Source of the DNA: Deltaproteobacteria bacterium
GTDB taxonomy: Bacteria > Desulfobacterota > Desulfobaccia > Desulfobaccales > 0-14-0-80-60-11
Length of the DNA: 39,357 bases
Assembly (NCBI GenBank): GCA_016875015.1
Contig: VGSJ01000022.1
Coordinates: 1-39,357, forward strand
Direction: 5' to 3'
This document shows positions 1-39,357 of the stretch, piece by piece. Made by a program: the position numbers and the translations under genes. The first letter of the stretch is position 1; each line of letters starts with the position of its first letter. Below the pieces are notes generated by a model that had not been told where the DNA came from, did not search any database, and worked only from the letters and a program-made list of their open reading frames with translations.

Positions 1-389
1 AGAGGGCCTCACGACCCCCCCAGTCCCGCCTCCGGGACACGACCCAGGCCTCCCGGGGTAAGCACAACCGCCTTCGCCACACACCTGCCGAATTTACAGC
101 CCTGGCCCTTGATGGATATGGACTTCGCGATCATTTGCCCCCTCGTCCGACCAAACCTGCCTCGTATCCGGTTTCTGTCCGTCAGGTCGTGGCTTTGCTC
201 CACGCTTCCTTCAGACCCCGCCTCACGACGACGCCCTTGCGCTTCGCTAACCCTTCACCTCCATCAGGTTGGGTAGAGGACTTTCACCTCCAAGCTGCTG
301 TGCATGCCCGGCACACTAATCGTAGGGGCGGCGAGGGCGCCGCCCCTTGGTAGTTTTTATGCCAAAAAGCAAGCAAACGACTATTATTT
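1..389. other. Left-end stretch without a convincing gene
   Basis: No frame here has the composition, motifs or ribosome binding site of a real gene. A 72-codon plus frame at 135-353 is open, but it has no upstream Shine-Dalgarno and its residues (rich in Arg, Pro, Ser) look like translated structured DNA. From about 170 to 325 the sequence contains several short hairpins and has the look of the non-coding end of a mobile or repeated element, but I cannot name it. A small GC-rich palindrome (AGGGGCGGCGAGGGCGCCGCCCCT, split here as two arms AGGGGCGGCG and CGCCGCCCCT) sits near 324-347. Confidence 0.3.
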
Positions 390-468
390 GTCATTCTGAG
401 CGGAGCGAAGAATCTCTCTTTTTGAGCGGCAGAGATTCTTCACTCCGCTACGCTCCGTTCAGAATGAC
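390..468. repeat. Inverted repeat, GTCATTCTGAGC family
   Basis: The left arm begins GTCATTCTGAGCGGAGCGAA and the right arm is its near reverse complement ending TTCAGAATGAC, with a short centre, so the whole could fold into one long hairpin. Single-arm relatives occur at 22822-22849 and 37919-37945. It lies downstream of serS (minus strand). This is an intergenic REP or MITE-like element; no coding content. Confidence 0.75.
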
Positions 469-552
469 ATAAGTATTAATTGTTTTTTGACTGCAACTTG
501 GTATTGTACCCTGGATAGTTTGTAGCTCTGGGTTATTACCAAAAACCAAAAA

Positions 553-1833
553 CTAAAAACCGATTCTCTCCATTCCTCCCATGTACGGGCGCAGTTTTTC
601 GGGTATCGCCACCCGGCCGTCGGCCTCCTGGCAGTTCTCCAGGATGGCTACCAGGGTGCGGCCCACCGCCAGGCCGGAGCCGTTCAGGGTGTGGACCAGT
701 TCGACGCCCTTGGCCCCGGGGCGGCGGCAGCGGATAGAAGCCCGGCGGGCCTGGTAGCTTTCGAAGTTGCTGCACGACGAGATTTCCCGGTAGAGAGCCT
801 GCCCCGGCAGCCAGACCTCGATGTCGTAGGTCTTGGCCGCGGCAAAGCCCATGTCCCCGGTGCACAGGACCACCACCCGGTAGTGCAGGCCCAACTCCTG
901 CAACACTGCTTCCGCATCGTGGAGCAGACGCTCCAACTCGTCATAAGAGGTCTCGGGCAGGGTGAATTTCACCAACTCCACCTTGTTGAACTGGTGCTGG
1001 CGAATCAGGCCCCGGACATCCTTGCCGTAGGAACCCGCCTCGGACCGGAAACAGGGGGTGTAGGCGGTGTAATAAAGGGGCAGGTCCTCGGCCGGGAGAA
1101 TTTCATCCCGGTGGATGTTGGTGACCGGCACCTCCGCGGTGGGGATCAGGAAATAGTTCAAACCTTCCAGCTTGAATAAATCCTCCTGAAACTTGGGGAG
1201 CTGCCCGGTGGCTCGCAGGGAATCCGCATTGGCAATAAAAGGCGGCAGCACTTCCGTATAGCCGTGCTTCCGGGTATGCAGTTCCAGCATAAAGTTGATG
1301 AGGGCCCGCTCCAGCAAGGCCCCGGCCCCCTTGAGGAGGGCGAAGCGGGCCCCGGTGATCTTGGCGGCCCGCTCGAAATCCAGGATGCCCAGGTTCTCCC
1401 CGATATTCCAGTGGGCCTTGGGTGGAAAGTCGAACCGGGGGGCTTCTCCCCAGGTCCGCACCACCGGGTTGTCGTCGCTGGACGCCCCCAGGGGCACGGA
1501 CTCGTGGGGGATGTTGGGCAGGTTGAGGAGGAACTCTCGCACCCAGGAGTCCTGGGCCTCGGCCTGGGCCTCCAGGTCTTTTATCCCGGCATTAATCGAA
1601 GCGGCTTGCGCCTTAACCAGTTCGGCCTCATCCCGCTGGCCGGCCTGCATCAAGGCCCCCACCTCTTTGGACAGGGTGTTGCGCTCGTGGCGCAACTCTT
1701 CCAGACGGGTCAGGAACCGGCGGCGCTCGGCCTCCCGTCCGCGGTACTCATCCAGGGAGATCGCCTGGCCCCGGTTTTTCAAGGCCTGTTCCACTTCCTC
1801 CTGGTGTTCTCTCACAAACTTCAGATCCAGCAT
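553..1833 (-). CDS. serS: Seryl-tRNA synthetase
   Basis: Charges tRNA-Ser (and, where present, tRNA-Sec) with serine in the cytoplasm. The 426-residue product has the full class II SerRS layout: an N-terminal antiparallel coiled coil (about residues 30-100, rich in Glu, Arg and Leu), then the catalytic core with the TAE serine-binding motif at 232-234, motif 2 around [12 protein letters not shown] (261-272), and motif 3 [17 protein letters not shown] near the C-terminus. Length is normal for bacteria. The ATG is preceded by GGGAG at a 6-nt spacing. It follows the aroK-aroC-tyrA group on the same strand but is separated by about 250 bases of repeats, so it is probably transcribed separately. 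SerRS is also the enzyme that would load tRNA-Sec if the UGA-containing gene at 18399-18974 is decoded as selenocysteine. Confidence 0.98.
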
Positions 1834-1874
1834 GGGTAACTCCCGGGGTAGCCCAACCTGAATAGAGGCGTTTC

Positions 1875-1959
1875 AAGTCCCCCTTTCTTAAAGGGGGATT
1901 TAGGGGGATTATGAAACACTTAAGTAATCCCCCCTACCCCCCTTTATAAAAGGGGGGAA
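1875..1959. repeat. Inverted repeats, AAATCCCCC family
   Basis: Two hairpins of the form CCCCCTTTnTTAAAGGGGG lie back to back: AAGTCCCCCTTTCTTAAAGG with the run AGGGGGATT, and then AATCCCCCCTACCCCCCTTT with AAAGGGGGG. The same motif recurs at 8001-8082, 10628-10669, 14241-14270 and 20309-20357. It fills the 254-base gap between tyrA and serS, with no gene in it. Confidence 0.75.
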
Positions 1960-2087
1960 AAAATAAGGCTTTTGCATGTCATATCAATAATAAGGTAATA
2001 CAGTGCCAGGCTTCGTAGGGGGGTGAGGCGCCGCCCCTCCAGGGATTAGTTATTGATTGACGGCACTTGGTGATAAATCAGCCCCGC

Positions 2088-2846
2088 CTATTTAAGCTCC
2101 TCGATTAAGCGCACCAAGCCGTCGGCGTCCTGGCGTTGAATGAAGTAGAGAATGTCGGCCACCGCGCCTTCCAGGGCCCGGAGGGCAATGCGGTTGGCCG
2201 GATTCTGCAACTGGATGCAGGCGTAAAGTTTGGGGTCCTGGTTCAGGAGGTGGCGGGTCAGGTTATACAGGGTGGCAAAGGTGGGGGTGGAGAATTCCTC
2301 CAGGTCTTCCAGGGAGACCCCCAGGTCGCGGATGACCGTTCCGAAGGCGATGAGGATGAAATGAGCCAGCCCCTGGACCACGGCCATGAGGCGGTCGTGT
2401 TCCGCCGCGGTGGTGATCTTTACCCGGGCGCCGGCCTGGGTCAGGAGGTCTTGGAGCCACTGAAACCAGCGTTCCCCCCGCCCCTGGCAGAGTACCATGG
2501 TCCGGCCCTCGATGGTTGCTTCCCCGGGGCCGAAGAGGGGATGGGTGCCCACCACTTCACCGGGGAACGCCGACATCATGGCCGCCATGGGCCGCTGCTT
2601 TACCGAGGTGAGGTCCATGAGGGCGGCGTGCGGCGCCAGGTGCGGGGCCACTTCCCGGGCCACCTCGGTCACCTTGAAGATGGGCACCGAGAGGATCACC
2701 ACATCGGCCTGGGCGGCCGCCTCCTGGGAAGTCCGGGGAGTGTCGAGGTCCGCCACCAGGACCTCCAAGCCCTGGCCTTCAAAGAAGCGCGTGAACCAGC
2801 GGCCCATCTGCCCGTGGCCGCCGATAATGGCTATCGTGGGTTTCAT
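2088..2846 (-). CDS. tyrA: Prephenate dehydrogenase
   Basis: Oxidative decarboxylation of prephenate to 4-hydroxyphenylpyruvate in tyrosine synthesis. An NAD(P)-binding Rossmann motif GGHGQMG sits at residues 9-15, and the family signature GTHPLFGP lies about residue 100. The C-terminal half is the all-helical dimerisation domain (residues 150-250). At 252 residues it is a minimal TyrA: there is no fused chorismate mutase and no ACT domain, so tyrosine feedback control is not evident from the sequence. The start codon overlaps the stop of aroC as ATGA, so the two are translationally coupled. Substrate preference between prephenate and arogenate cannot be told from the sequence. Confidence 0.9.
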   Translation of the reverse strand: MKPTIAIIGGHGQMGRWFTRFFEGQGLEVLVADLDTPRTSQEAAAQADVVILSVPIFKVTEVAREVAPHLAPHAALMDLTSVKQRPMAAMMSAFPGEVVGTHPLFGPGEATIEGRTMVLCQGRGERWFQWLQDLLTQAGARVKITTAAEHDRLMAVVQGLAHFILIAFGTVIRDLGVSLEDLEEFSTPTFATLYNLTRHLLNQDPKLYACIQLQNPANRIALRALEGAVADILYFIQRQDADGLVRLIEELK

Positions 2847-3895
2847 TGAATCGCCCTCTGGCGCAGGAGAAAATCCGCCAGGGTGAGGCGCACCATGGCA
2901 ATGATGACGGGGACGATGCGGGGAATGGCGCTGATGTCGTGTCTCCCTTTAACCGTGAGGGTGCGAGGCTGGCCCTGAAAGTCGATGGTCTGCTGCTCCC
3001 GCTCAATGGAGGGGATGGGTTTCACCGCGGCGTTGAGGATGATCTCCGCGCCGTTGGAGATGCCCGCCAGGATGCCCCCCGCGTGGTTGGAGGCGAAACC
3101 GCCGGGAACCAGGGGGTCATTGTTCTCTGAGCCCAGCAGGCGGGCGGCATTGAAGCCGGCGCCGATCTCCACCCCTTTGACCGCGCCCACGGACATCACT
3201 GCCCCGGCCAAAGCGGCGTCCAGCTTGTCGAAGACCGGTTCCCCCAATCCCGGGGGGCAGCCCCGGACCCGCACCTGGACAACCCCGCCCAGGGAATCCT
3301 TAAGCGCCCGGACCTCCTGAACCCGGGCCTCCATGGCGGCCGCGGCCTCCGGGTCGGGACAGGCGAACGGGTTGTTCCAGATCGCGCTCTCATCCATTTT
3401 CTGGGCCCGCACCCCGCCCAACTCCAGGGTGTAGGCCAGAACCTGCACGCCCTCCTGGTCTAACACCTTCTGGGCCACGGCGCCGGCGGCCACCCGGGCC
3501 GCGGTTTCCCGGGCTGAAGCCCGCCCGCCGCCCCGATGGTCCCTGATGCCGTACTTGGCCTGATAGGTGAAATCGCCGTGGCCGGGACGGAAAACGTGCC
3601 GGAGCTCATCGTAGTCCTGGCTCCTGACGTCCCGGTTATAGATGATCAGGCTGATGGGGGCGCCGGTGGTCTGGCCGCCGAACACCCCGGACAGGATTTC
3701 CACCTGGTCGGGCTCCCGGCGGCTGGTGGCGTGGGCCTGCACCCCGGGGCGGCGACGGGCCAGTTCCGCCTCGATGTCCGCGGCGCTGAGGGACAACCGG
3801 GGCGGGCAGCCGTCGATGACGGCTCCCAAGGCCGGGCCGTGGGACTCGCCCCAGGTGGTTACGCGCAACAGGCGTCCGAAGGTATTACCCGCCAA
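2843..3895 (-). CDS. aroC: Chorismate synthase
   Basis: Converts 5-enolpyruvylshikimate-3-phosphate to chorismate, using reduced FMN. The 350-residue product begins MAGNTFGRLLRVTTWGESHG, the classic N-terminus, and carries the FRPGHGDFTY and RDHRGGGRASARETAAR motifs typical of the family. The start codon is TTG at 3895. It is supported both by the protein N-terminus and by GAGGAG 10 nt upstream, which lies inside the last codons of aroK. The gene overlaps aroK by 11 bases and tyrA by 4, so aroK-aroC-tyrA form a tight operon. Length is normal (about 350-365 residues in the family). Confidence 0.97.
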   Translation of the reverse strand: MAGNTFGRLLRVTTWGESHGPALGAVIDGCPPRLSLSAADIEAELARRRPGVQAHATSRREPDQVEILSGVFGGQTTGAPISLIIYNRDVRSQDYDELRHVFRPGHGDFTYQAKYGIRDHRGGGRASARETAARVAAGAVAQKVLDQEGVQVLAYTLELGGVRAQKMDESAIWNNPFACPDPEAAAAMEARVQEVRALKDSLGGVVQVRVRGCPPGLGEPVFDKLDAALAGAVMSVGAVKGVEIGAGFNAARLLGSENNDPLVPGGFASNHAGGILAGISNGAEIILNAAVKPIPSIEREQQTIDFQGQPRTLTVKGRHDISAIPRIVPVIIAMVRLTLADFLLRQRAIQ

Positions 3896-4466
3896 GGTTT
3901 TTGGTCTCCTCGGATTTTAGGGCCGCCAGCACCAGTTCCACCACCTGGGCCACGGAGTTATGCGTGGTGTCCACGCTAATCTGGGCCGCGGCCTGATAGA
4001 GGGGGGCGCGCGCCTCAAGTACTTCGAGAACCTCCCGGATGGTGTCCCCCCCGGTCAGACTGGGGCGGTTGGCGTCCCGGGGCTGATCCTGAGCCAGCCG
4101 GGCCTGGATGGCAGCCGGGTCCGCGGTCAGCCAGATGAGGATGCCGTTTTCCCGGAGGGCCGCCACATTGTCCGGGTCCAGGACGACGCCGCCGCCGGTG
4201 GCCAAAACCAGCCCCCGGGCGTCCCGGTACCGGGCCACCAACTCCTTTTCCAGCCGCCGGAACTCAGCCCAACCGCCCTGCGCCACGATGTCGGCGACGG
4301 ATCGACCGGCCTGACGGACCAGCGCCTGGTCCAGGTCCACAAAAGGGCAGTGCAACATCTCCGCCAGCCGGGCCCCCACGGAAGTCTTGCCGGTGGCCCG
4401 GTAGCCGATGAGGACCAGGTTGGGATATCGCGCCTGCTGCGGGTGCGGCTCGGTAATGCTTGCCAT
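3885..4466 (-). CDS. aroK: Shikimate kinase
   Basis: Phosphorylates shikimate with ATP, two steps before chorismate. The P-loop GYRATGKTSVG is near the N-terminus, and the substrate-binding D-L-D motif (FVDLDQALV) follows. GGGVVLDPDN and the lid-region Arg residues are also present. I chose the ATG at 4466 (193 residues). An upstream TTG at 4499 would add 11 hydrophobic residues not expected in this family and has no ribosome binding site. The ATG also has only a weak one. It is the first gene of the aroK-aroC-tyrA operon. It could be named aroL, but context and length favour aroK. Confidence 0.93.
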   Translation of the reverse strand: MASITEPHPQQARYPNLVLIGYRATGKTSVGARLAEMLHCPFVDLDQALVRQAGRSVADIVAQGGWAEFRRLEKELVARYRDARGLVLATGGGVVLDPDNVAALRENGILIWLTADPAAIQARLAQDQPRDANRPSLTGGDTIREVLEVLEARAPLYQAAAQISVDTTHNSVAQVVELVLAALKSEETKNLGG

Positions 4467-4499
4467 GGAGGCGACCGAAAAAAAGATTAATAAAGGCAA

Positions 4500-4852
4500 A
4501 CGGTTAGCTTTAGTCTACTATAAAGCTCCCGGGAAATAAAGGGCCTTGGGCCTGAAAAGCCAAGGGAGCCGCAAAGACCGGTATCTTAGTACAACCGTTG
4601 ATAAATTCGCTAACCTATGGTTTACTTCGTGAAGATTACTTCCCCCTCACCCCAACCCTCTCCCCCATTGGGGGAGAGGGAAAAAGATGGAACAGATTTC
4701 GTGCTCTGTCGTCATTAAACCCGGCGACCTAACCTGCCCCCTCTCCCCCCGCTTCGGGGGGAGAGGGTTGGGGTGAGGGGGGCGATATATGACGTTACCG
4801 TATTTATGAAATACTGTACTTAGCCAGGTGCATTGCACGCGGGGCTAAGGCG
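4500..4852. repeat. Gap with long inverted repeat, CCCCTCACC family
   Basis: No gene is seen in this gap upstream of aroK. Bases 4642-4782 form a large imperfect inverted repeat: the left part reads CCCCTCACCCCAACCCTCTC followed by a CCCCCATTGGGGG hairpin, and the right part is its reverse complement, ending GGTTGGGGTGAGGGGGG. Related copies are at 10461-10569 and 21335-21437. The aroK promoter should lie between about 4470 and 4640, where the sequence is relatively AT-rich, but I could not pick a clear -35/-10 pair. Confidence 0.75.
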
Positions 4853-5125
4853 TCACCATTTCCCCCAGAGCATCAATCCCCCGATCAGGATGAAACTTGC
4901 CCCGGCGATCTTCTGCAGCAACCCCTCGGGGAGCCAATGGGAGATAAAGCCCCCCAGGGATACCCCCAAAAGGGTAACCAGGACCAGGGCCGCGCTGCCC
5001 CCTAAAAAGACCGTCAGGGGCAAACGGGTCTCGGCGGCCATGGTGAGAGCCGCCAGTTGGGTTTTATCCCCCATTTCCGCCAAAAAAATGGTGCCGAAGG
5101 TCACCCAAAAGACTTTCCAATCCAT
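4853..5125 (-). CDS. GDT1/TMEM165 (UPF0016) family membrane protein, half-size
   Basis: A 90-residue integral membrane protein with a single copy of the UPF0016 repeat. The family signature E-x-G-D-K-T occurs as EMGDKTQ at residues 17-23, within a hydrophobic first helix, and two further hydrophobic stretches follow. Most family members (Gdt1, TMEM165, MntX-like proteins) have two such repeats in about 190-230 residues and move Ca2+ or Mn2+ across membranes. A single-repeat protein presumably acts as a homodimer or with a second half-size partner. No partner is seen next to it. The ATG has AAGGA 11 nt upstream. It is alone between a repeat region and the MBL gene. Cation exchange is an inference from the family. 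Confidence 0.85.
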   Translation of the reverse strand: MDWKVFWVTFGTIFLAEMGDKTQLAALTMAAETRLPLTVFLGGSAALVLVTLLGVSLGGFISHWLPEGLLQKIAGASFILIGGLMLWGKW

Positions 5126-5216
5126 AGTGTCTCAGTTCCTTAATGTTGCTCCTTATAGTCCATAGTCCGAATTGCCGCATGATATTTTTTGATTCACCCA
5201 AAACCCAAAACCGCCT

Positions 5217-6059
5217 TCAGGGCAGCCGGTAGCAGGCCCCTTCCCGGGCGGCGTCGATATAGCGCGGCTTGCCAGGGGCTGCCATCATCTCCCGGGCCAG
5301 GGTCACGATTTTTTCCACCCCCGCATCGCTGCGGCTGGGGTCGTGATGCGTGAAGAGCAGGTTATGCACCTCCGCCTCTTTGGCCAGGGCCACCACCTCA
5401 TCATAGGCGGAATGTCCCCAGCCCCGGCGTGCCGAGATTTCCTCGGGAAGATACTGGGCATCGTGAATCAGCAGGTCGCACCCCCGGACAAATTCCACAA
5501 ATTCCGGGATGCGCCGGCCTCTGGCCGCGCCCAGTTCGTTGTCGGTGACGAACACCATGGTTTGCTTGCCTTCCCGGAACCGGAACCCCAGGCCCCCCTG
5601 GGGATGGTTGAGGCGTATGGAGTCAATCAGGACGCCATCCAGGTCCAGGGGGCCGTTGGCCAGGGTGTTGAGATAATCGATGTTGGCCTTGAGGTGGTCG
5701 AAGGCCACCGGGAAGAAGCCGTCCCCCATGTGGCTGTCGAACACCCGGGTCATGGCCTGGAAGGCGGGGGGCCAGCCATCGACGATGACCTTGGTGGATT
5801 CCCGATAAATGGGCTCAAAGAAGGGGATTCCCAGCAGGTGATCCCAGTGGCCGTGGGTGAGGAGCAGGTGAAATTGGCAGGGGATCTGGTTCTCCATAAG
5901 ATGCTGGCCCAGGAGGCGCAGGCCGGTACCGCCGTCAATCACGACTCTCTGCCTGTTGGCCAGCACCACTTCCACGCAGGTGGTATTGCCGCCGAACTCC
6001 AGGGTTTGAGTCCCGGGAGCCGGAATGGAACCCCTGGTGCCCCAGAATTTAATCTCCAT
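5217..6059 (-). CDS. MBL-fold metallo-hydrolase
   Basis: A 280-residue metallo-beta-lactamase-fold hydrolase. It starts MEIKFWGTRGSIPAPG, followed by GGNTTCVEV and the metal-binding motif THGHWDH near residue 88. Later candidate ligands are the Asp/His in DLLIHDAQY and the THHDPSRSD stretch near the C-terminus. This arrangement matches the group of MBL proteins related to cyclic-nucleotide phosphodiesterase class III and RNase Z-like enzymes, sometimes found fused to response regulators. Here it stands alone. The substrate cannot be given. The ATG has AGGAG 9 nt upstream. It lies 78 bases downstream of the DUF1786 gene on the same strand and may be cotranscribed with it. Confidence 0.9.
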   Translation of the reverse strand: MEIKFWGTRGSIPAPGTQTLEFGGNTTCVEVVLANRQRVVIDGGTGLRLLGQHLMENQIPCQFHLLLTHGHWDHLLGIPFFEPIYRESTKVIVDGWPPAFQAMTRVFDSHMGDGFFPVAFDHLKANIDYLNTLANGPLDLDGVLIDSIRLNHPQGGLGFRFREGKQTMVFVTDNELGAARGRRIPEFVEFVRGCDLLIHDAQYLPEEISARRGWGHSAYDEVVALAKEAEVHNLLFTHHDPSRSDAGVEKIVTLAREMMAAPGKPRYIDAAREGACYRLP

Positions 6060-6137
6060 AGGCTCTGTCTCCTACTGCCTCCAGGTTTTGTGGCAAAAAA
6101 AAGTCTCACGGTGACCTCCGCCTGGGATGATCCTCTC

Positions 6138-7196
6138 TCAATAGTCGGCCAGGTTCATCGGATAATTCTCCATTTCCAAGAACGCCGCCACCAGGCCAAA
6201 ACAGCCGGAAAGCATCATGTCCCCGAACGGCGCGGCAAAGACCCCGGGCCAGCCCTGGGCCAGGCGCCGGCGGGGGCCGGTGATGACGGTGAAAGCACAT
6301 GAGCCTCCGGCGTTAAAGTCCGGTGCATACGCGCATCCATGCCCCTGGTCGTCAAAGACCTCGGTGTTGGTAAGTCGGCCCTGCTGAAACCGCTCTAAAT
6401 GAGCACAGAGTTTTTCCGGGCTCAGCAGCCCGGTATGATGCTCGTAGATCCCCCAGAGGCGGTCGCCCCGGACCAGGGCCGCAAAGGTGTGGGCATTGCC
6501 CACGTTGACCACCGTGAGGCCGCGGTCCAGATGCTCCCGGGCCTGGGGGTCGAGGAGCGCCCCCCGGACCCCCGCGGCGCAGGTGTCCATCAACAGCGCC
6601 CCGGGCAAAACCTCGGCCACGGCCGCCATCCGGGTGAAGTGGCTGGGTGGCCGGCGGCAGGCAAGGTCCGCCAGTCTGCCTCCCTGCTCCAGAAAATTTT
6701 CCCAACCCTGGAAGCGGAAAAGGCGGTTGCTGCCCTGGGGGTGAAACCCATGGTCTTGTACGGCCACGGCAAAATGGCGGGGGAAGGGGACCTCAAAGGC
6801 CGCCAGCACCTGGCGCCAGTCTTCCACCCCCACGTCCCCCAGGGTCAGGGTCACGGCCTCGGGGGGCGGGGACTCGGTGAGGATCACGCCCCACTCTCGC
6901 ACCGCTTCCAGGCGGTCGCTGAAGGTGAAGGCCGCCTGGGGCGTGGCATAGACCGCCAGGCCTTGGCCCAAATGGCGGCGGACCGCCTGGGTCACGGCGC
7001 CGCCGCCCATGACCCGGCCCTTCAAGAAAATGGGTTGCCCCTGTGCGGTGAGGCGCTGCACCCGCCGGGCCAGGACCAGGGTGGGCGCCGGCAGGACCAG
7101 CTTGACGCCGTTTTCCACGGTCTGGCCCGCCTCCCAGATAAAGATATCCTGGGTGCCGCCGCCCACGTCCACGGCCATGAGGGACCCCTTAAACAT
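6138..7196 (-). CDS. DUF1786 protein, ASKHA-like phosphate-binding fold
   Basis: A 352-residue protein of the DUF1786 family. It opens with a phosphate-binding loop of the actin/Hsp70/sugar-kinase type, AVDVGGGTQDIFIW, and has a second Gly/Asn-rich loop VVNVGNAHTFAALV in the C-terminal half. Family members are sometimes labelled putative pyruvate formate-lyase activating enzyme, but no radical-SAM CxxxCxxC motif is seen, so I would not use that name. The start is uncertain: ATG codons at 7205, 7196 and 7178 are all in frame. The last has AAGGGG 6 nt upstream and gives a product beginning MAVDVGGG. The 3' end of the nucleosidase gene overlaps this start, suggesting coupled translation and a shared pathway. 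Function unknown. Confidence 0.85.
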   Translation of the reverse strand: MFKGSLMAVDVGGGTQDIFIWEAGQTVENGVKLVLPAPTLVLARRVQRLTAQGQPIFLKGRVMGGGAVTQAVRRHLGQGLAVYATPQAAFTFSDRLEAVREWGVILTESPPPEAVTLTLGDVGVEDWRQVLAAFEVPFPRHFAVAVQDHGFHPQGSNRLFRFQGWENFLEQGGRLADLACRRPPSHFTRMAAVAEVLPGALLMDTCAAGVRGALLDPQAREHLDRGLTVVNVGNAHTFAALVRGDRLWGIYEHHTGLLSPEKLCAHLERFQQGRLTNTEVFDDQGHGCAYAPDFNAGGSCAFTVITGPRRRLAQGWPGVFAAPFGDMMLSGCFGLVAAFLEMENYPMNLADY

Positions 7197-7989
7197 GGTC
7201 GCCATCCCACTCGGCTGCTGCGGCCAGAACCAGGCGGGCGGCCTGATCCCGGGCCTGGCGAAAGCGCTCCGAGCGGTAGCCCGGCTTCCATTGCAAGGTG
7301 GCCAGTTCATCCGAAACCACCAGCAGCCCGGCCACCGACACCTGCCGGAACCGGCCCACGGTGAACAGGGCCGCCATTTCCATGTCAACTCCCAGGACCC
7401 CCTGGGCCTGGTAGGCCTGCACCAGCTGCGCCGTTTCCCGGTAAAAGCCGTCGGTGGACCAGACCGGCCCCTCCTGCCAGCGGTGGTCCGACGCCTCCAG
7501 CAACTGTCGCAGGACTCCGCAAAGGCCCGGGTCCGGGTCCGGGGCTTGACCGTCCAGGGGATAGTGCCGGGAGGTGCCCTCGGTGCTCACCGTGGTGCTG
7601 GGGAGCACCAGGTCCCCGATCTTAAGATGAGACTGGAGGGAGCCGCACCAGCCCAGGGCCAGAACCATGCGAGCCCCCAGGACCATGAGCTTTTCCAGCA
7701 CCATGACGGCATAAGGCGCCCCCAGAGCCGGGGCCGTGAGGGTGATGGGTCGGCCACCCCAGCGGCCCTCCCGCAAGGCGCAGTTGTAGACGTAGCGAGG
7801 CGACGCCGAAGGTTGCACCAGGCGGCAGAGATACCGGTAGTCAGGCAGGGTGAAGGTGAGAATCACCCGCGCCGTTACCGGGTCATCCCAGGCTTCCCGC
7901 GTCGGGTTGATGATCGCCGCCGAGGGTGAGTCTCCGGGATTCTGGGTCTCCGGGCAATCCAGAGATATGCTTCCCAATTTATATGACAT
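7189..7989 (-). CDS. Nucleoside phosphorylase/nucleosidase family protein
   Basis: A 266-residue member of the PNP/UDP phosphorylase superfamily, which cleaves N-glycosidic bonds of nucleosides. Visible motifs are the Gly-rich stretch LGWCGSLQSHLKIGDLVLP (mid-protein; equivalent to G-x-G-G-x-x-x-x-x-x-G-D) and VDMEMAALFTVG followed by VVSDE, which supply the base- and ribose-binding Glu and the purine-contacting Asp in relatives. I chose ATG 7989 rather than 8070, because the earlier start would translate straight through an intergenic AAATCCCCC-family repeat. Substrate (uridine, MTA, AMP and so on) is undetermined. The 3' end overlaps the DUF1786 gene, an unusual pairing that may point to a salvage step. 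Confidence 0.85.
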   Translation of the reverse strand: MSYKLGSISLDCPETQNPGDSPSAAIINPTREAWDDPVTARVILTFTLPDYRYLCRLVQPSASPRYVYNCALREGRWGGRPITLTAPALGAPYAVMVLEKLMVLGARMVLALGWCGSLQSHLKIGDLVLPSTTVSTEGTSRHYPLDGQAPDPDPGLCGVLRQLLEASDHRWQEGPVWSTDGFYRETAQLVQAYQAQGVLGVDMEMAALFTVGRFRQVSVAGLLVVSDELATLQWKPGYRSERFRQARDQAARLVLAAAAEWDGDHV

Positions 7990-8000
7990 GATTAGCCAGT

Positions 8001-8082
8001 TTTTACCCCCCTTTTCTAAAGGGGGGCAAGGGGGGATTATTATAACTGCTTGGAAATTCCCCTTCTTCAAAGGGGGACTTTC
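8001..8082. repeat. Inverted repeats, AAATCCCCC family
   Basis: Contains CCCCCCTTTTCTAAAGGGGGG with a GGGGGGATT tail, then AATTCCCCTTCTTCAAAGGG. It is the same family as 1875-1959, 10628-10669, 14241-14270 and 20309-20357. It lies just upstream of the nucleosidase start and downstream of dedA. Confidence 0.7.
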
Positions 8083-8179
8083 TGCATTACCGATCTTTGA
8101 GGATTGGATAATTACTTACGCTGATTTTCACAACCAAGTATCAAGACGCCAACCTTCACCGCCGCCTCAGCTTCACTGC

Positions 8180-8791
8180 TCATGCCGGCTTCCGTGCATG
8201 TCTTATTTTCCAGACCAGGTAAACCCCGGCGCCCATCAGCCCGGCGACCACAAAGTAGTCCAGAATGTGGGTATATTCCTGAATAAGCGGCCAATTTTGC
8301 TTGAGCCGGAACCCCAGGTAGGCGAGAAACATGTTCCACATGGTGGCCCCCACCGCGGTGTAAAGGATAAAGGGGATGAGGGGCATCCGGGCCAGACCCG
8401 CGGGGATGGAGATGAGATGGCGCACCACCGGGATAAACCGGGAGATAAAAATAGTCTTGCCGCCGTGCCGGACGAAGAATTGCTCGGTCCATTCCAGGTG
8501 GTGCGGATTGAGCAGCAGGTAGCGGCCGTAGCGCAGCACCACCGGTTTTCCCAGCATCCCCATGCCATAGGACAGGAGCGAGCCCACGATGGAGCCCAGC
8601 GTGCTGGCCACCAGCACTGACACCACGGTGAATTGCCCCGTGAAGATCAGGAAGCCGGCAAAGGGCATGACCAACTCGCTGGGGACAGGGGCGATCATGC
8701 TTTCCAGGGTCATCAACAGGAAGACGCCGACGTAGCCGCATTGATTGATGAACCACGTATTGTAGTAGCAGAGGGCTTCAGTCAGTCCCAT
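8180..8791 (-). CDS. DedA/VTT family membrane protein
   Basis: A 203-residue polytopic inner-membrane protein. It has the DedA hallmarks: ESMIAPVPSELVMPFAG near residue 30 (E-x-x-x-P-x-P) and SRFIPVVRHLISIPAG near residue 110 (F/Y-x-R-x-x-P-x-x-R with A-G). Several hydrophobic segments follow, and the tail is basic. Characterised DedA proteins support membrane homeostasis, including flipping of undecaprenyl phosphate or phosphatidylethanolamine in some bacteria. Which applies here is unknown. The start codon overlaps the end of pncB by 14 bases, with GGGAG about 12 nt upstream, so it is probably the second gene of a pncB-dedA pair. Confidence 0.93.
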   Translation of the reverse strand: MGLTEALCYYNTWFINQCGYVGVFLLMTLESMIAPVPSELVMPFAGFLIFTGQFTVVSVLVASTLGSIVGSLLSYGMGMLGKPVVLRYGRYLLLNPHHLEWTEQFFVRHGGKTIFISRFIPVVRHLISIPAGLARMPLIPFILYTAVGATMWNMFLAYLGFRLKQNWPLIQEYTHILDYFVVAGLMGAGVYLVWKIRHARKPA

Positions 8792-10208
8792 GGATTCCGT
8801 TTTCTCCCAATTCCCGGCGCCGGATCTGCTGCACCACCCGGGATTGTAACTCCGTAAGCCCGGGACTCAAATTCACCGGGTAGGGGGTGGGGTCCTGGAG
8901 GACCTTGTGGGCTTCGGGCAGCCGGGCGAACTGGGCCTGGAAATATTCCCGGCACTCCGAAAGCCCAGGCCGCGGCCGGGTGCTCCGACCATTCGCCATC
9001 ACCGGCTGGAGCAGCGGCGTGCCCCCCGGGATGGCCTCGCGGCGCAAGGCGATGGTATCCCGCTGCATAGCGCCCTGATCGTCAAACCCGCGAAAAATCT
9101 GCTTCTTGTCCACCAGGGTGACCTTGCCGGTGGACAGCTTCATCACCGGCTGGTCGGCATAGCGCACCAGTTTATAGGCGATGTCAAAGTACGGGGCGTC
9201 CGCGGAGACTCCCATTTTGGTGCCCACGGCAAAGGCGTCGATCCGGGCCCCGTCGGCCAGCACCCGGGCGATTTTGTACTCATCGAAGCTGCCGCTGGCC
9301 AGGATGCGCACGTAGCCTAAGCCATGGTCATCCAGAATCCGGCGCACTGCCTGGCTGATGACCGCCATGTCGCCGCTGTCCAGGCGCACGAAGTCCAGGC
9401 GCTGGCCCCGGGCCTCCATCTCTTGGGCCACCGTTACCGCATGCCGGGCCCCGGAGATATTGTCATAGGTGTCGATCAAGAGGGTGGTGATGGCGGGAAA
9501 GTTCCGGGCGAACACCCGGAAGGCGTCAATTTCGTGAGGGAAACTGATGACGTAGGAATGGGCCATGGTCCCGAAGATGGGTATGCCGTAGAGTTTCCCC
9601 GCCAGGACGTTGCTGGTGCCCAAAAACCCCGCCAGATAACTGGCCCGGGCCACCTTGAGACCGGCGTCCCGGCCCTGGGTGCGCCGCAAAGAAAAATCCA
9701 CCAGGGGCCGGCCCGCGGCCGCCTGGACGGACCGGGAGGCCTTGGTGGCGATCATGGTCTGGAGGCTGACGGCGTTGATGATGAAAGTCTCCACCAGTTG
9801 GGCCTCGATGATGGGCGCGCTCACTTCCAGGATGGGCTCATCTGCGAAAAAGATGCTGCCTTCAGGGAGGGCCTGGACCTCGCCGGTGAAGCGCCAAATT
9901 TTCAGGAAGTCCAGGAAGCGCGGCTGAAAGAGGCCGGTAGTTGCGAGATAAGCCAGGTCGTCAGGCGTGAAGCGCAGGGTTTCGAGATAATCCAAAACTT
10001 CGGACAGCCCCGCGGCGACAAAATAGCTGCGCTGGGCCGGATACTTGCGGATGAACAGGCTGAAGGTGGCCTCCTCGTGCATATCCTGGTCGAAATAGCA
10101 GGCCGCCATGGTCAGCTGGTAAAGGTCCGTCAAGAGCGCCGACGGTTCACCCGATAGTTGTTGGTCCAAGCTCACCTCAGTCGGGGGGCGGCCGGGACTT
10201 TGCCGCAC
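8778..10208 (-). CDS. pncB: Nicotinate phosphoribosyltransferase
   Basis: Makes nicotinate mononucleotide from nicotinate and PRPP in NAD salvage. The 476-residue product has the family N-terminus ALLTDLYQLTMAACYF (from about residue 24), followed by the long barrel domain with FVRLDSGDMAVISQAVR and ILASGSFDEYKI. The residues around GTMAHSYVISF and the Arg/His positions of the family are also present. The annotated start is GTG at 10208, supported by GGAGG 10 nt upstream. In-frame GTG and TTG codons 11-13 residues later are alternatives. The gene overlaps dedA downstream. The 530 bases upstream are full of repeats. Confidence 0.94.
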   Translation of the reverse strand: MRQSPGRPPTEVSLDQQLSGEPSALLTDLYQLTMAACYFDQDMHEEATFSLFIRKYPAQRSYFVAAGLSEVLDYLETLRFTPDDLAYLATTGLFQPRFLDFLKIWRFTGEVQALPEGSIFFADEPILEVSAPIIEAQLVETFIINAVSLQTMIATKASRSVQAAAGRPLVDFSLRRTQGRDAGLKVARASYLAGFLGTSNVLAGKLYGIPIFGTMAHSYVISFPHEIDAFRVFARNFPAITTLLIDTYDNISGARHAVTVAQEMEARGQRLDFVRLDSGDMAVISQAVRRILDDHGLGYVRILASGSFDEYKIARVLADGARIDAFAVGTKMGVSADAPYFDIAYKLVRYADQPVMKLSTGKVTLVDKKQIFRGFDDQGAMQRDTIALRREAIPGGTPLLQPVMANGRSTRPRPGLSECREYFQAQFARLPEAHKVLQDPTPYPVNLSPGLTELQSRVVQQIRRRELGENGIHGTD

Positions 10209-10737
10209 CGGCCCGATGCCTCCGGAAAATTCTCCCTATCTTATTACAATACCCCAATGGTTTCTACAAGTTTGACCATCTTTTTCGGATCGGAGCACAT
10301 CTATGCTGCTTCCTACGCACCATAAGATATAGCGTTTGCCATAAATTCATTCCACTTGCTGATTTTTAAATCCCCCTAAGTCCAATGCTGTTCACTTAGC
10401 GCCCGAGCTTTCAAAAAATCCGGGAACGCATTTATCAACGACAGGGAGAAAGTGATTAATTCCCCCTCACCCTAACCCTCTCCCCCATTGGGGGAGAGGG
10501 AATAAAGAAGGATATCCGGTAATTCTCCCTCTCCCCCCGGCGGGGGGAGAGGGCTGGGGTGAGGGGGGGCATCCTCGCCCCAGCAACCCATCGAAATAGC
10601 CAAACCTTAAGTGAACCGCATTGCCCCTAAGTCCCCCTTTTTCAAAGGGGGGGTCGGGGGGATTTTGGTTTTTTGAGCATGTGCCATAAAGGAAAAAACT
10701 TTTGGCATTCGCTATAATTTGCCCAAAATTAAAGTCA
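10209..10737. repeat. 530-base gap with several inverted repeats
   Basis: I see no gene between tsaD and pncB. Bases 10461-10569 are a second copy of the CCCCTCACC inverted repeat (left arm CCCCTCACCCTAACCCTCTC, centre CCCCCATTGGGGG, right arm ending GGGCTGGGGTGAGGGGGGG). Bases 10628-10669 are an AAATCCCCC-family hairpin (AAGTCCCCCTTTTTCAAAGG then GGGTCGGGGGG). The phrase GATTTTTAAATCCCCCTAAG at 10361-10380 is a partial copy. The pncB promoter should be near 10209-10330 on the minus strand, but no clear match to consensus was found. Confidence 0.7.
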
Positions 10738-11736
10738 TCACCCCCGGGAGAAGACGTCGCCGGTTAGGTCCAGGCACTCGCCGGCCATGAGCAGCCGGTA
10801 GCCCAGGGCGGCCACCATGGCGGCGTTGTCGGTGCAGAGGGCCGGGGGAGGCAGGAAAAGGTCATGCTCCGCGTCCTGGGCGTGCTCCTGCAACACCTGG
10901 CGCAGGCGGCCGTTGGCCGCCACCCCGCCGCAGACCACCAGGCGGGAGCAGCCCTCCTGCTCCATGGCCAGCCAGGCCCGGCTCGCGAGGCTGTCCACCA
11001 CCGCCTCCTGAAAGCCGGCGGCCAGGTCGCACCGGGCCGCGTCGTCAGCGAGAATTTCCGGGTGCTGCTTGAGCCGGCCGGCCACCGCGGTCTTGAGGCC
11101 TGAAAACGAGAAAGTGAGGGGCTCCCCGTGGACCCGGGGCCGGGGAAGATTGTATGCCGAGGCATTGCCGGTTATGGCCAAGGCCTCAATCCGGACCCCG
11201 CCGGGGTAGCCCAGGGCCATGAGCTTGGCCACCTTGTCGAACGCCTCCCCCGCGGCGTCGTCCCGGCTGCGGCCCAAAAGCGCCATCTCCGTAAAACCGT
11301 CCACCCGGTAGAGGTTGGTGTGGCCGCCGGAGACCACCATGGCCGCGAAGGGGAACGCAGGCACGGTTTCCGTGAGAAACGCCGCCATGATGTGGGCCTG
11401 CAAATGGTTGACCCCCACCAGGGGCTTTCCTAAGGTGTAGGACAAGGCCTTGGCCGCGGCCATGCCGATGATCAGGGCGCCGATGAGACCGGGACGTTGG
11501 GTGACGGCAATGCCGTCGATCTCGGTAAGCAGAACCCCGGCCTGATCCAACGCCCCCTGGATCACCGGCAGGAGGTTTTCCAGATGCCGCCGGGCCGCGA
11601 TTTCGGGCACCACCCCGCCGTATTGAGCATGCAACTCAAACTGGGTGGCCACGACGGACGATAAGACGCGGCGGCCGTCTTCAACGACAGCCGCGGCGGT
11701 TTCATCGCAGGAAGTTTCGATTCCTAAAATCAGCAT
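10738..11736 (-). CDS. tsaD: tRNA N6-adenosine threonylcarbamoyltransferase
   Basis: Transfers threonylcarbamoyl to A37 of ANN-reading tRNAs, working with TsaB and TsaE (not in this window). The product starts MLILGIETSCDETAAAVV and has the metal-binding HLQAHIMAAF motif (H-x-x-x-H) near residue 110, VVSGGHTNLY, and the ASKHA nucleotide loops including VVCGGVAANGRLR. From ATG 11736 it is 332 residues, normal for the family. The longer reading from 11817 would add 27 residues from a repeat-like stretch and is not credible. The ribosome binding site is weak. It lies 77 bases after the comEA-like gene on the same strand. Confidence 0.97.
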   Translation of the reverse strand: MLILGIETSCDETAAAVVEDGRRVLSSVVATQFELHAQYGGVVPEIAARRHLENLLPVIQGALDQAGVLLTEIDGIAVTQRPGLIGALIIGMAAAKALSYTLGKPLVGVNHLQAHIMAAFLTETVPAFPFAAMVVSGGHTNLYRVDGFTEMALLGRSRDDAAGEAFDKVAKLMALGYPGGVRIEALAITGNASAYNLPRPRVHGEPLTFSFSGLKTAVAGRLKQHPEILADDAARCDLAAGFQEAVVDSLASRAWLAMEQEGCSRLVVCGGVAANGRLRQVLQEHAQDAEHDLFLPPPALCTDNAAMVAALGYRLLMAGECLDLTGDVFSRG

Positions 11737-11752
11737 CTTTGCAGGGTCACGC

Positions 11753-11808
11753 AACGGCGCTGAGGCGCAAAGAAAGCAACCTAGGCGTTCTTTGCGTCTC
11801 GGTGTGAG
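11753..11808. repeat. Short inverted repeat (GAGGCGCAAAGAAAGC family)
   Basis: Arms GCTGAGGCGCAAAGAAAG and GCGTTCTTTGCGTCTCGG pair with each other around a short centre. It sits between the comEA-like gene and tsaD. It is a different family from the C-rich repeats elsewhere in the window. Confidence 0.6.
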
Positions 11809-11813
11809 ATTCT

Positions 11814-12380
11814 TCAATCACGATTTGCTGGTCCACCTATGGATAAATAAGGTTTAATCAGGGCAACCTTCTTCGGCCCGAAGCCCAACACCTTCTCCTC
11901 CAACTCCTCGATCTTCTTAAAAGGCCCGTGGGCCTGGCGGTAGTCGATGATGCGCTGCGCCAGGGCCGGGCCGATGCCGGGGACCGCCGCCAGGTCCTCG
12001 GCGGTAGACCGGTTGAGATCTATGACCATCCCGAGGGTTAGGAGTTGCGCCCCGGACATGGTCGATACGCGATAGCTGCCGTCCGGCGTCACCTCCACCC
12101 GGCTGCCGGCCGCGATGGTTTTGTCCGGGTCGGGGGCAGTCCCAACGAGGCCGGCCTTGGCCCAGACCTCCCGGAGAGCGGGGGGCCGGGTAAAGGAGTA
12201 AACCCCGGGGTGGGCCACCGGGCCTGCCACCTCCACGAAGGCCAGGCTCATGGTCCCGGGCGGGGGCGGGGCGGGGGGGATGAGCACGTGGGCCCGCCAG
12301 GCGTACAGAAGCAGCAGGGCGGCTCCCAGAAGCACAATGACGCCTAATTGGGGCCGGCTGAAGTAGGGCAAACGTATCAT
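11814..12380 (-). CDS. ComEA-like helix-hairpin-helix protein
   Basis: A 188-residue membrane-anchored DNA-binding protein. One N-terminal transmembrane helix (about residues 12-28, LGVIVLLGAALLLLYAW) is followed by a Pro-rich linker, an SLBB-like domain (about 47-95, VEVAGPVAHPGVYSF) and a C-terminal tandem helix-hairpin-helix domain (about 117-180, with DLNRSTAEDLAAVPGIGPAL). This is the architecture of ComEA, the periplasmic DNA receptor of natural competence. In Desulfobacterota such proteins are common without a full competence set, so the role is inferred. No good ribosome binding site precedes the ATG, because the upstream bases belong to a purine/pyrimidine repeat. Confidence 0.88.
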   Translation of the reverse strand: MIRLPYFSRPQLGVIVLLGAALLLLYAWRAHVLIPPAPPPPGTMSLAFVEVAGPVAHPGVYSFTRPPALREVWAKAGLVGTAPDPDKTIAAGSRVEVTPDGSYRVSTMSGAQLLTLGMVIDLNRSTAEDLAAVPGIGPALAQRIIDYRQAHGPFKKIEELEEKVLGFGPKKVALIKPYLSIGGPANRD

Positions 12381-12383
12381 GAG

Positions 12384-12560
12384 GGGGGGAAAAGGGGAAA
12401 AGGCGAAAAGGGGAAAAGGGGGAAAAAAAAGTCAGGTATCACTCGTGGCGCTCCTGTGTTCAGCGGGGAGAAGTGGAACGGAAAAAGTAAGAGTAACCTG
12501 ATTGGCAGGTCCTTTCCCTTTTCGCCTTTTCCCCTCTTCGCCTTTTCCCCTTTATCCCTT
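12384..12560. repeat. Paired purine/pyrimidine inverted repeat
   Basis: The left arm (about 12384-12430) is a run of GGGGAAAAGGCGAAAAGGGG units. The right arm (about 12511-12560) is the complementary run CTTTTCGCCTTTTCCCCTC and repeats. About 80 bases of unrelated sequence lie between. The right arm contains the TAA stop of cimA (12552-12554). A second element of the same design is at 34838-34944. Confidence 0.75.
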
Positions 12561-14216
12561 CACGCCTTGCTCGTCCCTAAAAAGTTTGTACGTGATGGAA
12601 TCCACCAGCGCCTGCCAGGAGGCGTCGATGATGTCGGTGGCCACCCCTACCGTGTTCCACCAGGTGTGGCCGTCCCGGGAGGTGATCAGGACCCGGACCA
12701 TGGCGCCGGTGCCCCGCATGCCGGGGAGCACCCTGACTTTGTAGTCTTCCAGGATGATTTCCGTCAGCCGGGGGTAGAACCGCACCAGGGTCTTGAGCAG
12801 GGCGTTGTTCAGGGCGTCCACCGGGCCGTTGCCGAAGGCGGCGGTGTGCACTTCATGCGGCCCCACCCGCACCCTCAGGGTGGCCTCGGGCAGCGGGGAC
12901 TCGGGGCCGCTCACCTTCTGGTCGATGACCCGGTAGGCCTGAAGCTGAAAGTATTCCTTGTACTGACCCAACGCGGCCCGGAGGAGCAGTTCCAGGGAGG
13001 CCTCGGCGTCTTCGAACTGGAACCCCTGGGCCTCCAACTCCTTGACCTTATCCAGGATGGTCTTGACATTGCTGTCGAAGGGCGGCAGCTCCAGCCCCTG
13101 CGCTTCCAGGCCGAGAAGCTGCTTCAGCTTTTCCATGGCCTGGCGCACCGCGGCGTCGTGGGTCCCCATCTCCAGCCCCAGCTCCTGGGCCTTCATGAGG
13201 ATGTTGCCCCGGCCCGACAGGTCGGAGACCGGGATGACCCGGGCGTTGCCCACCAGGGCCGGGTCGATGTGCTCATAGGCCCTGGGGTTGCGTTTCACCG
13301 CGGCGGCATGGATGCCGCCTTTGTGGGCGAAGGCGCTCTTGCCCACGTAAGGCTGATAGCGGTTGGGACGCACGTTGGCGGCTTCATAGACGAACCGGGA
13401 GACCTCGGTGAGCCGCTTGAGCTTGCCAGGGTCCAGGCACGCCAGCCCCATCTTCAACTGGAGGTTGGGAATGATGGAGCAGAGGTTGGCGTTGCCGCAG
13501 CGCTCGCCCACGCCGTTAATGGTGCCCTGGACCTGGCTGCAACCCAGCGCCACCGCCGCGATGGAGTTGGCCACGGCCAGTTCCGAGTCGTTGTGGGCGT
13601 GGATCCCCAGGGACGCCTTGGGAAATTTTTTCTGCACTGCCTTAACGATCTCGATAAGTTCGGCAGTGAGGGTCCCGCCGTTGGTGTCGCACAGCACCAG
13701 GTACTGGGCCCCCCCGTTCAGGGCCGCGTCCAGGGTTTTCAGGGCGTAGTCCCGGTCCTCCTTGAAGCCGTCGAAGAAGTGCTCAGCGTCGTAAAAGAGC
13801 TCTTCCACCCGGGGCTTGAGATAGGCCAGGGAGCCGGTGATGATCTCCAGGTTGCGCTCCGGGGTGGTTTGCAGGATCTCCTTGACCTGGAACAGGGACG
13901 ACTTGCCGAAGATGGTCACCACCGGGGCCAGACTGATGAGGAGTTCCTGCATGTTGGGGTCGGCGGCCGGCGGCCGGTCTTTGTGATGGGTGCTGCCGAA
14001 CGCGGCGATGCGGCTGACGCCCAACTCGTAGTTGCGGATTTCGGCGAAAAAATCCTTGTCCTTGGGGTTGGAGCCCGGCCAGCCGCCTTCGATGTAATGA
14101 ATGCCCAGGTGCGCCAGTTTTTGGGCGATGCGAATTTTGTCGGCCAGGGACAGGTTGAAATCCTCGGCCTGGGTGCCGTCTCTCAGGGTGGTGTCATAGA
14201 TTTTTATCTGGCGCAT
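12552..14216 (-). CDS. cimA: Citramalate synthase
   Basis: Condenses pyruvate and acetyl-CoA to (R)-citramalate, the entry to threonine-independent isoleucine synthesis. The HMGL-like barrel begins IKIYDTTLRDGTQAEDFNLS, carries IEGGWPGSNPKD near residue 42 (the CimA variant rather than LeuA), and has the metal-binding GIHAHNDSELAVANS mid-protein. The C-terminal 130 residues match the LeuA-type allosteric dimerisation domain, so isoleucine feedback is plausible. The length of 554 residues is normal for the long CimA class. The ATG has GAGGT 6 nt upstream. It lies 55 bases downstream of lysC. 2-Isopropylmalate or homocitrate synthase is less likely given the motifs. Confidence 0.95.
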   Translation of the reverse strand: MRQIKIYDTTLRDGTQAEDFNLSLADKIRIAQKLAHLGIHYIEGGWPGSNPKDKDFFAEIRNYELGVSRIAAFGSTHHKDRPPAADPNMQELLISLAPVVTIFGKSSLFQVKEILQTTPERNLEIITGSLAYLKPRVEELFYDAEHFFDGFKEDRDYALKTLDAALNGGAQYLVLCDTNGGTLTAELIEIVKAVQKKFPKASLGIHAHNDSELAVANSIAAVALGCSQVQGTINGVGERCGNANLCSIIPNLQLKMGLACLDPGKLKRLTEVSRFVYEAANVRPNRYQPYVGKSAFAHKGGIHAAAVKRNPRAYEHIDPALVGNARVIPVSDLSGRGNILMKAQELGLEMGTHDAAVRQAMEKLKQLLGLEAQGLELPPFDSNVKTILDKVKELEAQGFQFEDAEASLELLLRAALGQYKEYFQLQAYRVIDQKVSGPESPLPEATLRVRVGPHEVHTAAFGNGPVDALNNALLKTLVRFYPRLTEIILEDYKVRVLPGMRGTGAMVRVLITSRDGHTWWNTVGVATDIIDASWQALVDSITYKLFRDEQGVKG

Positions 14217-14240
14217 GGGTTAACCTCGAATTTGCTGGTT

Positions 14241-14270
14241 AAAGTCCCCCTTTCTTAAAGGGGGGGAATG
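14241..14270. repeat. AAATCCCCC-family hairpin between lysC and cimA
   Basis: AAAGTCCCCCTTTCTTAAAG followed by GGGGGGAAT forms one hairpin in the short lysC-cimA gap. On the minus strand it may slow or end transcription between the two genes, but there is no U-run of terminator quality. Confidence 0.55.
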
Positions 14271-14271
14271 T

Positions 14272-15516
14272 TTAGAAAGATGTTCCCCGTTTCTTCGGCG
14301 GGGGGATATCCAGCCCGAAGGCGTCGTGGAGCACCCTCACGGCCAATTCGCCGTGCCGATCTTCGATGACGCACGAGATCTTGATTTCCGAAGTGCTGAT
14401 CATCAAGATGTTAATGTTTTCCGCGGCCATGGCTTCGAACATCCGGGCCGCCACCCCGGCGTTGTTCTTCATCCCCACGCCCACGATGGAGACCTTGGCG
14501 ATGTTCTCCTCGCTCAAGACCCTCTCGGCCCCGATGTCGGCGGCCACGGGCTTGACAATCTCCAGGGTCTTTTTCAAGTCCCCCTTGGGCACGGTAAAAG
14601 TGAGGTCAGTGTGGCCGTCGATGCTGGTGTTCTGGATGATCATGTCCACCACGATGTTGGCGTCAGCCACCGGCTGGAACAGGTGCAAGGCGACGCCGGG
14701 GCGGTCGGGGACCCGGGTGATGGTTACCCGGGCGTCATTTCGGCTTAGAGCCACACCGGATACCGGTACAATTTCCATTGCTTCATCCTCCACGGTCACC
14801 AGGGTGCCTGGCTCCCCGGAAAAACTGCTGCGCACCACCAGGGGCACGCTATAACGCCTGGCAAACCCCACGGAACGGATCTCCAAGACCTTGGCCCCCA
14901 TGGAAGCCAACTCCAGCATTTCGTCATACGAGATGCGGTCCAGTTTCCTGGCCTTGGGGTAGACGCGGGGATCGGTGGTGTAGATCCCGTCCACGTCGGT
15001 ATAAATTTCACAGAGGTCGGCTTTCAGGGCCGCGGCAATGGCCACCGCGGTGGTGTCGGAGCCGCCCCGGCCCAGGGTGGTGATGTTGCCCACTTCGTCC
15101 ACCCCCTGGAAGCCGGCCACGGTGACAATGCGCCCCTTCTTCAATTCTTCTTTAATGCGGGCGGTATCAATGCCGATGATCCGGGCCCGGCCGTAGGCCC
15201 GGTCGGTGTAAATCCGGGCCTGGTGGGAAAGCAGCGAGGTGGCCGGCACGCCCTGGGACCGGAGAAACATGCTGAACAGGGACACGGTCACCTGCTCCCC
15301 GGTGGCCAGGAGCACGTCCAGTTCCCGGGCGTCCGGGTCTTCCGAGAGTTCCTTGGCCAGGTTGATGAGGCGGTCGGTTTCTCCGGCCATGGCGGAGAGC
15401 ACCACCACCATCTTGTTCCCATCCCGCCAGCCTCTTACCACCCGGTTGGCCACATTGGCGATGCGGTCGGGGTTGGCCACCGAGGTGCCGCCGTATTTTT
15501 GCACGATTAATGCCAC
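14272..15516 (-). CDS. lysC: Aspartate kinase
   Basis: Phosphorylates aspartate, first step toward lysine, threonine and methionine. The 414-residue product starts [19 protein letters not shown], the canonical N-terminus with the KYGGTSV substrate/ATP motif. It has [15 protein letters not shown] about residue 155 and two ACT domains at the C-terminus (about 265-400) for feedback by lysine and/or threonine. The start is GTG at 15516, with GGGAG 10 nt upstream. It is monofunctional (no homoserine dehydrogenase fusion). A TATAAT-like -10 lies just upstream at 15571-15566, so lysC may have its own promoter inside the 3' end of the PilZ-like fragment. Confidence 0.97.
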
Positions 15517-15566
15517 AGCAAAAGGACTCCCAGTTTGCCGGAATAATCGGATTCTTAAATTTTATA

Positions 15567-15797
15567 TTATATAGGATTGGCGGAAAAAGAAAAAGAGGGG
15601 GGTTTACCGGGTAGAATAATCTCCGATGGGAAACCTTCGGTGCGGGACAAATTTGCACCCAGGGGGCTGATATCCAGGATAAAGACATCGGGCGCAGGTT
15701 TGCCGTTGATCGCGGTTACCTGAAAGCGTACCTCAGAGCGGGGAACCCGGCGCCGCTCCGCGGTGTTCCTCTTGCCCTGGTCGCGGTTTATTTCCAT
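15567..15797 (-). CDS. Short PilZ-like protein, probably C-terminally truncated
   Basis: A 76-residue product from ATG 15797 (an earlier in-frame start at 15908 would run into the folD promoter). It has the beginning of a PilZ domain: an Arg-rich RRRVPRSEV resembling the c-di-GMP-binding R-x-x-x-R, and VFILDISPLGANL resembling the D/N-x-S-x-x-G motif (here D-I-S-P-L-G). The normal domain runs about 100 residues and continues through several more beta strands. Here it stops after about half that, ending in a low-complexity tail. It could be a broken gene or a small binding module. A GGDEF protein lies 3.3 kb away. It is divergent from folD. Confidence 0.55.
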   Translation of the reverse strand: MEINRDQGKRNTAERRRVPRSEVRFQVTAINGKPAPDVFILDISPLGANLSRTEGFPSEIILPGKPPSFSFSANPI

Positions 15798-15893
15798 GGC
15801 TGCCCCCCTTCCTTTCCCGAGACGAGTTCTTTCCGCGATATGTATCGACAGAAAGCCCTCAACCCTGAAATCCATTCCAGCCTCATTTTTAGA

Positions 15894-15923
15894 TTGACGC
15901 TGGCGCACATATGATGGTATTAA
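15894..15923 (+). promoter_or_regulatory. Predicted folD promoter
   Basis: TTGACG at 15894-15899 and TATTAA at 15918-15923 with an 18-nt spacer, followed by AAAGGAGG (15941-15948) and the folD ATG at 15957. The -35 matches consensus at five of six positions. The -10 is weaker. Confidence 0.5.
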
Positions 15924-15956
15924 TGAAAAAAATCACAAGTAAAGGAGGCCATATCC

Positions 15957-16856
15957 ATGGCTGCAAAATTGATCAAAGGGGCCGAAGTTGCCGCTCAGAT
16001 ACGCGAGGAGCTGAAGAAAGAGGTAGACGAACTCGTAACCAAGCACAAAGTAACCCCGGGCCTGGTCACCATCCTGGTGGGGGAAGACCCCGGCTCCATC
16101 AGCTACGTCACCGCCAAGCAGAAGACCGCGCACGAATTGGGCTTCTATTCCGTCCAGGACAATCAGTCCCCGGATATCACCGAAGCCGCCCTGCTGGCTC
16201 TCCTAGACAAGTACAACAAGGACCCCAAGATCCACGGCATCCTGGTGCAGTTGCCCCTGCCCAAGCACATCGACTCCAACAAGGTGCTCTACGGCATTAA
16301 TCCCGACAAAGACGTGGACGCCTTCCATCCGGTGAACGTGGGCCGCATCCTCATCGGCGAATACGCCTTCCTGCCCTGCACCCCGGCGGGCTGCCAGGAG
16401 CTCATCTCTCGGGCCTACGGCGATCCCAAGGGTAAGGAAGTGGTGGTGGTAGGCCGCTCCAACATCGTGGGCAAACCCATGGTGGCCATCATGATCCAGA
16501 AGAAGGCCGGCGCCAACGCCACCGTCACCTGCGTCCACACCGGCACCCCCAAGGACAAGATGATCGAGCACTGCCGCCGGGCCGACATCCTCATCGTCGC
16601 CGCGGGCGTGCCCAATTACATCCAGGCCGACTGGGTCAAAGAAGGCGTCTGTGTCATCGACGTGGGCGTCAACCGCATCGGCATGACCGAATCCGGCAAG
16701 GCCAAGCTGGCCGGCGACGTTGACTTCGCCGCCGTCTCCCAGAAGGCCTCCTTCATCACCCCGGTGCCCGGCGGCGTGGGTCCCATGACCATCACCATGC
16801 TCATGAAGAACACCGTCATGGCCGCCAAAATGGCTGCGGGCTTGATCAAGATTTAA
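15957..16856 (+). CDS. folD: Methylenetetrahydrofolate dehydrogenase/cyclohydrolase
   Basis: Bifunctional enzyme interconverting 5,10-methylene-, 5,10-methenyl- and 10-formyl-tetrahydrofolate. The catalytic Lys lies in SYVTAKQKTAHELGF (about residue 56-60). The folate-binding PLPKHI motif, the NADP-binding GRSNIVGKPM loop about 165-174 and the C-terminal TPVPGGVGPMT signature are all present. The 299-residue length is normal. It has a strong AAAGGAGG 8 nt before the ATG and its own promoter. In sulfate reducers using the Wood-Ljungdahl methyl branch, FolD also serves C1 oxidation or fixation. That role is inferred. Confidence 0.97.
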   Translation: MAAKLIKGAEVAAQIREELKKEVDELVTKHKVTPGLVTILVGEDPGSISYVTAKQKTAHELGFYSVQDNQSPDITEAALLALLDKYNKDPKIHGILVQLPLPKHIDSNKVLYGINPDKDVDAFHPVNVGRILIGEYAFLPCTPAGCQELISRAYGDPKGKEVVVVGRSNIVGKPMVAIMIQKKAGANATVTCVHTGTPKDKMIEHCRRADILIVAAGVPNYIQADWVKEGVCVIDVGVNRIGMTESGKAKLAGDVDFAAVSQKASFITPVPGGVGPMTITMLMKNTVMAAKMAAGLIKI

Positions 16857-16955
16857 GGATGAGTTGATTTTTTCCGGGGCGGGGGCAAAGGGCTTTTTTG
16901 TAAGCGCCCTTTCCCTTTCCCCAAACCTTCCACTGATCCTGAATGCGGGACGACT

Positions 16956-16985
16956 GTAGGGGCGGGTTTGAAACCCGCCCCTACC
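16956..16985. terminator. Palindrome between convergent folD and hisI-like genes
   Basis: GTAGGGGCGGGTTT and AAACCCGCCCCTAC form a perfect stem with essentially no spare bases. Placed between convergent genes, it could end transcription in both directions, although there is no clear U-run. It could also simply be a member of the repeat families of this genome. A weaker hairpin (AAAGGGC with GCCCTTT) lies at about 16887-16915. Confidence 0.45.
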
Positions 16986-16993
16986 ATTTAGGC

Positions 16994-17404
16994 TCAATGT
17001 GAAAAGGCGATTTCCGGATAGACTTCTTCCGGGTCGAAGACCTTGGGGTCCGCAATTTCCCAGCCGTCGGGGCCTAGACGCCGGAAAAAGCACGACTGGT
17101 AGCCCGACTCACACGCGCCGCCCGCGGGCCGCACCTTGAGGATCAACTGGTCCCCCCGGCAAGACAGGCGCATCTCCGCCACGTCCTGAAAGTGCCCCGA
17201 GGCCTCCCCCTTGGCCACCACCTTGCGTCGGCCGGGGTGGTAGTAGTGGACCCGGCCCGTGGCGGCTATAAGCGAAAGGGCCTCCTGATTCAGATCCACC
17301 AGCATCAACACCATGCCGCTCGCCGCGTCCTGAATGATCGCCGGGATCAGTTTCCCGACCGGCAGCGGCAGCCACTCCGGCAAGCCGGACCATATTTCCC
17401 GCAC
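16994..17404 (-). CDS. Phosphoribosyl-AMP cyclohydrolase homologue (HisI), divergent
   Basis: A 136-residue HisI-family protein (histidine pathway step 3, opening the purine ring of phosphoribosyl-AMP). The fold-wide pattern is present: LIPAIIQDAASGMVLMLVDL, KGEASGHFQDV, and a C-terminal GGACESGYQSCF. The three Zn-ligand cysteines are kept (Cys82, Cys98, Cys105). Several conserved positions differ: the usual YSRSR is YHPGR, the W in W-x-KG is lost (VVAKG), the Mg-binding D-C-D-x-D is S-C-R-G-D, and C-H-T-G is C-E-S-G. The start is GTG 17404, with GGAGG 6 nt upstream. It stands alone, away from any his operon. It may be a paralogue with altered chemistry or a weak HisI. Confidence 0.75.
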   Translation of the reverse strand: MREIWSGLPEWLPLPVGKLIPAIIQDAASGMVLMLVDLNQEALSLIAATGRVHYYHPGRRKVVAKGEASGHFQDVAEMRLSCRGDQLILKVRPAGGACESGYQSCFFRRLGPDGWEIADPKVFDPEEVYPEIAFSH

Positions 17405-17576
17405 CCCTCACCTCCCTTTACACCGGGCCATTCGCACCGGTATCTAGTTTAGCCTGCATATCATGGTTTTGCGGCTTCATTCCAGAGAAATCTGGCAGGG
17501 AATTTATCAGCTAGGCCCCGCAGCATCTAAGGGGTTAACTAAATTGCTCCCAAAAGGACTGCACCTCAGAAAAATC

Positions 17577-17606
17577 TTGACATATTTTGTGGATAGATGG
17601 TATTTA
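17577..17606 (+). promoter_or_regulatory. Predicted promoter of the 140-residue unknown gene
   Basis: A perfect TTGACA at 17577-17582, an 18-nt spacer, then TATTTA at 17601-17606 (3 of 6). The AT-rich downstream stretch leads to a strong GGGAGGAGG ribosome binding site at 17652-17660 and the ATG at 17668. The upstream 17405-17576 contains no gene. Confidence 0.45.
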
Positions 17607-17667
17607 GGAGAAGGTAAAGTGAAATTGTGCACAAATAATTCGTCCAAAATAGGGAGGAGGCAAAAAC

Positions 17668-18090
17668 ATGGCGAGATTAGGTTTCATAGAATTTTACTAC
17701 AGCACCAAACACAAACCGGTCGAGAAATATAAGTGCGATAATGCCAACGCACTTAATTTGCTGAAAAGCCTGGAGGCCAAAGGGGTAGAGACTGCGGCCA
17801 TCGATATGGCCGACAACCCGGACCCGTTCAAGCAGTACCACAAGGCGTCCAGTGGCCCGGCCTCGGAATTTCGTCCCGTTTTCGGCGAGGTTCGGGGATC
17901 GGATTATAAAGAATATTTTGGCAAGACCATCCCGGCTCTGTGCTGCTACACCAAGAAAGGCGACCGGGCTCCCGTTGAGGTCTTCCCCCGCGGCGACAAG
18001 AAACTGGGGCGGGAATATCTCATCGAGGAATTTTTGGAAAATTATATCGGCGAGCTGGAAGGACGGATCGAGTCCCCCGAAGCCCGCTAA
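17668..18090 (+). CDS. Unrecognised protein, possibly thioredoxin-like fold
   Basis: A 140-residue soluble protein that I do not recognise. It has an N-terminal strand [11 protein letters not shown], an amphipathic helix around [15 protein letters not shown], a strand [10 protein letters not shown], then a Gly/acidic linker. The segment [22 protein letters not shown] with a helix after it resembles the cis-Pro strand and last helix of thioredoxin-fold proteins. No CxxC is present at the expected site (STKHKP instead), but an isolated CC lies at the cis-Pro strand. It is a single-gene unit with a near-consensus -35, a strong ribosome binding site and a good terminator, so it is probably well expressed. 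The assignment to the thioredoxin fold is only a suggestion from pattern. Confidence 0.8.
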
Positions 18091-18320
18091 GACCAGCGCT
18101 TCATCCGGCCCCACCGGCAGCAGAGGTGGGGCCTTTTTATTGATCGCAGCCGGCGGCATTCCGCCTCGATGGCAGGTCCGCCGGCCCGGTGGATGGCCCC
18201 GTCCACTCCGCCCCCGGGACGCAGAGCGGCATTGGCGGCGCTGACTATGGCGTCCGTGTCTTGCCGGGTGATATCCCCTTCCACCAGCTCCAGGGTTGAT
18301 GGACCGACTTCCACTTCCAT
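18087..18320 (-). pseudogene. Truncated macro-domain (ADP-ribose-binding) gene
   Basis: A 77-codon frame whose first 55 residues are the N-terminal third of a macro domain: [20 protein letters not shown], then [20 protein letters not shown], which are the ADP-ribose-binding N-A-x-N-type and G-G-G-V-D-x-A-I-H loops. Intact macro domains need about 170 residues. Here homology ends after IEAECRR, and the remaining 20 or so residues are translated from the terminator of the convergent gene. So the distal two thirds are gone. It has a fair ribosome binding site (GGAG, 8 nt) and lies 78 bases downstream of the UGA-containing thioredoxin-like gene on the same strand. It might still be expressed, but could not form the normal fold. 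Confidence 0.75.
18107..18138 (+). terminator. Rho-independent terminator
   Basis: GGCCCCACC pairs perfectly with GGTGGGGCC across a 9-nt loop and is followed directly by TTTTT. It ends the 140-residue gene, 17 bases after its stop codon. On the other strand it forms the last codons of the truncated macro-domain frame. Confidence 0.9.
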
Positions 18321-18398
18321 GACGTGGTCTCCGCCGTTACTGAAAGGGGATGGGGCTCCTGATCCCCCATCCCCTCCACATTCTTCGCCGGTATCAGG

Positions 18399-18974
18399 TC
18401 AGTTGGGTATGAGGCGGTACGGGGCCGCCCGTTTGGTCCACTCGCTGCCGGGGAATTTGGCCGTCAGGGTTTCGTAGGATGCCCGCAGGGGTTTGGGATC
18501 ATGGGTCATTTTATAGCGGGAAACCCCCATAAAGAAGACGGCCTCCGCCGCCGCGGCGCTGTCGGGATAGTCCCTCAGGGCCTCGTCGAACATGCCCTGG
18601 GCCTCGGGATGCTGCTCGGCGTTGAAATAATATTTGCCCTTGCCCACCATGAAGGTGGAAATGAATTCCTCGGGCGCGAGAAACCCCACCACGCGATGGA
18701 TCTCGTTGCCGTCGGCATCCAGCACGATGATGGTGGGAGTCCAACTCACCTTGAACTGATTCATCAGGGCGGTGTTCGAAGCCTCGATCTGAACCGGGAC
18801 AAAGTTATAATCCACGAACTTGACGACCTTGTCGTTGGGGTACGTAACCGCACCCATCTGTTGGCAACCGATTCACTGGGGATTGAAAAAGTCCAGGAGA
18901 ATGGGCTTTTTCGTCTGTCGGGCGTGGTCCTTGGCCTTGGCCAGATCATTTAGCCAGCAAATATTCAGGGCCAT
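18399..18974 (-). CDS. Thioredoxin-like protein with in-frame UGA, predicted selenoprotein (U-I-G-C)
   Basis: Read from ATG 18974 (AGGAG 9 nt upstream), the frame gives MALNICWLNDLAKAKDHA and KPILLDFFNPQ, hits TGA at codon 34 (18875-18873), then continues in the same frame with IGCQQMGAVTYP to a stop at 18399. The TGA sits where the first Cys of the CxxC redox motif is expected (UIGC, residues 34-37). The thioredoxin fold continues with the cis-Pro loop SWTPTIIV (Pro80). A TPR-like helical tail (about 105-185, with DYPDSAAAAEAVFFMGVSRY) follows. Total length is 191 residues. A hairpin fitting a bacterial SECIS starts 17 nt after the TGA. The alternative is an inactivating nonsense mutation, but the placement argues strongly for selenocysteine. 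Role: thiol-disulfide exchange, inferred. Confidence 0.82.
18838..18855 (-). promoter_or_regulatory. Candidate bacterial SECIS element
   Basis: On the minus strand the sequence GGGTGCGGTTACGTACCC forms a 6-bp stem (one G-U pair) with a six-base apical loop GGUUAC. It begins 17 nt after the in-frame TGA, and its loop lies 24-29 nt after it. Bacterial SECIS elements have a small apical loop with a G/GU at about this distance; the E. coli fdhF loop is GGUC. A lower stem GUUG/CAAC could extend it with a bulge. Confidence 0.65.
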
Positions 18975-19030
18975 AGAGATTTTCTCCTTTTTTCGGGATT
19001 GGGGCCAAGTCTGGCCCGCATGTTGGACAA

Positions 19031-19058
19031 AACATAAGCATTCCTGGCCAAAAGGCAA
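19031..19058 (-). promoter_or_regulatory. Possible promoter of the thioredoxin-like gene
   Basis: On the minus strand TTGCCT (19058-19053), a 16-nt spacer and TATGTT (19036-19031), each matching four of six consensus bases. It lies 57 bases before the start codon. Confidence 0.35.
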
Positions 19059-19119
19059 GAGCGGGGCGAGGCGCCTGGCGCCCTAACCTGCCGCGATCAA
19101 AAGTTTCGCGACAAAATCC

Positions 19120-19148
19120 TTGCAATGTCACCCCCTTGGCCATAGAAT
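19120..19148 (+). promoter_or_regulatory. Possible promoter of the GAF-GGDEF gene
   Basis: TTGCAA at 19120-19125, a 17-nt spacer, and TAGAAT at 19143-19148 (five of six). The predicted start of transcription would leave only about 10 bases before the ATG at 19164, so the leader would be very short. Confidence 0.35.
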
Positions 19149-19163
19149 CCCCTGGTAAGAACC

Positions 19164-20246
19164 ATGGTTATGAACCAGAAAGACGACCCATTCTATAATC
19201 CCGCCGACACCGGCCAGGTAGACCGCCTGCTGGCCACCATCGAGTTCTCCAAGGCCCTGGTGAGCGCCTACGACATGGAGACGCTCCTCACCGCGATCCT
19301 GGAGCGCATCAAGGCGGTCATCTCGGCTCAGAACTGGTCCCTGCTGCTTATCGATCCCCAAACCGGAGAACTGTATTTCGCCGTGATCGTCGGGCTGGCC
19401 CCGGAGACGGTGAAGAATATCCGCCTGAAGCCCGGGGAAGGGATCGCCGGGACCGTGGCTCAGACGGGAAAACCGATCTTTATCCCCGACGTCAACCGGG
19501 ACCCCCGCTTTGCCGCCCGGGTGGATGCCCAAACGGGCTTCGACACCCGCTCCATCATCGCCCTGCCCCTCCTCGTCCGGGGGGAAGTAATCGGAGTGTT
19601 TGAAGTGGTTAATGTGGAGGAAGAGAGATACTTCCGGGAAAAATACCTGCCCCACCTGACTATTCTGGCGGACTATGTGGCTATTGCGGTGGACAACGTC
19701 CGCAATTTACAGAAACTCGAGGCCCGCACCTTTATTGACGAGGTGACGGGGTTTTACAATACCCGGTATCTCATCCACGAACTGGACCGCCTCATACCCC
19801 AACTCCTTAGCCAGGGTGAACATTTTTCCGTGATTTTCCTGGACTTGGACAACTTCAAGACGGTGGTGGACACCCACGGCCACCTGCGGGGCAGCAAGGT
19901 TCTGGCCCAGGTGGCCCTGGTGATTCACGGGGTGCTGGGGCCGGACGACAGCCTGGTGCGCTACGGCGGCGACGAGTTCGTCATCCTGATGCCCCGGCAG
20001 TCCCAGTCGGGCGCCTTGGAGACTACCCGCCGACTGCGCCGGACCCTCAACCAGACCGCCCTCCTGCAAGATGAGGGACTTTCGATCCAGGTGACGGCCA
20101 GCTACGGCATCGCCTCCCTGCCGGAAGACGCCCAGGACCGGGAGAATCTGCTGCTCATCGCTGACCGGGCCATGTTCGGCAGCAAAGGCCGGGGCCGGGA
20201 TCGCATCATGGTGGGCCGGGACCTGATCCCGGTAGAGGATGAGTGA
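19164..20246 (+). CDS. GAF domain diguanylate cyclase
   Basis: A 360-residue cytoplasmic signalling protein that should make cyclic di-GMP from GTP. The GAF sensor domain spans about residues 25-175 (with RLKPGEGIAGTVAQTGKPIF and SIIALPLLVRGEVIGVFEV). The GGDEF domain follows at about 185-350 and has an intact active-site GGDEF at 268-272 preceded by RY. The product-inhibition I-site (R-x-x-D ending six residues before GGDEF) is absent: the sequence there is GPDD. There are no membrane helices. The ligand of the GAF domain is unknown. ATG 19164 is used; a second ATG two codons later (19170) is possible. The ribosome binding site is weak (GGTAAG). It is divergent from the thioredoxin-like gene. 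Confidence 0.95.
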   Translation: MVMNQKDDPFYNPADTGQVDRLLATIEFSKALVSAYDMETLLTAILERIKAVISAQNWSLLLIDPQTGELYFAVIVGLAPETVKNIRLKPGEGIAGTVAQTGKPIFIPDVNRDPRFAARVDAQTGFDTRSIIALPLLVRGEVIGVFEVVNVEEERYFREKYLPHLTILADYVAIAVDNVRNLQKLEARTFIDEVTGFYNTRYLIHELDRLIPQLLSQGEHFSVIFLDLDNFKTVVDTHGHLRGSKVLAQVALVIHGVLGPDDSLVRYGGDEFVILMPRQSQSGALETTRRLRRTLNQTALLQDEGLSIQVTASYGIASLPEDAQDRENLLLIADRAMFGSKGRGRDRIMVGRDLIPVEDE

Positions 20247-20520
20247 TACTGAGTCGCGCTCAAAAGGCTATCTTCTGTAGCCGCAGGCTTTTACCCGTGA
20301 AAAACTTCAAATCCCCCTAAATCCCCCTTTGAAAAAGGGGGGCAGGGGGGATTTTTCATCCCCGGGGGTGAAACATTTGTGGTTCATGAACGTTTAGCCT
20401 GCGCCGGCACAGGCTGGAAAGCCTGTGCTACCCTTTGACTGCAATCTGGTATGAGATAAGAGCCTTGACCCTGCCATCCCTCCCGCCCCCGGCCGGGGAT
20501 GGGCATCTCCCTCCCCGGGA
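20247..20520. repeat. Gap with AAATCCCCC and GGCACAGGC repeats
   Basis: No gene between the convergent GGDEF gene and gpmA. Bases 20309-20357 are an AAATCCCCC-family hairpin (AAATCCCCCTAAATCCCCC with AAAGGGGGGCAGGGGGGATT). Bases 20406-20429 form the hairpin GCACAGGCTGGAAAGCCTGT with GC, related to copies at 22861-22885 and 27685-27755. Confidence 0.7.
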
Positions 20521-21276
20521 TTACCCGGCTTTGCCCTGGGCGGCCACGGCGTCCATGGCCTTTCTAATCTCCGCGTCGTCCCCTAAATAATAATGTTTAA
20601 CCTGGTTCAGGTCGGCATCCAGTTCGTACACCAGGGGAATGCCCGTAGGGATGTTCACCGACACGATGGCGTCCTCGGTGAGCCGGTCCAAATGTTTCAC
20701 CAGGGCGCGCAGGCTGTTGCCGTGCGCCACCACCAGCACCTTTTGGCCGGCCTTAATGGCCGGGGCGATGTCGCTGTGCCAGTAGGGCAGCATGCGGGCC
20801 ACGGTGTCCGCCAGGGATTCGCAGGCCGGCAGGGTGTCGGCGGGCAGGTGGGCATAGCGCCGGTCGAACCGGGGATGGCGAGGGTCGTCCGGAGAAAGGG
20901 CCGGGGGCCGCACCCCATAACTGCGGCGCCAGACCTGCACCTGTTCCTCGCCGTACTTGGCCGCCATTTCACTCTTATTGAGCCCCTGCAAGGCCCCGTA
21001 ATGCCGCTCATTGAGTTGCCAGGTGCGAATTACCGGGATCCACTCCAGTTCCATGGCCTCCAGGATAATCCAGAGGGTCTTGACGGCCCGCTTGAGCACC
21101 GAGGTGTAAGCGACATCAAAGGTAAAGCCGCTCTCCTGGAGAAACTTGCCCCCTTGCAGGGCTTCCTGCTCCCCCTGGGGCGACAGGCCCACGTCGGTCC
21201 AGCCGGTAAAACGGTTCTCCAGATTCCATCGGCTCTGCCCGTGCCGCACCAGCGTCAGGGAGTATGTTGCGCCCAT
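20521..21276 (-). CDS. gpmA: 2,3-bisphosphoglycerate-dependent phosphoglycerate mutase
   Basis: Interconverts 3- and 2-phosphoglycerate in glycolysis and gluconeogenesis. The phospho-His motif [10 protein letters not shown] is at residues 9-18. The acid/base Glu in [16 protein letters not shown] and the second His in [16 protein letters not shown] are both present, and [11 protein letters not shown] is family-typical. The length of 251 residues matches the dPGM class. The ATG has GGAGG 4 nt upstream, a rather tight spacing. It appears monocistronic: repeats separate it from argJ upstream. Confidence 0.96.
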
Positions 21277-21334
21277 CGGTCCTCCGTGGTGGTGGTCTGT
21301 TTCGCAATTAACGGTACAAAATGAAACCGCTTTT

Positions 21335-21437
21335 TCCCTCCCCCTTGATGGGGGAGGGTCAGGGTGGGGGTGAAAATATATCGAGATTTCGCATAATTCC
21401 CCCTCCCCCCAACCCCCTCCCCCCAGGGGAGGGGGAG
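21335..21437. repeat. Inverted repeat, CCCCTCACC-related
   Basis: CCCTCCCCCTTGATGGGGGAGGG forms a hairpin (its arms CCCTCCCC and GGGGAGGG), followed by TCAGGGTGGGGGTG. After an AT-rich centre, CCCCCTCCCCCCAACCCCCT and GGGGAGGGGGAG close the element. It resembles 4642-4782 and 10461-10569 but has diverged. It fills most of the 276-base gap between argJ and gpmA, where no gene is seen. Confidence 0.65.
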
Positions 21438-21552
21438 AAAAACGACAAAAATTGAATGGATAGCTAATTGTGAATCATACCAGTAGATGAAATGGTGGCG
21501 TTTAACCAAACCAGGCGATCTCGGCTGGCGTCGGCAACCCCTGGGAACTACA

Positions 21553-22734
21553 TCAACTCCGGTAGTCGGCGTTGATGCGGATGTAGTCCTCGGTGAGGTC
21601 GCAGGTGTCGTAGTAGTCGGTATAATTCCCTTGGTTAAGGTGGATGGTCACCGTAAAAAAGCCAGACTTGATCACCTGTTGGGCCGCGGCTTCCGCCATA
21701 GGACCCAGCCCCCGGCCATTTTGCACCACGGGCTGGCTGCCGAAGGTGATCGAAACCCGCTCCGGGTCGAAGCGGGCGCCGGCGCGCCCCAAGGCGGCCA
21801 TGATCCGCCCCCAGTTGACGTCTTCGCCCGCCATGGCGGTCTTGACCAGGGGCGAGGCGGCCACGGTCAGGGCGGCTTTTTTGGCTTCCGCCGGGGTGGC
21901 CGCGCCCTCAACCATTATCCGGTAGATGTGCCGGGCGCCTTCGCCGTCGGCCACCACCTGGCGGGCCAGATCGCCCATCACCCGGTTTACCGCCTCCCCT
22001 AAAGCCGACATCGGCGCTCCCGCTTCGGAGATAACCGCATTTCCCGCCCGGCCCCCGGCCAGCAAGAGGATCGTGTCGTTGGTGGAGGTGTCCCCATCCA
22101 CGGTGATCCGGTTAAAACTTTTTGGCAGGGCCTGGAACAGTAATTTTGTCAGGATTTTGGGGGACGCGGCCGCGTCGGTAAACAGGAAGACCAGGAGCGT
22201 GGCCAGATCCGGGTGAATCATGCCGGAGCCTTTGGCGATGCCGGCCAGGGTAAACTCCCGGCCGTCAATCATCCCTTTGACCAGGGAAGTCTTGGGTCGG
22301 GTGTCGGTGGTCATGATGGCCCGGGCCGCCTGGGGCAGCCCTTCGGGGGCCAGGCCGGCCACCAGGTTCGGCAGGGCCTGGGTGATCCTGTCTCCGGGCA
22401 GGGGTGCGCCGATGACCCCGGTGGACGAGGGCAGCACCAGGCGCTCGGGGATATTGAGCAATTGTGCGGCCGCCCGGCAGGTGTCCCGGGCGGCGGCGAG
22501 GCCGTCAGGGCCGTTGCAGGCGTTGGCGTTGCCGGCATTGACCAGGACGGCCTGGGCCTGGCCGGCCCGCAGGCGGTCCTTGGTGAGCAACACCGGCGCG
22601 GCCTTCACCCGGTTGGTGGTGAACACCCCGGCCGCGGCCGCGGGGGTGTCCGCCACCATCAGGGCCAGGTCCAGAACCCCGGGTTTTTTGATGGCCGCGG
22701 CGGTGGCGGAAAATTTAAATCCCGGGACGATCAT
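21553..22734 (-). CDS. argJ: Bifunctional ornithine acetyltransferase/N-acetylglutamate synthase
   Basis: Recycles the acetyl group from N-acetylornithine to glutamate in arginine synthesis. It can also start the cycle from acetyl-CoA in bifunctional members. The autoproteolysis region reads KGSGMIHPDLATLLVFLFTD, with cleavage expected between Ala and Thr of ATLL to expose the Thr nucleophile. NAGNANACNG near the N-terminus and GDTSTNDTILLLAGG are family signatures. I prefer ATG 22734 (MIVPGFKF), which has GGAGG 7 nt upstream. The ATG two codons earlier would be only one base from that site. The length of 393 residues is normal. A short ArgA-type acetyltransferase lies 3.4 kb away, which raises the question of whether ArgJ is mono- or bifunctional here. 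Confidence 0.96.
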   Translation of the reverse strand: MIVPGFKFSATAAAIKKPGVLDLALMVADTPAAAAGVFTTNRVKAAPVLLTKDRLRAGQAQAVLVNAGNANACNGPDGLAAARDTCRAAAQLLNIPERLVLPSSTGVIGAPLPGDRITQALPNLVAGLAPEGLPQAARAIMTTDTRPKTSLVKGMIDGREFTLAGIAKGSGMIHPDLATLLVFLFTDAAASPKILTKLLFQALPKSFNRITVDGDTSTNDTILLLAGGRAGNAVISEAGAPMSALGEAVNRVMGDLARQVVADGEGARHIYRIMVEGAATPAEAKKAALTVAASPLVKTAMAGEDVNWGRIMAALGRAGARFDPERVSITFGSQPVVQNGRGLGPMAEAAAQQVIKSGFFTVTIHLNQGNYTDYYDTCDLTEDYIRINADYRS

Positions 22735-22740
22735 AGGCAT

Positions 22741-22994
22741 GCCTCCTGAATAAACCCTCTAGGGCGCGCCGTGCAGCCGGATAATGGCGGCCACGGGCCG
22801 CCCTATGACCCAAGCATAAAAAAGATTCTTTCGCTGCGCTCAGAATGACAAAAAAAACTCGGCACAGGCAAGATGCCTGTGCCACTATTTTTTATACCAT
22901 GTTCGTTTTCACATGAAACAAACTCATTGGTGGGGCGGGCCTCCGTGCCCGCCAGCGTTCAGAGAGTTTGTTGCGACTGAATATGAACATAGTA
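22741..22994. repeat. Gap packed with three repeat types
   Basis: No gene between argJ and the end of secA. Bases 22822-22849 are an AAGATTCTT...TCAGAATGAC arm of the family at 390-468. Bases 22861-22885 are a GGCACAGGC/GCCTGTGCC hairpin. Bases 22929-22953 read GGTGGGGCGGGCCTCCGTGC with CCGCC, the same phrase as at 37991-38015. Confidence 0.65.
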
Positions 22995-25502
22995 TTACTT
23001 CCCGCAGCACTTCTTATATTTCTTGCCGCTGCCGCAGGTGCAGGGGGCGTTGCGGCCCACCTTCTTTTTCTGGCGCTCCTTGGGCTGGGCGCCGCCCTCG
23101 CCGTGGCTGAATACCAGGGACTTTTGAGCGGGCCTGGCCTCCGGCGGCGGTTCATGGTGGGGTTTCACCTGGAGGTGGAACAGGGTGCCCACCGAGTCCG
23201 CCTTAATGCGGTGGATCAGGCCCATAAAAATCTCATAGCCTTCCCGCTGGTATTCCCGCAAGGGGTCCCGCTGGGCGTAGCCCCGGAGCCCGATGCCGTC
23301 CCGGAGGTGATCCATGGACAGGAGGTGTTCTTTCCAGTGGTTGTCCACGATCTGGAGCATGACCATTTGCTGCAACTCCTTAAAGAGTTCGGGGCCGATC
23401 TCGTCGCGCTTGGCGGCGAAGCGCTTTTGCACCAGGTCGCAAAAGACCTCGTTGAGGTCGGCGTCCAGGTCCTCGTCCAGGTTTTCCAGGGAGACCCGGA
23501 AGCCGAACTGCCGGTAGGTGGCGTCCCCCAGGCTCTTGAGGTCCCACTCCTCCGGCAATTTGTTGGCGGTATATTCTTCGACGATCTCCTCCGCCAGTTC
23601 ATCGGCCATATCCATGAGGTCTTCTTCAAGGGATATGCCGCTCAGGATCTGGCGGCGTTGGGCGTAGATCACCTCCCGCTGCTTGTTCATGACGTCATCG
23701 TATTCCAGGAGGTGTTTGCGGATGTCAAAGTTGTGGCTTTCCACCCGCTTCTGGGCCTTCTCGATGGCATTGGACACCAGGCGGTGCTCGATGGGTTCTC
23801 CGTCATCCATCCCCAGGCGGCCCATGAGGCCCTTGATGCGGTCGGACCCGAAGATGCGCAGGAGGTCGTCCTCCAGGGAGAGATAGAACCGCGAGGTCCC
23901 GGGGTCGCCCTGGCGGCCGGAGCGGCCCCGGAGCTGGTTGTCGATGCGGCGGGACTCGTGGCGTTCGGTGGCCAGGATGTGGACGCCGCCCCGTTCCACC
24001 ACCCCTTCGCCCAGGACGATGTCGGTGCCCCGGCCGGCCATGTTGGTGGCGATGGTCACCCTCCCCATCTGCCCGGCGTGGGCCACGATCTGGGCCTCTT
24101 TCTCGTGCTGCTTGGCATTGAGCACTTCGTGTTTGATGCCTTCCTTTTTTAAGAGCCGGCTGACGTGCTCCGATTTTTCAATGGAGGTGGTGCCCACCAG
24201 GACCGGTTGGCCCCGCTGGTAGCAATCCTTGATGTCCTCCACCACCGCGGTGTATTTTTCCGCCTCGGTCCGGTAAATCGCGTCGGGGTAGTCCGTCCGG
24301 ATCATCTTTCTGTCGGTGGGGATGATCATGACCTCCAGCTTGTAGATCTTCTTGAACTCCTCGGCCTCGGTGTCGGCGGTGCCGGTCATGCCCGCCAGTT
24401 TGTCGTACATGCGGAAAAAGTTCTGAAAGGTTATGGTGGCCAGGGTCTGGTTTTCGTTCTCAATCCTCACCCCTTCCTTGGCCTCCAGGGCCTGGTGCAG
24501 GCCGTCGGAATAGCGCCGGCCGGGCATGAGACGGCCGGTGAACTCGTCCACGATGAGGACCTGGCCGTCCTTGACGATGTAGTCCACGTCCCGCTTGAAC
24601 AGGTTGTGGGCCTTCAGCGCGGCGTTGAGGTGGTGCAGGACCTCGATGTTCCGGGGATCGTAGAGATTCGGCAGATTGACCAGCTTTTCGGCGCGGGAGA
24701 CTCCTTCCTCGGTGATGATGACGGAGCGGGCCTTTTCGTCCACGGTAAAATCCTGATCCTTCTTCAACTGCTTGGACACCTGGTTGAGGGTGTAGTAGAG
24801 CTGGGTGGATTCCTCGGCGGGGCCGGAAATGATCAGGGGCGTCCGGGCCTCGTCCACGAGGATGGAATCCACTTCGTCCACGATGGCATAGTGAAAGTCC
24901 CGCTGGACGTAATCTTCCAGGGAGAACTTCATGTTATCCCGGAGATAGTCGAACCCGAACTCGTTGTTGGTGCCATAGGTGATGTCAGCATGGTAGGCCC
25001 GGCGGCGCTCGTTGTCGTCCAGGCCGTGGACGATGGTGTCCACCGTGAGCCCCAGGAAGCGGTAGATGCCCCCCATCCAGTGCGCGTCCCGGCGGGCCAG
25101 GTAGTCGTTCACGGTGACGATGTGCACCCCTAACCCGGTGAGGGCGTTGAGGTAGGCGGGCATGGTGGCTACCAGGGTTTTGCCTTCGCCGGTCTTCATT
25201 TCAGCGATCTTGCCCTCGTGCAGCACGATGCCGCCGATGACCTGAACGTCGAAGGGGCGCATCCCCAACACCCGGACGGAGGCTTCCCGGGCCGTGGCAA
25301 AGGCCTCGGGCAACAGGTCATCCAGGGGCTCGTCCGCATCCAGGCGCTCCTTGAACAGGGCGGTTTTGGCCTGGAGCTGGACGTCGGACAAGGCCCGGTA
25401 TTCCGGCTCCAGAGTGGTGATGCGGTCCACCAGGGGCGCCATCCGCTTCAGTTCCCGGTCGTTCTTACTGCCGAAGATCTTTTTGAGGATTATGTCGATC
25501 AT
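22995..25502 (-). CDS. secA: Preprotein translocase ATPase SecA
   Basis: Motor that drives unfolded preproteins through SecYEG. The 835-residue product has Walker A within [16 protein letters not shown] (about 101-116), the DEAD-type box [16 protein letters not shown] (about 208-223), the preprotein-crosslinking domain, and the second helicase lobe with [15 protein letters not shown] and [13 protein letters not shown]. The C-terminal SecB/lipid-binding zinc motif [13 protein letters not shown] is intact. The start ATG 25502 gives the normal [20 protein letters not shown]-terminus, although no good ribosome binding site is visible. Cytosolic and membrane-peripheral. Confidence 0.98.
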
Positions 25503-25560
25503 ATTTGGTTAGCTATTAACCACCAAGGGAACAAGAATTGGCATGGTGGCATATTATCTA

Positions 25561-25795
25561 TTAAAAAGCATCCTTTAATAACGCCAGGAATTCTTCTCTG
25601 GAAACCCCCGCGGTTTTAAGATTGTTTTTGATAATGGCAACCGGGACTTCATCATAAGTGGGAATTACGATGGGCCTGGAAATGCCGGGTTTCACGTAGG
25701 AGCGATGACTGCCCTCTTGGCGGGCAAATTTGAATCCCTTGGTTCAGAAATATTTTCTCCAGCACCTTCCAATGGACCGGCGCCATCCTGGTCAT
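25561..25795 (-). pseudogene. Frameshifted HicA-type toxin gene
   Basis: The minus strand from ATG 25795 (or 25786) reads MTRMAPVHWKVLEKIFLNQG, then one base too many in a GGG run (about 25733-25741). After removing it the frame continues FKFARQEGSHRSYVKPG, then IVIPTYDEVPVAIIKNNLKT, then VSREEFLALLKDAF to TAA at 25561. The G-S-H-R/x-x-Y and the conserved His are the HicA mRNA-interferase hallmarks. The total span of 235 bases is 3n+1, consistent with a single inserted base. It sits 4 bases downstream of hicB with the partner order B then A. Either the toxin has been inactivated or the base is a sequencing error. Confidence 0.7.
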
Positions 25796-25799
25796 ATAT

Positions 25800-26081
25800 T
25801 TAGATACCGACCACGGCGGAGTGCCTTTCAATCGACACCCATGGAGGGCATTTCCAGCTTCCCTGGATCAGCTGATAGCCGCATTCCTGAAGGACTTCCT
25901 CCGTCGTGCCCATATCCTCCAGGGCAAGAAGAAAGACCCTTACGGCTTCATCCAAGGCTTTCCGGGCTGATTCCGGAGTAAGACCTGAACTCATAACATC
26001 CAGGGGCATGGCATGGGCAATAAACTGATTGCCCTCCTGCCAAATATGCACGGTATATTCAATAATTACTTCAGATAACAT
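25800..26081 (-). CDS. HicB-family antitoxin
   Basis: A 93-residue protein with the HicB partial RNase H-like fold: IIEYTVHIWQEGNQFIAHAM, then the hallmark SSGLTPESARKALDEAVRVF and a helix ending EEVLQECGY. I use ATG 26081 (MLSEVIIEY) with GAGGTG 9 nt upstream, not the longer frame from 26192, which would overlap the acetyltransferase gene on the same strand. There is no obvious C-terminal DNA-binding HTH/RHH domain. It would neutralise the HicA-like toxin downstream, which is frameshifted in this sequence, leaving this antitoxin potentially orphaned. Confidence 0.78.
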   Translation of the reverse strand: MLSEVIIEYTVHIWQEGNQFIAHAMPLDVMSSGLTPESARKALDEAVRVFLLALEDMGTTEEVLQECGYQLIQGSWKCPPWVSIERHSAVVGI

Positions 26082-26119
26082 AATTCCTGACACCTCACTG
26101 GCGTGTGGTACAATTTTTA

Positions 26120-26584
26120 TTATATCCCTGACTCCAAATTGAGCACCATGGGGATTTCGTCGCAGTCGGGAAATTTGACGCAGTTGACGCAATCGGCCCA
26201 GACGATGGGCAAGAGGTCTTCCCGGGACACGACCTTAAAACCGAAACGCTGGAAAAACTCCGGGACCAGGGTCAGGAGGAAGATTTCGCTCAACCCGATG
26301 GCCCGGGCCTCGGCCAGGCAGGTCTGAACCAGCCGGGAGGCGATGCCCCGGCGCTGGTGGGTCGGCGCCACGGCCACGGACCGGATTTCTCCCAGGCCGG
26401 CCCAGCAGATGTGCAGGGCGGCGATGCCCAGGAGGGGGCCCTGGTCCTCCCGATATACGTAGTAATCCCGCAGCTGGCCGTAGAGATCAGCCAGGGTCCG
26501 GGGCAGGATGCCGCCATCCTCGGAAAATTTCCCCAGGAAGCGGCGGATTTCCGGGACCTCGTGTATCTTAGCTTTGCGAATCAT
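26120..26584 (-). CDS. GNAT acetyltransferase, short ArgA type (N-acetylglutamate synthase-like)
   Basis: A 154-residue single-domain GNAT protein. It starts MIRKAKIHEVPEIRRFLG and carries LPRTLADLYGQLRDYYVY, the acetyl-CoA loop APTHQRRGIASRLVQ (Q/R-x-x-G-x-G/A variant), LTLVPEFFQRFGF, and the C-terminal signature VWADCVNCVKFPDCDEIPM with three cysteines. These match the stand-alone N-acetylglutamate synthases of the Mycobacterium Rv2747 type, which lack the amino-acid-kinase domain. It would supply N-acetylglutamate for the ArgJ cycle. Regulation by arginine is unlikely to use the classical domain. Same strand as, and upstream of, hicB; divergent from the FKBP gene. Confidence 0.85.
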   Translation of the reverse strand: MIRKAKIHEVPEIRRFLGKFSEDGGILPRTLADLYGQLRDYYVYREDQGPLLGIAALHICWAGLGEIRSVAVAPTHQRRGIASRLVQTCLAEARAIGLSEIFLLTLVPEFFQRFGFKVVSREDLLPIVWADCVNCVKFPDCDEIPMVLNLESGI

Positions 26585-26622
26585 TTTACGGCCATGGGGT
26601 TACGGAACGATTTTGATTCAGT

Positions 26623-26628
26623 TATAAT
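26623..26628 (+). promoter_or_regulatory. Candidate -10 box of the FKBP gene
   Basis: A perfect TATAAT 38 bases before the FKBP start codon, in the short AT-rich divergent gap. The region 17 bases upstream (TTACGG) is a poor -35. Confidence 0.4.
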
Positions 26629-26665
26629 TTTTAGATTATACCATCAGGTTAAAGGTAACACCACT

Positions 26666-27172
26666 ATGTCCGTCATCGCCAAAGATAACTATGTTTCCCT
26701 GGAGTACCGCCTGTGGCTGGATTCCGGGGAACAACTCCGGGGCGCCCCGGAGGCGCCGGCTGTGCTCACCTTTGTGGCCGGTTGCAACGAACTCATGCCG
26801 GGGCTGGAACGCCGGCTCATAGGGCTCAGGGAGCAGGAAGCGGTTGCGTTCACGGTGCCCGCGGCCGAGGCCTTCGGGGACTACGACCCCGATTTTGTCC
26901 AGGAGTGGAGCCACAAGGTCTTTCCCCCGGACATGGACCTCAAGCCGGGCCGAAAGGTGCTCCCCGCCAACCTGCCGTTTCCGCCGGAATATCCCCTGAC
27001 CGTCAAGGAAGTCACGGCCGATGCCGTGATCCTGGATATGAACCACCCTTTTGCGGGCCATGACCTGCGGTACGAAGTGAAGGTGATCTCGGTGCGCCCG
27101 GCCACCCCGGAGGAACTGGAACCCTTGAAGCAGTGCCAGTCCTGCCAGGAGGGGATGAGTTGCGAGCACTAA
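26666..27172 (+). CDS. FKBP-type peptidyl-prolyl isomerase, SlyD-like
   Basis: A 168-residue folding helper catalysing cis/trans prolyl isomerisation. The SlyD plan is clear: an N-terminal FKBP half (YVSLEYRLWLDSGEQLRGAP, then LMPGLERRLIGLREQEAVAF with AFGDYDP), an insert-in-flap domain (about 75-125), and the closing strand HPFAGHDLRYEVKVISVRPA. The C-terminal tail CQSCQEGMSCEH carries three Cys and one His, in place of the long His-rich metal tail of E. coli SlyD, suggesting metal binding. I use the ATG at 26666, since longer readings run antisense through the acetyltransferase gene. AAAGG is upstream. Confidence 0.92.
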   Translation: MSVIAKDNYVSLEYRLWLDSGEQLRGAPEAPAVLTFVAGCNELMPGLERRLIGLREQEAVAFTVPAAEAFGDYDPDFVQEWSHKVFPPDMDLKPGRKVLPANLPFPPEYPLTVKEVTADAVILDMNHPFAGHDLRYEVKVISVRPATPEELEPLKQCQSCQEGMSCEH

Positions 27173-27265
27173 CCGGCGGTTGACCAACCCGGCAATTCTC
27201 TCAACGGTTATTCTGAGCGGCGCTCAAGGTGAAAAAAAGCAAATTTATCAACAACCGGCGAATGC

Positions 27266-27300
27266 AAAAGGGGAGGGGGACCAGGGTCCCGCCTCCCCTT
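27266..27300 (-). terminator. Terminator of the ferredoxin gene (possibly bidirectional)
   Basis: On the minus strand AAGGGGAGGCGGGACC pairs with GGTCCCCCTCCCCTT (one mismatch/bulge) over a short loop and is followed by TTTTGC. It lies 26 bases after the ferredoxin stop and between convergent genes, so it may also stop the FKBP transcript. Confidence 0.75.
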
Positions 27301-27325
27301 GACAACTTTTCAGCAGCCGCGGCGC

Positions 27326-27514
27326 TTAGGTTTCCGTGATTGTGATCGCGCCCGAGGGGCAGACCTCGATACAGCTCTCGCACCCCAGACATTCATCCTC
27401 GTTCACCACAACGGCCTTCTCGGCCTGCATCTCGAAGACGCCGGTGGGACACACATTGACGCACTCTTCATCGCCGGTACACTTGTCCTCGTCAACTTCA
27501 ACCCGCCAAGCCAT
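27326..27514 (-). CDS. 2x[Fe-S] ferredoxin with Asp in cluster I
   Basis: A 62-residue electron carrier with two ferredoxin repeats. Cluster II is standard: C42-x2-C45-x2-C48-x3-C52-P. Cluster I reads CTGDEECVNVCP: C12-x2-D15-x2-C18-x3-C22, with Asp in place of the second Cys. The same substitution is known in Desulfovibrio africanus ferredoxin III and Pyrococcus furiosus ferredoxin, where it gives a [3Fe-4S] or Asp-ligated [4Fe-4S] cluster that can interconvert. A strong AAGGAGG lies 9 nt before the ATG, and a terminator follows. Located 350 bases after the dsr operon, it is a likely electron donor or acceptor in sulfite reduction (inferred). Confidence 0.93.
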   Translation of the reverse strand: MAWRVEVDEDKCTGDEECVNVCPTGVFEMQAEKAVVVNEDECLGCESCIEVCPSGAITITET

Positions 27515-27864
27515 TAGCTGTTACCTCCTTGAGATATCGCACCATTAATTGATTAATATATACCAAAAAAGGCCCCGGGTGCAAACCGGGGAACAATTTT
27601 TAGCAAAAATCCGGTTGGGCGTGGCGTGTAGTCTTACGCTTCCGGCCAAGTCGAGACCTTTGACCTGAAAAGCTCTTTAATTCGGTGGCACAGGCTTTCC
27701 AGCCTGTGCCAAGGAAGCAGGTTAGTCGTGCACAGCCTGGAAAGGCTGTGCCACCAGCCAATGCCAGACCTTTCATAATTTCGAGTCAGCCGCAGGCTTG
27801 AGTTCAGGCGAGAGGCCCGTGCCCCTTGGATAAGGCCGACGGAGGGAAAAGGGATAGTACATAT
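27515..27864. repeat. Gap between dsrN and ferredoxin, with GCACAGGC repeat
   Basis: No gene. Bases 27685-27755 contain two hairpins, GGCACAGGCTTTCCAGCCTG with TGCC, and GCACAGCCTGGAAAGGCTGT with GCC, which together form a larger inverted pair. Members of the same family are at 20406-20429 and 22861-22885. The ferredoxin promoter should be within about 27530-27600, where the minus strand is AT-rich (TATATATTAATCAATTAATG), but no firm -35/-10 pair is picked. Confidence 0.65.
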
Positions 27865-29313
27865 TTAGAGGCGCACGCGTTCCGGCGTCTCGCACTCCGG
27901 GTGGGAAGCGTTTTCGTCCAGGTCCGGGTCGCCGTGGTACTCCCGAGCCCGGCGCACCAGCGCCTCCGCCCACTGGGGGCAGCCCAGGGCGTGGAGGTGG
28001 GTGTAGGTCGCCAGGACGTTCTGGAAGAGGAGCCCTTCGCGCTGCCCCGCCATACCAGATCCCCGGCTGACCCTAAAGGCCATGGGGACCTCGGGGGCCG
28101 GGTCGGGCGCTATCCGGGAATAGTGAAATTCATGGCCCTTGAGCACGGTGCCCTTAGCGAAGTAGGGGTTGTCCCGGGTCACTTCCAGGATGGTATAGCC
28201 GTGGCCCTGGGGCTTTTTGCCCATGACGAAGTCATAGGGGAATATCCCCACCATGGGAAACTTGTCGCTCCCGACCTGGATATGTTCTCCCAGGTACATG
28301 AGGCCGCCGCATTCGGCGTAGATGGGCAAACCGGACTGGGCTGCAGCCTTGACGGAATTGCGGAAGCTTAAATTCTCGGCCAGGGCCCGGGCGTGGGTTT
28401 CGGGGAAGCCGCCGCCGATATAGAGGGCGTCCAGGTGGGCCGGGAGCACCGGGTCGTCCAGGGCGCTGAGCTCCATGACCGCCGCCCCGGCTTGCCGCAG
28501 GGCCTCCAGGTTCTCGGGATAATAAAACTGGAACGCGGAGTCCCGGATGACGCCGATGACCGGCGGGGCGCCGTCAGCGCAGAAAGATGGCGGGGTCATG
28601 GGGACTTCGGGCAGGGGCGGCGCCTGGCTGGCCACCTCCCAGAGGCCATCCAGGTCCAGGTACCGCCGGGCCAGGTCCCGGGCGGTGGTCACGGCCCGTA
28701 GGGCGGTGGTGTGCTCCTGGGGGGGCACCAACCCCATGTGGCGTTCGGGAAAAACCTCGCACTTGAGCCGGGGGATGGCCCCCAGCACCGGAATACCGCA
28801 GTAGGTTTCGATGGCCTGACGGATGACGGCTTCGTGGCGGGGACGGGCGATCTGATTGAGAATGACGCCCCGGATGGCCACCTGGGGGTCGAAGTGCTGG
28901 CAGCCCAACACTAAAGCAGCGGTGGTGCGGGTCCGCATGGTGCAGTCCACCACCAGCACCACCGGGGTGGCCAGGAACTTGGCCAACTCTGCGGTGCTAG
29001 AGGTGCCCTGGGCGTCGAGACCGTCGTAGAGGCCCCGGTTGCCTTCGATCACGAGAGCGTCAGCCTGGACGGCATGACGGGCCACGGAAGCCAGAATCTG
29101 GTCCCCCTCCATAAGGAAGGGGTCCAGATTGTGGCTGGGGCATCCCGCCGCCAGGCAGTGCCAGGCCGGGTCGATATAGTCGGGTCCCTTCTTGAAGGGC
29201 ACTACTCGACGCCCCTGGTCCCGCCAGGCGGCCAGAAGCCCCAGGGTCAAAGTGGTCTTGCCAGCCCCGCCCCGAAGAGCTGACAGCAGCAACCGGGGAC
29301 AGGGCTTACTCAT
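27865..29313 (-). CDS. dsrN: Siroheme amidase/cobyrinate a,c-diamide synthase-like protein
   Basis: A 482-residue ATP-dependent amidotransferase of the CobB/CbiA family. It has an N-terminal dethiobiotin-synthetase-like ATPase with P-loop SALRGGAGKTTLTLG (residues 11-25) and a C-terminal class I glutamine amidotransferase domain with the nucleophile Cys in YAECGGLMYLG (about 330) and GHEFHYSR. In dsr operons this gene is dsrN, proposed to amidate siroheme to siroamide for dissimilatory sulfite reductase. Family members elsewhere act on cobyrinate. The start overlaps the dsrD stop (TGATG), so it belongs to the dsr operon, and that placement favours the DsrN role. Confidence 0.94.
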   Translation of the reverse strand: MSKPCPRLLLSALRGGAGKTTLTLGLLAAWRDQGRRVVPFKKGPDYIDPAWHCLAAGCPSHNLDPFLMEGDQILASVARHAVQADALVIEGNRGLYDGLDAQGTSSTAELAKFLATPVVLVVDCTMRTRTTAALVLGCQHFDPQVAIRGVILNQIARPRHEAVIRQAIETYCGIPVLGAIPRLKCEVFPERHMGLVPPQEHTTALRAVTTARDLARRYLDLDGLWEVASQAPPLPEVPMTPPSFCADGAPPVIGVIRDSAFQFYYPENLEALRQAGAAVMELSALDDPVLPAHLDALYIGGGFPETHARALAENLSFRNSVKAAAQSGLPIYAECGGLMYLGEHIQVGSDKFPMVGIFPYDFVMGKKPQGHGYTILEVTRDNPYFAKGTVLKGHEFHYSRIAPDPAPEVPMAFRVSRGSGMAGQREGLLFQNVLATYTHLHALGCPQWAEALVRRAREYHGDPDLDENASHPECETPERVRL

Positions 29314-29558
29314 CAGACTTTCTTGGCTGCCCCTTCTTCGTGGGGGATTTCGATGTAGCTCCCGCCGAAATAGGTATAGACGCAGCGACCAGTGTCAATG
29401 AGCTCCTTGATGCCGAACTTGATCATGTTCTTATCCTGATCAGGATGCTCTTTGAGCACGGCCTTCTGGACGTCCATGGCCTTGATGTTTTTCTTGCCTT
29501 GGGCCTTGGCCACCATGTCGAAAATGTATTCCACCAAATCTGCTTTGCTCAGTGCCAT
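29313..29558 (-). CDS. dsrD: Dissimilatory sulfite reductase-associated DsrD
   Basis: An 81-residue winged-helix protein found directly downstream of dsrAB in sulfate reducers. The sequence shows VEYIFDMVAKAQGKKNIKAM, then a helix FGIKELIDTGRCVYTYFGG and the wing ending YIEIPHEEG. Work on DsrD has shown that it binds DsrAB and stimulates sulfite reduction. Its presence argues for the reductive (sulfate-reducing) direction of the Dsr pathway, since sulfur oxidisers generally lack dsrD. It is 14 bases downstream of dsrB and overlaps dsrN. Confidence 0.96.
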   Translation of the reverse strand: MALSKADLVEYIFDMVAKAQGKKNIKAMDVQKAVLKEHPDQDKNMIKFGIKELIDTGRCVYTYFGGSYIEIPHEEGAAKKV

Positions 29559-29571
29559 TTATCCCACCTGC

Positions 29572-30642
29572 CTAGAATTTAAAATGCATCGACGTCCGAT
29601 AGGTGTCATAAGCCCACCGGTAGTCGTCAATGTGCTGGAAGACGAAAGGAATCTCGCAGACTTCAAAGAACTTCTCCCAACCGATGCGCTCGACCCACTC
29701 ACCTACGCGCTCCCACTTGTTGGCGCCTTCGGCGTACTTAACGAGGATCTTGCGGATGGCGGCAACCGTCTCCGGCCACCGGGGCGGATTGTTGGGCAGA
29801 TAAGGCACCGCCAGTTTGGAAAACATGGGCGGGGTCTTGGAGTTGGAGACCTTGCCGCCCACTAAAAGGGCCACCCCGCCTTTTTCGGCGTCGAAGCAGG
29901 GCAGGGCCGGGCACATGGTGTAGCAGTTGCCGCAGTACATGCACTTGGGTTCATTGATCACCACGCTCTTGATGCTCTTGTCCGGATGGGGCCGGATGGC
30001 GCCGGTGGGACAGGAGGCGATGGTGGTGGGAATTTCGCACAGGTGGCGCAGCCTCTCGTGGTCTACCTTGGGCGCCGTGCGGTGGATGCCCAGGATGGCG
30101 ATGTCGGAGCAGTGCACCGCGCCGCACATGTTGAGGCAGCAGGCCAGAGCGACCCGCACCTGGGCCGGCAGCTTGTGGCTGCCGAAATAGTCGAACAGGT
30201 CGTCCATCACCGCCTTGACGATGCCCGAGGCGTCGATGGCCGGGGTGTGGCAGTGGATCCAGCCCTGGGTGTGGACGATGTTGCTCACGGAGTGGCCGGT
30301 GCCGCCGATGGGGAGCCCCATCTTCTTGATGGCATCCTTCAAGCCGGCAATCTTGCTCTGGTCGGAGAGCAGGAATTCAATATTGTTGCGGCTGGTAAAA
30401 CGGAGATAGCCGTCACAGAATTTGTCGGCGAGGTCGCAGACATCCTTTACGAAATCGGTGGTGATGAGACGGCCGGAACCTACCCGGACGGAGAAGAGCT
30501 TGTCACCGGAATCGCCCACGTGCATCAACACGCCGGGTTCCAGGAGTTCATGATATTTCCACTTGCCGTAGTTGGCTTTGACGACCGGCGGCAAGAACTT
30601 ATCATAATGGGGCGGGCCAATATCGGTTAAACGTTCAGACAT
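29572..30642 (-). CDS. dsrB: Dissimilatory sulfite reductase beta subunit
   Basis: Catalytic partner of DsrA in the alpha2beta2 enzyme reducing sulfite to the DsrC-bound trisulfide. The 356-residue product has the siroheme-[4Fe-4S] cysteine cluster around [15 protein letters not shown]. It also carries a ferredoxin-type insert with CPTGAIRP and [18 protein letters not shown] for an extra [4Fe-4S] cluster. The bacterial reductive-type length and motifs are intact. It has AAGGAGG 10 nt before the ATG. It lies 60 bases after dsrA and immediately precedes dsrD. Confidence 0.98.
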
Positions 30643-30702
30643 TTTAGTCGTTCCTCCTTAGTAGATCGGCGCTTAGCCAGGTAAGTGACCTTGCGATCCG
30701 CT

Positions 30703-31944
30703 TTACAGTTTGATGTACTTGCGGCCTGCGGCCTCAGCGTCAAAGTCTTCCTGGTGCCAGAAGAAGAAGGGGTTGGCCCGAGGAGTTCTGACGGTCTGCG
30801 CCGGCGGTTCCAGACCCACGCCCTGAAAGAAGGCCCGCATGCCCAAACGGAGCATGAGTTCGCCCACGCGCTCCCGGTTCTTGCCATGCTCGGACCACCA
30901 TTCGGCGATGTTGACGATGATCTCTTTCAGTTCGTCAAAAGGGGCCTCCATTGGCATAAAGGGTACGATGACCCAGCTCATCTGGGCGCCTTCCAGGATG
31001 GGGGCGTGGGAGCCCAGCAAAAAGGCGGCGCCGGTTTCTGTGCCGGGCCTGAGCGCCTGGGGCATCAGGCTGATGCAGTGCATGCAGTGGTTGCAGTTCT
31101 TGTTGTCGATCTTCAGGGTTTTGCCGTCATAGCTCATGCAGTAGGTGGGGCAGAGGTCGGTGACATCGGCCTTGACGTCCAGCTTGGGATAAACGGTGGC
31201 GCCGCCGCGCGGTTTCAGTTCACCGCCAGCATAGGCCTTCACCGCCGCCTGGTCGATGCGAATGTCGTCTTTCCACACGCCGATCACCGAGCAGTCGGCC
31301 CGGGCCACCGCGGCCACGCAGTCATTGGGACAGCCGGAGAGTTTCAGCTTGTATTTATAAGGATAGGAAGGCCGGTGCAGCTCGAATTGCATATGCTGAG
31401 TGAGTTCGTAACAGGCCTCCATGGTGTCGAAGCAGGCCCATTCGCACCGGGCCTGGCCCACGCAGCAAGAGGGGCTGCGGAAGGCGGAACCGGAGCCGCC
31501 CAGGTCCCACCCTTTGGCCGTCAGTTTGGCGAAGCAGGGCTCCAACTCCGGGGTAGTGGTGCCCAGGAAGATGATGTCGCCGGTGGAGCCGTGCATATTG
31601 AGAAGGCTGCTGCCGTGCTCATCCCAGATTTCGCAGAGTTCACGGAGGGCTTTAGTGGTATAGAACCAGCCGGAGGGCTGGTTGACGCGGACCGTGTGGA
31701 AATGCTCGACGCCGGGGAATTCTTCCGGGATATCGATGTACCGGCCGATGATGCCGGAGCCGTAACCCAGGACGCCGACGATGCCGCCGTGCTTCCAGTG
31801 GGTAATCTTGTCCTTGTAGGAACGCTCCAACACACCCAGTAAATCCGCCGCTGATTTTTTCCGGCCGGCGACCCGCTTCAAATCCGTAATGAAGCTGGGC
31901 CACGGACCGGACTCCAGTTGATCCAACAATGGAGTTTTATGCAT
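30703..31944 (-). CDS. dsrA: Dissimilatory sulfite reductase alpha subunit
   Basis: Alpha subunit of dissimilatory sulfite reductase, the terminal enzyme of sulfate respiration (cytoplasmic). The siroheme/[4Fe-4S] motif region reads CCVGQARCEWACFDT followed by KLSGCPNDCVAAVAR. The ferredoxin domain has CPTYCMSYDG and NKNCNHCMHCISLMPQAL. 413 residues from ATG 31944, which has GGAGG 9 nt upstream. The in-frame GTG two codons earlier is too close to that site to be the start. First gene of dsrABDN. A TTGACA lies at 32040-32035 on the minus strand, about 90 bases before the start. Confidence 0.98.
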   Translation of the reverse strand: MHKTPLLDQLESGPWPSFITDLKRVAGRKKSAADLLGVLERSYKDKITHWKHGGIVGVLGYGSGIIGRYIDIPEEFPGVEHFHTVRVNQPSGWFYTTKALRELCEIWDEHGSSLLNMHGSTGDIIFLGTTTPELEPCFAKLTAKGWDLGGSGSAFRSPSCCVGQARCEWACFDTMEACYELTQHMQFELHRPSYPYKYKLKLSGCPNDCVAAVARADCSVIGVWKDDIRIDQAAVKAYAGGELKPRGGATVYPKLDVKADVTDLCPTYCMSYDGKTLKIDNKNCNHCMHCISLMPQALRPGTETGAAFLLGSHAPILEGAQMSWVIVPFMPMEAPFDELKEIIVNIAEWWSEHGKNRERVGELMLRLGMRAFFQGVGLEPPAQTVRTPRANPFFFWHQEDFDAEAAGRKYIKL

Positions 31945-32034
31945 GAACACTTTCCTCCCTAGATTAATTGGTCCCCTATGGGCTTATCCTTTTTTTCACA
32001 AAATCATATCTATCTCATAATATCGGGAGACATT

Positions 32035-32040
32035 TGTCAA
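32035..32040 (-). promoter_or_regulatory. Candidate -35 box of the dsr operon
   Basis: A perfect TTGACA on the minus strand in the 106-base AT-rich gap before dsrA. The best -10 candidates downstream (TATGAG at 15 nt, TGAGAT at 17 nt) match only part of the consensus, so the exact promoter is open. Confidence 0.35.
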
Positions 32041-32056
32041 CTAAAAAATCGGCAGC

Positions 32057-33370
32057 CTAAATTTCGTCAAGGATTTTCACCGGCCCGAGGTTTTGCAAAG
32101 CCTCGGCGCAGACTGCCGCGGGGCCCATAACCAGGGTCACCAGGCGGTCGGGCTGCAGGTGGTCCTGGGCCGCGGCCGCCGCGGCTTTCAGGGTGACGCC
32201 GCGGATTCGGTCACAATAGCGCGTGAGGTAATCGGTCCCCAGGTCATAGAGGTCGATGGACAACACCTGCCGTCCGATCCCCCGGGAGGTCTCCAGCCCC
32301 AGGGGAAAATGGCCCACGTAGTAGCTCTGGGCTTCGGCCAACTCCTGAGGCGTGACCCCGTTCTGGTGGACTTCGGTGATCACCGTGCGAATTTCCTCCA
32401 CCACCTGGGCGGTGTTTGCCGCCGGGGTAAAGGTGGAGACGATGAAGGGACCCGGGGCCCGGCGGAAGGAGAAACTGCTGCGGATGCCGTAGGTGAAGCC
32501 CAGGTCCGAGCGGATGCGGGCCATGAGGCGGGAGGAAAAGCCGCCTTCGCCCAGAATGTAGTTCACCAGTTGCAGGGGGAAGTAATCGGGGTGGGCCCGG
32601 GGCAAGCCCAGGTGCCCTACCCGAATTTCGCTCTGGGTCAGGTCGGGCCGGTCCAGGAGATAGATCCCCGGGGCGGAGAGACGCGATGGCGCCGCAACGT
32701 ACGGCGGGCTGGCCGGGCCGCCGCCGGTCCAGTTCCCCCAGAGCCGGCCGGCTTCCTCTTTAACCTGCGCAAAGGCCGCCATGCCTACCACTATGAGGGT
32801 GGCAGTGGCCGGGGTGAACTCCCGGCGGTAAAATTCCTGAAGATCGGCCACCCCGATATTATCCAGGCTGCGGAGATCACCCGGCACCGCATGGCCGTAG
32901 GGCGAATCTCCGAAAAACAGGCGCAGGTACCGAATATTGGCCATTTCCCGGGGATCGTCTTGCTGGTGCATCAGTTCGGCCCGGCGGCGCTCGGCCAGGA
33001 GAGAGAACTCGTCCTCGGGGAACCCGGGGGTCTGGACCACTTCGGCCAGGGTAGCCATCAGCTCCGAGAAATCCTCGCTCAGCCCTTCCAGGTTCACCAG
33101 GGTGGCGTCCCAGCCGCCCCGGGCGTTGAGCACCGCCCCCCGGGATTCGATGTCCTCCGCCAGCTGCAACTGGGTGCGCCGGGCGCTGCCCAGGGTGAGC
33201 AACTCCGCGGCCCAATCGGCCACGCCGGGCTTGTCCAGAGGATCGGTTTCGGCGCCCCGCTTGGCCATGAAGGTGAGGCTCAGCCAAGGCACGCGGTCGT
33301 ACTCCACACCTAACAGCTTCATGCCCCCCGGCAGGGTGGCTTGGTGGATTTCGGGAAGATTGTACGCCAT
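32057..33370 (-). CDS. M16 family peptidase-like subunit, active site lost
   Basis: A 437-residue pitrilysin/M16B protein without the zinc site. Where active members have H-x-x-E-H, this one reads GVADWAAELL (Asp52, Ala55, Glu56). It keeps the C-terminal half with the substrate-binding region around GFTYGIRSSFSFRRAPGPF. The neighbouring gene upstream encodes an active M16 with H-x-x-E-H. This pairing is known from bacterial heterodimeric M16B peptidases and the mitochondrial processing peptidase. ATG 33370 (AAGGA, 8 nt) is preferred over 33400. No signal peptide is visible. Confidence 0.92.
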   Translation of the reverse strand: MAYNLPEIHQATLPGGMKLLGVEYDRVPWLSLTFMAKRGAETDPLDKPGVADWAAELLTLGSARRTQLQLAEDIESRGAVLNARGGWDATLVNLEGLSEDFSELMATLAEVVQTPGFPEDEFSLLAERRRAELMHQQDDPREMANIRYLRLFFGDSPYGHAVPGDLRSLDNIGVADLQEFYRREFTPATATLIVVGMAAFAQVKEEAGRLWGNWTGGGPASPPYVAAPSRLSAPGIYLLDRPDLTQSEIRVGHLGLPRAHPDYFPLQLVNYILGEGGFSSRLMARIRSDLGFTYGIRSSFSFRRAPGPFIVSTFTPAANTAQVVEEIRTVITEVHQNGVTPQELAEAQSYYVGHFPLGLETSRGIGRQVLSIDLYDLGTDYLTRYCDRIRGVTLKAAAAAAQDHLQPDRLVTLVMGPAAVCAEALQNLGPVKILDEI

Positions 33371-33386
33371 ATCGGTGTCCTTATAG

Positions 33387-33453
33387 TGTAGGGCGGGCAC
33401 TGCCCGCCATTTATAGAAAGCTTACCCTCCGGCGGGCAGTGCCCGCCCTACAT
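33387..33453. repeat. Inverted repeat TAGGGCGGGCACTGCCCGCC
   Basis: The phrase TGTAGGGCGGGCACTGCCCG recurs inverted as CGGGCAGTGCCCGCCCTACA at the far end, with a short AT-rich spacer. Each arm is itself palindromic (GCGGGCA/TGCCCGC). It fills the space between the two M16 genes, and its right end touches the stop codon of the active-subunit gene. Confidence 0.75.
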
Positions 33454-34781
33454 CACTGCAACGGCCCCAGGGCCTGGCTCTCCTCCGGAGTGACCGGCTT
33501 CAGCACCACCACGGTGCGGTTGTCCTCCCTGAGGTAGGTCCGGGCTACCCTGACGATGTCGTCGGCGGTGACCGCTTCCAGGGAGCTGAGAATCTGGTTG
33601 GCCAGTTGGGCGTCCCCGGTCTTCAGGTGGAAGATGCCCACTAACAGGCCCCGGAAAAAATTGTGGGCGAGAGAGCGCACTGCCTGGGAACGCAGCAGTT
33701 TTTTGGCCCGGGACAGTTCCGCCTGGGTCACGCCATCCTGGCCGAGCCGGTTAAGTGCGCCCCAGATCTCTTGCTCCAACTCCGGCAGGGATTGGCCCGG
33801 GGCCGCCACCGCGGCGATCACCAGGAGGTCCGGGTCCTGGGCCGAGAAAGGCAGAGGCGCCAGTTCCACATCCAGGGCGATGGCCTTGCCCACCCGAACG
33901 AACTCCTGGTGAAACCGCGAAGCCTTGCCGCCGGAGAGGATGACGGCCAGCAGGTTCAAGGGGTAAAGATCCGGGTGGTCCAGGCCCACGATATGAAACC
34001 CGGCGAACAGGGCCTCAACCTGGGAGACCTTCTTCAAGATAGCCCGGCGCTCGCCCCGCTGGGGCGGCTCCGCGACTTTGGGCTCGGGGGCCGCAACCGG
34101 GGCGGGAATTTTCCCGAAATACTGGTCCACCAGGTCCCGGGCCCGGCCGGGTTCCACGTCCCCGGCGATGACCACGGTGATCTTGCCGGGGTGGTAGTGG
34201 CTGCGGTAGTAAGCCAGGCAATCATTGAGGGTCATGCGGTGCAGGTCCTGGTCCCAGCCCACCACCGGCCAACCGTAGGGGTGCTGGGTGTAGGCGGTGG
34301 CGAATAATTGCTCTTCCACCAGCCCGAAGGGGCTGTCCACGGAGCGGAGCTTCCGTTCGCTGATGACCACCTGGCGTTCCGGCTGGAAGGTGTCGTCGTC
34401 CAGCTTGAGGTTAAGCAGGCGGTCGGATTCCAGTTGCAGGCCCAATTCCAGGTGTTCCGCGGGCAGATTTTCAAAATAGGAGGTGTGGTCTTTGGTGGTG
34501 AAGGCGTTGATCTCCCCGCCCTTGGCCTGGAGGATGCGGGAGAACTCTTCGGGCCCAAGGGTCTCGGTCCCCCGGAACATGAGGTGCTCGAAGAGGTGGG
34601 AAATCCCGGTGATGCCCGGCAGCTCGTGGCGCGAGCCCACCTTGTAGTGAATCTGCAGGGAGACGATGGGCAAACGGTGATCCGGGAGCACGAACAGGGT
34701 GAGGCCGTTGGCCAGGGTAAAGCGCTCCAGGGCGATGTCGGGCTGCCAGGCGGCCGGATCGAAATTCCGGGATGGGGTCAT
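33453..34781 (-). CDS. M16 family zinc peptidase, active subunit
   Basis: A 442-residue M16B metallopeptidase. The inverted zinc motif H62-L-F-E65-H66 is within GISHLFEHLMFRGTE, and the third ligand Glu is expected in the region around ERQVVISERKLRSVDSP. The C-terminal half is the degenerate second M16 repeat. It probably works with the inactive subunit encoded next, downstream on the same strand, separated only by a repeat. It likely digests peptides. A processing role is possible but unproven. ATG 34781 has GAGGAG 8 nt upstream. No N-terminal signal sequence is seen, although some homologues are periplasmic. Confidence 0.95.
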   Translation of the reverse strand: MTPSRNFDPAAWQPDIALERFTLANGLTLFVLPDHRLPIVSLQIHYKVGSRHELPGITGISHLFEHLMFRGTETLGPEEFSRILQAKGGEINAFTTKDHTSYFENLPAEHLELGLQLESDRLLNLKLDDDTFQPERQVVISERKLRSVDSPFGLVEEQLFATAYTQHPYGWPVVGWDQDLHRMTLNDCLAYYRSHYHPGKITVVIAGDVEPGRARDLVDQYFGKIPAPVAAPEPKVAEPPQRGERRAILKKVSQVEALFAGFHIVGLDHPDLYPLNLLAVILSGGKASRFHQEFVRVGKAIALDVELAPLPFSAQDPDLLVIAAVAAPGQSLPELEQEIWGALNRLGQDGVTQAELSRAKKLLRSQAVRSLAHNFFRGLLVGIFHLKTGDAQLANQILSSLEAVTADDIVRVARTYLREDNRTVVVLKPVTPEESQALGPLQ

Positions 34782-34837
34782 AGAAAGTTCTCCTCACAGA
34801 GTTCGCTAAAATCTTTAAAATTGCCTATTGGGTGAAT

Positions 34838-34944
34838 TGGGGGAAAAGGGGAAAAGGTTAAAGGGCGAAAAGGAGAAAACCTGATAAAATCATAGCTTGT
34901 CCCCCTTTTTCCCTCTTCGCCTTTTCGCCTTTTTCCCCTTTTAT
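34838..34944. repeat. Paired purine/pyrimidine inverted repeat
   Basis: The left arm (34839-34880) is GGGGGAAAAGGGGAAAAGGT and AAAGGGCGAAAAGGAGAAAA. The right arm (34900-34943) is CCCCCTTTTTCCCTCTTCGC and CTTTTCGCCTTTTTCCCCTT. The middle is about 20 bases. Same design as 12384-12560. Its right edge overlaps the TAA stop (34941-34943) of the substrate-binding lipoprotein gene, just as the other copy does for cimA. Confidence 0.75.
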
Positions 34945-35912
34945 TTCGCCGGCGGATACCCGCTCCATTTCCGGGCCAGGGGCTCGTCCACTTCCACCTT
35001 AAGCGGCGTCTGCTCCACAATGGGGATGGTTTTGGGGGCTTCCCCCGCCAGGACCCGTTGGGCCAGGTCGCCGATCTCCTCCCCCAGGCGGCGGTAATCC
35101 AGGGCCACCCACAAGACCGCCCCCTTACGAGTTCCTTCCGGGTAGCCGCTCACCACCCGGACTTTCATCCGGCGGCCCGCCTCCAGCACCAAAGGGGCGT
35201 AGCGGGCCGCGCTGGGCGCCGGCGGCAGGTAGATCACCTTCGCCCCCCGGGCCAGCAACCGCTCCAGCCCGTCGGCGTCGGTTTCGGCCGCGGCGCTGGT
35301 TTCGGTCAAGGGTTGCACCCCGCCGCGCCTCGCCTCGGTCTCGAAGCTCCGGGCGAGGTCCACTGCCACCCCGTCGGTGGGATCATAGAGAAGACCCCAG
35401 GAGCCCTTCCCCAAAAGACTGACGCCGTGCTGCAAGGCGGCGGCCAGGGGCGCCGGGGAGGCAATGCCGGTGATATTCTCCTGGTGAATCTCTGGGTGGG
35501 CCGGGTCATAGGCCGCCCCGGTAAAATACGGGTTGGCCACCAGGCCGAAGACCACCGGAATCTGCTTCACCATCGGGGCCGCCAACAGGAGCGCCGGGGT
35601 GCCTAAAACCACCAGGAGCCGGGGACGGGTCTCGCGCACCCGGCGCAAAGTTTCCCGCGCCTCGCCCCCGAACTCCGGGACGCAGACCACTTCCACGGGG
35701 CCTGCCGTAAGCCTGGCCTGCAAGCCGGCCACCGCCAGGCGCAACCTGGGCGAGTCCGGGGAGCCGAAGACGATGATGGGACTTTTTTGTGAGGGGCCGC
35801 AGCCGCCCAAGGCCAGCGCCAGTGCCATCAACAACAGCAGGAGGGGAGATAGTTTTCTGTTTTCTGTTTTCTGTTTTCTGTGAGTGATTTGGTGGGTTGC
35901 AGCCGTTGGCAT
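34941..35912 (-). CDS. ABC-type substrate-binding lipoprotein (ABC_sub_bind family)
   Basis: A 323-residue protein with a hydrophobic N-terminal segment LLLLLMALALALGG and a lipobox L-G-G-C at Cys38, so probably a lipoprotein. The body resembles the TrpX/ABC_sub_bind family: IIVFGSPDSPRLRLAVAGL, then PRLLVVLGTPALLLA, VVFGLVANPYFTG and a C-terminal second lobe (VALDYRRLGEEIGDLAQRVL). The ligand is unknown, and no permease or ATPase gene is next to it. The start is uncertain: the annotated ATG 35912 precedes a stretch coded by a 7-base repeat (CAGAAAA units, 35861-35881 on the plus strand as TTTTCTG), so the true start may be a TTG or CTG nearer the signal peptide. Confidence 0.82.
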   Translation of the reverse strand: MPTAATHQITHRKQKTENRKLSPLLLLLMALALALGGCGPSQKSPIIVFGSPDSPRLRLAVAGLQARLTAGPVEVVCVPEFGGEARETLRRVRETRPRLLVVLGTPALLLAAPMVKQIPVVFGLVANPYFTGAAYDPAHPEIHQENITGIASPAPLAAALQHGVSLLGKGSWGLLYDPTDGVAVDLARSFETEARRGGVQPLTETSAAAETDADGLERLLARGAKVIYLPPAPSAARYAPLVLEAGRRMKVRVVSGYPEGTRKGAVLWVALDYRRLGEEIGDLAQRVLAGEAPKTIPIVEQTPLKVEVDEPLARKWSGYPPAK

Positions 35913-36104
35913 TGTTAGTCAATAGGTCGATGAGCAGGGGATGCCATTCAATTTATAATGGTGCAAACCATACCTTCAGCGGGCACCGCGATATCTCACG
36001 CCCCTGCATGCCGCCCTTGAAAACACCTGAGAACCGCAAAGGCCGATGTTCAAAAGGCCCTGTGATTTTCATGGACAAACGGAAAACAGAAAACGGTTCT
36101 TGCC

Positions 36105-36842
36105 CTAATGAATAATCCTGCCGATGCGGTCCCAGCGCACCCGGAAGTCATTGCTGTTCCACGAAAGCTGGGAAACGAGGCCTTTCACCCCTCCGGCCAG
36201 GGCCTGGAAGAAGGGCTGGCCCGAAGCTCCCTGCCAGGAAAAATAAACGATGGACGCCTTGCCCCGGAAGTTATCCATGGGCACGAAGCCCCAAAACCGG
36301 CTGTCGTAGCTGTGGTCCCGGTTGTCCCCCATGACGAAATAGGAGTTGGCCGGCACCACCGTCGGGCCCAGGTTGTCCCGGGCCGATTCGGTGGGGCCAT
36401 GCGGGCGCGGGATAATCTGGGGATCGTCATAGACCGCCTCGGGGGTCTTAAACACCTTGTCGTTGATCAAGACTTTCTTGTCGATGATCTGGATACGGTC
36501 GCCGGGCAGGCCCACTACCCGTTTGATGTAGTCTTTGGAGGGGTCCTGGGGAAAGATGAAGACCACCACGTCGCCGCGCTGAGGCGTGCTGGTGGAAATC
36601 CAGACCTTGTTGGTCAACGGGTTGCGGATGCCGTAGCTAAACTTGTTCACCAGGAGATAATCACCGATGAGTAAAGTCGGCTGCATGGAGCCGGAGGGGA
36701 TGGAGAAGGCCTGCACCAAAAAGGCCCGGATCACCAGGGCCAGGATCAGGGCGATGAACAGGGCCTCGCCGTATTCCCGCCAGAAAGGCTTCTTGAGGGA
36801 ACCGGGTCGTGCGCCCGCGTATCTGGAGGTCATGGATAGCAT
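36105..36842 (-). CDS. lepB: Signal peptidase I
   Basis: Cleaves signal peptides of exported proteins at the outer face of the inner membrane. The 245-residue product has one N-terminal transmembrane helix (about 26-44, EALFIALILALVIRAFLV). The catalytic Ser52 lies in FSIPSGSMQPTL, and the general-base Lys107 in DYIKRVVGLPGD. The conserved box GDNRDHSYDSRFWG is near 180. A substrate-contacting insert typical of Gram-negative LepB is present. Start ATG 36842 is used, and a second ATG at 36833 is equally possible. It is third in the short run HAD-rubredoxin-lepB, 56 bases after rubredoxin. Confidence 0.97.
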   Translation of the reverse strand: MLSMTSRYAGARPGSLKKPFWREYGEALFIALILALVIRAFLVQAFSIPSGSMQPTLLIGDYLLVNKFSYGIRNPLTNKVWISTSTPQRGDVVVFIFPQDPSKDYIKRVVGLPGDRIQIIDKKVLINDKVFKTPEAVYDDPQIIPRPHGPTESARDNLGPTVVPANSYFVMGDNRDHSYDSRFWGFVPMDNFRGKASIVYFSWQGASGQPFFQALAGGVKGLVSQLSWNSNDFRVRWDRIGRIIH

Positions 36843-36898
36843 AGTTGAGGTTCTTCAGGGGGCAGGCGGCGATGGACAACCGGCCCGTGGCAACGGCC

Positions 36899-37060
36899 CT
36901 AGTCCACCGGGCTAAATTGGTCTTGGGAGGCGCCGCAGATGGGACAGACCCATTCCGGGGGTAATTTATCAAACGGGGTGGTCGCGGGAACGTTGTTGTC
37001 CGGATCACCCTGGGCCGGGTCATAGATATAACCGCAGATCTCACACTGATATTGCTTCAT
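36899..37060 (-). CDS. Rubredoxin
   Basis: A 53-residue iron protein too small for most gene tracks. The two ligand pairs are C6-x2-C9 in YQCEICGYIYDP and C39-x2-C42 in WVCPICGASQDQF, and the usual aromatic core (Tyr, Trp, Phe) is there. Rubredoxins carry single electrons, typically to oxygen- or superoxide-detoxifying enzymes in anaerobes. No such partner is adjacent. The start overlaps the stop of the HAD gene as ATGA, and AAGGAG lies 6 nt upstream within that gene, so it is translationally coupled. Confidence 0.95.
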   Translation of the reverse strand: MKQYQCEICGYIYDPAQGDPDNNVPATTPFDKLPPEWVCPICGASQDQFSPVD

Positions 37061-37707
37061 GATCTTCTCCTTGGCTGAAAGGATTGGTTGCGGACCAGAC
37101 CCCGAATCAGGTCAGGCCCCGCGGCAAACGAATCAAGGTAATAGTTTGCGGTCAAACCGGGGTTGCGGTAGGCCACGAACGGCACGCCGGCATTGGCGGC
37201 GAATTGTTCATCGACCCGGGAATCGCCGATGTAAACGGCTTCCAGGGGAGACAGGCGAAAGTGCGAAAGGATGCGCACAAACGATTCCGGGTGCGGTTTG
37301 GGGCGGCTGACATCTATGGCGCTCACCACCAGGTCGAAGTCGTCCGCCAACCCGTGGTAGGTCAGGACGGCCCGGGTGGTGGTAGTCCGGTTGGTGGCCA
37401 GGGCCAGGTAGCAGCCGGGGCGCAAGAACCGGAGAAACTCCCTGAGATGCGGTTCCTCCACCATCATGGCGATAAAAGGGCTGTAATCGAAACTGCGGGT
37501 GAAGTGCAACACGGCCTCCAGGTCGGGGTAGCCCGGAAAGAGGTACTCGAGAGATTCCCACACGGTGTGGCTGTGAATGAAGTCCACGGCCTCGGGGCTC
37601 AAGGGGGGCCGCTCGAAGTGGGCCAGAATGGCATTGTAGAAGGCGATGTTGGCCTGTTGGGAATCGAACAGGACCCCGTCGCAATCAAAGGCTACCAGCT
37701 TTATCAA
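37057..37707 (-). CDS. HAD-superfamily hydrolase
   Basis: A 216-residue haloacid-dehalogenase-type phosphatase. Motif I is FDCDGVLFD (nucleophile Asp8, Asp10). A helical cap (about 20-85) follows, motif II is ATNRTTTT, Lys is in PKPHPESF, and motif IV is YIGDSRVDEQFAANAG. This resembles the phosphoglycolate phosphatase/PGP-like subfamily, but the substrate is not determined. The start codon is TTG at 37707. No in-frame ATG lies nearby, and the ribosome binding site is weak. The end overlaps rubredoxin. Confidence 0.88.
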   Translation of the reverse strand: MIKLVAFDCDGVLFDSQQANIAFYNAILAHFERPPLSPEAVDFIHSHTVWESLEYLFPGYPDLEAVLHFTRSFDYSPFIAMMVEEPHLREFLRFLRPGCYLALATNRTTTTRAVLTYHGLADDFDLVVSAIDVSRPKPHPESFVRILSHFRLSPLEAVYIGDSRVDEQFAANAGVPFVAYRNPGLTANYYLDSFAAGPDLIRGLVRNQSFQPRRRS

Positions 37708-38126
37708 GTGGTCGATCCAATGGGGGCGGCGAAACCGTTTTCCCCGGTGGTGTTATCACCCGGGGCCGCGAGCCTCCAGGTCAATTATTAAAAATAATAT
37801 ATTATCAGATTCAACTCAATTATCAAGGCTATCCGAGAAAAAGGGGGAAGGTTCCGGGGAGTTAAAAGCGCGCCGGGAACCCTATCCGGCGTTGAAAAAC
37901 CACCATTCCCTTCAAATTGTCATTCTGAGCGAAGCGAAGAATCTTTTCATATTAATAAGTTCTAAACTCCCACTTTATATGAAAATAACCCGGTGGGGCG
38001 GGCCTCCGTGCCCGCCACCTCAAGGCGGCCAGGGACGGCCGCCCCACCAACACGCGACCGCTGCCCGGTCCCCCGGCGCGGTTTTCTCCTTGATTTCCCG
38101 GCCCGGTTCTCCCAGAATCATAACTT
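37708..38126. repeat. Intergenic gap with repeat units
   Basis: No gene. Bases 37919-37945 are a GTCATTCTGAGCGAAGCGAA unit of the family at 390-468. Bases 37991-38048 form an inverted element starting GGTGGGGCGGGCCTCCGTGC and ending GGCCGCCCCACC, related to 22929-22953. The AT-rich run around 37785-37830 is the likely promoter zone for the HAD gene. Confidence 0.65.
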
Positions 38127-39236
38127 ATGATGACTAACTCCGTGAGCCTTCGTCTGGCGGCCGTCCGTGAGCTGCTGCCCGCCCATGAGATTGACGCCCT
38201 TCTCGTGTCCGGCCCCGAGAACCGCCGTTATCTGAGCGGGTTTACCGCGTCTGACCCCGACTGGGGCACGCTGCTGATCAGCCCGGAGGCGGCCCTGCTC
38301 CTCACTGACTTCCGCTACCAGGCCTGGGCCCGGCAGGAAGTCCCGGATTTTGAGGTACTCATTTACAAGGTCGACCTGGGGGAAAGCCTGGGGGAACTCC
38401 TCAAGGGCCTGAAGGTGCGGCGCCTGGGTTTTGAAGCGTCGTATCTCACCTGCCGGCAGCACCACCGCCTGACCCAGGCCGTGGCCGACGCCGGAGTCGA
38501 GGTGGCCTGGCAGCCCCTGGAAGGGCTGGTGGAGGGCCGGCGCCAGAGGAAGACCGGGACCGAGTTGGCCATCATGCGGCGGGCTTTGACTCTGACCGAA
38601 ACCGTGATGCGCCAGGTGGCCGGGGAACTCGCCCCGGGCCTGACCGAGCGCCAGGTGGCCTGGGAGATCGAAAAGCGCCTCCGGGAAGGCGGGGCCGAGG
38701 GCCTGGCCTTTCCCCCCATCGTGGCGGCCGGGCCTAACAGCGCCCGGCCCCATCACCACCCCGGGGACTATCCCCTCAGGGCCGGCGAGCCTATCATCAT
38801 CGACATGGGGGCCAAAATCGACGGCTACTGCGCCGACATGACCCGCACCTTTATTATCGGGCCTGCCGATGACCACTTCCGGAAGATCTATTCTCTGGTG
38901 CGCCGGGCCCAGGCCCGGGCCGAGGCCGGACTCAAGGCCGGCATGGACAGCCTGGCGGGCGATGCCCTGGCCCGGGAGGTGATCGCCGCCGAGGGCTTCG
39001 GCGAGGCTTTCGGCCACTCCCTGGGACATGGGGTGGGGCTGGCGGTGCATGAGACCCCCAACCTGAGCCCCTCCGAGGCCAGGAGAAGCGTGCTCCCGGC
39101 CGGGTGCGTGCTGACCGTGGAGCCGGGCATCTACCTCACCGGCTGGGGCGGCGTCCGCCTGGAGAACATGGTGCTGCTCCACCCCGAGGGCGCCGAGGTG
39201 TTGAATCAACCCGGATATTTTTATGAGTGGGATTAA
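38127..39236 (+). CDS. pepQ: Xaa-Pro peptidase, M24 family
   Basis: A 369-residue cytosolic metallopeptidase removing residues next to proline. The N-terminal creatinase-like domain (1-140) contains ENRRYLSGF. The C-terminal pita-bread domain has the five metal ligands: Asp226 (IIIDMGAKIDGY), Asp237 (CADMTRTF), His301 (GHSLGHGVGL), Glu332 (VEPGIY) and Glu346 (RLENMVL). The ATG at 38127 is directly followed by another ATG, and no strong ribosome binding site is visible. It could be an aminopeptidase P or a prolidase; sequence alone does not decide. The remaining 120 bases to the window end show no gene. Confidence 0.94.
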   Translation: MMTNSVSLRLAAVRELLPAHEIDALLVSGPENRRYLSGFTASDPDWGTLLISPEAALLLTDFRYQAWARQEVPDFEVLIYKVDLGESLGELLKGLKVRRLGFEASYLTCRQHHRLTQAVADAGVEVAWQPLEGLVEGRRQRKTGTELAIMRRALTLTETVMRQVAGELAPGLTERQVAWEIEKRLREGGAEGLAFPPIVAAGPNSARPHHHPGDYPLRAGEPIIIDMGAKIDGYCADMTRTFIIGPADDHFRKIYSLVRRAQARAEAGLKAGMDSLAGDALAREVIAAEGFGEAFGHSLGHGVGLAVHETPNLSPSEARRSVLPAGCVLTVEPGIYLTGWGGVRLENMVLLHPEGAEVLNQPGYFYEWD

Positions 39237-39357
39237 AACGGAAGTTCCAGCTAAGAAAGGATAAAAAAGTAGGTTATCATATGGAAAACACAAACTAAAT
39301 ATGATTAGCTGGGTCAATTATTACTGGGTACGCATACGGCCTCGGGGAGGTTGATGG
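39237..39357. other. Right end, no gene recognised
   Basis: AT-rich sequence after pepQ. It contains only very short frames, and I see no terminator or repeat of the families noted elsewhere. Confidence 0.4.

Follow-up and report, generated by a model that had tools for sequence, protein, structure and literature searches.

The window analysed here, a stretch of 39,357 nucleotides from a Deltaproteobacteria bacterium (contig VGSJ01000022.1), carries a minus-strand gene in which the in-frame UGA at codon 34 is almost certainly read as selenocysteine, which is predicted to give a small thiol-redox protein. The conserved UGA, a recoding hairpin behind it, genes for the insertion machinery, the predicted fold and the combination of a UxxC motif with a cis-Pro position, all computational evidence, lead us to explain the gene as a selenocysteine (Sec)-dependent oxidoreductase. 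More specifically, it is very probably a Sec-first, DsbD-gamma-like thiol-disulfide oxidoreductase with a putative client- or chaperone-recruiting TPR-like tail (Table 1).

Table 1. Features of the predicted selenoprotein gene, with positions in the window.
Feature	Position	Strand	Basis or remark
Predicted selenoprotein CDS, 191 residues and stop; thioredoxin domain and TPR-like tail	18399..18974	-	one in-frame UGA
UGA predicted to be read as selenocysteine, codon 34, first position of U-I-G-C	18873..18875	-	every aligned Sec-type locus (53/53) has TGA; seven divergent homologues have Cys
SECIS region of 45 nt, beginning with the U of the UGA; stem arms 18855-18849 and 18844-18838, loop GUUA 18848-18845	18831..18875	-	covariation; covariance model, 66 bits
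Shine-Dalgarno-like GGAG, 9 nt 5′ of the ATG	18984..18987	-	similar GGAG in relatives
Thioredoxin domain, residues 1-108; nearest solved fold DsbD-gamma	18651..18974	-	Pfam, AlphaFold2, fold search
Helical TPR-like tail, residues 101-191	18402..18674	-	AlphaFold2, profile search, fold match

Translation of the minus strand across the gene reads MALNICW...LLDFFNPQ-U-IGCQQMGAVTYP...WTPT...PYRLIPN-stop, and the TGA is its sole interruption, which bears out the claim of an earlier sequence-only reading that the frame is open on both sides of this codon. The same reading had placed the TGA at the first position of a CxxC motif, a cis-Pro at Pro80 and a ribosome binding site at the upstream ATG, and each placement held: residues 34-37 are U-I-G-C, the cis-Pro loop consists of W78-T79-P80 with an invariant Thr79-Pro80 pair, and a GGAG lies ahead of the ATG.

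The best Pfam match of the protein is Thioredoxin_2 (PF13098), at 57.6 bits over a cut-off of 27. AlphaFold2, run with 56 sequences, gave a model (pLDDT 96.8, pTM 0.90) in which the strands and helices up to about residue 108 form a thioredoxin fold and a run of helices follows. Together, the Pfam score, the UxxC/CxxC motif with its cis-Pro position and the fold mark a thioredoxin-fold oxidoreductase. The redox domain superposes on DsbD-gamma (1vrs) with a Z score of 13.8 and an rmsd of 1.7 over 106 residues at 26% identity; the earlier description of the domain as thioredoxin-like thus stood as far as the fold is concerned, while the nearest solved structure is DsbD-gamma and not a classical thioredoxin. 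For the tail, Pfam TPR matches at residues 112-144 were sub-threshold (TPR_6, 19.8 bits against a cut-off of 26.3), a profile search of the PDB by sequence agreed with a TPR-like tail (CpoB), and structural matches were found to TPR chains such as BamD and YbgF, although these may reflect only a common helical arrangement. A TPR-like tail, as first proposed, is therefore retained from profile and fold matches and from weak Pfam ones, with the refinement that it is short (about 85 residues). Since the N-terminus has no apparent signal sequence, the protein is most likely cytoplasmic.

In the mechanism that we propose, SelB and tRNA-Sec, guided by the hairpin, would insert selenocysteine at residue 34, where it would sit at the N-terminus of helix 1 of the DsbD-gamma-like domain as the attacking selenolate. 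Sec34 would open a disulfide (or an oxidised thiol) of a client protein, the mixed selenenylsulfide would be resolved by Cys37 to leave a Sec34-Cys37 bond, and this bond would be re-reduced by the cellular thiol-reducing system. The short tail is probably where the client or a chaperone is held, much as in CnoX, a chaperedoxin of Trx-TPR architecture. We infer the reductase direction, the electron donor and the binding of a client or chaperone by the tail; on the Trx-TPR precedent of CnoX, our working model is that the tail would hold the client while the Sec34-Cys37 pair reduces it.

A compatible refinement, which we regard as rather unlikely, is that a real Sec protein has a CnoX-type holdase or chaperedoxin role as its main task and uses its redox site to protect or repair the thiols of clients. 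CnoX is described as a Trx domain joined to a TPR domain that acts as both reductase and holdase in Caulobacter (PMC6282202). The shared architecture, a thioredoxin fold followed by TPR, speaks for such a role, as does the first place of E. coli YbbN (CnoX) in the Foldseek search; moreover, TPR_20 (PF14561), our domain criterion for CnoX, had no match over its cut-off anywhere in the window's genome, so that no canonical CnoX was seen there. However, the Pfam scan of the window protein likewise returned no match to TPR_20, the two-domain superposition on YbbN was poor (TMq 0.37, rmsd 11.8), and the window protein is shorter (191 versus about 282 residues), with a shorter tail and a UxxC motif rather than SxxC or WCxxC. 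A thioredoxin match elsewhere in the genome, L005, was considered as a possible CnoX and rejected, being a secreted-type thioredoxin with no TPR tail.

A table-11 ORF of 152 aa begins at ATG 18857, 3′ of the UGA, and bears out the expectation of the sequence-only reading that a standard gene caller would start downstream of that codon. It is nevertheless very improbable that this ATG is the true start and that the upstream part is untranslated. A protein begun there would lose beta-strand 1 and the active-site residue, whereas the 33 codons upstream of the TGA show protein-level conservation that extends to distant relatives, the start and the GGAG are conserved in near ones, and homologues such as L069-L071 have an open frame without a TGA.

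The UGA is followed, after 17 nt, by the hairpin GGGUGCG-GUUA-CGUACCC, which occupies nucleotides 21-38 counted from the U of the UGA and has the first G of its loop at nucleotide 28; this is the arrangement sought for a bacterial SECIS, a hairpin just 3′ of the UGA with a G opening the apical loop. In 47 of 53 Sec loci each of the first six pairs was a standard one, whereas non-Sec loci formed at most four and the hairpin was absent in the eight non-Sec homologues. Compensatory change was seen in the column pairs 23-36 (A-U 20, G-C 16) and 24-35 (U-A 34, A-U 3), and at one locus (L083) the stem sequence differs (AAUACG...CGUAUU) with pairing retained. Two-sided changes were found in 23 cells, compared to 8.3 in shuffles, and the covariation score was reached by none of 500 shuffles. 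One control was mixed: a shift by -2 raised the covariation score (0.333 versus 0.237), while the paired cells dropped (68% versus 88%). Furthermore, threonine codons within the hairpin were ACG in 43 of 45 cases, compared to 94 of 469 in the remainder of these genes. When a covariance model was trained on 43 other sequences, with the window's own left out, its only strong match in the 3.1 Mb genome fell on this region (66 bits, E 7.5e-16), the next best match scoring no more than 12.5 bits. An Rfam scan of the window returned no match to a SECIS family; its only match was a group II intron (D1-D4-3, positions 62-232 of the minus strand, 130 bits).

The genome to which the window belongs encodes the machinery that the sequence-only reading had suggested looking for: selA (contig C25, 609 bits), selB (C4, 374 bits), tRNA-Sec (C47, 75 bits against a gathering score of 47) and selD (C82, 376 bits) were all found. 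The selD gene (G000 C82:1381-2298), which lies outside the window, itself contains one in-frame UGA. These genes bear on whether the UGA could have been reassigned to another residue, such as Trp or Cys, as in code 4. Conservation by itself proves only that UGA is a sense codon here, but TGA also serves as the stop codon of this same protein and of many relatives, genes for tRNA-Sec, SelA and SelB are present, a SECIS-like hairpin follows and homologues have Cys at the position, all of which makes reassignment hard to credit.

Across relatives, a full-length orthologue was found in 18 of 22 genomes of the family; these orthologues are 57-99% identical to the query, and in each a single TGA interrupts the frame. 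The named records of the same lineage are MAGs labelled Deltaproteobacteria, Syntrophobacterales and Desulfobaccales. In a sample of the phylum, 61 of 297 genomes matched at E 1e-15, and a TGA was present in 55 full-length matches. The position of the TGA was checked by translation and alignment in 53 Sec-type loci, some from within the genus and others from remote parts of the phylum; it fell at the UxxC position in every one, and most share the motif FNPxU[I/L]GC[Q/K]QM. A TGC or TGT codon damaged to TGA, in a pseudogene or through sequencing error or mis-assembly, would look alike if TGA replaced Cys in a single lineage, and the genome is a draft of 148 contigs, but the same TGA recurs in many families and in independently assembled genomes, which excludes the sequencing error, codon differences from relatives concentrate at third positions both 5′ and 3′ of the TGA as under purifying selection, and the hairpin covaries, leaving this explanation next to no probability. 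Taken together, the conserved UGA, the covarying hairpin and the Sec machinery in the genome strongly support the original selenoprotein reading.

Eight divergent loci lack Sec, and seven of them have Cys at the codon, which supplies the Cys homologues that had been called for as a check. The CxxC motif is kept in three (L069, FDG-C-VGC; L071, LPE-C-VGC; L072, HPA-C-GGC), while four (L070 and L073-L075) have Cys at the first position and Ser at the second, and L076 has neither Cys. The latter five all come from one family, f58, and have Ser at the position of the resolving Cys, some with a GYDGGGSAGSGAY-like C-terminus; their redox chemistry has probably changed or been lost. The unrooted tree requires three changes between Sec and non-Sec forms. 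A search for selA in 57 relatives found none in three genomes that are 98-100% complete and all have non-UGA forms (G214, G296 and G301). G301, which has the Cys form, is sister to G196 (support 100/100), which has the Sec form together with selA and tRNA-Sec, and this contrast fits the pattern expected if Sec changed to Cys upon loss of the machinery. Non-Sec forms were also found in the selA-bearing genomes G035, G138 and G236. The search also gave no selA match in three Sec-form MAGs of one genus, G026, G062 and G098, that are 62-79% complete and each have a tRNA-Sec match above the gathering score, and the selA match of G170 was only partial.

Upstream of the selenoprotein gene lies a divergent GAF-GGDEF gene, and downstream, on the same strand, a macro-domain gene that is kept as a neighbour within the family and not beyond it. 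Over the 20 genomes compared, no neighbour was conserved outside the family, and we therefore name no partner. The macro-domain gene (18087-18320, minus strand) encodes 77 residues and covers 45 of 118 Pfam positions, compared to about 175-180 residues in relatives of the same genus or family; from its length it looks like a recent deletion or a pseudogene. At 17668-18090 on the plus strand, a conserved protein of 140 residues with no Pfam match is encoded, and three further genomes of the family have it in much the same location.

The window protein resembles the C-terminal (gamma) domain of DsbD, whose family we take to be cd02953, in fold and in the position of the redox pair, and differs from it in standing alone, without a membrane domain, in having Sec for the first Cys and in its helical tail. 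A UxxC 'Thiol:disulfide interchange protein' with PF13098 is entered in a 2026 inventory of 119 families (PMC13188914, Table 1), the GOS survey places the same UxxC family under cd02953 as 'Trx-like 2' (PMC2398784), and such a family is reported in Geobacter metallireducens, G. uraniumreducens and Syntrophus aciditrophicus (PMC1794560). UxxC DsbD-gamma-like selenoproteins are thus already catalogued, and the window protein adds a member. By description, including the Sec-first UxxC and PF13098, this family (representative WP_011366075.1) is the likely home of the window protein, although its descriptions, as far as the accessible text of these sources goes, mention no TPR tail, unlike what is seen here. 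We give only limited credence to the alternative of a separate, undescribed family of Sec-dependent, chaperedoxin-like Trx-TPR proteins across the phylum, in which Sec would be the usual state and Cys the exception, arising in some lineages after loss of the Sec machinery. None of the papers searched was found to describe a Trx-TPR selenoprotein, plasmid records gave only partial, DsbD-like matches and no annotated orthologue, and a library of defence proteins gave no match. TsoB and other Trx-like selenoproteins of NCBIfam (NF045694, NF041383, NF041199) share a thioredoxin-like domain with the window protein, but it scores far under their cut-offs (805, 275 and 300 bits) and differs in domain make-up; its best match in NCBIfam release 20 was TsoB, at 53 bits against the cut-off of 805. 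No dedicated model was found in that release, where all matches of the 56 aligned members are to this one set of broader or other families.

The family is common in the phylum sample, mostly in Sec forms, and as no dedicated model was found in NCBIfam, its active site is likely to be missed by automatic annotation. Its bacterial SECIS is strongly conserved and has a clear consensus, and in G196 and G301 nature provides a clean pair in which to compare the Sec with the Cys form. Should the tail bind clients or chaperones, the protein would connect selenium with protein quality control in anaerobes.
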